This document shows, one piece after another, positions 1-64,000 of a DNA stretch of 64,000 bases. A program made the translations under genes and the position numbers. Where the stretch lies: contig CANMSB010000015.1 in NCBI GenBank assembly GCA_947500445.1, forward strand, positions 1 to 64,000. The letters run 5' to 3'. Origin of the DNA: an uncultured Flavobacteriaceae bacterium. GTDB lineage: Bacteria; Bacteroidota; Bacteroidia; Flavobacteriales; Flavobacteriaceae. Numbering within the stretch: the first letter of the stretch is position 1; every line of letters begins with the position of its first letter. The notes below the pieces were generated by a model. That model was not told the origin of the DNA, searched no databases, and saw only the letters and a program-made list of their open reading frames with translations.

Positions 1-1
1 C

Positions 2-76
2 AAACTCGACGTCATGTTCACGGCCTTTATCTATATCGCCCTGATTTTCGATGCAATTAGTGTTAACACGCCCTAG
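2..76 (+). CDS. C-terminal end of an unidentified membrane protein (partial)
   Basis: An open frame enters from the left edge and stops with TAG at 74-76. The 24 visible residues are mostly hydrophobic (FTAFIYIALIF core) and look like the end of a last transmembrane helix followed by a short polar tail. The piece is too short to assign a family. It lies on the same strand as the MORN-repeat gene that follows about 50 bases later, so the two could be cotranscribed. The frame could also be fortuitous. Confidence 0.4.
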   Translation, partial: KLDVMFTAFIYIALIFDAISVNTP

Positions 77-124
77 TCAAGAGCAAATTAACCTGTGACA
101 TTTATGGACCATTTAAAAAATAAG

Positions 125-2686
125 ATGACAACCACCGACCAATTCCGTCAGATAGGCCTTTTGTTGGCACTGCTCCTAACGGCACACCTATCATTTGCAC
201 AACAGGACACCCTCTATTTCAACACCGATTGGCAAGCCGTTCAAAAGGATAGTGCGGCGTATTACCGTCCCCCGATTCGGAAGGAAGGAGACTTGTTCCG
301 ATTTCAGGACTATTATATGTCCGGTCAGCTTCAAATGACGGCCTTATCCAAAGACCGTACAAAAGAAAAATGGGAAGGGACCGTTCGTTGGTATAATGAA
401 GATGGAAGCCTTTTTCAAGAAGGAAATTACCGAAATAATCGTTTGGACGGAACGTTCATTTCGTTTTTGGGCCAGCAAAAACTCGAGGCCAAGTATGGTA
501 ACGGATACTTAGTTTCGGGTAAAAGAAATACGGTAAGTCGAGGGGCAAGGGTCTATGTTGAAAAAAAAGGGGACTCCCTAAAAGAGGTAACCTATGGAAA
601 CAACTTGAACGGTATTCGGTTCGTCCATTATAGTGCCGAAGGAGACCCGCGTTACCTTTCCAAATACTATGATGCTTCGGGCAAGCTGATCGGGGAACGT
701 ACCAAAGGACCGGACGGGAATTTTAGGGGTGTGGAGGTGTTCTACTACTACGGTCCCATGCGCATAAAGGAAATTCTTTACATGCCTTATGGTCGACAGT
801 TGCTTACGGAGAGTTATTATGCTAATGGCCAGGTCCGTGATGCCGTTACTTCGGAACCGGTTTGGGGCAAAACCTTTTTTGATAAAAACGGAAATGAGAC
901 CGCATCGATTACCTATACCTTAAACGGGGAGAACCTGAAACAGGACAACGGCACCGAATATTACTTCTATTACGGGAAAAGCGGTGAAAAAACCGATAAA
1001 AAGAGTAGTGGGCGCACCTATCGTGATGGCGTTATCACAAAGGAAGAAACTTGGTACGAAAACGGAAAAAAGAAGAATGAGACCAGGTATACAGAGGGAA
1101 TCAGGGAACTTCAGATCAGTTACGACGATACGGGGAAAGAAACGGCCCGTATGCAATACAAAAAATACCTGCCCTACGAAGGTACCGAAACGGATACTGA
1201 CCGACAGGCGACCTACCATGAAGGGGAGTTGGTGGAAGAAATACAGTATTATCCGAAGTCCGATATTCCGCAAACGAGAAAAACAAAAACCTTGCAAACC
1301 TACTTTGATAAAAGTGGAAACAAATTGGGGGAGCTGCAGCTAAAGTATGAGAATGGATATTCCAGACCCTTTGCGGGAAACCAATACGTTACCAATTACA
1401 AAGATGGTACGGTGACCGCCATAAGCACCTACAAAGAGGGTAATCTGGTAAAAAGGGAAAGTTTTAGGGAACGCAAAATCGGGGAGAATTCGGCGAAGAC
1501 GTTCCGAACGATCGTGTTCTATGAATCCGATGGATACAACAAGCAAAAGGAAGTGCGTTTTTATAGCAACGGTAAAAAGCAATCCGAGACCACTTTTGAG
1601 AAGTATACGGAGGCACTTGGTCAGTTTTATGATGAAGATGAAAATCTCGTGGGAATCTATGATTTTAAAAAGAAAGACGGCACCTTGTATGTTTTTTTCG
1701 TGGATTCGGATGCCATGGAATCGATGGAGAAACGAAAGGAAGGGGTATTGCTCCGCTCAAAAAAATATACCTATGGCGAGGAGCGGGTATATGGTGAAAT
1801 CAATCCGGTGCTCATCCAAGAATTCGATAGCGACTGTTGCGCGACCTCCTACAATGAGAAAGGGGAAAAGCTTGCCTATGTAACGTTCAAAGAGGGAAAA
1901 ACATGGGAAGGTACCGTGTACGATCATAATAAACGCACCCTGTTCACCTTAAAGTCGGGAAAGCGAAACGGCCCCTACAAAAAATTCAACTATGACCGGA
2001 CGCTGTTGGAAGAGGGTACCTATGCCAACGATAAAAAGCAAGGTTTTTTCAACCATTACCATTACAACCAAAAAGTAAAGGAAAAGGCGCGGTACGTGGA
2101 TGATGTACGTGATGGGAAAACCATTTTTTATGACAAAAAGGGCATTCCCGAAACCACTATTGTCTACGCCATGGGATTACCCATGGACGGTACGGTGGTC
2201 GTTTCCGGTTACGGCAATAACGTTACCAAGGAAACGTATGAAAACGGGGCCCTTATCCGGTCCGAGACCAAAGACGACCGTGGTAAAAGAATTACGACCT
2301 ATGATACCACGGATAGGACCCTCGGGAGTACAACGGTCTTCCGGAAAGGAACGGAGGTCAAACATTTGTTCTACAACACAAAAAACGGCGAATTGCACGG
2401 TACGGTAGTCTCGTTCGATAACGATGGAAAAGCATTGGCAAAAGCAGAAGTGGAGAACAATAAACTGATTTCCGGAACCATTCGCTTGCTCCCGCTATAT
2501 CGGGACAATAAAACGCTTTTTGTAGAAGTCGACAGAACAGAGGAACGTCAGACGGTAATGGTAGTCGACCATGAAAATACCGTTGTGTTCAAGGCCGAGG
2601 AAAAAATTCGCCCTGGTTCGACACTCAACTATATCGTTAAATTGGATTTCGGCCTAGACTATATACGCCCTGATAACCTGTATTGA
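125..2686 (+). CDS. Exported MORN/YwqK-type repeat protein
   Basis: A protein of 853 residues from the ATG at 125. Earlier in-frame starts exist (GTG at 95, ATG at 104), but the 125 start gives a standard signal peptide with a leucine-rich core ending in SFAQQ. The mature part is built of many degenerate repeats of about 20-25 residues with the pattern YDxxGK...YxNG...G, as in the MORN and YwqK-type repeat families that form long beta-solenoid-like rods. No enzymatic motif is visible. The predicted location is periplasm or outer surface. YwqK-type proteins are often annotated as antitoxins, but nothing here supports a toxin-antitoxin role. It is convergent with the metalloprotease lipoprotein gene, 57 bases apart, with no clear terminator between them. 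Function is unknown. Confidence 0.8.
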   Translation: MTTTDQFRQIGLLLALLLTAHLSFAQQDTLYFNTDWQAVQKDSAAYYRPPIRKEGDLFRFQDYYMSGQLQMTALSKDRTKEKWEGTVRWYNEDGSLFQEGNYRNNRLDGTFISFLGQQKLEAKYGNGYLVSGKRNTVSRGARVYVEKKGDSLKEVTYGNNLNGIRFVHYSAEGDPRYLSKYYDASGKLIGERTKGPDGNFRGVEVFYYYGPMRIKEILYMPYGRQLLTESYYANGQVRDAVTSEPVWGKTFFDKNGNETASITYTLNGENLKQDNGTEYYFYYGKSGEKTDKKSSGRTYRDGVITKEETWYENGKKKNETRYTEGIRELQISYDDTGKETARMQYKKYLPYEGTETDTDRQATYHEGELVEEIQYYPKSDIPQTRKTKTLQTYFDKSGNKLGELQLKYENGYSRPFAGNQYVTNYKDGTVTAISTYKEGNLVKRESFRERKIGENSAKTFRTIVFYESDGYNKQKEVRFYSNGKKQSETTFEKYTEALGQFYDEDENLVGIYDFKKKDGTLYVFFVDSDAMESMEKRKEGVLLRSKKYTYGEERVYGEINPVLIQEFDSDCCATSYNEKGEKLAYVTFKEGKTWEGTVYDHNKRTLFTLKSGKRNGPYKKFNYDRTLLEEGTYANDKKQGFFNHYHYNQKVKEKARYVDDVRDGKTIFYDKKGIPETTIVYAMGLPMDGTVVVSGYGNNVTKETYENGALIRSETKDDRGKRITTYDTTDRTLGSTTVFRKGTEVKHLFYNTKNGELHGTVVSFDNDGKALAKAEVENNKLISGTIRLLPLYRDNKTLFVEVDRTEERQTVMVVDHENTVVFKAEEKIRPGSTLNYIVKLDFGLDYIRPDNLY

Positions 2687-2743
2687 AGTAAACCGTTCAA
2701 GGATCAGTAGGGAGCGTCGAGATTAAGTTTCCAAGGGTAGTTT

Positions 2744-3754
2744 TTAAAGCGAAGGCCCGTCCAACAACAATCGGTTAGCGATGATCATCTCGATTTCGGC
2801 TTCCGAAAGGCCGGCCGGTATGTCATTGGCATAGGCGTATGCCAATATTCGGCGCTCCTCGTCAAGAAAGATATGGGAAGGGTCCACATTGGAGCACATA
2901 AAGCTGTTTTCGGTTTCGCACCGATCGGAATGTCCGAAACCTAGGGCGTGGCCCAGTTCATGTTTAAAAAGAATTGAAATGGTGGTAGAGACCCAAATTC
3001 TGCTGTTTCTCAACACCGAATTGTTCTTGGAAGTAAGGGCGTATCCGGAAAAGCTGTTTCCATCGATCAGGGCGAACATATCGGGCCATAAGGGCTCGAT
3101 GTCCTCCGTATTACCAAAATACAGGTGGGTGTTCGATTCTTCCAAGGTTTCCACTAGCGTAATGTTAAAGTCGCTTTCGGTAAAAATGGCATTGTACTCT
3201 TCCAGCACAGTGGCGACACCGGCCCGAAACTGACCTGAAATGTTACCATCCAAGTATAACTTTATGGGTTCTTCCCAGCGGCTTGTCCGGTTCTGGAGGG
3301 CACTGGTAGGGGATTGCCAAAGGGTTAGGTATTTGTAGTAATCGATAAAGGCGCGCTGTTCTTCCGATAGGATCTCGTATTCCAAAACATCCGTAATGTT
3401 GAGTGTGGCCGCCCCATCTACGATTTGGGCGCCATCAAAAACGGATACCGAAAATTGGAGACTGTTTTCGGTTTCAAAATCCAATATCAAGTTCTCGCCT
3501 ACGGTCAATTCCCCAGTGGTTTCGTCGATTAGAATATCCAGATCCGTATCGATGGTATAGGTAAGGTCGGCCATTCCCGGGTCGATAACCGATACGGAGC
3601 CGATAGCGGTGCCTGCGGCACTATGCTCCGTAATGGTATAGACCAGTGGGGCAAAGGTGTAAACCGCATTCGCTTCGTCTTCCGAAACGCCATTGTTATC
3701 GGTGCTGCATGAAAATAAAAGCAGCAAACAGTTGAGGGTAAATAATCTTTTCAT
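2744..3754 (-). CDS. Lipoprotein with cadherin-like domain and matrixin-type zinc metalloprotease domain
   Basis: A 336-residue protein. The N-terminus has a lipoprotein signal (LLLLFSC, Cys at about 16), so it is probably membrane-anchored. Residues about 30-125 resemble a cadherin-like Ig fold (the YTITEHSAAGTAIGSV region and the DFETENSLQF motif). The C-terminal part carries HELGHALGFGH at residues 265-275, the full HExxHxxGxxH zinc site of metzincins such as matrixins. A downstream Met in SFMCSN (about residue 286) could be the Met-turn residue. Family knowledge supports a secreted metal-dependent endopeptidase; substrate unknown. It stands alone on the minus strand downstream of the toxin-antitoxin pair. 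The pairing of an adhesive domain with a protease suggests it acts on extracellular or host/algal proteins, but that is inference. Confidence 0.8.
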   Translation of the reverse strand: MKRLFTLNCLLLLFSCSTDNNGVSEDEANAVYTFAPLVYTITEHSAAGTAIGSVSVIDPGMADLTYTIDTDLDILIDETTGELTVGENLILDFETENSLQFSVSVFDGAQIVDGAATLNITDVLEYEILSEEQRAFIDYYKYLTLWQSPTSALQNRTSRWEEPIKLYLDGNISGQFRAGVATVLEEYNAIFTESDFNITLVETLEESNTHLYFGNTEDIEPLWPDMFALIDGNSFSGYALTSKNNSVLRNSRIWVSTTISILFKHELGHALGFGHSDRCETENSFMCSNVDPSHIFLDEERRILAYAYANDIPAGLSEAEIEMIIANRLLLDGPSL

Positions 3755-3941
3755 AGCAATTTTTATAGTCTTGTGCCGTAAGTAGTTATCAAGAAAAATA
3801 CACCGATTTTATGGCGTTATGCCAAAAATGTTGTGAAGGGTGAAAAGAGTGTTGGGAAACTATATTTTAGTCCCTTATACGATTATCTATTTTAACGTCA
3901 AAATGTATAATTCGTTAAACATTCACTATTGGTTTTTAAAA

Positions 3942-4250
3942 CTATTCCAATTGTTGTTTGAGTTTTTCCAAATCTTGTCTGGTGTCGAACAACGTAATTA
4001 TTTCTATTTCTTTACGCTCGAAATTGACGCGATAGAACAAAGTCGTCTGTTTTGTAACGACACACTTATATATTCCTCCAAATTCGTTTGATTTCGGGCA
4101 ACTTTCAGGTAGTGACCGGATTTGCTGGATTTTACTGGTCAATTTGGTCAAAAAATCTTTTTTGACCTTAAAACCCCATTGTTTCAACAAGTATTCGGTA
4201 AGTTTTTTGAGTTTGTTCTCGGCAAGTTCGGAAATAAAGACCTCCATCAA
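3942..4250 (-). CDS. RelE/ParE-family toxin
   Basis: A 102-residue protein with the RelE/ParE fold signature: an N-terminal ELAENKLKKLTEYL helix region, a central VVTKQTTLFYRV strand and the C-terminal IEIITLFDTRQDLEKL strand-helix typical of ParE-like toxins. Family members inhibit translation or gyrase; which applies here cannot be told from the sequence. Its start overlaps the stop of the upstream small gene by 4 bases, the usual arrangement of a translationally coupled antitoxin-toxin operon. Base composition is more AT-rich than in the housekeeping genes around it, consistent with transfer as a unit. Confidence 0.85.
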   Translation of the reverse strand: MMEVFISELAENKLKKLTEYLLKQWGFKVKKDFLTKLTSKIQQIRSLPESCPKSNEFGGIYKCVVTKQTTLFYRVNFERKEIEIITLFDTRQDLEKLKQQLE

Positions 4251-4465
4251 GAAATCCTTTTGAGAGCTTCCTTGTAACTGGTGCGCTTGCCTTTGTCCAA
4301 TTGTTCAATTCCATTTTTGATTTCGGCTTGTTCTGCTTTGGTCAACTCGTTCCAAAAGTCGGACTTTTCATTATTTATGAAATCCGTGACTTTCTTTATG
4401 AACTTATCATTATCGATATTCAGGATTATTTTGATAAGTTCTATTTTTGATGTTTTGATGTCCAT
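4247..4465 (-). CDS. Antitoxin of the RelE/ParE module
   Basis: A 72-residue protein immediately upstream of the RelE/ParE-like toxin gene and overlapping it by 4 bases. The C-terminal half (LTKAEQAEIKNGIEQL then SYKEALKRIS) matches the short addiction-module antitoxins of Bacteroidota that pair with ParE-like toxins, where an acidic, helical tail wraps the toxin. There is no clear ribbon-helix-helix or HTH in the N-terminus, so autoregulation cannot be read directly. The order antitoxin-toxin is standard. A TAnnTTTG-type element lies just upstream on the same strand (4482-4489). Confidence 0.8.
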   Translation of the reverse strand: MDIKTSKIELIKIILNIDNDKFIKKVTDFINNEKSDFWNELTKAEQAEIKNGIEQLDKGKRTSYKEALKRIS

Positions 4466-4481
4466 TGCAATTCCTTTTTCT

Positions 4482-4489
4482 CAAATTTA
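4482..4489 (-). promoter_or_regulatory. Candidate -7 element of the toxin-antitoxin promoter
   Basis: Read on the minus strand this is TAAATTTG, an exact match to the Bacteroidota -7 consensus TAnnTTTG, about 16 bases before the antitoxin ATG at 4465. No TTTG -33 element is present at the expected 19-21 base spacing, so support is partial. Confidence 0.35.
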
Positions 4490-4721
4490 CTAAAAATTCC
4501 CTATCACATCAGATTTTCCGTTATTGCTCACAGCCGGTAAATGCATGATTAATGCGGCATTGAAATTCAGTGGGTTTCTTGCCGTAAACCAATACCACTT
4601 TAACGTGGAAATGGCAGGTGTAATAATAGATTTTTTTTGCCTCCTAGCAATTCGTTTGATCGGTCATTATTGCCTCTTTTCATCCGAAGTCGTTCTTAAA
4701 ATCCACGTAATCAAACCCTTT

Positions 4722-6758
4722 TTATGAGGTTTCCAAAAGGCCCGCCCGTTCCAGCAATGCGGAAACATCGGGTTCGGCACCACGAAACCTTTTGTAAAGG
4801 ACCATTGGGTTTTCCGTACCGCCTTTGGAAAGTACGTGCTCCTTGAATTTGGAAGCGATATCTTTATTGAAAATGCCATGTTCCTTAAAAAATGCGAATG
4901 CGTCCGCATCCAAGACCTCGGCCCATTTGTAACTGTAGTACCCGGAAGAATACCCTCCTTGAAAGATATGGGCGAAGGCGGTACTCATGCAGGTTTCCGG
5001 TGTATCGGGATAGAGGTTTGTTCCTGTGAACGCATCTTGTTCATAGGCCTTTACATCAGCTATGTGGCTAGGGTCCGTGCCATGCCATGCCATATCCAAA
5101 AGGCCAAAGCTCAGCTGCCTAAGGGTGGCCATGCCTTCTTGAAAAGTGGCCGAGGCCTTTATTTTTTCAATAAGTTCCATAGGTATGGTTTCCCCGGTTT
5201 CAAAATGCTTGGCAAACAGTTCCAATGCTTCTTTTTCATAACACCAATTTTCCATTACCTGCGATGGCAGTTCTACAAAGTCCCAAAAAACGGATGTACC
5301 CGATAGGCTGGGATAAATGGTATTGGCCAGCATGCCGTGTAACCCATGCCCAAATTCATGGAACAGGGTGGTTACTTCGTTGAAGGTCAATAATGAAGGT
5401 TTGCTGGGAGTGGAGGGGGTAAAATTGCACACATTGGAAATATGTGGCCGCACATTGGTTCCGTCGGATACGTACTGCGATTTAAAAGAGGTCATCCACG
5501 CACCGCCCCGTTTTCCGGGCCTAGGGTGAAAGTCGGCATAAAAAACAGCGATAAAGGCGTCATTTTCATCGTAGATGCGATAGGTTTTTACTTCCTCGTG
5601 GTAGGTGTCGATATCGTATACTTGTTCGAACCGAAGTCCGAACAGTTTTTGGGCTACCGTAAACACGCCCTGAATTACGTTCTCAAGCTTAAAATAGGGT
5701 TTTAGCTGCTCATCGTCCAGTTGAAACAATTGCTGTTTCAGTTTTTCGGAATAATAACTACCGTCCCATTTTTGGAGTATTTCGATATTGTCCAATTCGT
5801 TTGCGAAAGCCGACAGTTGTTCAAACTCCCTTTGTGCCGCAGGTTTTGCCTTCTCCAAGAGCTCGTTCAAAAAAGCGCGTACTTTTTCGGGGGTCTCCGC
5901 CATACGTTCTTCCAATACAAAATGGGCATGGGTTTCGTATCCCAACAGTTGTGCACGCTCAAATCGCAAACGGGCAATGTCCAAAACGTTTTGGCGATTG
6001 TCCAAAGCGTCGTTATGGAATGCCTTGCTGCCAAAGGCAAGGGACAGTTCCTTTCGGAGTTTTCGGTTTTTAGCGTATTTCATAAACGGTACGTAGCTGG
6101 GATAATCCAAGGTGATCAGCCAACCTTCCGTTTTACCTTTTGCCAAGGCTCTTTGGGCCGCCGCTTCCTTTTCGCCAAAGGGCAGGCCCTCCACATCGGC
6201 GGCGTTCGTAAGGTACATTTCATAACCATTGGTTTCGGCCAGAATGTTTTCCCCGAATTTGAGTTTTAGTTTGGACAGTTCGGAATCGATTTCCCGTAGC
6301 CGTTTCTTTTTATCTTCGGAAAGGTTGGCCCCGTTTCGGCTAAAACCCTTGTACTTTTTGGTCAGTAAGGTATCTTGTTCCGTGGTCAGGGAGAGCTGTT
6401 GCTTTTGATCGTAAACGGCCTTTACCTTTTCGAACAGTTGTTCGTTCAGCGTAATGTCGTTGCTGAATTCGGACAGCAAAGGGGACACCTCTTGCGCTAT
6501 CTGCTGAATGGTCTCGTTCGTTTCCGCCGAATTCAGGTTAAAAAACACACTGGAAATCCGATCCAGTTGTTTGCCCGAGAATTCCAATGCTTCTATTACG
6601 TTTTCAAAGGTCGGGGCATCACTGTTGTCGGTGATGGCGTTTATTTCGCCTCTCGCATCTTCCATGGCCTGTAAAAAGGCCGGTTTAAAATGTTCGTTCT
6701 TAATTTTGGAAAACGGAGCGGTATCAAATTGTTCTAAAAGCGGATTCATTGGTCTCAA
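4722..6758 (-). CDS. dcp: M3-family metallopeptidase (peptidyl-dipeptidase Dcp type)
   Basis: A 678-residue protein, the normal length for M3 oligopeptidases of the Dcp/OpdA type. The zinc site HEFGH lies at residues 467-471, inside the family motif FHEFGHGLHGM; the following region (SGTSVFWDFVELPSQVMENW) supplies the third zinc ligand Glu in the conserved pattern. There is no signal peptide, so the enzyme should act in the cytoplasm on short peptides, removing dipeptides or cleaving oligopeptides. Dcp and oligopeptidase A are hard to separate by eye, so the symbol is tentative. It is monocistronic, with 457 bases of non-coding DNA upstream. Confidence 0.9.
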   Translation of the reverse strand: MRPMNPLLEQFDTAPFSKIKNEHFKPAFLQAMEDARGEINAITDNSDAPTFENVIEALEFSGKQLDRISSVFFNLNSAETNETIQQIAQEVSPLLSEFSNDITLNEQLFEKVKAVYDQKQQLSLTTEQDTLLTKKYKGFSRNGANLSEDKKKRLREIDSELSKLKLKFGENILAETNGYEMYLTNAADVEGLPFGEKEAAAQRALAKGKTEGWLITLDYPSYVPFMKYAKNRKLRKELSLAFGSKAFHNDALDNRQNVLDIARLRFERAQLLGYETHAHFVLEERMAETPEKVRAFLNELLEKAKPAAQREFEQLSAFANELDNIEILQKWDGSYYSEKLKQQLFQLDDEQLKPYFKLENVIQGVFTVAQKLFGLRFEQVYDIDTYHEEVKTYRIYDENDAFIAVFYADFHPRPGKRGGAWMTSFKSQYVSDGTNVRPHISNVCNFTPSTPSKPSLLTFNEVTTLFHEFGHGLHGMLANTIYPSLSGTSVFWDFVELPSQVMENWCYEKEALELFAKHFETGETIPMELIEKIKASATFQEGMATLRQLSFGLLDMAWHGTDPSHIADVKAYEQDAFTGTNLYPDTPETCMSTAFAHIFQGGYSSGYYSYKWAEVLDADAFAFFKEHGIFNKDIASKFKEHVLSKGGTENPMVLYKRFRGAEPDVSALLERAGLLETS

Positions 6759-7215
6759 TTATTAGTTGAAAGTATACACGTTAGCATACTACTTTCAGTA
6801 TCTATAAATCTTTAAAAAGTCGGCAGTCGCACTTGGCGGTCAACAATTTTTTATTTGGTCACAAAACAGCGTACTACCGACGGCTACTTTGATGCAAGGT
6901 GGAAAAAGCATATTATACCCTTTTTACTGTATGGGGGTCTAGTTTTTAAAATTCAAACGGCAAACGGTAGTTCTAAGCAGAAACAAAATCTGTTCCCGAC
7001 AAGACCATAGCTGCCCAATATTAACTTTTGCACAGCTATCAAAACAGCGGTGTAAGCGCTATTTTAACCACTAACCACTAACCACTAACCACTAACCACT
7101 AACCACAGTATGTGCCAATTAAGGCTGTATAGAACGATTTGCCAGTATTTGCAAATAGTATCGATCAGTGATTAGTAACCCCGCTATTCGCGCTCTAGCA
7201 TGTTAGCAACGGTCT
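6759..7215. other. Non-coding stretch between M3 peptidase and DUF2200
   Basis: These 457 bases hold no credible ORF. Next to the peptidase start there is a weak inverted repeat (TGAAAGTA near 6770 and TACTTTCA near 6790). The only other marked feature is the heptanucleotide array at 7065-7106. No tRNA-like fold or clear promoter was seen. Confidence 0.6.
7065..7106. repeat. Tandem heptanucleotide repeat (TAACCAC x 6)
   Basis: Six perfect copies of TAACCAC run head to tail. It lies 110 bases past the 3' end of the DUF2200 gene. A related array of TAACTAC/TCACTAC units sits on the other side of the same gene (7614-7676). Copy-number variation by slippage is expected for arrays of this kind. 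Confidence 0.95.
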
Positions 7216-7593
7216 CTACTTTTTTTCTTTGCGTAAAATCTTCTCCATTTTACGACCTTTTGCCAATTCATCGATCAACTTTTCCAGTTGCCGACATTGT
7301 TTATATACTGCAAATTCATCTTCTATTTCTTCAATTCGATAACCACAAACGACTCCTTTGATCAGGTGTGCGTTCTCATGGATTTTAGCTTTTTGAAAGA
7401 ACGTCCGGTACGTTTCCTTTTCCGCGATAAGGGTATTTAGTGCCTCTTGGTCATACCCGGTAAACCATTTGATTACCGTGTCGAGTTCTTCCTTTGTTCT
7501 GCCGTTTTTTTCCAATCTATCCAGGTAAAGCGGATAAATGGTTCCAAATATCATATTGGCGACCTTTTCGTTCTTTTCGGCTGTAACCTTCAT
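7216..7593 (-). CDS. DUF2200 family protein
   Basis: A 125-residue protein from the ATG at 7593 (a GTG two codons upstream is less likely). It matches the DUF2200 family pattern from end to end: the SIFxxVYPLYxxRxEKKGRTKEELD-like start, the WLTGYD-like motif (here WFTGYD), and the C-terminal GVVCGYRIEEIED followed by LIDELAKGRKMEKILR. The family has no established biochemical role; members are small, soluble and cytoplasmic. It stands as a single gene and is bracketed by two related heptanucleotide arrays, which suggests it may have been inserted between the M3 peptidase and purE. Confidence 0.85.
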   Translation of the reverse strand: MKVTAEKNEKVANMIFGTIYPLYLDRLEKNGRTKEELDTVIKWFTGYDQEALNTLIAEKETYRTFFQKAKIHENAHLIKGVVCGYRIEEIEDEFAVYKQCRQLEKLIDELAKGRKMEKILRKEKK

Positions 7594-7613
7594 AATCACC
7601 AGTTTATTTGCAC

Positions 7614-7676
7614 TAACTACTTGTTACTAACTACTAACTACTAACTACTAACTACTCACTACTCACTACTCACTAC
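7614..7676. repeat. Tandem heptanucleotide array (TAACTAC / TCACTAC)
   Basis: Nine 7-base units: one TAACTAC, one degenerate TTGTTAC, four TAACTAC, then three TCACTAC, ending at 7676. The array runs into the purE stop codon (7673-7675), so the 3' end of purE is formed by repeat sequence. The unit differs by one base from the TAACCAC unit at 7065-7106. Confidence 0.95.
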
Positions 7677-8161
7677 TTCCCACCCACCGTCTTGGCACCA
7701 TCGATAACCTTTTGCTTTAGGCCTTCCTTGTACAAAATGATCTTATCCAACACACAGCTGTCCGAACTACCGATGATCTGCGCTGCAAGAATACCGGCAT
7801 TTTTAGCTCCGTTCAGCGCTACAGTGGCAACGGGTACCCCACCTGGCATTTGTAAAATGGACAGCACGGAATCCCAACCGTCAATGGAGTTGCTGCTTTT
7901 AACGGGAACCCCTATCACCGGTAAGGGCGACATTGCCGCAACCATGCCCGGTAAATGTGCCGCACCTCCGGCTCCGGCAATAACGACCGAATACCCATTG
8001 GTATGGGCATTTTTACTAAAATCGAACAGCTTTTCGGGCGTTCGGTGCGCCGAAACGATATCTACATCGACTTCGATATCGAAACCTTTTAAAATATCAA
8101 TGGCCTCTTGCATGACGGGGAGGTCACTGGTACTTCCCATTACTACCGCTACTTTACTCAT
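7673..8161 (-). CDS. purE: N5-carboxyaminoimidazole ribonucleotide mutase
   Basis: A 162-residue class I PurE, the usual length. It converts N5-CAIR to CAIR in de novo purine synthesis in the cytoplasm. Visible motifs are the N-terminal MGSTSDLPVM phosphate/substrate loop, SAHRTPEKLF with the catalytic His, and AGAGGAAHLPGMVA in the centre, followed by PVIGVPVKSS. It is the second gene of a purK-purE operon; 75 bases separate the two. The stop codon falls inside a heptanucleotide repeat array, so slippage could change only the 3' end or the trailer. Confidence 0.97.
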   Translation of the reverse strand: MSKVAVVMGSTSDLPVMQEAIDILKGFDIEVDVDIVSAHRTPEKLFDFSKNAHTNGYSVVIAGAGGAAHLPGMVAAMSPLPVIGVPVKSSNSIDGWDSVLSILQMPGGVPVATVALNGAKNAGILAAQIIGSSDSCVLDKIILYKEGLKQKVIDGAKTVGGK

Positions 8162-8236
8162 AGGTACAACGATTATGCTTGTTCTGGTTCAATTTTTTCT
8201 TGATACCTTTCAACTGGTCTTCTCAACGGTTTCCGG

Positions 8237-9391
8237 CTATTTGGTAATTACCCTAATTTTTTCCTTTACTTCTTGGGCGACCGCTCTAGCTTCGGCCATA
8301 TCATCGTTTACGATGGTAACATGGCCCATTTTCCGAAAAGGGCGGGTTCCTTTTTTTCCGTAAATATGGGGCGTAACCCCGGGCATTTGCAAAACCGCTT
8401 TAAGCTGTTCGTAAACTACAGGTCCCGTATGTCCCTCGGCACCTACCAAATTGACCATTACGCCCGCCACCTTGCTTTCGGTACGCCCCAACGGCAAATC
8501 CAATATGCACCGTAGGTGTTGTTCAAATTGGTTGGTATAGCTGGCCTCTATACTGTAATGACCACTGTTATGGGGGCGGGGTGCCACTTCATTTACCAGA
8601 ATGTCATCCGCTTCGGTCTGAAAAAGTTCAACGGCCAGCAGCCCTACATGCTGAATTTTTTCGGATACCTTTAGTGCCACCGCTTGGGCCTTTTCGGCTA
8701 CTTCGGCGTTTATACGCGCGGGGCATATGACGTATTCCACCTGGTTGGCTTCAGGGTGGAACTCCATTTCTACCACGGGGTAGGTAACCACCGATCCGGA
8801 AGGGTTTCTGGCAACGATAACGGCCAATTCGTTTTTAAAGGGAATCATTGTTTCGGCAATGCACTCTCCGTTGGGCAGCCCCTCCAAATCGGCCAAGGTG
8901 CGAACGATTTTTACCCCTTGCCCATCATATCCGAACTGTGCCGCCTTCCATACGAACGGTAGGGAAAGCCCCCCGTTGGAAATACTGTCCGCTATTTCAC
9001 TGGTATATGCAAAGCGTTGGAAAGGTGCCGTTGGAATGGCATTGTCCGTATAGAACAATTTTTGTGTTGCCTTGTTCTGTATGATCCGTAGGGCTTTTGT
9101 GGGCGGATACACCGCAAGCCCCTCCTGTTCGAGTTTTTCAAGGGCGTCCAGGTTTACGTTCTCGATTTCAATGGTCAATAGGTCTACTTTTTTCCCGAAG
9201 GCATAAACCGCATCGAAATCCATCAGGTCACCCTTAAAAAAGGCGTTACAGGCTATTTTTGAAGGGGCCTCCGAAGATGGGTCGAGTACGCTGGTGCGAA
9301 TATCCCATTTACGGGTATCGTACAAAAGCATTTTTCCCAATTGACCTCCCCCTAGGATGCCTAATGTAAAGTCGGAAGAAAAGTAGTTCAT
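8237..9391 (-). CDS. purK: 5-(carboxyamino)imidazole ribonucleotide synthase
   Basis: A 384-residue ATP-grasp enzyme that carboxylates AIR with ATP and bicarbonate to N5-CAIR, the substrate of the adjacent PurE. The N-terminus shows LGILGGGQLGKML, the conserved PurK nucleotide/substrate loop; the ATP-grasp core includes PFVWKAAQFGYDGQGV and the NEVAPRPHNSGHYSIEA motif with metal-binding Glu/Asn and substrate contacts. The start at 9391 (ATG AAC TAC) is preferred; a longer frame reaches 9445 but would begin upstream of the likely promoter element at 9418-9425. It is divergent from the hpt-adk fusion gene. Confidence 0.96.
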   Translation of the reverse strand: MNYFSSDFTLGILGGGQLGKMLLYDTRKWDIRTSVLDPSSEAPSKIACNAFFKGDLMDFDAVYAFGKKVDLLTIEIENVNLDALEKLEQEGLAVYPPTKALRIIQNKATQKLFYTDNAIPTAPFQRFAYTSEIADSISNGGLSLPFVWKAAQFGYDGQGVKIVRTLADLEGLPNGECIAETMIPFKNELAVIVARNPSGSVVTYPVVEMEFHPEANQVEYVICPARINAEVAEKAQAVALKVSEKIQHVGLLAVELFQTEADDILVNEVAPRPHNSGHYSIEASYTNQFEQHLRCILDLPLGRTESKVAGVMVNLVGAEGHTGPVVYEQLKAVLQMPGVTPHIYGKKGTRPFRKMGHVTIVNDDMAEARAVAQEVKEKIRVITK

Positions 9392-9417
9392 AGCCATTTG
9401 TTTGGAACGGAATGTCA

Positions 9418-9425
9418 CAAAAATA
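9418..9425 (-). promoter_or_regulatory. Candidate -7 element for purK-purE
   Basis: On the minus strand this reads TATTTTTG, an exact TAnnTTTG match, about 27 bases before the purK ATG at 9391. No TTTG is present at the ideal -33 spacing, so the promoter is only half supported. It favours the short purK start. Confidence 0.4.
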
Positions 9426-9499
9426 CATCGAATTCTTAAAACCAAGGTCCCGCTGCCGAAAAACAGAAATCAAAATACTATATTTACGATTTTCTAAAA

Positions 9500-10612
9500 A
9501 TGCGCCCCATGCAGTTGCACGACAAAACTTTTGTGCCCTACTTATCGGAAAATGAAATTCTGGCCGCCGTTACCAAAATGGCCAATGCCGTAGCCCTGGA
9601 CTACAAGGACCAACGGCCTATTTTTGTAGGAGTGCTCAATGGTGCGTTCATGTTCGTTTCCGATTTTTTAAAAGCGTACCCTTATGACTGCGAGGTATCC
9701 TTCGTGAAGCTAAGTTCCTATCAAGGACTGACCTCTACGGGAATCGTGGAGACCCTTTTGGAACCTGAAGACAATATCGCCGGCCGTAGTGTCATTATTT
9801 TGGAGGATATTATCGATTCGGGGCGTACCCTAAAGGAATTGGTGCATTTATTCAGCAACACAAAGGTAAAGGAGTTTAAAATAGCGAGTCTCTTTTATAA
9901 GCCCGCCGCATATACCGGTGAATACAAGATCGACTATATCGGAATAGAGATACCGGACAAGTTTATCGTGGGCTATGGACTCGATTATAACGAGCTGGGT
10001 AGAAATTTAAGGGAAGTATACCAACTAAACCAACAACATATGATCAATATTGTTTTGTTCGGAAAACCGGGTGCCGGAAAAGGGACCCAGGCCGAATTTT
10101 TAAAGGAAAAATACAATTTAAAGCATATTTCCACCGGCGATCTTTTTCGATATAATATGAAGAACGATACCGAACTCGGCAAGCTGGCCAAGTCGTATAT
10201 CGACCGTGGCGACCTGGTTCCCGATGAGGTTACCATTCAAATGTTACAGGATGCGGTGGACAAAAGCCCCGATGCGGCAGGTTTTATATTTGACGGCTTT
10301 CCCCGGACCGCTTCCCAAGCTGAAGCACTCGATGCTTTTTTGGAAACCAAAAACATGGGTATCAACGCTACCATAGCACTCGAGGCGAACGACGAAATTT
10401 TGATCCAGCGGTTGTTGGAAAGAGGAAAAGTAAGCGGTAGGACCGACGATCAGGATGAGGATAAAATTCGGAACCGCTTTGATGAATACAATCAAAAAAC
10501 GGCGCCGTTGAAGGATTTTTACAAGATGCAAAATAAATTCTATAGCATTAGCGGAATTGGGGAGATCGATGAGGTTACGGCACGCTTGGGCGCTATAATC
10601 GAGGGGCTTTAA
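9500..10612 (+). CDS. adk: Fused hypoxanthine phosphoribosyltransferase-adenylate kinase
   Basis: A 370-residue bifunctional protein. Residues 1 to about 178 are a HPRT: the PRPP-binding signature with the acidic pair is at 98-110 (VIILEDIIDSGRT), and KFIVGYGLDYNE at 154-165 is the purine-binding end. Residues 181-370 are a complete adenylate kinase: P-loop GKPGAGKGTQ at 188-197, STGDLFR at 211-217, FDGFPRT at 264-270, and a short LID with GRTDDQDED at 313-321. It salvages hypoxanthine/guanine to IMP/GMP and interconverts AMP, ATP and ADP. The join is in frame with no stop, and the ancestral Adk start Met survives as residue 181 (ATG at 10040). I believe the fusion recurs in Flavobacteriaceae. 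A second ATG (9509) is an alternative start. Confidence 0.93.
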   Translation: MRPMQLHDKTFVPYLSENEILAAVTKMANAVALDYKDQRPIFVGVLNGAFMFVSDFLKAYPYDCEVSFVKLSSYQGLTSTGIVETLLEPEDNIAGRSVIILEDIIDSGRTLKELVHLFSNTKVKEFKIASLFYKPAAYTGEYKIDYIGIEIPDKFIVGYGLDYNELGRNLREVYQLNQQHMINIVLFGKPGAGKGTQAEFLKEKYNLKHISTGDLFRYNMKNDTELGKLAKSYIDRGDLVPDEVTIQMLQDAVDKSPDAAGFIFDGFPRTASQAEALDAFLETKNMGINATIALEANDEILIQRLLERGKVSGRTDDQDEDKIRNRFDEYNQKTAPLKDFYKMQNKFYSISGIGEIDEVTARLGAIIEGL

Positions 10613-10798
10613 GAATCCCTTGTTTACCCTTCCAATATATTTTTTTGTGTAGGTCTATAAATTTAAAGAGATATGAAATGAGCATACACTTTTTTAAGCA
10701 TACCCTACCGAGATGATTAAAATAAGTTTATGCGAATTACTGAATGTGCAGAAATTTTTAGTTTATTCATTTTCAGTAAACTACAAAATTTTAAACAG

Positions 10799-11512
10799 AT
10801 GAAACCTATCGTTACCATTATTTGCTGTTTTGTGGTAAACATCATTTTTTCACAACAAATGAAAGATTATAAAAATGAATTTTCGGTTACTGGAGAAGCC
10901 ATTGTACGGGTGGCCCCCGATCAGGTGGTATTGCAATTGGGTGTGGAAAGTAGGGGAGAGGACCTGTTGAAAACAAAATCGGAAAACGCGGAAATCATTT
11001 CAAAAGCTATGGCGTACTGCCGGGAGCAGGATATTGCGGACAAGCACATACAAACCGATTATGTGCATATGAACCCTACCTACAATTATGACGCTCCTGC
11101 CGATTTAAGATACTATACCGTAGATCAGGCACTTTCCATAACCTTGCAACATCCGGAACAGTATGAAGAAATACTTACCGAATTGTTGAAAATCGGTATC
11201 AACAAAGTACAGGGCATCAGTTTCAATACCACCAAGCTAAAGGAAAACAGGACCTTGGCCCGTAAAATGGCAGTGGAGGCCGCAAAGGAAAAAGCACTTT
11301 TTTTGGCGTCCGAAGTGGGCATAACACTAGGGGAGGTAACGAACGTTTCCGAGTATTCCCAGAACCTGAGCAGCGGCTTTGGTAGGTTTTCCAGAAGCAA
11401 TATGTCGCAAAATATCGTTCAAAATGGCGCTAATGACATGGCCATTGATGGGTTGTCCGTTGGGATGATTCCGATAAAAGCATCCATAACCCTTACGTAC
11501 CGAATAAAATAG
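10799..11512 (+). CDS. SIMPL-domain (DUF541) exported protein
   Basis: A 237-residue protein from the ATG at 10799; a frame open to 10730 adds a non-signal-like extension and is rejected. The start gives a signal peptide (IVTIICCFVVNIIFSQQ). The rest matches the SIMPL/DUF541 family: FSVTGEAIVRVAPDQVVLQLGV at the front, the QTDYVHMNPTYNY segment in the middle, and a final IPIKASITLTYRI strand. SIMPL proteins form oligomeric periplasmic assemblies of uncertain function, with links to oxidative stress in some bacteria. It lies between the hpt-adk fusion and obgE on the same strand but with gaps of more than 180 bases on either side, so it is probably its own transcript. Confidence 0.85.
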   Translation: MKPIVTIICCFVVNIIFSQQMKDYKNEFSVTGEAIVRVAPDQVVLQLGVESRGEDLLKTKSENAEIISKAMAYCREQDIADKHIQTDYVHMNPTYNYDAPADLRYYTVDQALSITLQHPEQYEEILTELLKIGINKVQGISFNTTKLKENRTLARKMAVEAAKEKALFLASEVGITLGEVTNVSEYSQNLSSGFGRFSRSNMSQNIVQNGANDMAIDGLSVGMIPIKASITLTYRIK

Positions 11513-11721
11513 AGAACCTACGGTCGCTCTTTCCTTCTTACGGAGTGATTTTCCTTATTATGGACCTGTTTCTTGAAGTCTCAACAGAGTGCGACTTCGT
11601 TTTTCTGGGGAACTATGGGCTTTACTTGCCCAACCTCTTTTACTGGATAAAAATCGATTTTTTGATGGGGGTCCTTCATTTTGTTTTCCGCTCGAACAAG
11701 TTAAAATGGGTTCAAGCCCTA

Positions 11722-11758
11722 ATACTATTTCTGCTTTAAAATCACCCAAGTAAAAAGC
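11722..11758. repeat. Fragment of the interspersed MITE-like repeat
   Basis: These 37 bases match 20244-20280 at 33 of 37 positions, covering the left terminal repeat and the start of the internal part of that element. No matching right end was found nearby, so this is probably a decayed or truncated copy. Confidence 0.6.
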
Positions 11759-11816
11759 AAAGAAACGATGCACCCGCAAAACCGAACAAAGGTATCGCTA
11801 GCCGTGCCGAATTGCC

Positions 11817-11824
11817 TATTTTTG
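11817..11824 (+). promoter_or_regulatory. Candidate -7 element for obgE
   Basis: TATTTTTG fits TAnnTTTG exactly and lies 45 bases before the obgE ATG at 11870. The expected TTTG at -33 is missing. Its position downstream of the in-frame ATG at 11768 argues for the shorter ObgE start. Confidence 0.4.
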
Positions 11825-11869
11825 CAACGATTTGTCCGAGTTGGCAGACTACGGGAAAAACCATTGATA

Positions 11870-12877
11870 ATGACGGAAGGCAATTTTGTTGACTATGTAA
11901 AAATACATGCGGTATCGGGTAAGGGCGGTAAGGGGTCCATACACCTTCATCGGGAAAAGTACATTACCAAAGGAGGTCCTGATGGTGGCGACGGCGGACG
12001 GGGAGGCCATGTAATCATTCGTGGGAACGAAAATTTGTGGACCTTGGTCAATTTTAAGTTTAAAAAGCACTTTAAGGCCGGGCATGGGGCGCATGGCAGT
12101 AAAAACAGAAGTACCGGTGCCGATGGTGAAGATGTTTATATGGACGTACCCTTGGGAACGGTGGTCAAGGATATCGAAACCGAGGAAACGCTATTCGAAA
12201 TAACCGAGCACGGTGAGGAACGTATTCTTGCGGAAGGTGGAATGGGCGGTCGCGGTAATTGGCATTTTAAAACACCTACCAACCAAACACCGCGCTACGC
12301 ACAACCCGGTATTCCGGGAGAAGAGGTTTCCGTGATCTTGGAATTAAAGGTCCTCGCCGATGTGGGGCTTGTGGGTTTTCCCAACGCCGGCAAATCGACC
12401 CTATTGTCGGTAATCACCTCTGCCAAACCGAAAATCGGGGATTACGAGTTTACCACCTTAAAGCCAAACTTGGGCATTGTGGAATACCGCGATTTCAAAA
12501 GTTTTGTTATGGCCGATATCCCGGGAATTATAGAAGGTGCGGCCGAAGGAAAAGGCTTAGGCCATTACTTTTTAAGGCATATCGAACGCAATGCAACGCT
12601 ATTGTTCCTGATTCCCGCCGATAGCAAGGATATCGGTAAAGAATATGAAATCTTGTTGGATGAACTGCGGAGATATAACCCCGAGCTGTTGGATAAGAAC
12701 CGGTTGATCGCGATTTCCAAAAGCGACATGCTCGACGAAGAACTAATGACCGAAATGAAGGCCGAGCTCGATAACGATTTTAAGGACATCCCATTCCTTT
12801 TCATCTCGGCTGTAGCACAACAGGGAATTGCCGATTTAAAAGATCGGTTATGGTCCATGCTAAATCGGGAGGAGTAG
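11870..12877 (+). CDS. obgE: GTPase ObgE/CgtA
   Basis: A 335-residue protein, full length for Obg. It is a GTPase that binds the large ribosomal subunit and acts in ribosome assembly and stress control. The N-terminal Obg fold shows the glycine-rich stretches [19 protein letters not shown] and GMGGRGN. The G domain has G1 [10 protein letters not shown]2/switch TTLKPNLG, G3 DIPGIIEGA and G4-like SKSD. There is no long C-terminal tail. The ATG at 11870 matches the family start [12 protein letters not shown]; the frame is open to 11768 but that extension is not Obg-like. Confidence 0.97.
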
Positions 12878-13492
12878 CGCTGCGATGGTAAGTGCCTTTT
12901 TGATCATATCCCTTTACAGACATAAAAGGAACAATACTTTGAATGGTTTGTTCGCAGCCGACTAGCGTTTAGTTCCAACGCTACATTGTCGGACGTTCCC
13001 AGCATACTCCCCGCTATTTTTTTAGCCTTAAAACTGATTTTTGAGAGTACCTGAACGACGTGTAATGGATTTTTTATGCTGTCTTCATGAACTACTTTAT
13101 AGGGGTGTAAATTTTCGTAACAAAAAACAAAGAAAATGGGAAAATTAGGTTATTAACAATTTTACTGAAATTGTTAATAACCTAATAAGGCGAACCAAAA
13201 TTTTGGAACACGCTGCGAATATCAAAATTAAACCACTGGAAACGAAAATATTGCTTTTCTAACAGGCTTGCTTTACCGGAATTTTTAATTGATGAAAATT
13301 GCTTTACATTGTTATTTTTTGCGCTTGATCTTACTTTTTTTCAACGTCTTTTCGGTGGAAAAACAAGATTGTTAAAAACTTTTATTTTTGGTTTTTCCTA
13401 CTTTTTATATTTTCGTGCAATCGCAATTCTTTAACACTTCTGATGTGTCAAAAGCAAATTCTTGAGAACAATTTGTGCGATACTTCAACTAT
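12878..13492. other. Non-coding, AT-rich stretch with strong inverted repeats
   Basis: These 615 bases carry no credible ORF. They hold a 7-bp inverted repeat (TAGCGTT/AACGCTA, 12963-12983) 85 bases after obgE and the perfect 18-bp hairpin at 13145-13185. From about 13080 the DNA is markedly AT-rich with runs of A and T. A weak promoter-like pair (TTTG near 13388, then TATATTTT) precedes the gene at 13493. No DnaA-box cluster (TTATCCACA) was seen. Confidence 0.5.
13145..13185. repeat. Perfect 18-bp inverted repeat with 5-base loop
   Basis: Left arm 13145-13162 and right arm 13168-13185 are exact reverse complements, separated by TACTG. The arms are AT-rich (each contains TTATTAACA or its complement). 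There is no T-run next to the right arm, so it does not look like an intrinsic terminator; it lies about 270 bases after obgE and 310 before the next gene. Confidence 0.9.
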
Positions 13493-13942
13493 ATGAAAAC
13501 CTTGTGTTCCCCCACAAGAGGTTACGTTAAACAAGTTCGTAAATACACAGGTTGCATGAAGTGCGCGGAATATTATTTGGACAATCATAAAATTGAGATT
13601 CACTACTCTTTTTTCGGAAAAGAAATAATTAGCATTAACGGAAACAAGATTTCCGAGAGAAGGTCGGCGGTAAAAAAACCACATCGTTTCTCGGTAGGGA
13701 AGAATACCTATGACATCCATTCCAAATTGGACATTGCAGGGCCTTCCGGAAGGGATTACTCCATCTACAAAAATGGAATACAGCTGTCCCTGGTCAATTT
13801 CAAATCGAACAATTCCAAAGCCTTATTGTCGCTTATCGTTGTATTGGGTGTGGCTACCGGTTATACTTTGGGCCTATTCTTGTACCAGCGCTACCCGATC
13901 GACTTTGAAAAACTACAACTACTGCTTACGGCCGGACTTTAA
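13493..13942 (+). CDS. Small membrane-anchored protein of unknown function
   Basis: A 149-residue protein from the ATG at 13493 (an in-frame GTG at 13475 would add six residues). I do not recognise the family. The N-terminal two thirds are soluble-looking and basic, with a CMKCAEYYLDNHK segment containing a CxxC pair at about residues 22-25. Near the C-terminus LLSLIVVLGVATGYTLGLFLY is a single predicted transmembrane helix, followed by a short tail. It is convergent with the alpha-2-macroglobulin gene, 15 bases apart. The long AT-rich upstream region suggests its own promoter. Confidence 0.55.
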   Translation: MKTLCSPTRGYVKQVRKYTGCMKCAEYYLDNHKIEIHYSFFGKEIISINGNKISERRSAVKKPHRFSVGKNTYDIHSKLDIAGPSGRDYSIYKNGIQLSLVNFKSNNSKALLSLIVVLGVATGYTLGLFLYQRYPIDFEKLQLLLTAGL

Positions 13943-13957
13943 CGTCAGAAATGGTAT

Positions 13958-16900
13958 TTAATTGTCCGCGGTGATCCGTACCCGTACCCCTTCACTATGG
14001 CTGCTGAACTCAGGAGCATACATGCTTTGGATCGTAGTGATGCCGTTACTAAAATTACCGGCGTTGTTGGCACGTACGTCATACTCAAAAACATAGACAC
14101 CTTTTGGCAAATAGTCGAAAAAGAAATTGGTACTGGCGTCCTTGGTACTCTCATAGTAGCCAAGCCCGTCCTGCCATCGATATCTTGAAAGTACGTTTAC
14201 GGGCTCAAAGCCGGCGGCACGCATATCTTTCATATGAACGAATTCCATATTGCGATCTGCTCTTAATTCGATACGCACTCGGATAAGATCCCCTACGGCA
14301 ACTTCATCTTCATCCGTAATGGCCGATAATTGTTCACCGGTAGCGGTATTCTTTTTTAAGAACAGCTTTTTTCGGAGCGATAAAGGGGTTTCTGCGGAAG
14401 TGATCTTATCCAAATCCTCAAAATACTGCCAATACAGGGCACCCCAGGCGATGCCGTCCCCTTTTTTCTTCAAGCTAACCTCGGCCATTTTAGGGGTGAT
14501 GTCATTGCCTTTCCAAGCGGTTTTGAAGTAACCCGTACCTGCGGCCACTTTTACATCGTCCAAAATTGCGGGATCTACTTTGGTGCCACCGACCAACACT
14601 TCCACCGCATCGGTAACCGATAGCCAGTCGCTACCTTGCAACAAAAGGGCGTACACCGCGTCCGCAGTGGCCTTGGTCGTTTTCCATTGCTTGGTTTGCT
14701 TGTTTTTCAATAACCATATCTTCAGGTTGTCAATGGTGGCTGCGTCCTGTTTGATTTCTGAAAACGCCTCAATTAAAAGCGCTTGGGTTTCTATCGGTGC
14801 TTGGTACCAATACCACGAGGCCGTATTCTCCTTCCAATACATTCCCAATTCTTCCGAAATGATACTGTTCTCTTCCAAAGAACGGAGTATTTTATTTGCT
14901 GTTGCCGTATCTTCCATACGGTGGAGCACCAAGGCCAACATACCTTTGGCATATAGGTTTTTGTTTTTCCAATATTTTTGTGCCTGCCCTTTATAATAGG
15001 CGACAATACCGTTTACTTTTTTACTTTTCTTAACGGAGCCAAAAAAGCTGCGCATATACAGATAGTGTATTTGATTGTGCGTCAAATGGTCCTTATCGAT
15101 ATCGTCGGTATGGGCTTTCATGTATTCGTATTCCGCCACAAATTCTTTGTCTAAATAAGCGATGGCCTTTTTGATCATCTGTTCTTGTTCACCATCAAAA
15201 ACGCTTGCTTTATCGGATGCGATGAGCTGCTTTAAGTGGCCCATTCCGGAAACGATATGCTGGGTTATGTATCGGCTATCGGGTCCGCCCTGGAACCAGG
15301 CCCAGGCACCGTTCGATTTTTGGTTGGTGCGCAATTTCCGTAGGGTCGATGCCTGTTCTTGCTTCATTTTATTGAGGTCGAACAACAATCCGATACGTTT
15401 TTTCTGTTCGGATTCCGATTGTGCATCACGTAACCACGGGGTCTCCTGTATGAGAAGGGATTTCATTTCCTGATTTTTTTCAAGATCGCTCAAAAGCGCA
15501 TCGGACGAACGCCACTGTTCGAACACTTGTTGTATTCTAGGATTGCTATTCGCAATATAGGTAGCGAGTGCGTTGGCGTAGTATCGTGAAAATGTCTGTT
15601 CGTTACACTCGTACGGATATTCCATAAGATAGGGAAGTGCCTGTACCGCGTACCAAGCGGGGTTGGAGGTGACTTCCAACGTCAACTGGTGGTTGCGAAG
15701 CGTGTTGGAGCTGTTGTTTGCGAGCTTGTCCATAACGAAGGACCTGTTTTCATTACTGCGTACCCACATAGGCAGGGTTTCGGTCACTAGCATACGGTTG
15801 CTGAGTACCGGAAGCATGTTCTGTTCCCCGTCACTGAAATCTCCCGCTTTTGCGATAATACGATATTGAAGAGCCTGTAAACCGTCCGGTATCCGCAGTT
15901 GCCAGGAGACTTGAGTGTTCCCAACGGAATCTACTTCAAAACCCCTAACGGTATTTTTTAGGCCTTTGTCGGTCAGTAATGTGTTGGAAACATCCTTGCC
16001 TGAAACGGCATCCACAAGCTGAAGGGAAGCTTCTCCGTTCAGCACGGCATCGGTAAGGTTTGCGATTTTAGTACTAACGATAATACGATCGCCCTCTCTT
16101 AAAAAACGGGGCGCGTTGGGTACTACCATGAGTTCTTTTTGGGTTACCGTTCGTAAGGTGGTATATCCGCTCTGCATCGTTTTTGTGTGGGCCAGCAATT
16201 GCAGTTTCCATTCGGTCAATGCTTCCGGCGTTCTGAAATTAAAAGAGACCGATCCGTCCTTATCGGTTTGCAGCTGCGGGAAAAAGAATGCCGTTTCCTG
16301 CAAATTTGTACGAACCTGGACTCCTTCCGAACCGGTCGTTTGTTGTTCGGTAGCATTATTTTCAATTTCGGGGGCCTTATTTTCTTTTCTTTTTTCTGCT
16401 ATCGGTGGAGGTGCCCCCGCGCTGTCCTCCATTGCTGCTGGAGACGCTTCAGCTTCCGATACATCCATTTCCATAGCGTCGATAGTACTGCCGACCGGTG
16501 CACTTTTTATCATCCTTGAATGCCTTGTCCTGTAGGTGTCGCCGTTGCCAAAATAGAAACCGAACCAGTTGAAGGTATCAAAATGTTGTGTTTGATAGCT
16601 TATTAAGTTTCTGGCAGGGTTGTAGGCCTGAAAAGCCTGTGTTCCAAAGCTCGAGTACCCTTGGGTGTGAACGCTCGTGTAATAAGAAGGGCGATAATCG
16701 GGGTCAAAACTCCAGTAATGTCCCCTAAAGGCATCCAAGGAAGCGTCGTACATACCGGCCAATAACTCCGCAGAAATACGCTCCCCTTCCGGACCTTTTA
16801 CCTTAAAGGACCATGTTTCGTCCGTTCCCGGTTTTAGCTTGTCGCGAAAGGTGGTCGTCTCTATGGTCAGGTCGGTTTGTGGATAGGGAACGGAAATGGA

Positions 16901-19900
16901 AATACTCCCATTTCGGAATGCATTGTAGGCAGCTAGGCTATAGCTTACCCCAAAGCCGCCCTGATCTTCCCGTAATACGGGTACCGTTATCGACTTGGAG
17001 TTATTGTCGAGGGTGATTATTTTGGTGGTGACAATTTTACGGTCTTTTTCTACGAACAAGGTAACCTTAACATCTTTCGCACTGCTCGCCAGGGTAATTA
17101 CGGCCTTTTCGCCTGCCGAATAGCTTTGTTTATCGGTACGGATGCTAAAGAGTTGGTTGTCCGGTAAGGTTTGGTCCTGTGGACTGCTCAAGGTAGTTTC
17201 CGAAATGTCCTTGACCGCTTGTCCCAACCGATCTTTGCTCTCCAAAATGATCCGGTACTTTCCGGACCGCCATTGTTTCATATCCGCTAGGTTCAGGGTC
17301 TTTTTCTTTCCTGTGTCGAAACCCGTTCTGTATACCAATTCCCCGATTTTCCATGTACTTGAGTCATCTTCGTTTCCATATGCCTCATGCGGGTACAGCG
17401 TCTTGAACGCTTCCCGGTCAAAGGCTTGGTAATCCGGTGCAGGCCAAGGGCGCGACCGAAGGACATTATCCGGTGCTTTTAGTTTATAGACCTTGATGGT
17501 CCCTTTCGCTGGAACGAACTGACCGTTCAGATTGGTGGTGCCAATGTTCAGTTCTTGGGGTTCGTCCTTGTTGATATTCCCCGGTACGTAGATGTTGGCG
17601 TTAAGGGTATGGTAACCCACGCGCACTACACTGGTTGCGCTATGGGTTTCGCCATTGAGATCGGTGACATCGGCCGTGATCTCATAACTGAAGGTCGGTA
17701 GGTCCTTTCTGGAAATTCGCTCATCCGGTATCGCCTTAAAACGCACTTCGTAACGCCCGGAAGCATCGCCGACAGTCTCCCCATGGGCAATTTCTTGTTC
17801 GTTACCGGAAACATAGGGTCTGAACCAAGAATACCATCTGGGATAAGAAACCACCCGTTTTACCGTATAGGCTACTTTTGCATCGGTAATGTTGCTGCCG
17901 GCATAGGCCATTGCTTTACCAAACACCGAAATGCTATCGTTCACTTGATAGGTTTCGGTCACCGGTTCAAAATTGGTTTGAAATTTTGGTCTTTTGTATT
18001 CCTCTACCGAAATGGAGGCATTCCCGAACATTGCATATTTTTTGGAGGTAGCTTCCAATGTGAACGATCCGGTAAGTCCTCCTGCCGGTAGTATAAACTC
18101 GCCGGCCAACGAGCCATATGCATTGGTGCGGAACGTTTGTTTGGCTACCTCTTGGTAGTTGACATCCTTTAAGGTGATGGTAATTTCGGTATTTTCAAGG
18201 GCGCTGGAACGCGCTTCGTTTTTTTGGAGGGCGATCGCTTTAAAGTATAAGGGCTGCCCGGGGCGATAAATACTACGGTCCGTAAAAAGAAATGCATGGT
18301 AGTTTACCTTTACTTCGGACCGTTCGTACTTTTCGTTTATATAGTAGTCTCCAAAGTGGGCAGTTTCCTTGCCATGGGCGACCGCAATGGTCACATTGTT
18401 CCAATATTGTTTCAACTGTAATGGGATCCTTATAAACCCATTGGCATCGGCGGTCATTATTTTTTTCAGGTAGGGTCTGTCGTAGTTTACTTGGTACGAA
18501 AGGGTAGCTTCGGCTCCCGATAAGGGTTTTCCGTTGTTGCGATCGACCATTTGAAAGAGATGCTCGTCCTGCACGGTGGTCTCCAGTAGGGCGATGTTCG
18601 TAACCTGGGCCGTAGTAAAGGCAAAGGTTCCGTCATCCACTGGGGTACCGTCTTTTTCTAGGGGTTCCGCTAAAATAAGGTAGCGTCCGTTTTTTAAGGG
18701 AGGCATGCGTATTTCCGTAGCATGGTTTTGATAGTCGTTTTCGTCGGTAAGCGCTGTTTCCCAACGTTGGGAAACGGTTAGCTCACGGATGTATGCCAAT
18801 TGTTTTTCGTTGGGGTAAAGTCCATTTAGTTTTTTCTGCTGCCCTTTCGTTATTTTGCATGCCGAGAGTTGCAAGCCCGTATGGTTTTTATAATTGACCA
18901 AGAGCTTTCCGGTCTGTTCCGTAGGAAGGTAGCGTTCCAAGGTCAATTGCATATTTTTTCGCAATAGCTGTGATTTTAAGGCACGGCACATTTGCGCCCC
19001 CCTGGCGTCGGGAAACTTCTCGATGACCGTGTTGCATCGTTCTATGGCCTCCTTCAATTTCCAACGAACACCTTCGTTACTTTTAGGGTTGTATTGGTTG
19101 CCCTGAACTACATAAAAAGCCGCAATGGCATGCTGGTACAAGGTGCTTCCGGGAGTGTCCTTATTGGCCGAGACGCTATTTTCGAGCACTTCTAAATACT
19201 GATTGTCCTTACCCTCGAAAATGGCGTTGGCATATACGAACTGTAACCGTTCCAAATCGATTTCTGCCAAGGCATACGGCTGATCGCTCGATAGGTGTAA
19301 CCGCAAGAGGTGCTGGTACAACTGCAGTGCTTTTTCGTGCAAGGAGGTACGGTCATCCGTCGGGATGGTACGTTGTGTGAACATGCTGGCGTCGCACAGC
19401 AGATCGGTATCGTTTATTTCGAACTTGTCGGCAGGTCGGGTAATGCTGTTTTCTGAAGATTTATAAAAATCAAGTGCGGTATGGGCCAAAAGGTCGAAAA
19501 GGGTAGGGCGATATTTTTTGGAATCCTCCCTTTCCTCCAACAGCAGCGTAAAATCGGAAAGTTTGGTTTTTTGCAAACGGGACCGGTGCTCAAACGATCG
19601 ATCAAAATGGAGCGATATTTCTTGGAAGAGCGTGTTCAGGTCCCAAGTCCTAAAATCCACGGAATCGACTTTCCGCTCGGTTTGCGTGCGCTGATAAAAG
19701 CGATACTGGTTTTGTTTGTAATATTGCCAATACAAATTGGCCAGGTAACTTTCCAGAATATTCTTGGTAGGGAAAACCGCGTTCGCTATTTCCGTTTTAA
19801 AATCGTTGATAATTTGCAGTTGCGCCTCCTCTTCCAAGACCATCATATATTTGGAAGCATACAACAACGCCTTTACGGTCTGCTCCGTGTTTTTTTGTTT

Positions 19901-20071
19901 TTTGGCTTTTTTCGAGATCGTTCGTACGGTTTCCAGTGCAGATTTGGTGAGACGTTGGTCTTCGGCCTGCACTACCTGTTTCCAGAGGGATTCGTAAGGT
20001 GTATTTTTGTCTTGTGCCTTTGTCATTTGGGAGAATAAGAATATAGCGATTATGGGTGCCAGGTATTTCAT
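13958..20071 (-). CDS. Large alpha-2-macroglobulin-family exported protein
   Basis: A 2037-residue protein from the ATG at 20071, which gives a signal peptide (LAPIIAIFLFSQMTKAQ); the frame is open to 20179 without a plausible signal. Residues about 25-450 are helical and TPR-like. The middle holds macroglobulin domains, including the MG2-type DRSIYRPGQPLYFKAI and the bait-region-like Gly/Ala/Glu-rich segment around residues 1190-1230. The thioester motif CNEQ is intact at residues 1489-1492 in YECNEQTFSRY, followed by the alpha-helical thioester domain and a final receptor-binding-like beta domain. Family knowledge suggests a periplasmic or surface protease trap. The frequent partner gene pbpC is absent here. 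Confidence 0.9.
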   Translation of the reverse strand: MKYLAPIIAIFLFSQMTKAQDKNTPYESLWKQVVQAEDQRLTKSALETVRTISKKAKKQKNTEQTVKALLYASKYMMVLEEEAQLQIINDFKTEIANAVFPTKNILESYLANLYWQYYKQNQYRFYQRTQTERKVDSVDFRTWDLNTLFQEISLHFDRSFEHRSRLQKTKLSDFTLLLEEREDSKKYRPTLFDLLAHTALDFYKSSENSITRPADKFEINDTDLLCDASMFTQRTIPTDDRTSLHEKALQLYQHLLRLHLSSDQPYALAEIDLERLQFVYANAIFEGKDNQYLEVLENSVSANKDTPGSTLYQHAIAAFYVVQGNQYNPKSNEGVRWKLKEAIERCNTVIEKFPDARGAQMCRALKSQLLRKNMQLTLERYLPTEQTGKLLVNYKNHTGLQLSACKITKGQQKKLNGLYPNEKQLAYIRELTVSQRWETALTDENDYQNHATEIRMPPLKNGRYLILAEPLEKDGTPVDDGTFAFTTAQVTNIALLETTVQDEHLFQMVDRNNGKPLSGAEATLSYQVNYDRPYLKKIMTADANGFIRIPLQLKQYWNNVTIAVAHGKETAHFGDYYINEKYERSEVKVNYHAFLFTDRSIYRPGQPLYFKAIALQKNEARSSALENTEITITLKDVNYQEVAKQTFRTNAYGSLAGEFILPAGGLTGSFTLEATSKKYAMFGNASISVEEYKRPKFQTNFEPVTETYQVNDSISVFGKAMAYAGSNITDAKVAYTVKRVVSYPRWYSWFRPYVSGNEQEIAHGETVGDASGRYEVRFKAIPDERISRKDLPTFSYEITADVTDLNGETHSATSVVRVGYHTLNANIYVPGNINKDEPQELNIGTTNLNGQFVPAKGTIKVYKLKAPDNVLRSRPWPAPDYQAFDREAFKTLYPHEAYGNEDDSSTWKIGELVYRTGFDTGKKKTLNLADMKQWRSGKYRIILESKDRLGQAVKDISETTLSSPQDQTLPDNQLFSIRTDKQSYSAGEKAVITLASSAKDVKVTLFVEKDRKIVTTKIITLDNNSKSITVPVLREDQGGFGVSYSLAAYNAFRNGSISISVPYPQTDLTIETTTFRDKLKPGTDETWSFKVKGPEGERISAELLAGMYDASLDAFRGHYWSFDPDYRPSYYTSVHTQGYSSFGTQAFQAYNPARNLISYQTQHFDTFNWFGFYFGNGDTYRTRHSRMIKSAPVGSTIDAMEMDVSEAEASPAAMEDSAGAPPPIAEKRKENKAPEIENNATEQQTTGSEGVQVRTNLQETAFFFPQLQTDKDGSVSFNFRTPEALTEWKLQLLAHTKTMQSGYTTLRTVTQKELMVVPNAPRFLREGDRIIVSTKIANLTDAVLNGEASLQLVDAVSGKDVSNTLLTDKGLKNTVRGFEVDSVGNTQVSWQLRIPDGLQALQYRIIAKAGDFSDGEQNMLPVLSNRMLVTETLPMWVRSNENRSFVMDKLANNSSNTLRNHQLTLEVTSNPAWYAVQALPYLMEYPYECNEQTFSRYYANALATYIANSNPRIQQVFEQWRSSDALLSDLEKNQEMKSLLIQETPWLRDAQSESEQKKRIGLLFDLNKMKQEQASTLRKLRTNQKSNGAWAWFQGGPDSRYITQHIVSGMGHLKQLIASDKASVFDGEQEQMIKKAIAYLDKEFVAEYEYMKAHTDDIDKDHLTHNQIHYLYMRSFFGSVKKSKKVNGIVAYYKGQAQKYWKNKNLYAKGMLALVLHRMEDTATANKILRSLEENSIISEELGMYWKENTASWYWYQAPIETQALLIEAFSEIKQDAATIDNLKIWLLKNKQTKQWKTTKATADAVYALLLQGSDWLSVTDAVEVLVGGTKVDPAILDDVKVAAGTGYFKTAWKGNDITPKMAEVSLKKKGDGIAWGALYWQYFEDLDKITSAETPLSLRKKLFLKKNTATGEQLSAITDEDEVAVGDLIRVRIELRADRNMEFVHMKDMRAAGFEPVNVLSRYRWQDGLGYYESTKDASTNFFFDYLPKGVYVFEYDVRANNAGNFSNGITTIQSMYAPEFSSHSEGVRVRITADN

Positions 20072-20461
20072 TGCTAAGGTATTGGACGATACGTTTTCAA
20101 ATAAAACGATTTTATCTTGATCTACGTATACCGGTTCAAAGTTAGGTACAAAGGTGATAACGCTACTCCCTGAATACAATGAAAAATGAGGGAACTTCCT
20201 CTTTGGATTAGGGATAGCCCCCTTCTTATGCCATTTTAAAGTTATACCATTTTTGCTTTAAAATTACCCAAATAAAAAGCCGTCATTTTTTGTTTAGACG
20301 AAAAAGAAAAATTAAGCATAGCAGTAGCTACGGTTGATTTTTATTTTGAAGTATAAACTGAAATGGGCAATTTTTAACGGTAATTTTAAGGTAGAAACGG
20401 TATGGAAACTGATATCGCCCAATACCGATGATAAAAGGCATGGGGTGTTATGGCAAGGGAT
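20072..20461. other. Non-coding stretch with MITE-like repeat copy
   Basis: The 390 bases between the macroglobulin gene start and the SDR gene end are mostly occupied by the repeat copy at 20244-20403. A minus-strand TAACTTTG (20137-20144) fits TAnnTTTG and could serve the macroglobulin gene, with a leader of about 60 bases, but no -33 element supports it. Confidence 0.5.
20244..20403. repeat. Diverged copy of the MITE-like element
   Basis: A 160-bp segment whose ends are imperfect inverted repeats of 21 bases (17 of 21 matching; left 20244-20264, right 20383-20403). Both ends resemble the terminal repeats of the intact copy at 37359-37541, and the inner 20-base block at 20314-20333 matches 37430-37449 at 18 of 20 positions. 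It encodes nothing, as expected for a MITE. Confidence 0.7.
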
Positions 20462-21247
20462 TTAGATACTTTTTAGTAGTCCGCCATCGATTGGAATTTG
20501 CGTACCGGTGATATAAGCAGCTTGATCTGAAGCCAAAAATGCAACCAAATACCCGTATTCTTCCGGACTTCCGATGCGTTTCAGGGGCACTTTCGATTCC
20601 ATGTCGGAACGTACCTCGTTCACCGGAATCCCCAATTGTTTTGCTTTTTGTGAATTCAGTTGGGCGATGCGTTGTGTATCAAAGTACCCCGTTAGGATAC
20701 TGTTTACGGTAATATGGTGGACGCCCACGTCCGTTGCCAACGTTTTGGCCCAGGTGACCACCGCCGCGCGAATGCTGTTCGACAGTGCCAGGTAGGGGAG
20801 TGGTTCCTTGACACTGACCGAGGCAACATTGATGATGCGCCCCCATTGGTCTTTCCGCATATTTTTGAGGGCAAGTTCTGTGGTGAGAAGGGTATTCTTG
20901 AACAAAAGGTCGAATGCCCCTTGATAGTCCTCCACGTTTTTCTCCGAAGCGCTCCCTGCGGACGGTCCTTGCGTGTTGTTTACCAGGATGGATACCGATC
21001 TTTCGGTAAAATAAGCGGTAATCTTCCGTTTGTATGCCTCATGGTCATTGAAATCGACTAGCAGGTAATCATGGGACTGCCCTGCCGTTTTTGGTAGCGC
21101 GGTGACCACTTTCGTTAGTTTTTCCTGATTTCTGGCCATTAAGGTAACGTTGGCACCACTAGCGGCCAACTGTATTGCAATGGCCTTGCCTATACCATCA
21201 CTACTTCCGCCCACTAGGGCGTTTTTGCCAATAAGGGAAATCTGCAT
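20462..21247 (-). CDS. SDR-family oxidoreductase with atypical active site
   Basis: A 261-residue short-chain dehydrogenase/reductase. The Rossmann start GGSSDGIGKAIA binds NAD(P), LVNNTQGP is the NNAG-like motif, and IINVASVSVKEP carries the catalytic Ser region. The usual YxxxK is not present: the position reads PYLALSNSIRAAV, so the Lys is missing. Several FabG-like SDRs share an LSN motif here, so this looks like a subfamily trait. The substrate is unknown. The ATG at 21247 fits the family start; a longer frame reaches 21283. It follows the cupin gene by 35 bases and is probably cotranscribed with it. Confidence 0.85.
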   Translation of the reverse strand: MQISLIGKNALVGGSSDGIGKAIAIQLAASGANVTLMARNQEKLTKVVTALPKTAGQSHDYLLVDFNDHEAYKRKITAYFTERSVSILVNNTQGPSAGSASEKNVEDYQGAFDLLFKNTLLTTELALKNMRKDQWGRIINVASVSVKEPLPYLALSNSIRAAVVTWAKTLATDVGVHHITVNSILTGYFDTQRIAQLNSQKAKQLGIPVNEVRSDMESKVPLKRIGSPEEYGYLVAFLASDQAAYITGTQIPIDGGLLKSI

Positions 21248-21282
21248 CTTATGTTCGGGTTTTAAATGGTATTGCAACCACA

Positions 21283-21600
21283 TTAATGATACTCCTCCCT
21301 TGTGGGAGAAAAAACATCCATTAACTTACAAGGGGTAAGGGTTTTACCACCATGTTTTTGATGGGCTTTGATAACTACAAGGTCCCCGGCTTCGTAAATT
21401 GCTTTTTCCCCTGCTACCCAAAACTCGAAACGACCCTCCAAAACCTGCATGATCTGTTCATTTTTGTGGGAATGCTCCGGTACCTCGGCACCCTCTTCCA
21501 CATCCCAGTAAACGAGGCTCATGGTCGCCGTATGTATCATTTTACCATGATAACCGGGCATAATTTCTTTTGAAGGTAGGGTCGCAATGTTAATGGCCAT
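21283..21600 (-). CDS. Small cupin-domain protein
   Basis: A 105-residue single-domain cupin. The first cupin motif is visible as GAEVPEHSHKNEQIMQVLEGRFEF (His, His and Glu metal ligands) and the second as GDLVVIKAHQKHGGKTL with a further His. Proteins of this size bind a metal and act as small enzymes or ligand-binding proteins; no substrate can be named. It is the first gene of a two-gene unit with the SDR oxidoreductase, which suggests a shared metabolite. Confidence 0.85.
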   Translation of the reverse strand: MAINIATLPSKEIMPGYHGKMIHTATMSLVYWDVEEGAEVPEHSHKNEQIMQVLEGRFEFWVAGEKAIYEAGDLVVIKAHQKHGGKTLTPCKLMDVFSPTREEYH

Positions 21601-21705
21601 AACAGTTTTTTAAAATTCTATTGTGTTTTTGTACACCATTTATAGGTATCCAGCGGGAAAAAAGGATTTTAGTACACTAAGATAACACAACCTTGGCCCA
21701 AAATA

Positions 21706-21740
21706 AAAAGCCCGAACGGTTTTGTACCGTTCGGGCTTTT
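21706..21740 (-). terminator. Intrinsic terminator of the adhesin/PorP/OmpA operon
   Basis: A perfect 15-bp stem (21706-21720 with 21726-21740) around the loop TTTGT, GC-rich in the middle and with A/T runs at both ends. It lies 50 bases after the stop of the OmpA-family gene on the minus strand. The symmetric A/T runs mean it could stop transcription in both directions. Confidence 0.9.
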
Positions 21741-21790
21741 GAATGCTAAAAGGATTTTGGTCTATAGCAAACCAAAGCAGCTCAAATAAA

Positions 21791-23779
21791 TCAATATTCT
21801 ACGATTTCGAACTGGCTCCTTCTGTTTTTCTGATGTTGTTCTTCGCTACAATCGTCCTGACAGTCCGACAGCGGTTGTTTTTCACCATAGCCTTTAAAGC
21901 TGATTCTATCCGAAGCGAGGCCACCTACTTTTACCAAGTAGTCCCGTGTAGCCTGAGCCCTCTTTTCGGAAAGTACTTGATTGTACATGTTAGATCCTCT
22001 ATTATCGGTGTGTGAATTGATCCTAATTTTTAGACTGGGATATGCCTTGAGTTTAGTAACCAAATTGTTTAACAATACTTTGGAATCCTCCCGGATCGCC
22101 CAGCGATCAAAGTCAAAGAAAATATAGGGAAGATCAAAATAGAATTTCCCGTCTTTGTTTTTGACCCTAGGAGGGGTATCGTCACGCAACAGGTCGCTAA
22201 GGACCTCTTTAGAGTCTTCCGAATCATTTTTGGTTATTTCCGCAAGGTCGAATAATTTTTTGATCGATATGTTATGCTCGTCATTATTTTTGTTCGTAAT
22301 GGTCAGTTGTTGTTGGGTCTTTTCAAAACCAAGGGCCTCTATTTCCAGGTCATATTCGCCAGGTATCAAGTTTGCGGTAAACGTACCTTCTTCGTCCAAG
22401 GTGTTTTCATAAACGACCTCACCATCTTTGTTTCTAAGAATTACCTTAGCATTAGGGATAGGGCCTCCCGTAATAGAGTCCTTAAGAGCAATAATATTTA
22501 CATATTCACGTGTGAATATTTCCCCGATTTGGGTAAAAGCAAAAATATCGTCGTTGTTGGCCTCGCGGTTGGAGCTAAAAAAGCCGTCCTTGGGAGAATT
22601 ATAACTCAATGAAATATCATCGTATCGGGAATTGAGAGGTGCTCCCAAGTTAATGGGTTCCTGAAAAACTCCGTCCTTATACTCGGACACAAAAAGGTCC
22701 AATAGACCCAATCCCAAGTGTCCGTTGGAGGCAAAAAACAAATGCCCATCTTCCGAAACATACGGGTATTGTTCCCGTTCGGGAGTGTTTACGGTAGCAC
22801 CCAGGTTTTCCGGTTCTCCGTAACTACCGTCTTCGGAAATGGCCACGCGGTAAATGTCATGGCTTCCCAAACCTCCAGAGGCATCGGTCGCGAAAAACAA
22901 GGTAGCACCGTCGGCGCTCAACGAAGGGTGTTGGTAATTGTAATCATCCGAACAAAACGGTAACTTTTTGGGTTCCGACCATGTGGCCCCGGTCTTTTTG
23001 GATACGTATAATTGTACTTGATTTTTATCCTCCTCGTTAAAAATTCTTTTTCCGTCCACCAAGTTGCTTCGAGAAAGATAGAGGGTATTCCCGTCCTTGC
23101 TGAAACATACCGAACCTTCATGTAGGGCGGAATTGATGTTTTCGGGCATTGCGACCGGTTCCCCGATGCCTTCATTGGTGGTGTCGGAAGCGATTACATA
23201 AAGGTCGAGGAAAGGACGATGCGTCCATTTGTACTCCTTTTTGGAAGTACCGCCCTCACGATCGGATGAAAAGTAAACGGAATCGTTCCGCTTTACCGCG
23301 CCAAAATCGGAAGCGTCCGAGTTGAAGCCTACTTTTTTGATTTCAAAATCGGATTTTTTCAATCGGAACGTTTCCACCTTTTCCTTGGATTCCGAAACGT
23401 TCGGCGCTTGCATACCCATCTTGTTTTTATACACCACAAGTTGGTCGATGGCCTTCTCATAGTCTCCGGTAGCCGACAAAAGCTGATAGTACATAAAATT
23501 GTACCGCGCTTCCATGGTTCCTTTGGGTTGGGTAAAATCCTCGTTCACCAAGGCTTTCAGGCTTTCGATACCTTTCTCGTATTGATAGGTGTTGTAATAA
23601 CAACTGGAAAGCTGTTCCAAAATATGTTGTGTTCGGGTTTTGACCACCGCTTTCTCATACAGCTCCGCCGCATTTAGAAAGTCTCCTTTTTTGAACAAAC
23701 GATCGGCCTTCGAAACTTGGGCCGAAGCAAACGTAGTTACGAAAAGGATGAAGTATATGTATATGTTTTTTCTTGACAT
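21791..23779 (-). CDS. OmpA-family protein with beta-propeller (type IX secretion-associated, PorE-like)
   Basis: A 662-residue exported protein with a signal peptide ending in TFASAQ. In order: TPR-like helices (about 25-140), PD40/WD40-type propeller repeats with YFSSDREGG, LYLSRS, LFFATDASGG and LFFASNGHLG blades (about 150-420), a carboxypeptidase-regulatory-like domain (about 440-520), and an OmpA C-terminal domain (about 550-662) with INSHTDNRGS for peptidoglycan binding. This architecture is known in proteins linked to type IX secretion and gliding. It is the last gene of an operon with the adhesin and PorP/SprF, 2 bases after PorP. Confidence 0.9.
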   Translation of the reverse strand: MSRKNIYIYFILFVTTFASAQVSKADRLFKKGDFLNAAELYEKAVVKTRTQHILEQLSSCYYNTYQYEKGIESLKALVNEDFTQPKGTMEARYNFMYYQLLSATGDYEKAIDQLVVYKNKMGMQAPNVSESKEKVETFRLKKSDFEIKKVGFNSDASDFGAVKRNDSVYFSSDREGGTSKKEYKWTHRPFLDLYVIASDTTNEGIGEPVAMPENINSALHEGSVCFSKDGNTLYLSRSNLVDGKRIFNEEDKNQVQLYVSKKTGATWSEPKKLPFCSDDYNYQHPSLSADGATLFFATDASGGLGSHDIYRVAISEDGSYGEPENLGATVNTPEREQYPYVSEDGHLFFASNGHLGLGLLDLFVSEYKDGVFQEPINLGAPLNSRYDDISLSYNSPKDGFFSSNREANNDDIFAFTQIGEIFTREYVNIIALKDSITGGPIPNAKVILRNKDGEVVYENTLDEEGTFTANLIPGEYDLEIEALGFEKTQQQLTITNKNNDEHNISIKKLFDLAEITKNDSEDSKEVLSDLLRDDTPPRVKNKDGKFYFDLPYIFFDFDRWAIREDSKVLLNNLVTKLKAYPSLKIRINSHTDNRGSNMYNQVLSEKRAQATRDYLVKVGGLASDRISFKGYGEKQPLSDCQDDCSEEQHQKNRRSQFEIVEY

Positions 23780-23781
23780 GA

Positions 23782-24720
23782 TTAAAAGAATCTAGGTGAG
23801 GAATAGCGTTTGGCTCCGGCAAAGCGAAGGTTGTACAATAGCATGATCTCATGGGTTCCCGAATTGTAGTTGCCCAGATTACTCGTAGTATAGTCATAGG
23901 CATAGCCTACGCGAAGGTCGGGTGTAATACCGATATTGAACATTCCGCTTACCGAATCGTCCAATCGATAGGAAAGGCCTACCTCAAAATTTCCATTGAT
24001 TCTTACGTTGGCGTTAATGTCGGCCGAAATAGGGGCCCCTTGTACGCTGCGTACCATAAAGGATGGTTTGAAATCCAAATTTTGGTTCAGGGCAAAAACG
24101 TACCCCCCGGTAAGGAAAAGATGCAAATTTTCATTGCCCAAGGACGCTACTCCGTTTCGGTCTTCCAAGTGTTTGCTTTGCAAAAAATTAGGCGCTGAAA
24201 GGCCAACGTAATACGTGTCACTATAAAGGTAAAGTCCCGATCCGATGTTCAAAAAGGTTTCGTTAATGTTCTCCGAGAATGCCGGGTCGCTCGTAAAATC
24301 CCCACTGTTCAATTGAAAATCGTTGAACTGGGTGTCGAACAAAGTGACACCGACTTTAGCGCCGAAAGATAGCCGTACTTTTTCATTTAACCTTATGATA
24401 TAGGCCAAATCGGCATAAATGTTGTTTTCGTTCAGCGCACCGTCCCCAATTTCATCGTTGATAAAGGAAATGCCCGCTTCAATACTTTCGTTTATGGGCG
24501 TACGTAAGAATGCGGTTCCCGTTTTGGGGGCACCCACGGCGCCTACCCATTGTGTACGGTAAAGGACCCCCATGTTGGCAACGCCCACATCGGAGGTGGC
24601 ATAGGCCGGGTTGATGATACTTGTATTGTACATGTATTGGGTATATTCTGGATCTTGTTGTGCCGTTACATACAAACTATGTATGAGGCCCAGAAAAAGT
24701 AAAATGGATACTTTTTTCAT
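23782..24720 (-). CDS. PorP/SprF-family outer-membrane protein
   Basis: A 312-residue protein from the ATG at 24720 (frame open to 24750). The signal peptide ends in YVTAQQ, followed directly by DPEYTQYMYN, the hallmark start of PorP/SprF proteins. The rest has alternating strands typical of a beta-barrel and the YAYDYTTSNLGNYNSGTHEIML motif that closes the family. In Flavobacterium johnsoniae SprF is needed to secrete or anchor the SprB adhesin, and it lies next to it. Here it is between the adhesin gene (41 bases upstream) and the OmpA gene. Confidence 0.95.
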   Translation of the reverse strand: MKKVSILLFLGLIHSLYVTAQQDPEYTQYMYNTSIINPAYATSDVGVANMGVLYRTQWVGAVGAPKTGTAFLRTPINESIEAGISFINDEIGDGALNENNIYADLAYIIRLNEKVRLSFGAKVGVTLFDTQFNDFQLNSGDFTSDPAFSENINETFLNIGSGLYLYSDTYYVGLSAPNFLQSKHLEDRNGVASLGNENLHLFLTGGYVFALNQNLDFKPSFMVRSVQGAPISADINANVRINGNFEVGLSYRLDDSVSGMFNIGITPDLRVGYAYDYTTSNLGNYNSGTHEIMLLYNLRFAGAKRYSSPRFF

Positions 24721-24761
24721 GAATTTCGGTTTAGGGTTGCGAATACTCATTTTCGTTTGTT

Positions 24762-27700
24762 TTATCGATTTAGGTATATGCGACCCTGTTGCGGAGGTAT
24801 ATTGTCGCGATTGAAATTGAAAATATAGAAGTAGACGCCATTAGGTACTACGTTGTCCCCTGCAGCTCCGGGTTGGTTGGATGTTCCGTCCCAGGGTGCA
24901 ACGGTGTTGTTTCCTTTGAATAACAGATTGCCATAGCGGTTATAGATCTCGATATCATAATCCTCGAACAAAAATTCTACGTCGCGCAGATCATAAACAT
25001 CATTGATGCCGTCCCCGTTCGGTGAGAAACCATCTGGAATCAACAAGGTATAAACGTTCAGGTCGCAGGCGGTAAGGTCTACCGTAATCTCTAGGCGTTC
25101 ATTGCTCTCACAGCCCGTAGCCGGATCAAAAGTGGCGGCATAGTAGGTGGTATTGTCCAATAGGAGGTCAGTGGTATTTAAGGCCGTACCGGCTTCCATA
25201 ACATTGTACCATACTACCGACAATCCGTTGTCTACCGTAAGATTGGCCTCCAACTCTGCGATGGTAGGTCTTTCCACACCGCACAGTTCATTGCCCATAG
25301 GGTTCAAGGTCGGTGCCGGGTTGTCGTTTATGGTGATGCTGATAGGAGGTGAGGCCAAACTTCTACAACCGTTAACATCCTCTTCAATGGCAAAATAATC
25401 ACCGGAGGCAAGCGCATCCGTTTCATTGAACTGGTTTCCGTTCGTTGCCGCATCGAACCAAATGACATTATTTCCAGAGACTACAAAGGCATTTAAATCG
25501 GCGACCGTAGGATCGTCTATAAGACAGAAAGCACCTTCGGTATCGGATAATTGCGGTATTTGTGGATCGTTGATCTGTATGGTAACCTCCAAACGTTCCG
25601 TGCCTTCACAGGCAGAAGGGTCATCCGTTTCGCTCACGAAATAGGAGTTGCCATCTACCAAGGCGTCAGTGCCGTTAAGTGGTGCACCGCCCGTAGCCGC
25701 GGCGTACACCTGAAGCGTACCCCCGTTTTCGGGAACCACATTGTTGATAAGGTCGGTAACCACAGGGCTGTCTATGGTACAAAAAATCTGTCCGTCGGGG
25801 GCCAAACTCGGTATCGGGTCGATAACGGTAACTTCTACTGTAGCATTTACGTCAATACAAGCACCGGTTCCACTGACCGTATAGGTATACGTTCCAGAAA
25901 GGTTGCTACCCGGATCAAATGTGCCGGTATCCCCGTTGGTGACGGGGCTAGGCCCGGTCCAGGTACCACCGGTGTTCGGTGTTCCGCCCAATAAGGGAAA
26001 CAGATCAAAGACGGCATCGCTACCACAGACCGTAATGGTCGCATTTGTTCCCGCCAAACTTTCGATACTGACACCTACGGTTACCGTAGCGGTATCGTCA
26101 GGGCACACCCCTCCATTGCTCACGGTATAGGTATAGGTTCCTGCAGTGTCGACACTCGGATCAAATACCCCGGTTCCACTTGCAAGAGCTGGGGACCAGC
26201 TACCGCCGGCGTCCGCATCGGTTCCTAAAGAAGCAAAAAGATCGGCAGCCGAGTCGTTTCTACAAAACTCTACGGCCGCATCGTCCCCGGCATCCAATTG
26301 TGGTGCCACTGTCACGGTTACCACAGCACTGTCCTCTGGGCAGGTAGCCGATGGCGGTACGGTATAGGTATAGTCCCCTGCGGTATCAACACTTGGGTCG
26401 AATACTCCGGTGCCGCTGGCCAATGCCGGGCTCCAAGTACCTCCGGTATCTGCAGAAGGCCCCAACAAGGTAAAAAGGTCTAGCGCGGGATCATTTTCGC
26501 AGAATGCGCGATTGGCGTTATTACCCGCTTCGGGAGCAGGTGTTATTGTTACGGTAATGGTAGCGGTATCGGCAGTTGTACATGGTGCGGTCGCCGATAC
26601 GGTGTAGGTGTACGTTCCGGAGAGCGCAGTTGCCGGGTCGATCGTTCCACGATCACCATTGGTCACACCGCTGGGTCCGGTCCAAGCACCGCCCCCATCC
26701 GGGGTACCCCCTAAAAGGGTGAACAGGTCTACATTGGGCTGGTTGCTACAAATATCGAGTACGTCGTCGTCACCGGCGTCCGGTTCTTCCTGTACGTTAA
26801 TGGTTACCGTGGCACTAACTTCCGGACAGGCATTCGCTGCCGGAATGGTATAGGTAAAGGTAAATGCACCGGGCGTCAACAAGGAAACGTCCAAAGTTCC
26901 CCGATCGCCTCCCGTAGTAGTTTCGGGTCCCGTCCAAACACCTCCGGTATCGGGCGTGCCGCCCAATTCGTCAAACAGGTCCAAGGTTCCCGTGGCATCA
27001 TTACAGATATCGACACTGTCGTCCGTTCCGGGGTCCGGTAAGTTTTCGATGCGTACAATAGTGGCATACCGTCCCGTACTTTCACAGGGAAAAGTAGTTT
27101 GCGTCGCATAATAAGTTGCATTGTTGACCAGCGGGGTAGAAGGGTCCAACGGTGAGGTCGATGATGGACTGTTATACCAGTTGATGTCTGTACCCGTTGC
27201 ATTTAGGTCTGCGACAACAAAAGTGGTCGGAGCCGCTGGATCGTTACAGTAAAATTGTTCGGCCGGCCCGGTAGGTTCTCCCGGGTCGATTATCGTTACC
27301 TCTGTCGGTAGTCGTATACTGGTACATGCCCCTTCGGTCTGCTGCACCCAGTATGTTTCTCCGCTGACCAATGGATCCGTGCCGCTCAAAAGGGTTCCCC
27401 CGTTCCGTTCGGTATACCATTCGATGTTGGTACCATTGGCGCTCAACTGCGAAATGGTATTCGTGTCCGATGAACAACGCGATACCGCAACATCCACATT
27501 CGTTGGTGGCTCCCCGGTAATACTTACCGTTACACTGGGGCGTACTACACAGGTTCCCGCGGTATTGTCGGCATAATAAGTGACGCCGTCCTGTAAAACA
27601 ATATTGTTACTAAGTTGGGTACCACCGACAAGATCGGTATACCAAACAACGCCACCGCCGGTATCGTTTGCCACCAAATTCAGTATTCTAGGGTTATCGC

Positions 27701-27836
27701 TATCACAGAAATCTTGGTTTTCGTCACCGGGGTCCAATGTTGGACATTGCGCGACAATAGCCTGTGATGAGATGCTGAAAACGATAAAAAAGAACAGTCG
27801 ACCGAACAACGTGTTCACAGTTTTTATGTTGGGCAT
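24762..27836 (-). CDS. Repeat-rich surface adhesin with type IX secretion type B sorting domain
   Basis: A 1024-residue exported protein (signal peptide ending in SQAIVAQ). The N-terminal part (about 30-270) and the part after about residue 680 contain Ig-like repeats with conserved Cys and the pattern Tyr-Tyr-Ala in TYYA. The centre (about 275-660) has five tandem repeats of about 81 residues with a DLFxLLGGTPDTGGxW core ending in YTYTV. The last 99 residues (from about 926, PDGFSPNGDGIND ... GVYFYI) are the gliding-motility-associated C-terminal domain, the type B signal for type IX secretion. It is much shorter than SprB. As first gene of an operon with PorP/SprF and an OmpA protein, it is the likely cargo. 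Confidence 0.92.
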   Translation of the reverse strand: MPNIKTVNTLFGRLFFFIVFSISSQAIVAQCPTLDPGDENQDFCDSDNPRILNLVANDTGGGVVWYTDLVGGTQLSNNIVLQDGVTYYADNTAGTCVVRPSVTVSITGEPPTNVDVAVSRCSSDTNTISQLSANGTNIEWYTERNGGTLLSGTDPLVSGETYWVQQTEGACTSIRLPTEVTIIDPGEPTGPAEQFYCNDPAAPTTFVVADLNATGTDINWYNSPSSTSPLDPSTPLVNNATYYATQTTFPCESTGRYATIVRIENLPDPGTDDSVDICNDATGTLDLFDELGGTPDTGGVWTGPETTTGGDRGTLDVSLLTPGAFTFTYTIPAANACPEVSATVTINVQEEPDAGDDDVLDICSNQPNVDLFTLLGGTPDGGGAWTGPSGVTNGDRGTIDPATALSGTYTYTVSATAPCTTADTATITVTITPAPEAGNNANRAFCENDPALDLFTLLGPSADTGGTWSPALASGTGVFDPSVDTAGDYTYTVPPSATCPEDSAVVTVTVAPQLDAGDDAAVEFCRNDSAADLFASLGTDADAGGSWSPALASGTGVFDPSVDTAGTYTYTVSNGGVCPDDTATVTVGVSIESLAGTNATITVCGSDAVFDLFPLLGGTPNTGGTWTGPSPVTNGDTGTFDPGSNLSGTYTYTVSGTGACIDVNATVEVTVIDPIPSLAPDGQIFCTIDSPVVTDLINNVVPENGGTLQVYAAATGGAPLNGTDALVDGNSYFVSETDDPSACEGTERLEVTIQINDPQIPQLSDTEGAFCLIDDPTVADLNAFVVSGNNVIWFDAATNGNQFNETDALASGDYFAIEEDVNGCRSLASPPISITINDNPAPTLNPMGNELCGVERPTIAELEANLTVDNGLSVVWYNVMEAGTALNTTDLLLDNTTYYAATFDPATGCESNERLEITVDLTACDLNVYTLLIPDGFSPNGDGINDVYDLRDVEFLFEDYDIEIYNRYGNLLFKGNNTVAPWDGTSNQPGAAGDNVVPNGVYFYIFNFNRDNIPPQQGRIYLNR

Positions 27837-28114
27837 TGGTTGATTTTTAAATTATACTGTAGTTTAAAAGAAGTGGTAAATGTATTTTTGAAAAGGCACT
27901 GCAAGAAAAGAATGTTGTGAAAGTGAAAAAATAGCGTGCGTAAGGGTCGTTTTTTGCGGCGTGGACGTTTTAAAAAGGTGTATTTCATCGATTTTTTGGA
28001 ATGCATTTCATCGATTAGCAAGTGCTTTTACGCCTTTTTTACGTTATTTGATTCTCGTTAAAAAAGAATGTATTTCGGTAAGAAATCCCCCTGTTAAAAG
28101 TAATTTTTTTGATT

Positions 28115-29476
28115 ATGAATGTACATTTTATAGCTATTGGAGGAAGCGCCATGCACAATTTGGCACTGGCATTGCATCACAAAGGGTTTACGGTAACCGG
28201 AAGTGATGACGTTATTTTTGAACCCTCTGCGGGCAGGTTGTTGCGGCAGGGATTGCTTCCGGAACATTTTGGCTGGTTTCCGGAAAAGATACATAAGGAT
28301 CTCGATGCGGTGATCCTTGGAATGCACGCCAAAGCGGACAATCCTGAATTATTAAAGGCCCAAGAATTGGGCATTGTCATTTATTCGTACCCCGAGTTTC
28401 TGTACCAGCAGTCCAAGGACAAAACAAGGGTAGTAATAGGGGGAAGCCATGGGAAGACTACCATTACATCCATGATCTTACATGTTTTGAATTATCACGA
28501 TCGGGACGTCGATTATATGGTAGGTGCCCAATTGGAGGGTTTTGATCGGATGGTACACCTTACAGAAGAAAATGATTTTATCGTTTTGGAAGGGGACGAA
28601 TATTTGTCTTCACCAATCGATAGACGGCCTAAATTTCATTTATACCGTCCCAATATCGCATTGTTGAGCGGTATCGCCTGGGATCATATCAACGTGTTTC
28701 CCACTTTTGAAAATTATGTTTCCCAGTTTCGCATTTTTGTCGACAGTATCGTAAAAGGGGGGAGTATTACCTATAATGAAGAAGATGCCGAAGTATCGGC
28801 CGTCGTCGAAGCTTCGGAGAATACGATTAGAAAGTTGCCCTACAATACCCCCGACTATGAAGTGATCGATGGTGAAACAATGTTGGAAACTCCCGATGGG
28901 CCTATGCCTATAGCCGTTTTCGGGAAACACAATTTGAACAATCTTGCCGGAGCCAAATGGATCTGCCAACATATGGGGGTCGATGAAGAGGACTTCTATG
29001 AAGCGATCGCTACTTTTAAGGGAGCCTCCAAACGACTGGAAAAAATCGCGGCATCGGCATCCAGTGTATTGTTCAAGGATTTTGCACATTCCCCTAGCAA
29101 GGTGAAAGCGACCACCGGTGCGGTCAAGGAGCAATATCCGGAACGGCAGGTAATCGCCTGTTTAGAACTGCACACCTATAGTAGTTTTAATCCAAAATTT
29201 TTAGAGGAATACCAAGGTGCTTTGGACCGGGCCGATCGGGCCATTATTTTTTATCTGCCGGAATCGGTGGCCATCAAAAAATTAGATCCTGTGCTTCCCG
29301 GACAGATAGCGTCGGCCTTTAAACGGGACGATCTGGAAATTTTTACCGAGGCCGAAGCCTTTCATGATTTTATTTTTGATCAATCGTTTTCCGATTCCGT
29401 GGTACTGCTTATGAGTTCGGGTAACTATGGTGGGCTCGATTTGGACAAACTGGCTAAAAAGGTGTCGGAAAGCTAA
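28115..29476 (+). CDS. mpl: UDP-N-acetylmuramate:tripeptide ligase Mpl
   Basis: A 453-residue Mur-ligase family enzyme. It begins with the MurC/Mpl-type IAIGGSAMHNLA nucleotide loop, has the ATP P-loop GGSHGKTT at about residues 111-118, and the substrate region VLEGDEYLSSPIDRRPKF typical of Mpl rather than MurC. It joins recycled murein tripeptide to UDP-MurNAc. The ATG at 28115 is preferred to the in-frame TTG at 28109. It stands alone, divergent from the adhesin operon and convergent with the DUF1569 gene. Confidence 0.93.
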   Translation: MNVHFIAIGGSAMHNLALALHHKGFTVTGSDDVIFEPSAGRLLRQGLLPEHFGWFPEKIHKDLDAVILGMHAKADNPELLKAQELGIVIYSYPEFLYQQSKDKTRVVIGGSHGKTTITSMILHVLNYHDRDVDYMVGAQLEGFDRMVHLTEENDFIVLEGDEYLSSPIDRRPKFHLYRPNIALLSGIAWDHINVFPTFENYVSQFRIFVDSIVKGGSITYNEEDAEVSAVVEASENTIRKLPYNTPDYEVIDGETMLETPDGPMPIAVFGKHNLNNLAGAKWICQHMGVDEEDFYEAIATFKGASKRLEKIAASASSVLFKDFAHSPSKVKATTGAVKEQYPERQVIACLELHTYSSFNPKFLEEYQGALDRADRAIIFYLPESVAIKKLDPVLPGQIASAFKRDDLEIFTEAEAFHDFIFDQSFSDSVVLLMSSGNYGGLDLDKLAKKVSES

Positions 29477-29577
29477 GGAAAGTATTTTCATGGGGTTTTT
29501 GAACGATGCTCATACGTTCAGACATCTTGAAGGTAACACCTTCGCCCAAACAATATGTTATTTGTAGGGGATAGGGA

Positions 29578-30021
29578 TTATACGCCAAATTGAGTGAGAT
29601 GATGGTCCAAGTGTTTGAATTGTACTTGTCCCCATTGCTGAGGTGTAAATGCTCCAAAAAGGGGATGTGCGTTCCATGTTTCCCTGTGGCGTACATTATG
29701 GCAATCGGTGACCAGCTTTTTTAACATGTGTTTTTCGGAAGCGAAATTTTTGGTTTCCTTGGCCTTTAGGGCCGGTGCCGTAGGAAGGTTCTTTCGCCAA
29801 GGCCTGTCATTATAGAGCGCTTTTTTAAAAAATAGTTTGGCAAAAATGTTCCCCGATCCTTTGGGCTTTTTATTTTCGATGGCGATACGCAATGGAAACT
29901 GACAATGCCATAACATTTGGGCAACGGTCATTTTTCCCCATTGCCCTTCGGTCGTTTCCTGTAGGTTGTCTATACGCGACAGGATTTCTTGATAAACCGT
30001 TTCGTCAAAAATTGATTTCAT
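29578..30021 (-). CDS. DUF1569 (DinB-like) protein
   Basis: A 147-residue protein from the ATG at 30021; the frame is open two codons further to a TTG. It matches DUF1569, a DinB-like four-helix family: MTVAQMLWHCQFPLRIA has the first His, and the C-terminus has QVQFKHLDHHLTQFGV with the remaining His residues that could bind a metal. The GKMTVAQMLWH and HPLFGAFTPQQWG blocks are typical of the family. No enzymatic role is established. Single gene, convergent with mpl. Confidence 0.85.
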   Translation of the reverse strand: MKSIFDETVYQEILSRIDNLQETTEGQWGKMTVAQMLWHCQFPLRIAIENKKPKGSGNIFAKLFFKKALYNDRPWRKNLPTAPALKAKETKNFASEKHMLKKLVTDCHNVRHRETWNAHPLFGAFTPQQWGQVQFKHLDHHLTQFGV

Positions 30022-30263
30022 TGTCAAACCATATTACTTTTTAAAAGTACAATAAAATTGTAGGATGTTGTTTCTTGGGTATGGCGAATACCATTTCCGA
30101 TGTTAACTTACCCCTTGGGAAGTTGTCTTTCGTGTATACTTCAACATAACATAAAATTGTAATCAAGGTTATGTGTAGCTTTTTTTTTCGCCTACACAAA
30201 AATCTCTGTTTTTTACTTATGCATATTAACATTTGAAATGGTTTAAATGGCTATTTTTAGTGT

Positions 30264-30962
30264 ATGCAAGATAACCCTTACCCTTTTTCGATAAAGCAGT
30301 GGTCCGATGATGACCGTCCGCGCGAAAAATTGGTGCAAAAGGGAAGAACGGTACTTTCCGATGCCGAACTGGTAGCCATATTGATCGGTTCCGGAAGCAA
30401 AAACGAAAGTGCGGTGGCACTTTCCAAGAGAATTTTGGCTTCGGTAGGCAATAACCTGAACGAACTGGGAAAGCTTTCCGTAGAACAACTTAGCCGGTTT
30501 AACGGTATCGGGGAAGCCAAAGCGGTAACAATTATTGCAGCACTGGAAATGGGCCGTCGCCGTAAGGAACAAGATATTAAAAAGAGCGGTCAAGTAAACA
30601 GTAGTCGAGAGGCATTTGAAGTGTTGCTGCCTACCCTTGGCGATTTGGAGCATGAAGAATTCTGGATCTTATATTTGAACAATGCAAACAAGATATTGCT
30701 ATCGGCCCAATTGAGCAAAGGGGGGCTTACGGGAACCTTGGTAGATGTGCGCTTGGTAATGAAAAAGGCACTTGAACTGGGTGCGGTGGCGCTTATTTTG
30801 GCACACAACCATCCTTCGGGCAGTTTGCGGCCCAGTAAAGCGGACAAAGAGGTGACCCAAAGGTTGAAAAAGGGCGCTTCGGCCTTGGATATAAAAGTAT
30901 TGGACCATTTGATCGTCACCCAAAAAGACTATTTTAGCTTTGCCGATGGTGGGCTTCTTTAA
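30264..30962 (+). CDS. radC: RadC-family JAB/MPN domain protein
   Basis: A 232-residue protein, standard length. Residues about 35-100 include the helix-hairpin-helix-like FNGIGEAKAVTI. The C-terminal half is the JAB domain with HNHPSGSLRPSKAD (181-194), giving the two His and the Asp of the zinc site. RadC was named as a DNA-repair protein, but its true function is uncertain. Upstream, TATTTTTA just before the ATG is a weak promoter-like element. The next gene starts 75 bases downstream on the same strand. Confidence 0.93.
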   Translation: MQDNPYPFSIKQWSDDDRPREKLVQKGRTVLSDAELVAILIGSGSKNESAVALSKRILASVGNNLNELGKLSVEQLSRFNGIGEAKAVTIIAALEMGRRRKEQDIKKSGQVNSSREAFEVLLPTLGDLEHEEFWILYLNNANKILLSAQLSKGGLTGTLVDVRLVMKKALELGAVALILAHNHPSGSLRPSKADKEVTQRLKKGASALDIKVLDHLIVTQKDYFSFADGGLL

Positions 30963-31036
30963 AAAGTGCGGGTTCAAAGGTTGCTCGGTGACCATCGTTT
31001 TTTTTAATGCTATCGTCCACGTTTTTTAACACGTTT

Positions 31037-32332
31037 ATGCTGCTGATCTATACCCATAAAATTACCTCGCGCTTTGGTTATACCATGCGACAAATTTTCA
31101 CTCGAATTTTGGGCATCGAGGTTACTTTTACCACTACCGTAGAAGATTTTATAAAGCATTCAGGACCAAAGATTACGTATACCAAACAACCACTTCAAAA
31201 CGAGTTTTTTGTTCGTAGTACTGATTTATTGTTCGAGCAGGGTATCAATGATATTAATATTTCGATAGAAGATTGGGAAGGTGTTCCCAGCTTTTTTACC
31301 ACCGGGGAACGCAGCGCGGTCCCTTTTGATATTTTTGCCGCGAGTTTTTATCTGTTAAGCAGGTATGAAGAATATTTGCCACATGTAAAGGACATTCATG
31401 GCCGTTTTCCGCCCAAAGAAAGTATTGCCTATAAAAATGGGTTTTTAAAAAGGCCAGTCGTCGATCTTTGGGCCTTCAAATTGTTCGAACAATTGCGGGT
31501 CCGCTTTCCGGAAATAGAAGCGAAGGACCGTAAATACAGGTATACTTCGGTTATCGATGTTACCACATCACACTGTTTTGCCTACCGGGGAACAGTGCGT
31601 GGCGTAGCCGGATTTTTAAAGGACCTTTTTACGTTGAAATGGAAAAGGGTGGCTGGTAGGGTAAGGGTTTGGGTCGATCCAACGAACGATCCTTACGATA
31701 ATTTTAACGAACTGATAGCGTTGCACAAATCCCGGAAAATCAAGAGCATGTTCTTTTTTCAGTTTGCCGATTACTCCACTTATGACAAAAATGTATCACC
31801 GAACAGCAATCGTTTTCGATACCTTATCAAATCAATTGCAGACTACAGTGTTGTTTCCCTATCGGCCTCCTACAGTTCTTTTGACGATATTGATATGTTG
31901 CGCAACGAGAAAAGAAGATTGGCCGAAGTAGTTCACAGACCGGTCAACTTTTCAAGAATGCGGTATAACCGGGTAAGTGTTCCCGAAACCTATCGCAATT
32001 TGGTCGACGCGGAGTTTACCGACGATTACACTATGGGGTATACCCACGAGGTCGGTTTCAGGGCCAGTACCTGTACCGCGTTTTATATGTACGATATCAA
32101 TTTGGAAATACAACAGCCCATACGCGTACATCCCTTCGCTTTTCACGATTATGCCCTTGCGAACAGTACCAATGAACAGCGCATATTGGAACAGCTCAAC
32201 GCCTTGTACCGGGAAGTGAAATCGGTAAATGGAGCGTTTTTGTCCATTTTTTCAAATGAACTTTTGGGAAGTGATCACAGTATTGACTGGATGCAATTGT
32301 ATAAAAAAGTAATCGATGCGTATTATCAATAA
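31037..32332 (+). CDS. Polysaccharide deacetylase-like protein (DUF7033 N-terminus)
   Basis: A 431-residue protein from the ATG at 31037 (MLLIYTHKIT); a frame open to 31007 adds ten residues that do not look conserved. I recognise it as the Flavobacteriaceae family annotated as polysaccharide deacetylase with an N-terminal DUF7033. The N-terminal part has PFDIFAASFYLLSRYEEY; the C-terminal half has MFFFQFADYS and YTMGYTHEVGFRASTC motifs that fit a degenerate NodB-like barrel. Whether the metal-binding residues are intact is unclear, so activity is uncertain. It overlaps the next gene by 17 bases. Confidence 0.75.
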   Translation: MLLIYTHKITSRFGYTMRQIFTRILGIEVTFTTTVEDFIKHSGPKITYTKQPLQNEFFVRSTDLLFEQGINDINISIEDWEGVPSFFTTGERSAVPFDIFAASFYLLSRYEEYLPHVKDIHGRFPPKESIAYKNGFLKRPVVDLWAFKLFEQLRVRFPEIEAKDRKYRYTSVIDVTTSHCFAYRGTVRGVAGFLKDLFTLKWKRVAGRVRVWVDPTNDPYDNFNELIALHKSRKIKSMFFFQFADYSTYDKNVSPNSNRFRYLIKSIADYSVVSLSASYSSFDDIDMLRNEKRRLAEVVHRPVNFSRMRYNRVSVPETYRNLVDAEFTDDYTMGYTHEVGFRASTCTAFYMYDINLEIQQPIRVHPFAFHDYALANSTNEQRILEQLNALYREVKSVNGAFLSIFSNELLGSDHSIDWMQLYKKVIDAYYQ

Positions 32333-33014
32333 ACATATTGTTACCGACATTTTTTTTGATTTGGACCATACCTTATGGGATTTCGAGAAAAATTCGGCCC
32401 TTACCTTTAAAACAATTTTTGAAAAACATGCCATTGGGGTGGACTTGGACGTTTTTCTGACGGCTTATGTACCTGCCAATCTGGTATATTGGAGACGGTA
32501 CCGCGAAAACCAGATCACAAAGGAAGCCCTGCGTTATGAGCGGTTGAAATCTGTTTTTGATGAGATAGCACACCCTGTCGACGACCCAACGATCGATTTG
32601 CTTTCCGAAGCATATATTGCAGGACTTTCCCGTCAAAAACACCTTTTTCCGAATACGATCGAGGTTTTGGAATATCTAAAACCCAATTATCGCCTTCATA
32701 TCATCACAAACGGTTTTGAGGAGATCCAAGAGCGAAAATTACGAAACTCGGGAATCGATGGCTATTTTGATCAGGTGGTCAATTCTGAAATGGCGGGCGT
32801 TAAAAAACCACACCCCGATATCTTCAAAATGGGTATGGAACTGGCCGGTACCAAACCGGAAAATTCCATCATGATCGGTGATAGTCTTGAGGCCGATATC
32901 GCCGGCGCTCTTGGTTTTGGACTCCAAGCGATACATTTCAACTTGGATAATGGTCCGTTGCACGAAACATGTGTGACGATTAAGGAGCTGAATGAAATAA
33001 AAACGTATTTGTAG
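32316..33014 (+). CDS. yjjG: HAD-superfamily nucleotidase, YjjG type
   Basis: A 232-residue HAD hydrolase. Motif I is FFDLDHTLWDFE with nucleophile Asp15 and Asp17; the LW.F form is typical of YjjG pyrimidine nucleotidases. Motif II is HIITNGF, motif III Lys is in VKKPHPDIF, and motif IV is MIGDSLEADIAGA. YjjG removes phosphate from non-canonical pyrimidine nucleotides; the exact substrate here is inferred from family. It overlaps the deacetylase-like gene by 17 bases in another frame, suggesting translational coupling. Confidence 0.88.
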   Translation: MRIINKHIVTDIFFDLDHTLWDFEKNSALTFKTIFEKHAIGVDLDVFLTAYVPANLVYWRRYRENQITKEALRYERLKSVFDEIAHPVDDPTIDLLSEAYIAGLSRQKHLFPNTIEVLEYLKPNYRLHIITNGFEEIQERKLRNSGIDGYFDQVVNSEMAGVKKPHPDIFKMGMELAGTKPENSIMIGDSLEADIAGALGFGLQAIHFNLDNGPLHETCVTIKELNEIKTYL

Positions 33015-33053
33015 AGTTATTAGAGGTGCGGTCCTATTTTATATGATGATTAA

Positions 33054-33599
33054 ATGAAAGTTGTTTTGTTACGCACCTATTTGCTTTTTGGTCTTATAAT
33101 TTTGAATTCCTGTGTGGAGAAACAAGATTTTGATCAATTCGATGAAATTTCCCTTCAACCCGAATTGGAAGCTAGCGTATTGTACGTTACTGCGCCTGAA
33201 GCCCTAATCAATCTAGCGCCTGCCGCCAATTTTTACGCCCAAGATTTCAATTTTGATGCGTTTAACGAAGATTACTTTGCGGAACGGGTTATAGAAGGTT
33301 CCATTACCTATTTGGTCGAAAATACCACTAGCAAAGAATTGGAAGTTTCGGTGCAATTTTTGGATGATACCGATACTGTTTTAGATACTGAAATTTTTAC
33401 CGTGCCCGCTGCCCCTACACCGATTTTGGAGCGCGAAATCGCATATGGTAATGGAGGTCGAAGCATAGAAATTATAAGAAATACATCCAGCATCAGGGTC
33501 ATAGCATCCAATTTAGGGGATAGCACCAGTATTTCCGACTTGCCCGAACCAATGATAACGCTACGTTCCAGTGGTAGATTTCGACTTCTCGTAAGATGA
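33054..33599 (+). CDS. Lipoprotein of unknown function
   Basis: A 181-residue protein with a lipoprotein signal (LLFGLIILNSC, Cys at about 20). The mature part is acidic at first and then shows beta-strand patterns (ITYLVENTTSKELEVSVQFLD) like a small Ig-like or C2-like domain. I do not recognise a named family. It overlaps the following DUF5723 gene by 4 bases, so the two are coupled and likely work together at the outer membrane. Confidence 0.75.
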   Translation: MKVVLLRTYLLFGLIILNSCVEKQDFDQFDEISLQPELEASVLYVTAPEALINLAPAANFYAQDFNFDAFNEDYFAERVIEGSITYLVENTTSKELEVSVQFLDDTDTVLDTEIFTVPAAPTPILEREIAYGNGGRSIEIIRNTSSIRVIASNLGDSTSISDLPEPMITLRSSGRFRLLVR

Positions 33600-35026
33600 A
33601 AAAATTCCTTTTTTCAATAAGCGTCCTTTTTGGGATATGCGTCCATGTTTCTGGACAGAACAAGCAGTTGTTATACGATTTCAATGAGATTCCCCAATCG
33701 TTAATGGTCAATCCCGGTGTCGTAACGGATTTTGATTGGTATAGCGGCGTGCCCCTGTTATCTGGATTGTCTTTCCAGGCGGGATCCAGTGGAATTTCGG
33801 TGAACGATATCTTTGCCGATGATGGTATTGACGTAAATGTAAAAATTCGTGAGCGTGCCATTTTGGGAATGAGCCCCAGTGATGAGCTCAGCGGCACGTA
33901 TCAGGTAGAGTTGTTGAATTTTGGCTTTAGGGGTGCTAACCCATCAGTTTTTTATTCGCTCGGTCTTTATCATGAGGGTGACGCCATAGGGTATTGGTTT
34001 AAGGATTATGCCATTCTGGCCGTTGAAGGAAACGCCGATAAATTAAACCAACGGTTTGACTTAGGGCATTTAAGGACGAGAGGGGAAATGCTCAATGTTT
34101 TTCATTTTGGTGTTAATAAAAAAGTTAATTCCCAACTCACAATCGGAGGGAGAGCAAAGGTATATTCAAGTATTCTCGATTTTAACTCTACCGGTAATTC
34201 GGGATATTTTGTTACGACCGAAGGACAGAATAATATTTTTGCCAGCACCATAAATGCCAATATGGAACTGAGGACTTCTGGTGCCGCATCCTTGTCGAAT
34301 GCCCAAGATGACGGTAACTTGGCAAGCACATTTCTTAAGAGAGGCCTGTTTGGCGGTAATTTGGGAGTTGGAGTGGACTTAGGTTTTAGTTATAATTTCA
34401 ATGAACAAACGATTCTAACGGCAAGCGTCCTGGATTTAGGTTTTATTTACCATACCGATAATGTACGATCTTATACTTTAAATGGAAGTGCCACTGTAGA
34501 GGGCGTTGAAATTATCCTGCCGGATGCTTTGGCCGATCCTAACAGAGATTTTTGGCAAGATTTGGTGGACGAGATAGAAACCTTTGTTCCATTTGAAAGA
34601 AATAGTGAAAGTTACATCAGTTTTAGACCTACAAAACTGAATGCATCACTGCGTTATAATTTTGGAAAACAATTGCCTACAAGAGTTGATTGTGATTGCA
34701 AGACCGCCTTTCGTAGCGGTGGTTTTCCACCCAGATATACCAATGGTATCGGTGGACAATTGTATATGATCAATAGACCACGTGGTCCGCAGATGGCCCT
34801 TTCTGCATTTTATTTGAGACGTTTGGGGAATGCAATGGCCATTAAAACCACCTATACCGTTGATAAATTTTCCTATACCAATGTTGGCCTAGGGCTAAAC
34901 CTACAGGCCGGTCCTGTGAACCTGTATGTGCTTGCCGATAATTTACTTGCCTATCGGAACCTCGCGGATAGCCGCTATGCATCCCTTCAATTTGGATTAA
35001 ATATCATATCTTGGGGCAGGAACTAA
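33596..35026 (+). CDS. DUF5723-family predicted outer-membrane protein
   Basis: A 476-residue exported protein (signal peptide ending in VHVSGQ). The sequence fits the DUF5723 family: after the signal, LYDFNEIPQSLMVNPG, then SGVPLLSGLSFQAGSSG, and long stretches of alternating residues suggesting a beta-barrel (for example NLGVGVDLGFSYNFNEQT). The function is not known. It starts 4 bases inside the end of the lipoprotein gene. The unusual Cys pair in VDCDCKTAF (about residue 363) may form a loop disulfide. Confidence 0.8.
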   Translation: MKKFLFSISVLFGICVHVSGQNKQLLYDFNEIPQSLMVNPGVVTDFDWYSGVPLLSGLSFQAGSSGISVNDIFADDGIDVNVKIRERAILGMSPSDELSGTYQVELLNFGFRGANPSVFYSLGLYHEGDAIGYWFKDYAILAVEGNADKLNQRFDLGHLRTRGEMLNVFHFGVNKKVNSQLTIGGRAKVYSSILDFNSTGNSGYFVTTEGQNNIFASTINANMELRTSGAASLSNAQDDGNLASTFLKRGLFGGNLGVGVDLGFSYNFNEQTILTASVLDLGFIYHTDNVRSYTLNGSATVEGVEIILPDALADPNRDFWQDLVDEIETFVPFERNSESYISFRPTKLNASLRYNFGKQLPTRVDCDCKTAFRSGGFPPRYTNGIGGQLYMINRPRGPQMALSAFYLRRLGNAMAIKTTYTVDKFSYTNVGLGLNLQAGPVNLYVLADNLLAYRNLADSRYASLQFGLNIISWGRN

Positions 35027-35113
35027 TAACTTCTGCTGTCCAACACACGGTCCCTCGACTTTTTTGGCATGCTTTTTTCATTAGTTATCCTGTAAACCAA
35101 AAAACAGCATACT

Positions 35114-36067
35114 GTGATGCGCATTCTTTTATCCCTATTTCTAATGACAATTTTTGCCGGAGAGGCAACGGCGCAATTGAACGACTATAAGTATATTATC
35201 GTTCCAAAACAGTTCGGAAACTTTAAAAAACCCAATCAGCACTCTACGAGTACGTTGATCAAATATCTTTTTGCTCAAAAGGGATACACGGTCATTTATG
35301 ATGATAACCTGCCCGAGGACCTTTATGGAAATCCCTGTATCGGGCTAACAGTTCGTTTGAATGATGAATCCTCCCTTTTCACTACTAAAACCACTTTAGG
35401 TCTAATTGATTGTAACGGGCGTGAGGTGTTTAAAAGCGAGGAAGGGAAAAGTAAAAGCAAGGTGTTTCGTGAGGCGTACACCGAGGCCATTAAAAAGGCC
35501 TTTGTTTCATACGAGAACATTGTGTACGAATATAACGGAAGGGGACAGGCACAGGAAGAACCGGTGACGTTACGCTTTAATAACGATGTCAAACATTTGA
35601 AAGAAAATCAGGAGACAACGTCCACTTTGGACAAACATCAAGACCCTATGGTAACACAAAAAGCGACCAAGGACGAACAGTATTTTAAAAGTACGGAACC
35701 TAAAGCGTCCAAATATGAAAAAGGCGAAGCTACCACCGAAGTAACGGAGCAAAAGGCAACGGAGGAGGTTCAACTGTATAAAACAAATACGCCGGTCGAT
35801 TACGATATTGAAAAAAGTACCGGTACAAGTGTAGAAGGTCTTAAGTCCTCCGAACTGTTATATGCCCAAGAAGTAACCAATGGTTTTCAGTTGGTCGACA
35901 GCACGCCCAAAGTAGTGCTGAAAATGTATAGGACAGCTGTTCCCAATGTTTACACTGCCACGATAGCCGGTGGCAATGGTGTGGTCTACCAAAAAGACGA
36001 CAAGTGGTTTTTGGAGTATTATATCGGTGAAAAACAAACGGTTCAGGAATTGAACATCAAGTTTTAA
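35114..36067 (+). CDS. Exported protein of unknown function
   Basis: A 317-residue protein with a signal peptide (LLSLFLMTIFAGEATAQ). The N-terminal domain (about 22-145: LNDYKYIIVPKQFGNF ... LIKYLFAQKGYTVIYDD) is a pattern I associate with uncharacterised Flavobacteriaceae proteins. The middle (about 155-235) is polar, rich in Lys, Glu and Thr and probably disordered. The C-terminal 60 residues look like a compact beta domain. It is on the same strand as the DUF5723 gene, 87 bases downstream. Its stop overlaps the rarA stop on the other strand by 4 bases. Confidence 0.7.
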   Translation: MMRILLSLFLMTIFAGEATAQLNDYKYIIVPKQFGNFKKPNQHSTSTLIKYLFAQKGYTVIYDDNLPEDLYGNPCIGLTVRLNDESSLFTTKTTLGLIDCNGREVFKSEEGKSKSKVFREAYTEAIKKAFVSYENIVYEYNGRGQAQEEPVTLRFNNDVKHLKENQETTSTLDKHQDPMVTQKATKDEQYFKSTEPKASKYEKGEATTEVTEQKATEEVQLYKTNTPVDYDIEKSTGTSVEGLKSSELLYAQEVTNGFQLVDSTPKVVLKMYRTAVPNVYTATIAGGNGVVYQKDDKWFLEYYIGEKQTVQELNIKF

Positions 36068-37341
36068 CCATTGTACTTATCTTTCCAACGGTTTTTCAAA
36101 AAGGTATTTATCGTATCCTCGCGAGGATTGGAACCGGGAACATAAAAGGTGGTCCCACTAAGGCTTTCCGGTAGGTATTCTGCATCCACAAAATTATTGG
36201 AGTACTCATGCGCGTATTGATAATCCGCGCCATAGCCCAAATCTTTCATCAGTTTGGTGGGTGCATTCCGAAGTGGCAACGGTACAGAAAGGTCGCCCGT
36301 CTCCCTTACCCGTTGTTGCGCTTTGTTGATGGCCAAATAACTGGCATTGCTCTTTGGTGAAGTTGCCAAATAAATGGCACATTGGCTAAGGATAATTCTG
36401 GCTTCCGGATACCCTATAGTGGTTACGGATTGAAATGTGGTATTGGCAATGACCAAGGCCGTAGGGTTTGCCAGGCCGATATCCTCCGAAGCCGAAATGA
36501 GCATTCTTCGCGCTATAAACTTTACGTCCTCTCCACCTTCTATCATTCGGGCCAACCAATAAACCGCCGCATTGGGGTCGCTTCCCCGTATGGATTTAAT
36601 GAAGGCCGAAACAATATCATAATGTTGTTCTCCCGTTTTATCGTACAGCACCGTATTTTTTTGCACTTTGCCCATGACGAGTTCATCGGTTACTACAACC
36701 TCCTCCGTATCCTCCGAATTGATGACCAGTTCAAAAATGTTCAAAAGTTTACGACCGTCCCCTCCCGACAAGCGTAAAAGTGCCTCCGTTTCGGCGAGGG
36801 TTATTTTTTTTGACTTTAGTAAAGTGTCCTCATCCATGGCTCTTTTTAACAGCGCTTCCAGATCGGATTTGTCGAATGCATTTAAAATATACACTTGACA
36901 ACGGGACAAAAGTGCAGGAATGACTTCAAAACTAGGATTTTCGGTCGTGGCACCGATAAGGGTAACCCAACCTTTTTCCACGGCGGCAAGCAAGGAGTCT
37001 TGTTGCGATTTGCTGAACCGGTGGATTTCGTCTATAAACAATATGGGGTTTTTTGCGGTAAAAAGTCCACCACTTTGCTTCGCTTTTTCTATGACCTCCC
37101 TAATATCCTTAACCCCGCTGTTGATGGCGCTCAGCGTATAAAAGGGTCTTTTACTTTCGTTGGCGATAATATTGGCCAGGGTCGTTTTTCCCGTTCCGGG
37201 AGGCCCCCAAAGAATCAAGGAGGGGATCATCCCCTTTTTGATTTGCGTGGTTAGGGAACCATGATCGCCCACCAAATGCCTTTGGCTCACATAATCGAAA
37301 AGGGTTTTGGGGCGTATTCGCTCTGCTAACGGTTCGTTCAT
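36064..37341 (-). CDS. rarA: Replication-associated recombination protein RarA (MgsA)
   Basis: A 425-residue AAA+ ATPase of the clamp-loader clade. It starts at 37341 with the family form PLAERIRPKTLFDYVSQRHLVG; the frame is open to 37365. Walker A GPPGTGKTT is at about 46-54 and Walker B is in PILFIDEIHRFSKSQQD. The C-terminal tetramerisation part (GSDPNAAVYWLARMIEGGED and YPESLSGTTFYVPGSN-like end) is present. It acts at stalled replication forks. The intact MITE-like element begins 17 bases upstream of its start codon. Confidence 0.96.
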   Translation of the reverse strand: MNEPLAERIRPKTLFDYVSQRHLVGDHGSLTTQIKKGMIPSLILWGPPGTGKTTLANIIANESKRPFYTLSAINSGVKDIREVIEKAKQSGGLFTAKNPILFIDEIHRFSKSQQDSLLAAVEKGWVTLIGATTENPSFEVIPALLSRCQVYILNAFDKSDLEALLKRAMDEDTLLKSKKITLAETEALLRLSGGDGRKLLNIFELVINSEDTEEVVVTDELVMGKVQKNTVLYDKTGEQHYDIVSAFIKSIRGSDPNAAVYWLARMIEGGEDVKFIARRMLISASEDIGLANPTALVIANTTFQSVTTIGYPEARIILSQCAIYLATSPKSNASYLAINKAQQRVRETGDLSVPLPLRNAPTKLMKDLGYGADYQYAHEYSNNFVDAEYLPESLSGTTFYVPGSNPREDTINTFLKNRWKDKYNG

Positions 37342-37737
37342 ATCGTAAAAGTAAAACAATACCATTTTAACTTTGAAATGGCATGTATAGAAATTGAATT
37401 ATTTTTTAGCTGTTCAACGCAAAAAATGGAAGCATAGCCTTAGCTACGGCTAGATTCCCAGTCAAGCTGGGGACAGGCTTTTTAACAGAATGGATGAAAA
37501 AGAAACGAGTTCTTAGTGTTATTTCAAAGTTAAAATGGTATAAACTAAACAAAAGCGGTCGGTTGGCCGTCAAAGATTAAGGACCGTTTGCGTTTTAAAA
37601 GGGGGGCTGAACCTAACATACAAGTGGTTGAAACGAGTATGCAGGCGTTTATCTCTCTTACCTTCAGAGTGCTTGTTGCCAAGGTGACAATATTTCAGGT
37701 AAAATGGCTATGGCCGATTTATTGCTAAATTTAAGAT
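37342..37737. other. Non-coding stretch holding the intact MITE-like element
   Basis: The 396 bases between the divergent rarA and rhomboid genes are occupied for almost half by the element at 37359-37541. The rest (37542-37737) shows no ORF. A TAAATTTA sequence near 37729 is close to the -7 consensus, directly before the rhomboid start, but without a -33 element. Confidence 0.6.
37359..37541. mobile_element. MITE-like element, 183 bp with perfect 21-bp terminal inverted repeats
   Basis: The ends 37359-37379 and 37521-37541 are exact reverse complements over 21 bases. The interior has no ORF, a block shared with the copy at 20244-20403 (37430-37449), and a small hairpin CCCAG/CTGGG. Size and structure fit a miniature inverted-repeat transposable element mobilised in trans. 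No clear target-site duplication was identified. It sits 17 bases from the rarA start and may carry or alter its promoter. Confidence 0.8.
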
Positions 37738-38496
37738 ATGACGGAAGCTCAGCATTTCAAATTCACAAATGCCGTTATAATCGCCCCACTGGTGTCGGTT
37801 ATCGCCATTTGGACCGTTTTTTGGTTAGAACTGCGTTTGCATACCAACTTTAACGAATTTGGAATAGTGCCCCAAACCTTCGGTGGACTTCGTGGTATAT
37901 TATTAAGTCCGTTCATACATGGTTCTTTGGAGCATCTTTACAACAACACCCTGCCCCTGGGTATTTTAACGGCGGCCCTGTTTTATTTCTATAGGAAGAA
38001 CGCCCTGATGGTGCTTTGCATCGGAATAGTGATTTCCGGTCTGGGAACTTGGCTTATCGGAAGGCCTTCATACCATATTGGTGCCAGTGGGCTTATTTAC
38101 GTATTGGCGAGCTTTATTTTCTTTAAGGGAATCTTTACCAAATATTATCGGCTGATCGCCCTGTCGTTGATCGTGGTGTTTATTTATGGCAGCATGCTTT
38201 GGTACATTTTTCCGGTCAAGGAAGGAATGTCATGGGAAGGACATTTGGCCGGTTTCTTAACAGGATTGCTTTTAGCGGTATTCGTAAGGTCGCACATGCC
38301 CGCAGCTAAAAAATACGACTGGGAACGGGAAGATTACGATGAGACCGATGATGTGTTTTTAAAGCATTTTGACGAGAATGGAAATTTTATGGAGAATGTA
38401 GTACCGGAACAAGAGGAAGAACCGATCGTTACCGCACCAAAGGTGAAAATCACTTATCACTTTAAAAAACGGAAACCTTCCGATACATCGGACTGA
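37738..38496 (+). CDS. Rhomboid-family intramembrane serine protease
   Basis: A 252-residue protein with about six transmembrane helices in residues 12-185. Catalytic Ser117 lies in HIGASGLIY (GxSG motif), catalytic His169 in SWEGHLAGF, and the oxyanion-region HGSLEHLYNN at 61-70 is present. It cuts membrane proteins within or near the bilayer. A cytoplasmic tail of about 65 acidic residues follows the last helix (DYDETDDVFLKHFDENGNF). It is divergent from rarA; substrate unknown. Confidence 0.92.
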   Translation: MTEAQHFKFTNAVIIAPLVSVIAIWTVFWLELRLHTNFNEFGIVPQTFGGLRGILLSPFIHGSLEHLYNNTLPLGILTAALFYFYRKNALMVLCIGIVISGLGTWLIGRPSYHIGASGLIYVLASFIFFKGIFTKYYRLIALSLIVVFIYGSMLWYIFPVKEGMSWEGHLAGFLTGLLLAVFVRSHMPAAKKYDWEREDYDETDDVFLKHFDENGNFMENVVPEQEEEPIVTAPKVKITYHFKKRKPSDTSD

Positions 38497-38567
38497 TTGT
38501 GGTCAATGGCGATATTCGATTCCGTTTTTATGGAACCGCTTACGCTGCATTGGATATTCTCCCAGCT

Positions 38568-39305
38568 CTAGGCGTTTCGTTGGCGTACCGCCTCATATAG
38601 AAAAACGGAGCAGGCGACGGCAACGTTCAATGATTTGATTTCTCCTAGCAAGGGCAACTTGGCACTATGATCGGCAGCTTTAAGCGTTGACGGAGCTATT
38701 CCCCTGTCCTCGGATCCCATGATGATGGCACATGCTCCTTTCAAGGAGGTTTCATACACGGAAGTATCGGTCTTTTCAGTGGCAGCGATTACGGAAACAC
38801 CGCTAGCCTGCAAATAAAACACGGCATCCTTGATATGGTCTACCTTAACGATAGGAACCAAAAAAGCGGCTCCCGCAGAGGTTTTGATGGTGTCGGAAGT
38901 TACGGGAGCGGCACCTTTTTTCTGGATGATAATACCATCTACACCGGTGCATTCCGCGGTCCTGATAATGGCCCCAAAATTACGGACGTCCGAGAGTTGA
39001 TCGAGCAATAAGAACAAGGGGTCCTTTTTTTGTTCCATCACGGTATCCACCAATACCGAAAGATCATGAAAACGAATGGGCGAAATATTCGCTACAACGC
39101 CTTGATGGTTATTATTCGTAAGCCGGTTCAGTTTTTCGATGGGAACATAAGAAGTGTTCAAACCCTTGGCGCGCACGAGTCGTTCCAATTCCTTGGATAA
39201 CGTTCCTTGAAGCCCACGTTGCACAAAAACCTTATCAATGGGTTCGTTAGCAGTTATTGCTTCTATAACCGCACGTATCCCATATATTTGGGTGGTTTCT
39301 TTCAT
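38568..39305 (-). CDS. rlmB: 23S rRNA 2'-O-methyltransferase of the TrmH/SpoU family
   Basis: A 245-residue SpoU-class methyltransferase with a deep trefoil knot. N-terminal substrate-binding domain (about 1-80: IYGIRAVIEAI), then motif 1 NFGAIIRTAECTGVDG, motif 2 IIMGSEDRGIAPSTL, and motif 3 LNVAVACSVFLYEAVRQ. The family member RlmB methylates G2251 of 23S rRNA; the assignment to that site is by similarity of N-terminal domain and length. It is a single gene. Confidence 0.9.
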   Translation of the reverse strand: MKETTQIYGIRAVIEAITANEPIDKVFVQRGLQGTLSKELERLVRAKGLNTSYVPIEKLNRLTNNNHQGVVANISPIRFHDLSVLVDTVMEQKKDPLFLLLDQLSDVRNFGAIIRTAECTGVDGIIIQKKGAAPVTSDTIKTSAGAAFLVPIVKVDHIKDAVFYLQASGVSVIAATEKTDTSVYETSLKGACAIIMGSEDRGIAPSTLKAADHSAKLPLLGEIKSLNVAVACSVFLYEAVRQRNA

Positions 39306-39394
39306 GGCGTAAAGGTAGCCAAATATCGTATGGTGTTTTGGAAAGGGTTTCTTTTTTTAAAGAATTTCAAGAAATCGTTTTTGGTATTGTCCGA

Positions 39395-41131
39395 TTACTC
39401 TACCGTGAACAAAACCCGTTCCGAAATAGGAGTGCCTATAGCGGTAAACCCTTCCAGCACAATTTCAAATGTTCCCGTAATATCGGAGGTAGTAAAGGAG
39501 ATGGTATTGTTTTTTTGTCGTAACACATAGTCGCCGTTCCACAACAATTGATATCGAAAATCCGGAACATGTTCCCAGGAACCGTCTACGGAACCATAAT
39601 TTGGTGAAAAGTATTTTTTAACGGGCTGTACCGTGGGAATGTCCACCGGTTTCGAATCGTTTTTAAAAACCGGGACAACGGTTTGGGGCAGTTTGGTGTT
39701 GAACAGTACTACGCCCTGATATCTTTGTTTTCCAAAAAACAGGTTCGTTTGGGAAGCGATAATTTCCTCGAAATCACTTGCCGATTGGTCCAGTAATAGC
39801 GCATGGTCCTTTACCAACCGACCGTTTAAAAGTACCAAAGCGTCCTTGGTGTCGAACAAAATGGAAGGCGGGGTCCGTACGCGCATTCGATTTCCCGAAT
39901 TTGCTCCACTGATTTGTATCGGCCCAATGATTTCCCGAATGGTTTCCCGTAGGGTCGGGAACCTGGTGTAATCGTCAAGTCTGAAATGACTTTGTGTCCC
40001 CTTTTCCAAAAGGGTTGTTTTTGGGGTCGGGAACAGACTATCGGGCTTTACCGCGAAATAAGATGTTTCTATTTGGTTGTGTACACTTTTTTCCAAAATG
40101 GCTTTTTCCATTTTGGGCGACACTTCAAACCGCCTAAACGATATAGCATCGTATGTAATGGCAGGGGTCGGCGTTAATTGTAACTTGGCATTCTCTTGGT
40201 CCAGGAGGTCTAAAAAAGCCATTTCGTTCTCGATACCCTTTGGAATAACGATATCAAAACGACCTTCGGCATCTGTTCGATAGATATTGAAACGTTCTGG
40301 CTGTCCAGGGACAGAAAGCGCAAGAGACAACGCAGCGGTATTGTCTTCCTCTTTGATGATCGTGCCGGAAAGGATTTTTCCTCTTAGCTCGGGTATAAAT
40401 AGAATGGAATCGTACCGTGCTTTTTCTTTTTTTTCGGGTAGCAGTGCGGTAGCGTTTGGAGGTTCATATCCAGAAAGAGATCCTGCTTTTCGTATGGAAA
40501 GGGAGTAGGAACCTTTTTGCAAGCTAGGGTCTTTTATTGTAATGTTGGCCTGCCCTTCTTTCCTGGTCCCTAAAACTGGCGATGTCATGGAAATCTCTAG
40601 CAACGGCGGAGCGGTATTCTTGAACGGCTTCTGGCTTTGGATTTGGTCGTTTCGGTCAATTTCGGCCCCGTATGTTTCCAAAGAATTGTTCGTTTTCGTT
40701 TTAGCCGTGGTGTAGGGGTTTACTATGGTAATATCACTTTTAAAAAAGGAGGCCATGCCCCCGTTGCGCATCCATTGGGTATGGGCCAGGAGTTTGTAGT
40801 TTCCGGTAGGCAGATTGGTTCCTATAAAAATATCGCTTGTCGCTTTTCCATTGGTAAGGAAAAGGGTTTTTTCAAAAATGGTCTCAAGGGTTTCGTTGAT
40901 CAGCGTGATGTATGCCACTTTGCTCGTGGTGCTCGATCGTAAGGTTTTACGATCAAGAACATAACAACTGTAATGCACATAATCTCCCGGAAAAAATACG
41001 GTGGTGTTAAGATGCAGGTACACGGTTTCTGGTGAAAGCTTTGAAAACGTTTGCGTTTCTTGTGCCTTTGTCCCTTCTTTAAAAAGAAGAAGGAAAAGAA
41101 CGGTTATGAAGAACTTATGTGGTAAAGGCAT
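39395..41131 (-). CDS. Exported MG2-like/plug-like protein of the uptake operon
   Basis: A 578-residue exported protein from the ATG at 41131 (signal LFLLLFKEGTKAQ); the frame is open to 41155. The N-terminal domain (about 25-150) resembles macroglobulin MG2-type Bacteroidota domains: PETVYLHLNTTVFFPGDYVHYSCYVLD and LPTGNYKLLAHTQWM. The C-terminal part has IREIIGPIQI and DALVLLNGRLVKD, which recall a TonB plug domain, but without a barrel. The function is unknown. It is the last gene of the operon with the TonB receptor and the DUF4249 lipoprotein. Confidence 0.65.
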   Translation of the reverse strand: MPLPHKFFITVLFLLLFKEGTKAQETQTFSKLSPETVYLHLNTTVFFPGDYVHYSCYVLDRKTLRSSTTSKVAYITLINETLETIFEKTLFLTNGKATSDIFIGTNLPTGNYKLLAHTQWMRNGGMASFFKSDITIVNPYTTAKTKTNNSLETYGAEIDRNDQIQSQKPFKNTAPPLLEISMTSPVLGTRKEGQANITIKDPSLQKGSYSLSIRKAGSLSGYEPPNATALLPEKKEKARYDSILFIPELRGKILSGTIIKEEDNTAALSLALSVPGQPERFNIYRTDAEGRFDIVIPKGIENEMAFLDLLDQENAKLQLTPTPAITYDAISFRRFEVSPKMEKAILEKSVHNQIETSYFAVKPDSLFPTPKTTLLEKGTQSHFRLDDYTRFPTLRETIREIIGPIQISGANSGNRMRVRTPPSILFDTKDALVLLNGRLVKDHALLLDQSASDFEEIIASQTNLFFGKQRYQGVVLFNTKLPQTVVPVFKNDSKPVDIPTVQPVKKYFSPNYGSVDGSWEHVPDFRYQLLWNGDYVLRQKNNTISFTTSDITGTFEIVLEGFTAIGTPISERVLFTVE

Positions 41132-41142
41132 ATGGTTTTCAA

Positions 41143-42363
41143 TTAATCTATCCAAAATTCGGGAACAATGTTTGTGCCCAGTAAATTACAATCTCCGCAA
41201 ATGGTCGGTACCATACTAAACGGACCTTCTCCCGGAGGTCTCGGAGATCCCGAGTCGGTAAAGAACTCCAAAGTTTCGTTTTCGATTGCGAGTGCCAATG
41301 GGGAATTTCCAAATTGGTCCGTTTCTAAAAGAGGGGAGAGAAAAACATCACAACCAACGGCGTAATTCGGTTCCGTAACATCTTCAAAGAAATCCTCGTA
41401 ATTAAAAAATATGCGGTTTTCGGAGATTGATGCAACATCGAAAAAACCGCTTACCTTTTTAGTACCTCCAGATACGGTAATGTTCCCGATCAGAAAACCA
41501 GGTTGGTTTTGGGACAACAGGCTTCCTTGGTTGGATAGCTTTTGTAAATCGTTATAAAACTCATAAGCACTGCGGCGTTGCACCAGCTGTTTTACCAAAA
41601 TACTATAGCGGTGGGCAATGATAAAATCCCGTCGTTCTATAAATCGAATCGGTAAGGCGACTACGTTGTCTTCGGCCTGGTTGGTCGTATCAAAAAGTAA
41701 ACTCCCGGTGGCGTCAACCGTTTTAAAACAGGTCCGTTCCTCCCTTTGTCTGGGTCTAATATCGACGGTCAGTGGGTCTTGGGTAACCACATAGGCTTCG
41801 AACGGGCTCCACCTTGGCGCGATAATTTTATAGGTCTCCTCATAAAAATAGCGGTAGTAGCGACTTTCTCCCGAAGGGTCGGTACTGTTGACGGTGATGT
41901 TCACGCCTTCTATGCCATTTTCGTCTATTGCCTTTTCGGCAACGACCGAACCGATATTGGAGGTAGTGGATAGCCGCACGGTTTCAGAAACCATTGCGGT
42001 ACCGTTCTGCGTTTCTATTCGTAAGCTGTAATCCGTACCCGGTAGCGCTTCAAAGGCCTCGACGGATCGGTAGGTGCCCGGAACAATTTCCTCAAAAGCG
42101 ATTGCCCTATCATTTTCCAGGACGGTTACCGAGGCATTTTGTTCCGGTACGGCCTCGGATGTGCCGAGTGCCGCTGTGTTGCTTATTTTTACAGTATGAA
42201 ATTCGTTCGTATTGGTTATGGTAGCTTCTACGATAAACACCTCCTCAAAATTACTCTCGGGCAGTTCAAAAGGCTCTACGCAGCGTGTAAATACCAACAG
42301 TACGACCAATGCTAGGGCGCAACGAACGGCAATGTAACGTATGTGGGCGTGCTCTTTGTTCAA
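41143..42363 (-). CDS. DUF4249 lipoprotein
   Basis: A 406-residue protein with a lipoprotein signal (ALVVLLVFTRC, Cys at about 28) followed by VEPFELPE, the standard opening of DUF4249. The family (all-beta, Ig-like N-terminus with EVFIVEATITN) is found next to TonB-dependent receptors in Bacteroidota and is thought to be an outer-membrane partner. Here it overlaps the receptor gene by 4 bases, so the two are translationally coupled. The ligand is unknown. Confidence 0.85.
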   Translation of the reverse strand: MNKEHAHIRYIAVRCALALVVLLVFTRCVEPFELPESNFEEVFIVEATITNTNEFHTVKISNTAALGTSEAVPEQNASVTVLENDRAIAFEEIVPGTYRSVEAFEALPGTDYSLRIETQNGTAMVSETVRLSTTSNIGSVVAEKAIDENGIEGVNITVNSTDPSGESRYYRYFYEETYKIIAPRWSPFEAYVVTQDPLTVDIRPRQREERTCFKTVDATGSLLFDTTNQAEDNVVALPIRFIERRDFIIAHRYSILVKQLVQRRSAYEFYNDLQKLSNQGSLLSQNQPGFLIGNITVSGGTKKVSGFFDVASISENRIFFNYEDFFEDVTEPNYAVGCDVFLSPLLETDQFGNSPLALAIENETLEFFTDSGSPRPPGEGPFSMVPTICGDCNLLGTNIVPEFWID

Positions 42364-45128
42364 AATTTGATGTTATAGGTTATCGATGGTACCGGAATAT
42401 TGAAAATAGCGCTTTGAAATGCTTTTACCTCTCCGCTATCGGTAACAAAAAATACGGAATAGGGATTATTACGGCCCAATACGTTGTATATTGAAATATT
42501 CCAAAAACTGTGGGCCAACTTATCCTTTTTATGGTTTCCCTCTAAATTGAAACCAAGGTCCAGCCGATAGTAATCCGGAATTCGGAATTGGTTCCTTGCA
42601 CTATACAACACTTGTTGTTGTCCATCAAAAGTAAAGGTCCCGGTAGGTATGGTAACCGGCCGTCCCGTTTGGTATATAAAATTCGTGGAGAAGCTGATCC
42701 GTTTACTGACCTCATAGTTGGCAACGAAGCTAATATCATGTGGCTTATCAAAATTTGACGGGAAGTACGCTCCGGAATTGATCGTTTCTTCTTGGATATC
42801 ACTTTGAAAGCGATAGAAGGAACGGCTGTAAGTGTACCCTAGCCAGCCATTGAGTTTGCCATAGTTTTTCCGCAATAGCAACTCTGCTCCATAGGACTCA
42901 CCATCGCCCTGTAAGGTTTCGGTTTCAACATTTTCGTTTAACAAAAGCTGCGCGCCCGTTTTAAAGTCTAATACGTCGCTAAGCCGTTTGTAAAACCCTT
43001 CCATACTCAGGGTATATTGTTCTTCGGCAAAATTCTTGAATAGGCCCGTTGAAGCAAACCACGCCTGTTGTGGGCGAATGTTGGTGTCGGATAGGGTATA
43101 GGTGTCTATCGGGGAAACCGTAGTATTGTTGGAAAGGGAATGCAGGTACTGTACCGTATTGTTGATACTCGCTTTTACGGAAAGATCTTCTTGTAAGGTG
43201 TACCGGGCACCGATACGAAGTTCCGGGTACAGATAGGTTTTGAAAAAATCCCCTTTCTCAAAGCTTTCCGTTCGCTCTACGGTAGTATCGGTTCGCGGTT
43301 CATTGGCTTCATATACCCGTTGTTCGGATGGACCGATGGCGTTGAACATGGAGAGGCGAACCCCTAAATTCAGTTCAAAGGCTTCCGAAAAATCAATTTT
43401 ATCCGAAACGAATAATGCAGACTCCAATCCATGCTCTTCGGTCAGTTTTATCGCTTGGATCTGGCTTTCGGGGGTCAGGCCTTGTATGGCCCCTGGCTCT
43501 AAGGAATAAAGTTTGCTTTCAATTCCGTAGGAAAGGGCGTGCTTTGGATGCAGGCGATAATCCATTTTCACCTTTAATTGGGTTTCCCGGATACCGTAAT
43601 CAAAAGCGAAGTCTACCTCGGGTCTTCCTTCAAAATCGATGTTGAAACGATATTCATTGTAGGATAGTTTAGCGGAACCCCTATGTTTTTCATTGAACAC
43701 ATGGTTCCATTTAAGGGTGGCCAACCTATTTTCATAACCATAAAGGGAATCTTGGGTAATACTAAAGGCATCTTTACTAAAATAGGCCGTTGCCTCTATG
43801 GCATTGTTATCGTTCAATGTATGGTTGTATTTGGCTACTATATCATAGAAATAAGCATTTCTCCCTTGTAAAGAAGGCTCATCGATCGCGTTTAAGATCC
43901 AGTCCGAATAGGTACCTCTGGCCCCGATGAGAACTCCCCCCTTTTTGTCCCATATCGGTGCTTGTACCATTATATTGCCCGTTACCGGACCGATAGAGGC
44001 TTCTCCCTGAATTTTTTCGGTTTTGGCGTCTATGGTCTTAATATTGAATACAGAGGATAGCCGTCCCCCATATTCAGAAGGGATATTGCCCTTAAAAATA
44101 TCAACGGATTCTACCGTAAATGGGTTCAAGGCGGAGAAAATGCCAAAAAAATGGGAAGGATTGTAAAGCGTGGAACCATCCAAGAGAATGAGGTTTTGGT
44201 CGGTTTTACCACCTCTTACATTATAGCCGGCTGCGCCTTCGCCCGCAGATGTGATGCCCGGTAATGTGGTAGCTACCTTCAAAAGATCCCGTTCCCCTAA
44301 AACAACGGGTATGGTTTTTGATTCTTCCGACCCGATATTGCTACTTCCTATTTCCGTTTCTTGAATGTCCGCATTGTTATTCGCCCTTAGCACCACTTCT
44401 TGTAATTGTTCTATTTGTTCGGAAACAACGAGGTCCAGTGTTCCGTTGCCATAAACGATGATGGGCTGGTTCAAGCGCTCTAATCCAATGGCATCGGTCA
44501 AAAGCGTTGCTTTTCCTGCTGGCACAGAAAGGGTATAAAACCCTTTTTGGTCGGTCACGGTGTTTTTGCCACCTTCGATCCGCACCAGTACATTGGGTAT
44601 GGGGGCTCCCGTTTCCGCCGTTCTTACGATTCCGGAAAGTTTAAAAGCATTGGAGATGTTTCCTTTTTGTTGCTTACCAATGGTAACGGTCCGTTTTGTA
44701 TTCCGTTGGTTTTGCTGATTTTGGAACGCTACCGAAAGTGCGGCGTTTTCTTCTTCGGAAGATACAGGTATACTATCGTTGGTTCGTTGTTTGGGAAAGA
44801 AACCTTCGGGGAGATAATCATAGATCAACTGCCCTTTGGTAAGCACCACCTTTTTTCCGTCGTAATAGTAGTAATTGAAATCGGTTCCCTTTAGCAGGGA
44901 TTCCAGTAGGGTACCCAAATCGTTTGCCGATAGCTCCTCCGCGATGGGCGTGTTGTCAAACCACTCCGGGATGTAATAAAAAGGGATTCCCGTTTGTTTT
45001 TCCAACTGTTGTAAAACTTCCAATCTGGTACGACCTTGAGTGGTAATGGAAACCTCCGTTTTTTCCATTTGCGCGAAGAAAAAATGCGGAAGTAGCAACA
45101 ATACGGTAAGTGGAAACAGTATTTTCAT
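42360..45128 (-). CDS. TonB-dependent receptor with STN and carboxypeptidase-regulatory-like domains
   Basis: A 922-residue outer-membrane receptor. After the signal peptide (FFFAQ), residues about 22-105 are a secretin/TonB short N-terminal (STN) domain (LEVLQQLEKQTGIPFYY). Residues about 165-250 are a CarboxypepD_reg-like domain (LSGIVRTAETGAPIPNVLVRIEGG), then a plug domain (VVLGERDLLKVATTLPGITSAGEGAAGYNVRGGKTDQNL) and a barrel to the C-terminus. An STN domain normally signals to a FecR anti-sigma factor, but no fecI/fecR lies within this window. Substrate unknown. It overlaps both its neighbours by 4 bases. Confidence 0.92.
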   Translation of the reverse strand: MKILFPLTVLLLLPHFFFAQMEKTEVSITTQGRTRLEVLQQLEKQTGIPFYYIPEWFDNTPIAEELSANDLGTLLESLLKGTDFNYYYYDGKKVVLTKGQLIYDYLPEGFFPKQRTNDSIPVSSEEENAALSVAFQNQQNQRNTKRTVTIGKQQKGNISNAFKLSGIVRTAETGAPIPNVLVRIEGGKNTVTDQKGFYTLSVPAGKATLLTDAIGLERLNQPIIVYGNGTLDLVVSEQIEQLQEVVLRANNNADIQETEIGSSNIGSEESKTIPVVLGERDLLKVATTLPGITSAGEGAAGYNVRGGKTDQNLILLDGSTLYNPSHFFGIFSALNPFTVESVDIFKGNIPSEYGGRLSSVFNIKTIDAKTEKIQGEASIGPVTGNIMVQAPIWDKKGGVLIGARGTYSDWILNAIDEPSLQGRNAYFYDIVAKYNHTLNDNNAIEATAYFSKDAFSITQDSLYGYENRLATLKWNHVFNEKHRGSAKLSYNEYRFNIDFEGRPEVDFAFDYGIRETQLKVKMDYRLHPKHALSYGIESKLYSLEPGAIQGLTPESQIQAIKLTEEHGLESALFVSDKIDFSEAFELNLGVRLSMFNAIGPSEQRVYEANEPRTDTTVERTESFEKGDFFKTYLYPELRIGARYTLQEDLSVKASINNTVQYLHSLSNNTTVSPIDTYTLSDTNIRPQQAWFASTGLFKNFAEEQYTLSMEGFYKRLSDVLDFKTGAQLLLNENVETETLQGDGESYGAELLLRKNYGKLNGWLGYTYSRSFYRFQSDIQEETINSGAYFPSNFDKPHDISFVANYEVSKRISFSTNFIYQTGRPVTIPTGTFTFDGQQQVLYSARNQFRIPDYYRLDLGFNLEGNHKKDKLAHSFWNISIYNVLGRNNPYSVFFVTDSGEVKAFQSAIFNIPVPSITYNIKF

Positions 45129-45847
45129 TCTACCGCGATTTTAGGTTTTAAGGATGCCAAATGCAGCTCGTTCAACAGTAATAACAGAATTTCCGGTTTT
45201 TTTCGTTGCTTTCTGGAATAGGGTTTTAGTATTCCATCGATGTGCTGGTGCTGCTCTGGAAAGTACTGGTAAAGGTCTTTCTCCGAATCGATTAAAAACA
45301 TTTCATTACCGCGCTGTACATAGCACGTTTTAGTGGCGGTATACCGGTCGTAAAGTTCATTTTTTTCCGCATATTTCTCCTGAACCTTTTTCTGATGTAG
45401 CACAAAAACCTGGAACGAGGGATTTGAAGACTTTTTTTCGTAAAAAATAGGATTTCCGTCGGACGAAAGTTTCATTTCGAAATTGCGTTTATCCATGGAA
45501 AAGGAAGTCACCAAATCGGTGAACAAGGTTATGGAAAGCAAATCCGTTTCTGGCGGGGGTTTCATCTGTAATTCTTGTTTTACGCTGTCGTATCGTAGCG
45601 ATACATTATAGTACTGTTGTCCTCTGTAAGTTATGTTGCCCGCTCGGTAAAAGCGTGTGTCGTGAAACGGATTGTTTTCGCCGGAAATTTTAGGATAAGG
45701 AGTGTTCGGCTTTCCGAAGTAAATACCTGAATTTACGTATGGAAAAATAGCATCGTAAACTTGGTGTTTTTTTTCATGCTCCAAGTTGATTTCCTGAGCA
45801 AAAGAGGACAAAGAAAATAGGAAAAGATAAAAGAGAGGATTTTTCAA
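45125..45847 (-). CDS. Exported protein of unknown function, first gene of the uptake operon
   Basis: A 240-residue protein with a signal peptide (LFYLFLFSLSSFAQ). I do not recognise a family. The mature part is beta-rich and hydrophilic, with aromatic patches (YYNVSLRYDSVKQEL; FYRAGNITYRGQ). It has a basic C-terminus (KPYSRKQRKKPEIL) and no lipobox. It overlaps the receptor gene by 4 bases, which ties its role to receptor function, perhaps as a periplasmic accessory. Confidence 0.75.
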   Translation of the reverse strand: MKNPLFYLFLFSLSSFAQEINLEHEKKHQVYDAIFPYVNSGIYFGKPNTPYPKISGENNPFHDTRFYRAGNITYRGQQYYNVSLRYDSVKQELQMKPPPETDLLSITLFTDLVTSFSMDKRNFEMKLSSDGNPIFYEKKSSNPSFQVFVLHQKKVQEKYAEKNELYDRYTATKTCYVQRGNEMFLIDSEKDLYQYFPEQHQHIDGILKPYSRKQRKKPEILLLLLNELHLASLKPKIAVE

Positions 45848-46116
45848 TATTTATGAATTCTAATTAAGTCGGAAAGTACGAAAAAATGAGCTTTATAACA
45901 CCTGTGGTTTAGAAATACAAAACTTTTAGATACCGAAAAATCTACTTTTGGCCTTATGTCAAAGCAAAGCAGTTTGAGTAGTATTAAATCGGTATGCTCA
46001 TGTCTTCTGGTTTTGTTGCAAATTACAGGTAATACCTCCAATATTGAGAACCCAAACTACTGGTAAAAAAGTGACTTGACGAAACACGATTTGGTTGCTG
46101 GCAGCGGATGTTTAAA

Positions 46117-46587
46117 TCAAGGTATTGCATTTATCTTGGCTAAATATCCTTTTGTGGTACAGATTTCAATCATTTTCCCATCAGTCCTACTAACTTTTAG
46201 AATGCCATTGGTAATGAGTTCTGGTCCGTTTAAAATTTTATAATTTCCGGTACGTTTCAATTTTGACGCTAAGACGCGGATGATATCCAGTTTGTTGGAT
46301 CTGTCTTTACCTTTTTTTCCATTGACCTCCAAAAGAATCATTTCTTGGTTGGGAAGATAGTAGCCTATTGCGATACTATCTCCTTTGGTAACGTGCGTGA
46401 ATTTTAAACCATCGACATATAATGCGTCTTCAGACCCAAATAAAAATGGTGCTGAGTACTCTATGCTTACGCTTTGGGATTGTTGGCAAAATAGGTCCTT
46501 CTGGGTACATGAATAATTTGATATTGTGCCAAACAAGCCTATCATGGACGGAATTATAAATTTACGAATATTGATATTGGTTATCAT
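46117..46587 (-). CDS. Small lipoprotein of unknown function
   Basis: A 156-residue protein with a probable lipoprotein signal (SMIGLFGTISNYSC, Cys at about 27) and no family I can name. The mature domain looks alpha/beta, with a run of strands (SIAIGYYLPNQEMILLEVNG) and a Lys/Arg-rich helix (DRSNKLDIIRVLASKLKR). It is AT-rich compared with the surrounding operons. The SusC/SusD terminator at 46615-46645 lies just upstream, so it is transcribed separately. Confidence 0.6.
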   Translation of the reverse strand: MITNINIRKFIIPSMIGLFGTISNYSCTQKDLFCQQSQSVSIEYSAPFLFGSEDALYVDGLKFTHVTKGDSIAIGYYLPNQEMILLEVNGKKGKDRSNKLDIIRVLASKLKRTGNYKILNGPELITNGILKVSRTDGKMIEICTTKGYLAKINAIP

Positions 46588-46614
46588 ATGGACTAAACTT
46601 TGATAAAATTAAGA

Positions 46615-46645
46615 AAGGCCGATAACAGTTTCTGTTACCGGCCTT
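46615..46645 (-). terminator. Intrinsic terminator of the SusC/SusD operon
   Basis: A 14-bp stem (46615-46628 with 46632-46645; one G-U pair in the RNA) around a 3-base loop, followed on the minus strand by a U-rich tract. It lies 35 bases after the SusD stop codon. Confidence 0.85.
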
Positions 46646-46680
46646 AAAAATAATATAAAGTTGTTAATTACAACTTGTGT

Positions 46681-48186
46681 TTAATATATGAAGTCTCTAT
46701 TTCTCCAGTCATTATCGCCGGTAGCAGTACCTTCCTGACCCGCAGCTGTTTCTCCTCCAAAGGTATAAATTTCATCTTGGGTAATTTCCAATTCCGAAGC
46801 TGGAACTGGAAACATTGTCGGAGAACCTGCCTGTAACATATCATGCCGTCTCATGAATGCCCATTCAATACACATTCCAGAAGCCAAATCCAATTCAATG
46901 GAAACCTCATATAATAGTGCATTCAGAACATTATCGGCTGCGGCAGTCGTTGACTGATTGCCTTTACTAACTCTTGGAGAAGCATCTAAGGCGGCAACAG
47001 CAGAAGCAAAATCACCTTTTCTATAATAACATTCCGCTTTGATGTAGTCCAATTCGGCTGCAGCGAAAATGTTCACTGGGATACCGGTCTGGTTTTGATT
47101 GTTGCCATTAAAGAACTTGATGGTCTTGTAACTGGAAAATAATTGTCTACCCCTAGAGGCCCTTAAAAATCCAAATTCCGGACCAACATAGGCATAATAC
47201 TCATCTACCCTTGGGTCATCGGTTACTACTGGGTCAAGTACAACGGTCTCGTCTAAGGGATAATCAGTATCGTAAGAAGGATCGAACAAACGCTGAATTT
47301 TAATATCCGTTGGCATATATCCGGCGGGACTCAAATCAAACAATGACCAGTCTTGAAGATTATTAAAAAATACTGCTTCTGTTGACGTTGGTGCCAAGTC
47401 CTCGGTTATGCCGTTGTTGGCATAAGCAAGAACGGCATCATAATCTACACTTTGTGCCTCCGCGTTCGTTCTTGGCATTCCGATTGTTAATCTGGCCAAA
47501 TAACTATTTGCTAAAGCAACAAATCTCGATTGGTCAATAACCTCGCCGTTAGGATAAATTGCATACTGAAATCCGCTTTCTCCTTGAGCGATTGAAATAG
47601 CTTGCTCGATGTTGGCAACTGCCGCGGCAAACACCTCTTGGTACGTTGAAAATTCAAGTGTGTTAGGGTCAGTATCAGGATTCACGATGTACGCCTGATT
47701 GTAAATCAAGGCAAGATATCCTTGAGCAATACCCTTATCAAAATAGGCACCTGCAAGTTCTTGGTTCGTAAGATCGTTATCTTCATCGATTACCGTATTT
47801 CCATCAATTTCAATATTCCCGATAACAATATTTGCATTATTGATTACGGAGTTGAAATCGTTCCAACCGCCACCTGCTTGACTAGGTAGGTCATCGTTGG
47901 AGGTTGAGTTTATTATTTGTCTCCTTGGTTGATCACAAAAGTCCCAAAACCCACTGAAAGCGTTAGTCGTCGAAAATTGATCAGCTAAACCACGGAAATA
48001 AATACCGGTAAAGGCAATTTGACTGGTCATCAATGCCGAGTGATTGGAAACATTAAAGTTCTGAAAATCACCAGCATTTGCCAACACCCTTCCTGCATCC
48101 GCTTGGTTGTCGTTGGGAATATTAAATTCTTCCTGGGAACACGACATGATTCCCAAAGCGGTTAATAAATAGATTACTTTTTTCAT
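46681..48186 (-). CDS. SusD/RagB-family nutrient-binding lipoprotein
   Basis: A 501-residue protein with a lipoprotein signal (YLLTALGIMSC, Cys at about 16) and the long alpha-helical TPR-like fold of SusD. Typical segments are the early DFCDQPRRQIINSTSNDDL region, AGAYFDKGIAQGYLALIYNQ, and AELDYIKAECYYRKGDFASAV. The C-terminus ends in DNDWRNRDFIY-like form. It caps the SusC barrel on the cell surface and binds the ligand. The gene is 12 bases after susC. No glycoside hydrolase, sulfatase or peptidase is beside it, so the substrate may be peptide or an unusual glycan. Confidence 0.92.
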   Translation of the reverse strand: MKKVIYLLTALGIMSCSQEEFNIPNDNQADAGRVLANAGDFQNFNVSNHSALMTSQIAFTGIYFRGLADQFSTTNAFSGFWDFCDQPRRQIINSTSNDDLPSQAGGGWNDFNSVINNANIVIGNIEIDGNTVIDEDNDLTNQELAGAYFDKGIAQGYLALIYNQAYIVNPDTDPNTLEFSTYQEVFAAAVANIEQAISIAQGESGFQYAIYPNGEVIDQSRFVALANSYLARLTIGMPRTNAEAQSVDYDAVLAYANNGITEDLAPTSTEAVFFNNLQDWSLFDLSPAGYMPTDIKIQRLFDPSYDTDYPLDETVVLDPVVTDDPRVDEYYAYVGPEFGFLRASRGRQLFSSYKTIKFFNGNNQNQTGIPVNIFAAAELDYIKAECYYRKGDFASAVAALDASPRVSKGNQSTTAAADNVLNALLYEVSIELDLASGMCIEWAFMRRHDMLQAGSPTMFPVPASELEITQDEIYTFGGETAAGQEGTATGDNDWRNRDFIY

Positions 48187-48198
48187 AATGCTTTTTTT

Positions 48199-51100
48199 TT
48201 AAAATGTTATCAAGATTGAACCTGCAAACAGTCTGAAGTTTGGAAAAGAGAACTCATCAATTCTAAATATTGGACTCCCGGCTAAGGCAACTTCCGGATC
48301 ATAGCCGGTGTAATCGGTGAAGGTCCAAAGATTTCGTCCTGATAAGGTCAATTTAATTGCTTCTAGCGGCAATTTCGGTCCTAAAATCTCTTTATCAAAG
48401 GTATAAGATAAGGAAATTTCACGAATCTTTACAAAAGTAGCATCTTCAACAAAATAGTCGACCGGCGCAGCGCCGTTATATATGGTCGAACTGGCATTTG
48501 CATAAGAGGCCGGTTGGCCTGCAGCACCAAAAACATCTAGGTCGGCATGTCTATCATTAAAATAAAGAAATTGTCTTGAGTAATTGTACACATCTCCTCC
48601 AATTTGAGTATCCACTAATGCGTACAAACTCATGTTTTTATAGGTAAATGTATTTCTAAAACCCATTACCAAATCTGGATTGGTATCACCAATAAAACCT
48701 ACATCGAGCTGATTGGTATCTGCATTCCATTTACGGATTGCTTGTTCACCACCGGCATTTACCAGTCCCGTTTCTCCTTCGTTTGCAGTAACAATTACAT
48801 GGCCAAATTCATTAACACTGAAGTCGCTTAACGGCAAGTTTAATCCCTCATTAATCACTAATCCATCTTGTACGGTTAAATCATCTAAAGATTTTACTAA
48901 ACTATTTCCGTACATCGCTCCATAAGGTTGTCCTGGTTCGACTCTAAAAACGTTTACTGCCGGCAATGCGTCTACTCTATTAATTACGTTATCACCAAAT
49001 CCGACTATGTTTCTGTTGAACGGAGCAACGTCCCCTAAGCTGACGATTTGGTTGTCCACCGTAAAGGCGGTAATACCGAAGTCCCATTTAAAGTCATCAG
49101 TCTCTACTGCAGTTCCAAAAATGGAGGCTTCATAAGCCGTGTATTCTGTTTCGGCCACATTTTGTCTTTGGACGGTTCCCGGTACAGCACCAGATAAGGG
49201 CACTGTAATTATAGCTCCCTCCGTTTTTGAGTTAGCATAGGTAAAAGAAGCGTCTATATTGTTCCAGAGTCCAACATCAACACCTACCTCCAATTCGCTG
49301 ATTTCCGGCGATTGCAAATCAGGATTTCCAATTTGATTAGGGCTTATTCCCGTTTGTGCAACAGAAAAAGTTTCAAAGATATCACCAAAGTTTGGTCTTA
49401 ACCCTGCGGTACCGTAAGACGCTCGAAACTTTAACTCTGTAAGCCAATCGGATTCAATATCTTCACCCAATCTATACGCCATAGAACCTCTGTAAAATAC
49501 TTGATCTCTATTGTCCTCACCGAACAAAGAACTTCTATCTGTTCTAACAAATGCTCCCAAAATTAATTTCTCCTTCCAGTCAAAATCTGCAGAAAGAAAA
49601 ACATTTTGTGTTTTCTCACGGTTCTGACCTGAGAAGAGTAAAATGTTTTCGGTTCCTTGTTGAAGGTTTCTAACTCCCTCTGTCAAAAAGTTTGAGGCCT
49701 GCGAACGATTAAAAGATTGTGTTTTATCTTCAAAAAGGTAACGCAAAGAACTCTTTACGGTAAAATCCCCAAATGCCTTGTTGAAATTAAGTTGCGCATA
49801 CGAATTCACACGGGCATAAGTAGCATTGAGTATTGAATAAAAGCCATTATCAACGTCAGGTGCTCCCTGAACGCTGCTTTGATATCCTTTTGGAGTAAAC
49901 TCTTCGAATTGTGTCGAACCTCTGTCTGTTGAAATTTGCCCTTCAAAAAAGAGGTTGTCCGTTAGGCTATACTTTGCGGTAATACCGGAAACTAATCTTG
50001 AACTCACCAAGGTATTTCGTTGTTGTGATGCGACATAAAGTGGATTTTGATATTCACCAATAAACCCGTTATCTGGGTAAAAGGGGAAGAATTCACCATT
50101 TTCATCCCTAACTTCCAAATCTGTTGTCGGGTCTCCGGTAAGAAGGTTGAAAAAGAGGTTGTCGCCTTGACCACCTTGTGTTACTTCCTGTCCTGTTCTT
50201 CTCACAACGTAATTTGTGAAATCAACTTTAAACCGATCGGACATGTTTACAGTCATGTTCAACCTTGCGTTCTGTCTTTTGGTTTCCTCTAAACCATTAA
50301 TAATGCCACCAACTCTGTTGTCTTCAATAGAAGCAAAGTAAGAAACTTTATCTAATTTCTGAGAAACATTTACCGTTGTCAAACGATAGGGTTGCGTGGT
50401 GAGCAAACGTTCTACATTATCAATTATCTGTCCGGGCCACGGGTTGTCAAAAATCCCATCGGGATCGGCGATAGGGTTTCCACTGTCGTTTAACGCAAAG
50501 TTTCCATTTGCATCCAAAAGTCTATCATGATTTACAGCAAGAGGGTAGCTTCTTTGAATATTTGAAAAACCGTGTTCTTGGCGAAAGTTTACTCTAGGTT
50601 TGTCGGTTGTTCCTTTCTTAGTGATAATTTGGATTACCCCATTACCTGCCAAAGATCCATAAAGTGAAGATGCTGCAGCACCTTTTACTACTTCGATTGA
50701 TTCAAAATCTTGTGTACTAAAGTCTACTAGACTTCCTTCGGTAATTATCCCATCAACGATTATCAGGGGAGCAGTACTACCTTCAATAGAACTGGCTCCA
50801 CGTAAAATTATAGCTGAGTTACGAAGTGGATTACCACCACCTTGAACGATTTGTGCACCTGCTACCTTACCTATAAGCGCGGACGCCGCATCTGGGGTAG
50901 GTACTGTTTGTACCCCTCCAACTGGGACTGTCTCTACCTTAAAAGCCAACTTCTTTTTAGAAGTTCCCTGGGCGACACCTGTAAGTACAATCTCGTCTAG
51001 CGCTTGAGCGCTCTCCGTCATTTGTACATTGATGGTGTTGGATGCACCGATGGTCACTTTTTCGTTCTTTTGACCAATGTAGGTGAAAAGAAGGGCCTGG

Positions 51101-51303
51101 CCTTCACTTCCCTTAATGGCATAGTTTCCATCAAAATCGGTTTGGGTACCACTGGTAGTTCCCACTACCAAGATGTTTACCCCAGGAAGCGGTAAGCCGT
51201 CTTGATCGGTCACCGTACCGGTAATCGTCTTGTCTTGTGCAAACGTCGAATGCACAATAAACGCTAATAGTAGCGTTAAGAATCCGTTTAGTTTTGTTCT
51301 CAT
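48199..51303 (-). CDS. SusC/RagA-family TonB-linked outer-membrane transporter
   Basis: A 1034-residue protein, the normal size. After the signal peptide (FIVHSTFAQ) there is a CarboxypepD_reg-like domain (ITGTVTDQDGLPLPGVNILV), the TonB-box-like region (ALDEIVLTGVAQG), the plug (VAGAQIVQGGGNPLRNSAIILRG ... IEVVKGAAASSLYGSLAGNGVIQIITKKG) and a 22-strand barrel ending in a terminal aromatic/hydrophobic strand. It imports ligand delivered by the SusD partner, powered by TonB. A likely promoter lies at 51331-51362. Confidence 0.95.
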   Translation of the reverse strand: MRTKLNGFLTLLLAFIVHSTFAQDKTITGTVTDQDGLPLPGVNILVVGTTSGTQTDFDGNYAIKGSEGQALLFTYIGQKNEKVTIGASNTINVQMTESAQALDEIVLTGVAQGTSKKKLAFKVETVPVGGVQTVPTPDAASALIGKVAGAQIVQGGGNPLRNSAIILRGASSIEGSTAPLIIVDGIITEGSLVDFSTQDFESIEVVKGAAASSLYGSLAGNGVIQIITKKGTTDKPRVNFRQEHGFSNIQRSYPLAVNHDRLLDANGNFALNDSGNPIADPDGIFDNPWPGQIIDNVERLLTTQPYRLTTVNVSQKLDKVSYFASIEDNRVGGIINGLEETKRQNARLNMTVNMSDRFKVDFTNYVVRRTGQEVTQGGQGDNLFFNLLTGDPTTDLEVRDENGEFFPFYPDNGFIGEYQNPLYVASQQRNTLVSSRLVSGITAKYSLTDNLFFEGQISTDRGSTQFEEFTPKGYQSSVQGAPDVDNGFYSILNATYARVNSYAQLNFNKAFGDFTVKSSLRYLFEDKTQSFNRSQASNFLTEGVRNLQQGTENILLFSGQNREKTQNVFLSADFDWKEKLILGAFVRTDRSSLFGEDNRDQVFYRGSMAYRLGEDIESDWLTELKFRASYGTAGLRPNFGDIFETFSVAQTGISPNQIGNPDLQSPEISELEVGVDVGLWNNIDASFTYANSKTEGAIITVPLSGAVPGTVQRQNVAETEYTAYEASIFGTAVETDDFKWDFGITAFTVDNQIVSLGDVAPFNRNIVGFGDNVINRVDALPAVNVFRVEPGQPYGAMYGNSLVKSLDDLTVQDGLVINEGLNLPLSDFSVNEFGHVIVTANEGETGLVNAGGEQAIRKWNADTNQLDVGFIGDTNPDLVMGFRNTFTYKNMSLYALVDTQIGGDVYNYSRQFLYFNDRHADLDVFGAAGQPASYANASSTIYNGAAPVDYFVEDATFVKIREISLSYTFDKEILGPKLPLEAIKLTLSGRNLWTFTDYTGYDPEVALAGSPIFRIDEFSFPNFRLFAGSILITF

Positions 51304-51330
51304 TTTTTAATTATTTGAATTAGCTAGCGG

Positions 51331-51362
51331 CAAAAATCAAAAAAGGAAGTTAATTATCCAAA
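51331..51362 (-). promoter_or_regulatory. Candidate promoter of the SusC/SusD operon
   Basis: On the minus strand a TTTG (51359-51362) is followed after 20 bases by GATTTTTG (51331-51338), one mismatch from the TAnnTTTG -7 element. The spacing fits the Bacteroidota pattern and it lies 28 bases before the susC ATG. Confidence 0.5.
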
Positions 51363-51433
51363 CCTTTTTTAATAAAATTTTAACGCTGCGCATATTAATT
51401 TCAGGCCCTGACGCGATTTTGTTCGGAATAAAA

Positions 51434-51538
51434 ATGACGATGCCTTGTGCGTGTGTTGAATGCTTGCTCGTATTTGTTTTACATTATTTATGTAACTGTA
51501 GGTTATCAAATTGTGATTTTTATGCGGGTATTACTTGA
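51434..51538 (+). CDS. Cys-rich small ORF, possible but unproven RiPP precursor
   Basis: A 34-codon frame (ATG 51434, TGA 51536-51538) upstream of the peptidase-ABC transporter and on the same strand. It encodes six Cys in 34 residues (MPCACVEC, LCNCRLSNC). It lacks a double-glycine site, a leader-like acidic helix, and much Ser or Thr. High Cys content by chance in intergenic DNA is possible. It is listed because the locus has no other clear precursor. Confidence 0.15.
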   Translation: MTMPCACVECLLVFVLHYLCNCRLSNCDFYAGIT

Positions 51539-51953
51539 GCGGAACGGGTGTATTCGGTCCTTGGATCTAGTGAATTGAATTTCCTTCGGAGATTTTAAAA
51601 TCTTGATGAATTTCTGAAGGGAAAGTTTTTTAGACCTACTTATATTCAATCAAAATTTAACAGTTTCGTAAACAATTTGTTTAGGGTGTCGGTTCAAAAC
51701 GAACAATAACCCAATTTTTTCGTGATGAACCGATAAGGGCGTTTTTGCCTTTTTTCACCCATACGAAATCCTGGTTCTAACATATAATGAGCTCATTGGC
51801 TTTAAGGCTCTCTTCGTGCTTTGTTGCAAGTGGAATGATTTGAAAGTAAACTGTTACTGTCCTATGCCGGTTAGTGCTAAGGTTCTAAACAAGGATACAA
51901 AGGTTCCTGTATTTTCCCTACAATAATGAGCAGTAATAGTCCTATATTTAGCC

Positions 51954-54155
51954 ATGCCTTTTAAGCAATTTCCTTTTTACCGACAGCTGGACCAAATGGA
52001 CTGTGGTCCCACCTGCCTTCGTATGGTGGCCAAACATCATGGAAAGGCATATTCTCTCGATTTTCTTAGAAAAAAGGCCAATATTACCCGGGAAGGGGTT
52101 TCCATGGGCGGTATTGCGGAAGCGGCCGAAGAAATAGGTTTTCATACCCTTGCGGTCAGTCTGGATTTTGAGACACTGGACGAAGAGGTTCCGTTACCAT
52201 GTATCGCCCATTGGCGGCAGCGGCATTTTGTGGTAGTGTACGAGATAAAAAAGGATACCGTATACGTGGCCGATCCCGCGCATGGGCTGGTAAAGTATAA
52301 AAAGGCCGATTTTCTGGAAGGCTGGCTGGGCAAAAATGCCGGGGAACGGACCGAAGGCTATTTACTGCTTTTGGAGACCACGCCGCGTTTTTTTGAAAAT
52401 GATATTGAGGAAAAATCCGAATACGGCTTTAAGTTCTTGTTCTGGTACTTCAAGCCGTATAAGAAGTATATCGGGCAGCTGTTTTTGGGATTATTGGTAG
52501 GTAGCTTGTTGCAGCTTATTTTTCCTTTTTTAACGCAAGCTGTGGTCGATTATGGTATCAATTACCAAAACCTGCATTTTATCTATCTGATATTGGCGGC
52601 CCAGTTGATGCTGTTTATATCGCAGACCTCGGTCGATTTGATCCGGGGGTGGATATTGCTCCATATGACCAGTAGGATCAATATCAACCTGATTTCCGAT
52701 TTTTTATTGAAACTAATGCGATTGCCCATTGCGTTTTTCGACTCCAAAAACACCGGTGACATCATACAGCGGATATATGATCATGACCGCATCCAGGATT
52801 TTCTGTCCAGTACAACGCTGAACACCTTGTTTTCAGCATTCAATATCGTCATTTTTGGGTTCGTGTTGGCCTATTACGATTGGACGATTTTTGCCATTTT
52901 CTTTCTCGGGTCGTTCATTTATATTGGATGGACCTTACTTTTTTTAAAGAAACGGGAAGAGTTGGATTATAAGCGTTTCGATCAGGCGGCCGATAACCAA
53001 AATAGTATCTATCAATTGATTTCCGGAATGCAGGAGATAAAGCTCAACGGTTCGGAACGACGAAGACGGTGGGAATGGGAGGCCATCCAGGTCAAACTTT
53101 TTAAGGTTTCCATCAAGAGCTTGGCATTGTCCCAAACGCAAAATACCGGAGGCCGTTTTTTTAATGAGCTCAAGAATATCCTCATCACTTTCGTAGCGGC
53201 GAAATCCGTAATCGACGGTAGTCTTACCCTGGGTATGATGCTTTCCGTACAATACATTATCGGTCAATTGAACCTGCCCATCAATAATTTTATCACCTTC
53301 ATCCAAACCGGACAGGATGCCAAAATTAGTTTGGAGCGCCTGGCCGAGATACATTCCAAGGAAGATGAGGAAGTTTCGGACGACACCCTGCTAAAGGAAC
53401 TGCCGGAAAAGAAGGGAATAGCCGTTAAGAACCTGGGCTTTAGATATGGGGGAAGTGCATCGCCAATGGTGCTGGATGGCCTGAATTTTGAAATACCTGA
53501 AGGAAAGGTGACCGCCATTGTAGGTGCCAGTGGTAGTGGAAAAACCACCTTGATAAAGTTATTGTTGCGATTTTATGAACCGACAACGGGCGAAATTACG
53601 GTGGGCAGTTCAAAGTTACAGTCGTTGGGAGTGTCCTTCTGGAGAAAAAACTGTGGAAGTGTCATGCAGGACGGCTTTCTGTTTAGCGACACCATCGCCA
53701 GAAACATTACCGAGTCGGATTCAGAGGGTGTTTTAGATAAAAAGCGACTGTTGCACGCTGTCGACGTTGCCAATATTGAAGATTTTATTACCCAATTGCC
53801 TACCGGTTTCAATTCAAAGGTGGGTAGCAGCGGTACCAATGTAAGTGGTGGGCAAAAGCAGCGGATATTGATTGCAAGGGCGGTGTATAAAAACCCGAAT
53901 TATATTTTTTTGGACGAGGCGACCAGTGCACTCGATGCAAACAATGAAAAAGTGATCATGAACAAATTGGATGAGTTCTATAAAGGTAAAACCGTGGTTG
54001 TTGTTGCCCATCGGTTAAGTACCGTTAAAAATGCCGATCAAATTATTGTTTTGGACAAAGGGAAAATGGTCGAAATAGGGAATCATCAAGAACTGACCGC
54101 GAAAAGGGGGCTGTATTATACCTTGGTGAAAAATCAGTTGGAACTAGGAAGCTGA
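51954..54155 (+). CDS. Peptidase-containing ABC transporter (C39 peptidase + ABC export)
   Basis: A 733-residue PCAT. Residues 1-125 are a C39 peptidase with Cys17 in QMDCGPTCL, His91 in WRQRHFVVVYE and Asp107 in VYVADPAHG, an apparently complete catalytic set. Residues about 155-440 are the six-helix membrane domain. The ATPase has Walker A GASGSGKTT at about 524-532, the VSGGQKQR signature near 630 and YIFLDEATSALD. Such exporters cut leader peptides, usually after a double Gly, and export the product. It is followed after 1 base by the HlyD gene. It faces the split LanB genes across a convergent junction. Confidence 0.95.
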   Translation: MPFKQFPFYRQLDQMDCGPTCLRMVAKHHGKAYSLDFLRKKANITREGVSMGGIAEAAEEIGFHTLAVSLDFETLDEEVPLPCIAHWRQRHFVVVYEIKKDTVYVADPAHGLVKYKKADFLEGWLGKNAGERTEGYLLLLETTPRFFENDIEEKSEYGFKFLFWYFKPYKKYIGQLFLGLLVGSLLQLIFPFLTQAVVDYGINYQNLHFIYLILAAQLMLFISQTSVDLIRGWILLHMTSRININLISDFLLKLMRLPIAFFDSKNTGDIIQRIYDHDRIQDFLSSTTLNTLFSAFNIVIFGFVLAYYDWTIFAIFFLGSFIYIGWTLLFLKKREELDYKRFDQAADNQNSIYQLISGMQEIKLNGSERRRRWEWEAIQVKLFKVSIKSLALSQTQNTGGRFFNELKNILITFVAAKSVIDGSLTLGMMLSVQYIIGQLNLPINNFITFIQTGQDAKISLERLAEIHSKEDEEVSDDTLLKELPEKKGIAVKNLGFRYGGSASPMVLDGLNFEIPEGKVTAIVGASGSGKTTLIKLLLRFYEPTTGEITVGSSKLQSLGVSFWRKNCGSVMQDGFLFSDTIARNITESDSEGVLDKKRLLHAVDVANIEDFITQLPTGFNSKVGSSGTNVSGGQKQRILIARAVYKNPNYIFLDEATSALDANNEKVIMNKLDEFYKGKTVVVVAHRLSTVKNADQIIVLDKGKMVEIGNHQELTAKRGLYYTLVKNQLELGS

Positions 54156-54156
54156 T

Positions 54157-55476
54157 ATGGAAGAAGAAGTGCCGGACATAGAACAAAAGATAGCGGGGCT
54201 CGATGAGCGTTCCGGTCAAGTGAAGGAAATTTTGGGAAAGGCACCCAATTGGGTGGTGCGTTCCGGTATTTCCGTTGTTTTCGTAATCGTATTGGGCGTG
54301 GTGACAGCCGCGGCATTGTTAGGGTATAACGATATTATTTCGGCCGACATCGTCATCACCAGCAAGAACCCCCCGGTGTATTTGGAAGCGAATCGAGAGG
54401 GGAGATTGACCCAGCTTTTTGTAGCTCCAAATCAAAACGTGACCAAAAACCAGGTGTTGGCCGAAATCGAAAATACGGCAAACTACGAAGACGTGGCTTA
54501 TTTGCGAGAAAAGATAGCCGGTTTTAATAGTGGAACGATGTCCTTGGATTCCTTAAAACAAGAGTATCCGCCATATCTGGATTTAGGACCCGTGCAGCAG
54601 GCGTATGGCCGTTTTTTAACGGACTATCAAAACTATATTTTGTTCAACGCGCTGTCCCCAAATCAGAAAGAATCTGCCATGATCCAGCAGCAGTTGACGG
54701 AGCAAAGGCGTTTTTTGGAGAAGCAAGAACGACAGATGGGTATTTTCAAGGAGGATCTTCAGCTCTCAAAAAGTAGTTTTGAGCGCAATCAAAAACTATA
54801 TGAAAAAGGAGTGGTTTCCAAGGCGGAGTTTGAAAATGCCTCAAGGGCCTATCTTTCCGATAAACAAAACTATGAAGGGTTCTTAACCAGTATGTCCAAT
54901 ACACAGATCGCGATAGCCAATTTTAATAATTTATTGACCAAATCGGACATCCAAGGGGCGGAATTTGAAAATAGCTATGCACAAAAATTGAATGAGGCCT
55001 TTCAGTTTTTAAAAAATGAACTGACCCTTTGGGAACAGCAATATCTGGTAAAAAGTCCCATAAATGGAAAAGTGACCGTATTCGACATCTGGAACCAATA
55101 CCAAAACGTAAATGCGGGAGAGGTTTTATTTACCGTAGTGCCCGAGAATTTGGATGGAATCGTAGGTAAGGTGACCTTACCGGTACGGAATTCGGGTAAG
55201 GTAAAAGTGGGGCAAAAAGTGCTTGTGAAATTGGCGAATTACCCTTTTGAGGAGTGGGGGAGCGTTACCGGTGAAATACAATCGATATCATTGGTGCCCA
55301 AACAGGGTGAAGAATCGTTCTATACCCTGTTCGTCAGCTTTGGAGATTTGACCACCTCCTATGGAAAGAAAATTGATTTCAAACAGGAAATGCAGGGTAC
55401 CGCGGAAATCGTGCTGGAAGAGCTCACTGTGCTCCAACGGATCTTCTACCAATTTAGAAAGGCGTTCGAACGGTAA
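54157..55476 (+). CDS. HlyD/membrane-fusion-protein family secretion adaptor
   Basis: A 439-residue protein with one N-terminal transmembrane helix (VVFVIVLGVVTAAALLG, about 42-58), the lipoyl/barrel-sandwich halves (VYLEANREGRLTQLFVAPNQNVTKNQVLAEIEN and VKSPINGKVTVFD), and a long coiled coil between (about 175-275). It bridges the ABC exporter to the outer membrane. It starts 1 base after the transporter stop. No TolC-like gene is present here, so the outer channel must be encoded elsewhere. Confidence 0.93.
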   Translation: MEEEVPDIEQKIAGLDERSGQVKEILGKAPNWVVRSGISVVFVIVLGVVTAAALLGYNDIISADIVITSKNPPVYLEANREGRLTQLFVAPNQNVTKNQVLAEIENTANYEDVAYLREKIAGFNSGTMSLDSLKQEYPPYLDLGPVQQAYGRFLTDYQNYILFNALSPNQKESAMIQQQLTEQRRFLEKQERQMGIFKEDLQLSKSSFERNQKLYEKGVVSKAEFENASRAYLSDKQNYEGFLTSMSNTQIAIANFNNLLTKSDIQGAEFENSYAQKLNEAFQFLKNELTLWEQQYLVKSPINGKVTVFDIWNQYQNVNAGEVLFTVVPENLDGIVGKVTLPVRNSGKVKVGQKVLVKLANYPFEEWGSVTGEIQSISLVPKQGEESFYTLFVSFGDLTTSYGKKIDFKQEMQGTAEIVLEELTVLQRIFYQFRKAFER

Positions 55477-55652
55477 TGTCGGCACCCCTTCTTTACTATT
55501 TTACATACTTGCCGTTGGCTTTGCCAAAGAAGGAGGATGAACTAGAGATCAACTGCTTGTGCCCGCTTTTTTTTGAATGGCTGCCGCCGTCCGATAATAG
55601 CGGTATAGAAAGTCGTAACAGACCATTTCGTTCAATCGGTTTTTGGATTTGA
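55476..55652 (+). CDS. Small ORF coupled to the HlyD gene, doubtful
   Basis: A 58-codon frame whose ATG shares one base with the HlyD stop (TAATG), a coupling geometry. Its first 25 codons are unique DNA; the rest lies antisense to the 3' end of the SpaB_C-like gene. It encodes a hydrophobic start, KKEDELEIN and a CLC motif. No leader/core structure is convincing, and it may be chance. Confidence 0.15.
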   Translation: MSAPLLYYFTYLPLALPKKEDELEINCLCPLFFEWLPPSDNSGIESRNRPFRSIGFWI

Positions 55653-56466
55653 AAAGACGGTTCATCAGCATGTGTATATAACTGCCCAAAAGACCGTTCA
55701 TTGGCATTTCCAATAGATTTTGAGCCACAATGGCCATGATGTCGTTCACTATCGGTGCAATATGGGCGCTCTTGGTTTCCAACACTTCCAAGATCGGGGC
55801 GTGGTCCGGATCGGTTTCTTTAGTGAACACCATAAAGGAAGCTATCCGGGAGCGGTGTGCGCGGTATTTGGCGTCCAATTGCTTCTTTAAGGGCCTTCCC
55901 ATTCCAAATTCTGCTCCAAACCCTGTTTTCAGGTGGTCCAACAACACTAGTTTTTCATCCAAAGTGTAAGAGAAATGGGTCAGTAAATGGTCTATCGATC
56001 GCAATCCGAACAACCATCGTAGCGTTTCGCCCTCATCTCCTTCGATCAGGTCCAAAAAAGAAGCGGTTGCCATGCTGTCAAACTGGAACAGACTTTCCGA
56101 TAGGACAATGGTGTTAGTTCCATAACGCTCCAATTCCCTCTGATACGTATCCAACTGTATTTTCCAAATAAGGTCCCTTTCCAAAAAGAGGTTCAAGGGT
56201 TCGTGAAGGGCTCCCAGAATAGTACCGATATCTGATGTTGATGCACTTAAAAACCGTACCCTTAAATGGTGTTCCGGATCGGCATAACGGATAAAAAACC
56301 ATTTTGTAATACTGCCCGAAGCCAAAAACCGATCCGCAAGCGGTGCAATAACTTCGGTGAGAATGGTGTCGGCCGTTTTGTGTCCGGTGTAGATCTTGTA
56401 GTAAACCCACTCACTCCCGATGGCGAAACTACGTTTGGTGTTTTTTTTAGGATGGTCTTTCTTCAT
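55549..56466 (-). CDS. LanB elimination-domain protein (SpaB_C / thiopeptide-type)
   Basis: A 305-residue stand-alone version of the C-terminal half of class I lanthipeptide dehydratases. The family signature is clear: SEWVYYKIYTG at the front, WFFIRYADPEHHLRVRF (residues about 61-77), YQRELERYG in the middle, and IHMLMNRLF near the C-terminus. In LanB enzymes this domain removes glutamate from glutamylated Ser/Thr to give dehydroamino acids. It overlaps the glutamylation-domain gene by 20 bases and is the second gene of that unit. Confidence 0.92.
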   Translation of the reverse strand: MKKDHPKKNTKRSFAIGSEWVYYKIYTGHKTADTILTEVIAPLADRFLASGSITKWFFIRYADPEHHLRVRFLSASTSDIGTILGALHEPLNLFLERDLIWKIQLDTYQRELERYGTNTIVLSESLFQFDSMATASFLDLIEGDEGETLRWLFGLRSIDHLLTHFSYTLDEKLVLLDHLKTGFGAEFGMGRPLKKQLDAKYRAHRSRIASFMVFTKETDPDHAPILEVLETKSAHIAPIVNDIMAIVAQNLLEMPMNGLLGSYIHMLMNRLFKSKNRLNEMVCYDFLYRYYRTAAAIQKKAGTSS

Positions 56467-58687
56467 TGCTACGTTCGCTACGGTTATAAAAGGATATGAT
56501 CATTTGATTGGAATAGTGGCCTTGCGCCGAACTTACGGTTCCTTCTTTTGAAAAAAGGAACTCGGAGAGGGTGAATTGCGATTTGTTTTTTACGCTATCC
56601 AATAGCATTTGTACCGATGTGGCGTTGGAAAAATTGATTAGCAATTCGTTATCGCCTTCGGTGAGAACAACATACTGGGGAAGTTTTAGTTGCGATTGCC
56701 ATATTTTAATCTTTTGTAATAAGGCCTTTTCATCATCGATAACATTCGATAGGGTAGTAAGCTGTTCCTTATCAATGTTCCAGGTGGCACGATGAAATAT
56801 AAGGTTGCGATAGGTGACCCTTGGTAAAAAAGACCGGTTTTCTCCTAAATAACCATACCTAAAATAAAGTCCGCCCCGCAGGCCTTGGTTTTGTAGGTCG
56901 CATAAAAAGTGATATATGGGTAACGCATTGGCCGAAAAGTTATGTGCGTTGGTCAATCTGGGCAGCACCTCCATGTTATTTTTTTTGGAACGGAGCAAGA
57001 TCCGGTCGTTCCTTATGGAAATGTAGAGGTCACTAATGGGAAGTTGCTTTTCCAAGCTTTTTGCAGATTTGGCGAGATAGGGTATTTCATGGGTCCGAAA
57101 CGAAGGCCGCGTTAAAATATTACCCACTCTTGATTCGGGAAGATGGACAATTTCCGCTAAAATTTTATCCGGGTTCAGCTGTTCTTCCTTTGCCGTAATC
57201 TTTTGGGCTTGGAGCGCTAAGGAGGGGTCGCCATGGCAAAACCGTCCCAAAAGGTTTGCGGCACTCGAACCGCCGACGCCGGGAAGGAGTATTTTCTGCT
57301 CCCCATTTTCTTCAATGACGCTTACCATTGCCGATAACGTATCGGGAAGGTCGTCCCAGTGGGCCGACATTTCTTCAAAATCTTTGTCCTCTAGGATTAT
57401 AGGGGTATTGCCGTTTTCATCACTTGTGATCAATTTTTTTTCTAAAACACCAAGCGCTGGATGCCAGTTTAGGGTTTTGGACTCGGAATTCGAATTCGTT
57501 TGAGGGAGTAGCAGGTCGTCCACTAGGGGGTTCACATCTCCGCTGCCGCCCGTTTGAAGATATCCAATGCCCGTTTCCACATCCATAACCTTGGCAAGCG
57601 GCATCTCCCGTTCTTCATAGCGCTCCCGAAACGCGTTTTTGAACTTTGTTAGATTGGTTTCCCTGGGTACGGGTGTCATGCGGTTTAAAAGTGTCATTGC
57701 CTGCTTTACACTTTTGGCGATGTCGTTTGACAATTGGTTCGAGCGATGCGCTAGTTGGAGGTTCGTTTGAAAGAGATATTGCAAATTATAAGTGGTCGGC
57801 CCCGTTTGTAGATGCGTTGCAATATCCAAATACGATTTGGGGTCATTGCCCATTCGTTCATCGAGTTGTCCGATTCTTTTTTTTGTGGTCTCCAAAAAAA
57901 GGGTTTCCGCTTCTACATGTTGTAAGGGAGACAATACGTGCTGAATCTGTTCCAGAAACGCCGGCCCCGATACGGAGGGTTCCATGGCGCCAACGAGAAT
58001 TTGGCTGTCGATAAGTTCATTTAAAAAATCCGAGGCCTGATCTTTCGGAATGTCTTTTTCGGTCAATATTTTCACCAGATGCTCAAGAGTCGCTCCAGTA
58101 ACGGCACCGTATACAATGTTCTTTAGATAGTCCGAAAAGTCCACTTCGATAATATGATGTTGTCTTCGGCTATTCTGATAATAATACTCAATATACCTTA
58201 AGGTGTCACCAATGGGATACATGCTGGAATTTGGATAGAACGGCAATTGTTCGCGAATTGCTTTCTTCTTGGACAGGTCTTGGGAAAGGGCTACCAAGTA
58301 GTTCATGTCCAGGCCAGTGTGTCGTTTATAGCTTTGTGGCGAAGACAGCTCAATTTCCGTATGTTCGGCGAAATTTCCGGTTCCGCAGCCCGCAAAAAGA
58401 CCAAAAGGAGTACATCTGGTGGCCATTCGGGTAAGGTATTTCAATAGGGAAAGGCGTAGCTTTTTCTCTTTTTTTACTTCCGTTGATGCGTTCAGCCACT
58501 TTTCTATTTCGGCATATAACGAGGGAGAGGCCAGAAAACAGGACTCCTTAACGATTGGGAGGTCGAAGGCCGCTTTCAATTGCGCTTTCGTGACAACGGG
58601 CTGCGAAGTAAGTTTTTCGATAAAATCGATACTGAATATCGGGGTCCTAAGCACATATTGTGGGAAATGGTCGTAAGGGTTTTTCAT
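56447..58687 (-). CDS. LanB glutamylation-domain dehydratase (lantibiotic dehydratase N-terminal type)
   Basis: A 746-residue protein matching the N-terminal part of class I LanB enzymes, which use glutamyl-tRNA to glutamylate Ser/Thr of a precursor peptide. Motifs: MATRCTPFGLFAG with Arg91, Thr93 and Pro94; FKNAFRERYEEREMPLAKVMD followed by GIGYL; and LPRLTNAHNFS. The elimination domain is a separate gene just downstream, so LanB is split, as known in some Bacteroidota (for example pinensin). No LanC cyclase gene is in the window. The gene starts with ATG at 58687. Confidence 0.93.
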   Translation of the reverse strand: MKNPYDHFPQYVLRTPIFSIDFIEKLTSQPVVTKAQLKAAFDLPIVKESCFLASPSLYAEIEKWLNASTEVKKEKKLRLSLLKYLTRMATRCTPFGLFAGCGTGNFAEHTEIELSSPQSYKRHTGLDMNYLVALSQDLSKKKAIREQLPFYPNSSMYPIGDTLRYIEYYYQNSRRQHHIIEVDFSDYLKNIVYGAVTGATLEHLVKILTEKDIPKDQASDFLNELIDSQILVGAMEPSVSGPAFLEQIQHVLSPLQHVEAETLFLETTKKRIGQLDERMGNDPKSYLDIATHLQTGPTTYNLQYLFQTNLQLAHRSNQLSNDIAKSVKQAMTLLNRMTPVPRETNLTKFKNAFRERYEEREMPLAKVMDVETGIGYLQTGGSGDVNPLVDDLLLPQTNSNSESKTLNWHPALGVLEKKLITSDENGNTPIILEDKDFEEMSAHWDDLPDTLSAMVSVIEENGEQKILLPGVGGSSAANLLGRFCHGDPSLALQAQKITAKEEQLNPDKILAEIVHLPESRVGNILTRPSFRTHEIPYLAKSAKSLEKQLPISDLYISIRNDRILLRSKKNNMEVLPRLTNAHNFSANALPIYHFLCDLQNQGLRGGLYFRYGYLGENRSFLPRVTYRNLIFHRATWNIDKEQLTTLSNVIDDEKALLQKIKIWQSQLKLPQYVVLTEGDNELLINFSNATSVQMLLDSVKNKSQFTLSEFLFSKEGTVSSAQGHYSNQMIISFYNRSERSNEERPS

Positions 58688-58705
58688 TTAAAAGTGCTGT
58701 TCATT

Positions 58706-58906
58706 TTATTGTGGTAAAGGCCACGGTGTTTCAATGGATATCACAGACAACTTTGAATTTATTTGGATTAACTGTATATGCCAATTATTGGGAGCAAAGC
58801 CGTACGTAAGAAAGGTAACATGTTCCTTAATAGGAATTTGATGAAGATAAGACATCATGATGAATTCTTGAAAATTTTTGCTTTTGTTTAACCTTGGACT
58901 TTTCAA
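58706..58906 (-). CDS. Short ORF upstream of lanB, doubtful precursor candidate
   Basis: A 66-codon frame just upstream of lanB on the same strand, beginning with TTG at 58906; ATG codons at 58858 and 58855 would give about 50 residues. The start KSPRLNKSKNF vaguely recalls the Lys/Leu-rich leaders of Bacteroidota lanthipeptides (LxLNKxxI), but there is no Cys and no double Gly, so lanthionine formation is excluded. Position is the only real support. Confidence 0.2.
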   Translation of the reverse strand: MKSPRLNKSKNFQEFIMMSYLHQIPIKEHVTFLTYGFAPNNWHIQLIQINSKLSVISIETPWPLPQ

Positions 58907-59253
58907 GACGGTTTATTGATAACAGGTCATGGAGTATTTGCCAACAGAAAGCGCATGAAACGGAAAGCCATCATGGACAATGACGATTTAGTGTACTGTA
59001 GAAAAGTGTCCTGGGACATTTAGGAATTGTACTATCTATGGGCGGCATCTAAAAATGGTATTTTTTTGTGTTTCGGGCTCGTCTTTTTGGTTCTTTGTCC
59101 ACATCCAAATGGGTGTTATAAGGTTGGGGGCCTATCAATACGAGAAAACGTGAAAAGTGGCTTATTTTTACTTGGGGTGCCCGTTTTGTGCAAAGTGTCC
59201 ATCAACTTGTTTGGGCAATTATCGAATTCTCCTTAAAATTTAATGCTTCTTCA

Positions 59254-59284
59254 TTTGAATTATTCGTAAATATCACTACATTTG
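59254..59284 (+). promoter_or_regulatory. Promoter of the str/S10 ribosomal operon
   Basis: TTTG at 59254-59257, a 19-base spacer, and TACATTTG at 59277-59284: a complete match to the Bacteroidota sigma-ABfr consensus TTTG-N19-TAnnTTTG. Transcription should start near 59291, giving a leader of about 38 bases before the rpsL ATG at 59329. Confidence 0.85.
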
Positions 59285-59328
59285 CCGACCCTTAAAAATA
59301 GAGGGTAAGTTTTATACAATAATATAGT

Positions 59329-59703
59329 ATGCCAACAATTTCACAATTAGTACGAAAAGGAAGAACCACGATTACTAAGAAGAGTAAATCGGCTGCTTTG
59401 GATTCGTGTCCCCAACGAAGGGGTGTTTGTACGCGTGTTTATACTACTACGCCTAAAAAACCAAACTCTGCCATGAGAAAAGTGGCCAGGGTTCGTTTGA
59501 CCAATGGTAAGGAAGTGAACGCTTACATTCCCGGAGAAGGACACAACTTGCAAGAGCACTCGATAGTATTAGTAAGGGGAGGAAGGGTGAAAGATTTGCC
59601 AGGAGTTAGGTATCATATCGTAAGGGGTGCACTCGATACTGCAGGTGTCGCGGGCAGAACCCAACGGAGGTCTAAGTACGGAGCAAAACGCCCAAAGAAG
59701 TAA
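59329..59703 (+). CDS. rpsL: 30S ribosomal protein S12
   Basis: A 124-residue protein of the small-subunit decoding centre, matching S12 along its whole length. [11 protein letters not shown] (41-51) and [13 protein letters not shown] (84-96) are the loops where streptomycin-resistance mutations occur; both carry the wild-type Lys residues. It is the first gene of the str operon and starts about 38 bases after the predicted transcription start. Confidence 0.99.
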
Positions 59704-59774
59704 TTAAAAGGTAAAAGGGTTCCATGGCATAATAAGTTGTGGAATGTTTATCGAAAAAACTTTAGAAAGAAGTA

Positions 59775-60251
59775 ATGAGAAAAAAGCAGGCAAAAAAAAG
59801 GCCATTGTTGCCCGATCCAAGGTTTAACGACCAATTGGTGACCCGTTTCGTCAACATGATGATGTGGGACGGAAAGAAATCCGTGGCGTTCAGTGTTTTC
59901 TACGATGCAATGGATATCGTTGAAGAAAAAAAGACAGACGAAGAAAAAAGTGCTTTGGAGTTGTGGAAAGATGCGTTGTCCAACGTAATGCCGCACGTGG
60001 AAGTGCGTAGTAGGCGTGTTGGGGGTGCTACCTTTCAGATACCCATGCAGATACGTCCGGACCGAAAAATTTCTACCGCTATGAAGTGGTTGATCAGTTA
60101 TGCAAGAAAGCGTAACGAAAAAGGTATGGCGCTAAAATTGGCCGGTGAAGTTTTGGCTGCGGCCAAAGAAGAAGGTGCTGCTGTCAAGAAAAGGGTCGAT
60201 ACGCACAAGATGGCCGAAGCCAATAAAGCATTCTCTCACTTTAGATTTTAA
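59775..60251 (+). CDS. rpsG: 30S ribosomal protein S7
   Basis: A 158-residue S7, which organises the head of the 30S subunit. Recognisable blocks are [45 protein letters not shown] and [14 protein letters not shown] at the end. It follows rpsL by 71 bases and precedes fusA by 6, in the normal str operon order. Confidence 0.99.
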
Positions 60252-60257
60252 TCGGAA

Positions 60258-62384
60258 ATGGCAAGAGATTTAAAATATACAAGAAATATAGGTATCGCCG
60301 CGCATATTGATGCCGGTAAAACGACCACTACGGAGCGTATTTTGTTCTACACAGGGGTCAGTCACAAAATTGGAGAGGTGCACGATGGTGCGGCCACCAT
60401 GGACTGGATGGCTCAGGAGCAGGAGCGCGGTATTACCATTACTTCCGCAGCTACAACTTGCGAGTGGCAGTTTCCTACCGAGAACGGGCAGCCCACCGCT
60501 GATGCCAAAGGATATCATTTTAACATAATCGATACTCCCGGTCACGTTGATTTTACCGTAGAGGTGAATCGTTCGTTGCGGGTTTTGGATGGTTTGGTAT
60601 TCTTGTTCAGTGCCGTTGATGGTGTTGAGCCGCAGTCGGAAACCAACTGGAGATTGGCCGATAATTATAAAGTGCCACGTATTGGGTTCGTAAATAAAAT
60701 GGACCGTCAAGGAGCAAACTTCCTGATGGTTTGTAAGCAAGTAAAAGAAATGTTAGGTTCCAACGCGGTGCCTATCGTTCTTCCAATTGGTGATGAGGCC
60801 GATTTTAAAGGTATCGTCGATCTTGCAAAGAACAGGGCCATTGTTTGGCATGATGAAAAGTTCGGGTCTACTTTCGACGTTATCGAAATTCCCGACGATA
60901 TGAAGGCGGAGGTCAAAGAGTACAGGGCTGCCTTGATCGAAGCTGTTGCGGAGTATGATGAAGAGTTGATGGAGAAGTTCTTTGAGGACGAGGATTCCAT
61001 TACCGAAGAGGAGGTACATGCAGCATTGAGAGCTGCAGTTATGGACCGTGCCATCATACCTATGGTATGTGGGTCTTCTTTCAAGAATAAAGGTGTTCAG
61101 TTTTTGTTGGATGCGGTATGTCGGTATTTGCCTTCACCCGTTGACAAGGAAGCGATTGTTGGTACCGACCCTAACACAGGTGAGGAAATCAGCAGAAAGC
61201 CGGATGTGAAAGAACCCTTTTCCGCTTTGGCCTTCAAAATTGCTACCGATCCTTTCGTAGGACGATTGGCTTTCTTTAGAACGTATTCCGGTCGTTTGGA
61301 TGCCGGTTCTTACATATTGAATAACCGTTCCGGTAAAAAAGAACGTATTTCACGGATCTATCAAATGCACTCCAATAAGCAGAACGCCATCGACTATATC
61401 GAAGCGGGAGATATTGGTGCGGCCGTTGGGTTCAAGGACATCAAAACGGGCGATACCATGTCGGCCGAAAAAAGTCCGATTGTTTTGGAGAGTATGGATT
61501 TCCCGGATCCCGTTATCGGTATCGCGGTAGAGCCTAAGACCAAAGCGGATGTGGACAAGTTGGGAATGGCTTTGGCAAAATTGGCCGAAGAAGATCCGAC
61601 CTTTCAGGTAAAAACAGATGAAGCTTCCGGACAGACGATTATTTCGGGAATGGGAGAGCTTCACTTGGATATCATTGTGGATCGTTTGAAACGTGAATTC
61701 AAGGTAGAGGTAAACCAAGGACAGCCTCAAGTGGAGTACAAGGAGGCCATTACGGCTTCTGCGGACCATAGAGAGGTGTACAAGAAGCAGAGTGGTGGTC
61801 GAGGTAAATTCGCCGACATTGTGTTTACATTGGAGCCTGCGGAAGAAGGAAAGAGTGGTCTTGAGTTTGTTTCGGTAATCAAGGGTGGTAACGTTCCCAA
61901 GGAGTTTATCCCTTCTATTGAAAAGGGATTTAAGATGGCCATGCAGAACGGACCTTTAGCGGGTTACGAGATGGATGCCATGAAAGTGACCTTGCGCGAT
62001 GGATCGTACCACGATGTGGATTCGGATCAATTGTCGTTCGAGCTTGCTGCCAAGCTTGGCTACAAAGCTGCTGCAAAAGCTGCGAAAGCGGTAATAATGG
62101 AGCCTATCATGAAACTTGAGGTGTTGACGCCCGAGGAGAACATGGGTGATATCGTAGGAGATTTGAACCGTAGAAGGGGTCAGGTGAGCGATATGTCCGA
62201 CCGTGCCGGTGCTAAAGTGATAAAAGCAACAGTGCCGTTGTCCGAAATGTTCGGGTATGTAACTTCGTTGAGAACCTTGTCGTCCGGTAGGGCCACATCC
62301 ACAATGGAGTTTTCGCACTATGCCGAAACACCGTCAAACATTTCAGAGGAAGTGATTAAAGCAACAAAAGGGGTAACCGCTTAA
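60258..62384 (+). CDS. fusA: Elongation factor G
   Basis: A 708-residue translational GTPase, full length. G1 [10 protein letters not shown], switch [11 protein letters not shown] and G4 NKMDRQGA are in the first domain; the C-terminal domain IV and V motifs ([26 protein letters not shown]) follow. It drives translocation. It lies between rpsG and rpsJ; tuf, which follows fusA in many bacteria, is absent here, as usual in Bacteroidota. Confidence 0.99.
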
Positions 62385-62394
62385 TTGTAAGAAG

Positions 62395-62700
62395 ATGAGT
62401 CAGAAAATTAGAATAAAACTAAAATCGTACGACCATAACTTGGTGGACAAGTCTGCCGAGAAAATCGTTAAAACGGTTAAAACTACAGGAGCGGTGGTAA
62501 CGGGACCAATTCCATTGCCTACCCATAAAAAGATATTTACCGTGTTGCGATCACCGCACGTCAATAAAAAGTCAAGGGAACAATTTCAGTTGAGCTCATA
62601 CAAAAGACTTTTGGATATCTATAGTTCGTCATCCAAAACGATCGATGCGCTTATGAAGTTAGAGCTCCCAAGTGGTGTTGAAGTAGAGATAAAGGTCTAA
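62395..62700 (+). CDS. rpsJ: 30S ribosomal protein S10
   Basis: A 101-residue S10, first gene of the S10 segment and only 10 bases after fus[17 protein letters not shown] at the start, [33 protein letters not shown] in the centre, and [10 protein letters not shown] at the end are diagnostic. It is separated from rplC by an unusually long 222-base gap with hairpins. Confidence 0.99.
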
Positions 62701-62704
62701 GTCA

Positions 62705-62784
62705 ATTTCCGCGAAGGCGGAAATCCCCTATCGAATTCAGATGGGAGGTCGATATAGGTTCCCGCATTTGCGGGGATAAACATG
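62705..62784. repeat. REP-like hairpin pair inside the S10 operon
   Basis: An 8-bp perfect hairpin (62705-62724, stem ATTTCCGC/GCGGAAAT, loop GAAG) is followed some 30 bases later by a second hairpin (CCCGC/GCGGG, near 62762-62775) with loop ATTT. Two GC-rich hairpins of this type side by side are characteristic of REP/BIME-like intergenic repeats. No other copy was seen in the window. Confidence 0.65.
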
Positions 62785-62880
62785 TCCTGAGCTGCGTGCG
62801 AGGGAAAAACGGAAAAAGAATACATTCAGGGCTGGATGATATCTTTGCCCTGTTTTTTTGTAATGAATTTTAAAAAAAAA

Positions 62881-62895
62881 GGCACCTATTGTGCC
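62881..62895 (+). promoter_or_regulatory. Small hairpin in the rplC leader
   Basis: GGCAC/GTGCC with a 5-base loop, preceded by a run of nine A and placed 27 bases before the rplC start. It could be an attenuator-like or protein-binding leader structure, or a minus-strand terminator; no T-run follows on the plus strand. Confidence 0.3.
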
Positions 62896-62922
62896 GGTAA
62901 TAATTAATAATCAATATATAGT

Positions 62923-63540
62923 ATGTCTGGGTTAATAGGTAAAAAAGTAGGCATGACCAGTATTTTTGACGAGAACGGGAAGAATATGCCCTGTACCGTC
63001 ATTCAGGCCGGTCCATGTGTAGTTACCCAAGTCAGAACCGAAGAGGTAGACGGGTACAGTGCCCTTCAGCTTGGTTTCGATGACAAGGCAGAAAAGCGCG
63101 CGAACAAGGCCGAATTGGGCCATAGTAAAAAGGCGGGCACTTCTCCTAAGAAAAAGGTCGTCGAGTTCAAGTCTTTTGAAGGTGAGTTTAAATTAGGGGA
63201 TACCGTTGGTGTCGATATTTTCTCGGAAGGCGAGTTTGTCGATGTTAAGGGAACTTCCAAAGGAAAAGGATTTCAAGGCGTTGTGAAAAGACACGGCTTT
63301 GCAGGTGTTGGGCAGTCCACTCACGGGCAGCACAACAGATTGCGTGCTCCCGGTTCCATCGGTGCAGGTTCTGATCCTTCAAGAGTTTTTAAGGGAATGC
63401 GTATGGCCGGTCGAATGGGCGGCGAACGTGTTACCGTGCAGAACTTGCGTGTATTAAAGGTAGTTCCGGAAAAGAACTTGATTGTGGTGAAAGGATGTGT
63501 CCCAGGACATAAGAACGCTTACATAACCATTGAGAAGTAA
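62923..63540 (+). CDS. rplC: 50S ribosomal protein L3
   Basis: A 205-residue L3, which binds near the peptidyl-transferase centre. The start [18 protein letters not shown] and the centre [50 protein letters not shown] are characteristic, including the Gln methylated in many bacteria. The stop and the rplD start share one base (TAATG). Confidence 0.99.
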
Positions 63541-64000
63541 TGAAAGTAGCAGTTTTAGATATCAAAGGAAAAGAAACAGGGAGAAAGGTAGACCTTTCTG
63601 ATGCTGTTTTCGCTATAGAACCGAACGATCACGCCGTTTATTTGGATGTAAAGCAATACTTGGCGCACCAGCGTCAGGGAACCCATAAGGCAAAGGAGCG
63701 TGGGGAGATTGCGGGAAGTACGCGCAAGATCAAAAAACAAAAAGGAACCGGTACCGCAAGGGCGGGTAGTATCAAGTCGCCGGTATTCCGAGGTGGTGGA
63801 CGAATTTTTGGTCCAAGGCCGAAGGATTATAGCCAAAAGCTGAATAAGAACGTCAAGCGATTGGCGCGGAAATCCGCATTGGCAATGAAGTCCAAAGAAC
63901 AGGCCATAACAGTCCTCGAGGACTTTAATTTTGAGACCCCGAAAACAAAGGATTTTATACAGATTTTGAAGTCGTTGGGGCTTGAAAACAAAAAATCATT
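63540..64000 (+). CDS. rplD: 50S ribosomal protein L4 (partial, runs off the right edge)
   Basis: The frame opens with ATG at 63540-63542, sharing its A with the rplC stop, and is still open at the window edge after about 153 residues. [22 protein letters not shown], the loop rich in Lys/Arg/Gly ([34 protein letters not shown]) and [12 protein letters not shown] identify L4. The order rpsJ-rplC-rplD is standard for the S10 operon. Confidence 0.98.

Follow-up and report, generated by a model that had tools for sequence, protein, structure and literature searches.

A split class I LanB-exporter locus and three unlinked LanC-precursor cassettes in a Flavobacteriaceae genome

The split-LanB locus

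The window, the whole 64,000-nucleotide stretch of DNA analysed here, lies within contig C15 of a 5.18 Mb Flavobacteriaceae genome (177 contigs, 99.8% complete). Pfam matches confirm the layout proposed by the first-pass annotation: four full-length genes, with a C39 exporter and its HlyD adaptor converging on a complete split class I LanB (Table 1). The HlyD gene and the gene for the LanB elimination subunit are 72 bp apart, and there is a 20 bp overlap between the two LanB genes. The elimination subunit matches its Pfam model with 242 bits over residues 20-291 of 305 and the glutamylation subunit with 479 bits over residues 44-695 of 746, covering both models over almost their entire length, and both genes are uninterrupted. 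The exporter carries the stretches MDCGPTC, HWRQRHF, and VADPA, which we take to have catalytic roles.

Neither a LanC cyclase nor a precursor is found between susC and rpsL by tblastn, leader-motif, and leader-model searches, in agreement with the initial description of the locus. The locus has three gaps, one to the left of the exporter, one separating HlyD from LanB, and one to the right of LanB. Searched by tblastn with 14 full LanC proteins and two short ORFs (16 queries), these gaps return no convincing LanC relic; the best match (E 0.13) covers 52 residues and does not lie on the LanB strand. The same gaps hold no ORF with a lanthipeptide leader motif, and a genome-wide leader-model scan places no site on contig C15. 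A short minus-strand ORF directly upstream of LanB was considered as a precursor and rejected, having no Cys, no GG, and no family match.

Table 1. Coordinates of the window genes, the remote cassettes, and related loci
Feature	Location	Strand	Matches or content
C39 peptidase-containing ABC transporter, 733 aa	window 51954-54155	+	PF03412 (130.8 bits), PF00664, PF00005
HlyD-type periplasmic adaptor, 439 aa, partner of the exporter	window 54157-55476	+	PF13437
LanB elimination subunit (glutamate lyase), 305 aa	window 55549-56466	-	PF14028 Lant_dehydr_C, TIGR03891
LanB glutamylation subunit, 746 aa	window 56447-58687	-	PF04738 Lant_dehydr_N
Short ORF, rejected as precursor	window 58706-58906	-	
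C40 cassette			LytTR response regulator and histidine kinase between LanC and LanA
C2 cassette	L008 4555-9938		TPR/AraC regulator, LanA, prolyl oligopeptidase, LanC
Second C39/HlyD exporter of the C2 locus	L008 11637-18817		followed by several GG-leader peptides
Split-LanB operon, LanC-free genome	L049 7311-12405		
Split-LanB operon, LanC-free genome	L050 3601-9998		
Split-LanB operon, LanC-free genome	L174 3433-10226		
Split-LanB operon, LanC-free genome	L175 8005-14734		
Split-LanB operon, LanC-free genome	L176 8161-14802		
Split-LanB operon, LanC-free genome	L177 8257-17769		
Split-LanB operon, LanC-free genome	L179 3760-10480		
Peptide genes between LanB and C39	L174 10528-14983		four similar GG-leader peptides, MvdD-like pre-ATP-grasp domain protein
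LanC near HlyD and C39 genes (G202)	L181 7753-14590		
Aquimarina/Dokdonia locus with repeats	L146 716-3998		

LanC-precursor cassettes elsewhere in the genome

PF04738 and PF14028 each match once in the genome, both in the window, and PF05147 (LanC) matches three times, on contigs C31, C40, and C2, none of them the contig of LanB. The first-pass annotation had allowed for a precursor and cyclase encoded elsewhere, and this is what the genome holds: each remote LanC has a GG-leader precursor within ~3 kb, at 0.2 kb (C31), 3.1 kb (C40), and 2.3 kb (C2). The precursors carry the leader motif KK..LxLxKxxIxxL...GG. A leader model trained on 18 precursors of this and related genomes, the three analysed here included, recovers these three as the strong sites genome-wide (E 6e-11 to 4e-9), the next site having E 0.06. 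The NCBIfam model NF038153 'class I lanthipeptide' recognises the C31 (26.9 bits) and C40 (22.8 bits) precursors and no other genome site above its cut-off of 22. The C31 core, SYPTACGCNGGGTASLSCGSRIGNAGCCY, contains six Ser/Thr and five Cys, and the 43-residue C40 core contains four of each; both precursors combine the leader with the Ser/Thr and Cys of a LanA core.

All three cyclases retain D125, H196, C262, C312, and H313 (C31 numbering), columns that are invariant in 13/13 LanC proteins, and we take these residues to act in zinc binding and catalysis as in NisC. Against solved structures, the LanC profile matches 8byk (Lanthionine synthetase C-like protein) and NisC. A separate LanC with the presumed zinc-ligand columns is present in three copies, each unlinked to LanB. 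A tblastn search of the 18-19 kb surrounding each of the cassettes on C31 and C40 detects no C39 exporter.

We read the locus as a dehydratase-exporter hub that probably (at a probability of about 0.8, judged from sequence) serves the unlinked C31, C40, and C2 cassettes in trans, and the system is best read as class I lanthipeptide synthesis of the split-LanB (pinensin) type in a dispersed form. The single split LanB would bind the precursors through their shared leader, its larger subunit glutamylating Ser/Thr from glutamyl-tRNA and its smaller subunit eliminating the glutamate, and the LanC of each cassette would form the (methyl)lanthionine rings. Cleavage after GG and secretion of the product would then fall to the C39 exporter with HlyD, together with an outer-membrane channel whose gene lies elsewhere. 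The window exporter is accordingly proposed as the leader-cutting exporter for remote GG-leader LanA peptides and is predicted to serve those of C31 and C40; that rings form, and that the products are biologically active in any way, are likewise predictions.

Of the three cassettes, C2 is the least secure as a substrate. A more restricted version of the hub explanation, overlapping with it in its odds, takes only C31 and C40 as class I substrates and assigns C2 to another pathway, or treats it as a recent arrival without a working dehydratase; we regard this as possible, though on balance doubtful. The C2 precursor is recognised neither by NF038153 nor by any other NCBIfam model, its 15-residue core is weak, with one Cys, two Thr, and no Ser, its stretch has its own C39/HlyD pair, and the GC content of the cassette is 0.33 versus 0.38 in its 19.5 kb surroundings and 0.44 in the window. 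However, its leader aligns with the C31 and C40 leaders, its LanC keeps the active-site columns, and a related unlinked cassette occurs in congener G003, where LanB likewise lies on a different contig. The two LanC proteins, C2 and G003:C14, are sisters in the LanC tree (99/97), and the two cassettes have in common LanC, a prolyl oligopeptidase, and a TPR/AraC regulator. The C2 locus additionally contains a second C39/HlyD exporter (Table 1), and one of the GG-leader peptides that follow it matches TIGR03949 class IIb bacteriocin.

Congeners and the integrity of LanB

The genus is represented by ten genomes among 60 relatives, with LanB in six, the genome studied here included. Comparison of LanB neighbourhoods, a check suggested by the first-pass annotation, reveals that in 5/5 other LanB-bearing congeners LanC adjoins LanB on the same strand at a distance of 5-25 bp, each stretch also holding at least one GG-leader precursor, and that another locus, L060, repeats the window layout. 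A C39/HlyD pair converges on LanB, as in the window, at three of the congener loci (L044, L045, and L048); none is found within 18 kb at L046, and the L047 contig ends before such a pair would come into view. The window exporter is 84-89% identical to the exporters of three congeners' LanC-LanB loci, and the window HlyD is 70-73% identical to the HlyD of three congeners.

Unlinked cassettes also occur within the genus. Five further full-length LanC genes lie on other contigs in G002, G003, and G007, with a GG-leader precursor near all five. An unlinked orthologue of the C31 cassette occurs in G002; its LanA is 76% identical with all five Cys kept, and its LanC (G002:C4) is the sister of the LanC of C31 (100/98). 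Among the four genus members that lack LanB, a LANC_like protein is found only in G001 and shares ~21% identity with the LanC of C31. In the ancestral locus, LanC and LanA probably adjoined LanB, and both have since been lost in the window.

Such a loss could have left a decaying remnant, a LanB set out of use with the remote cassettes idle, a reading that draws on the absence of LanC and LanA relative to the five congeners and on signs of rapid change in LanB. The large subunit has an end branch of 0.77 versus 0.25 in its sister (tree of 37 LanBs), and three of its 88 near-invariant residues are changed, compared with none in each of the five congeners and at least three in 17 of all 89 rows. 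The equivalent of NisB D299 is N309, a position occupied in the other 88 rows (G002 and G007 being present twice each) by 85 Asp, two Asn, and one Glu. We nevertheless consider a remnant improbable. Both subunits are uninterrupted, 85/88 near-invariant columns of the glutamylation subunit and 36/36 of the elimination subunit are retained despite a large-subunit identity of only 58% to the nearest congener, and the exporter is conserved at the level given above. Moreover, NisB D299A dehydrates at nearly wild-type level in its native host, while an earlier study cited in the available text of the same paper describes it as inactive (PMC4341554).

The alignment retains the equivalents of NisB Y80, R83, R87, T89, and D121 in the large subunit and of H961 (H265) in the elimination subunit, with NisB residue names as given in the accessible part of PMC4341554. 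The NisB alignment begins at residue 24, and the R14 equivalence is assumed from position. The equivalents of R464, R784/786, E823, and R826 were paired by eye, on a numbering that is in part our assumption. LanB thus comprises the glutamylation and glutamate-elimination domains and key residues of class I, the D299 equivalent excepted. Given the long branch, the three changed residues, and Asn309, its activity is possibly reduced; in our judgement it is a working, though fast-evolving, enzyme.

Recurrence of the split and operons in LanC-free genomes

At L060, as in the window, a LanB pair is met, 17 bp away, by a convergent HlyD-C39 pair, and neither LanC nor a precursor is found there. The corresponding genome, G060, contains a single LanB and a single LanC, separated by 284 kb on one 2.78 Mb contig, and a six-Cys GG-leader precursor alongside the LanC (NF038153 21.7 bits versus the cut-off of 22).

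Among 80 named LanB loci, 20 are without LanC in the retrieved stretch, and 14 of these were followed up, 13 with ~10 kb on both sides and L101 with 6 kb on one side; the six on short contigs (L099, L107, L116, L118, L120, and L130) were left out. LanC lies elsewhere in the genome for 11 of the 14 and is found nowhere in the genome for three. Seven of these 11 genomes have no LanC near any LanB, and in G061, G063, G068, and G072 LanC adjoins a second LanB. Across 56 LanB genomes, LanC is only away from LanB in eight, both near and away in 20, only near in 23, and absent in five, counts from a table that is deliberately enriched for LanC-less loci and gives no population estimates, and in which draft assemblies may hide neighbours. 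The table omits three LanC rows with open frames of at least 600 aa, nine partial, fused, or weak LanC rows, two partial LanB pieces, the partial LanC G007:C126, and the genomes G038, G039, G040, G045, G053, and G002 (the same genome as G074).

A sample of 219 genomes drawn evenly from the family, this one included, with LanC defined as a PF05147 match at E 0.001, contains both enzymes in 11 genomes, LanB only in nine, LanC only in two, and neither in 197. The co-occurrence has a Fisher p of 1.1e-11, uncorrected for kinship; the genomes with one enzyme alone count against the hub reading. Read by eye, the 11 genomes with both enzymes divide into two in which every LanC is away from LanB (this genome and G182, the same genome as G060 judging by coordinates), four with both arrangements, and five with LanC only nearby.

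In a tree of 37 hand-chosen LanB proteins, the window large subunit nests in a LanC-adjacent clade (98/95) and L060 falls just outside it (99/98), so repeated loss of the linkage between LanB and LanC is probable. A separate clade is made up of five Aquimarina LanBs whose LanC is remote. Action of the window LanB in trans on the three remote precursors is suggested by its being the sole LanB in the genome, by the similarity of the leaders, by co-occurrence, and by recurrence of the split.

In the family sample, nine of the 20 genomes with LanB lack a PF05147 match at E 0.001. Seven of these nine carry a conserved row of genes for LanBN, LanBC, a regulator of the TPR/AraC type, and a precursor with a GG leader (Table 1), followed by a subtilase or prolyl oligopeptidase gene in 6/7 (partial in L050; the L049 contig ends first). 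This row is not seen at the remaining two, L178 and L180, the latter a full-length LanB. Three further genomes without a LanC match comprise two with the same row and a subtilase (L106 and L134) and one in which it is not seen (L108). The precursor cores of the nine operons contain no Cys in two cases and one or two in seven. These operons may represent a cyclase-free class of dehydrated peptides. A missed LanC is unlikely in G203 and G211, two genomes with such operons, because both are single-contig genomes; a cyclase of another family is possible there.

Several side observations accompany these loci. The C2 cassette resembles the operon of LanC-free genomes with LanC in place of LanB. The four similar peptides and the MvdD-like protein at L174 possibly form a graspetide-type pathway sharing the exporter, and L176 and L177 encode proteins that look similar to this MvdD-like one by eye. 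The genome with LanC at L181 has no LanB match at all. Aquimarina and Dokdonia LanC or LanB loci (L146, L079, L080, L082, L085, L088, and L131) carry repeated precursors or TPR/AraC-precursor pairs, which suggests cassette multiplication.

The first-pass annotation had proposed that the locus itself could define a cyclase-free LanB class, and had named a precursor plus LanC elsewhere in the genome as a finding that would refute it. Both are present, as far as can be judged from sequence. That LanB dehydrates an unrecognised peptide, exported without lanthionine rings, would fit the missing LanC and precursor at the locus and the apparent existence of cyclase-free split-LanB operons in the family, but is highly improbable given the three LanC genes and leader-bearing precursors that this genome also contains, the absence of any additional strong leader site genome-wide, and the position of the window LanB inside the LanC-linked clade, outside which 10/11 LanBs of LanC-free genomes in the tree fall (L108 being inside). 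The proposed class fails for this genome; candidate members appear to be present elsewhere in the family.

Extending the hub reading to the family, we tentatively suggest, at somewhat less than even odds, that Flavobacteriaceae keep one dehydratase-exporter hub and swap LanA cassettes, which bring their own cyclase, regulator, or protease, within the genome and across species, one LanB yielding several products; cyclase-free cassettes on a sister branch (LanBN-LanBC, TPR/AraC, GG-leader precursor, and serine protease) would yield dehydrated, ring-free peptides. If the hub reading is true, a dehydratase serving several unlinked precursors is a natural promiscuous enzyme for peptide engineering. 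Gene-cluster searches can miss such a dispersed arrangement, and since at least one LanC lies away from LanB in 6/11 family-sample genomes with both enzymes (read by eye), products may be undercounted.

The literature searched, mostly outside subscription papers, yielded no account of a class I dehydratase encoded away from its cluster, which is weak evidence of novelty; a phrase search for 'without LanC' and similar gave only unrelated papers among the matches listed. The available text of PMC10734526 mentions Flavobacteriaceae lanthipeptide clusters and, in that text, not a split between LanB and LanA-LanC.

In enzyme content the system groups with the split-LanB class I clusters of Bacteroidota (pinensin type). 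Co-expression with the producer's own GluRS/tRNA-Glu pair is reported for Bacteroidota peptides (PMC9993889). According to the accessible part of a survey, Bacteroidetes class I LanA leaders follow LxLxKx5L and often end in GG, a C39 protease is often in the cluster, and class I was called only with LanB within seven genes of LanC (PMC7268733). Here LanB and exporter occupy one locus and LanA-LanC three others. Co-location within seven genes, a rule of detection and not of chemistry, does not hold in this genome, and under that rule (PMC7268733) neither half here, nor either half in G060, would be classed as a class I cluster.

Three further systems, as described in the available portions of their reports, share one feature each. 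Unclustered lanthipeptide proteases found by correlation networking likewise place a required maturation enzyme at a distance from the precursor cluster; the remote gene encodes a leader protease in those systems and the class-defining dehydratase here (PMC8960859). Stand-alone LanC of Bacteroidales are likewise LanC-like genes away from any LanB, but those examined are without zinc-site motifs and the screened genomes are without LanB, whereas the three LanC described here keep these residues and LanB is present (PMC10352776). Cyanobacterial LanM of the ProcM/SyncM type likewise provide one modifying enzyme for many precursors per genome; theirs is a single bifunctional LanM, in contrast to a shared LanB combined with a separate LanC in each precursor cassette (PMC12328550).
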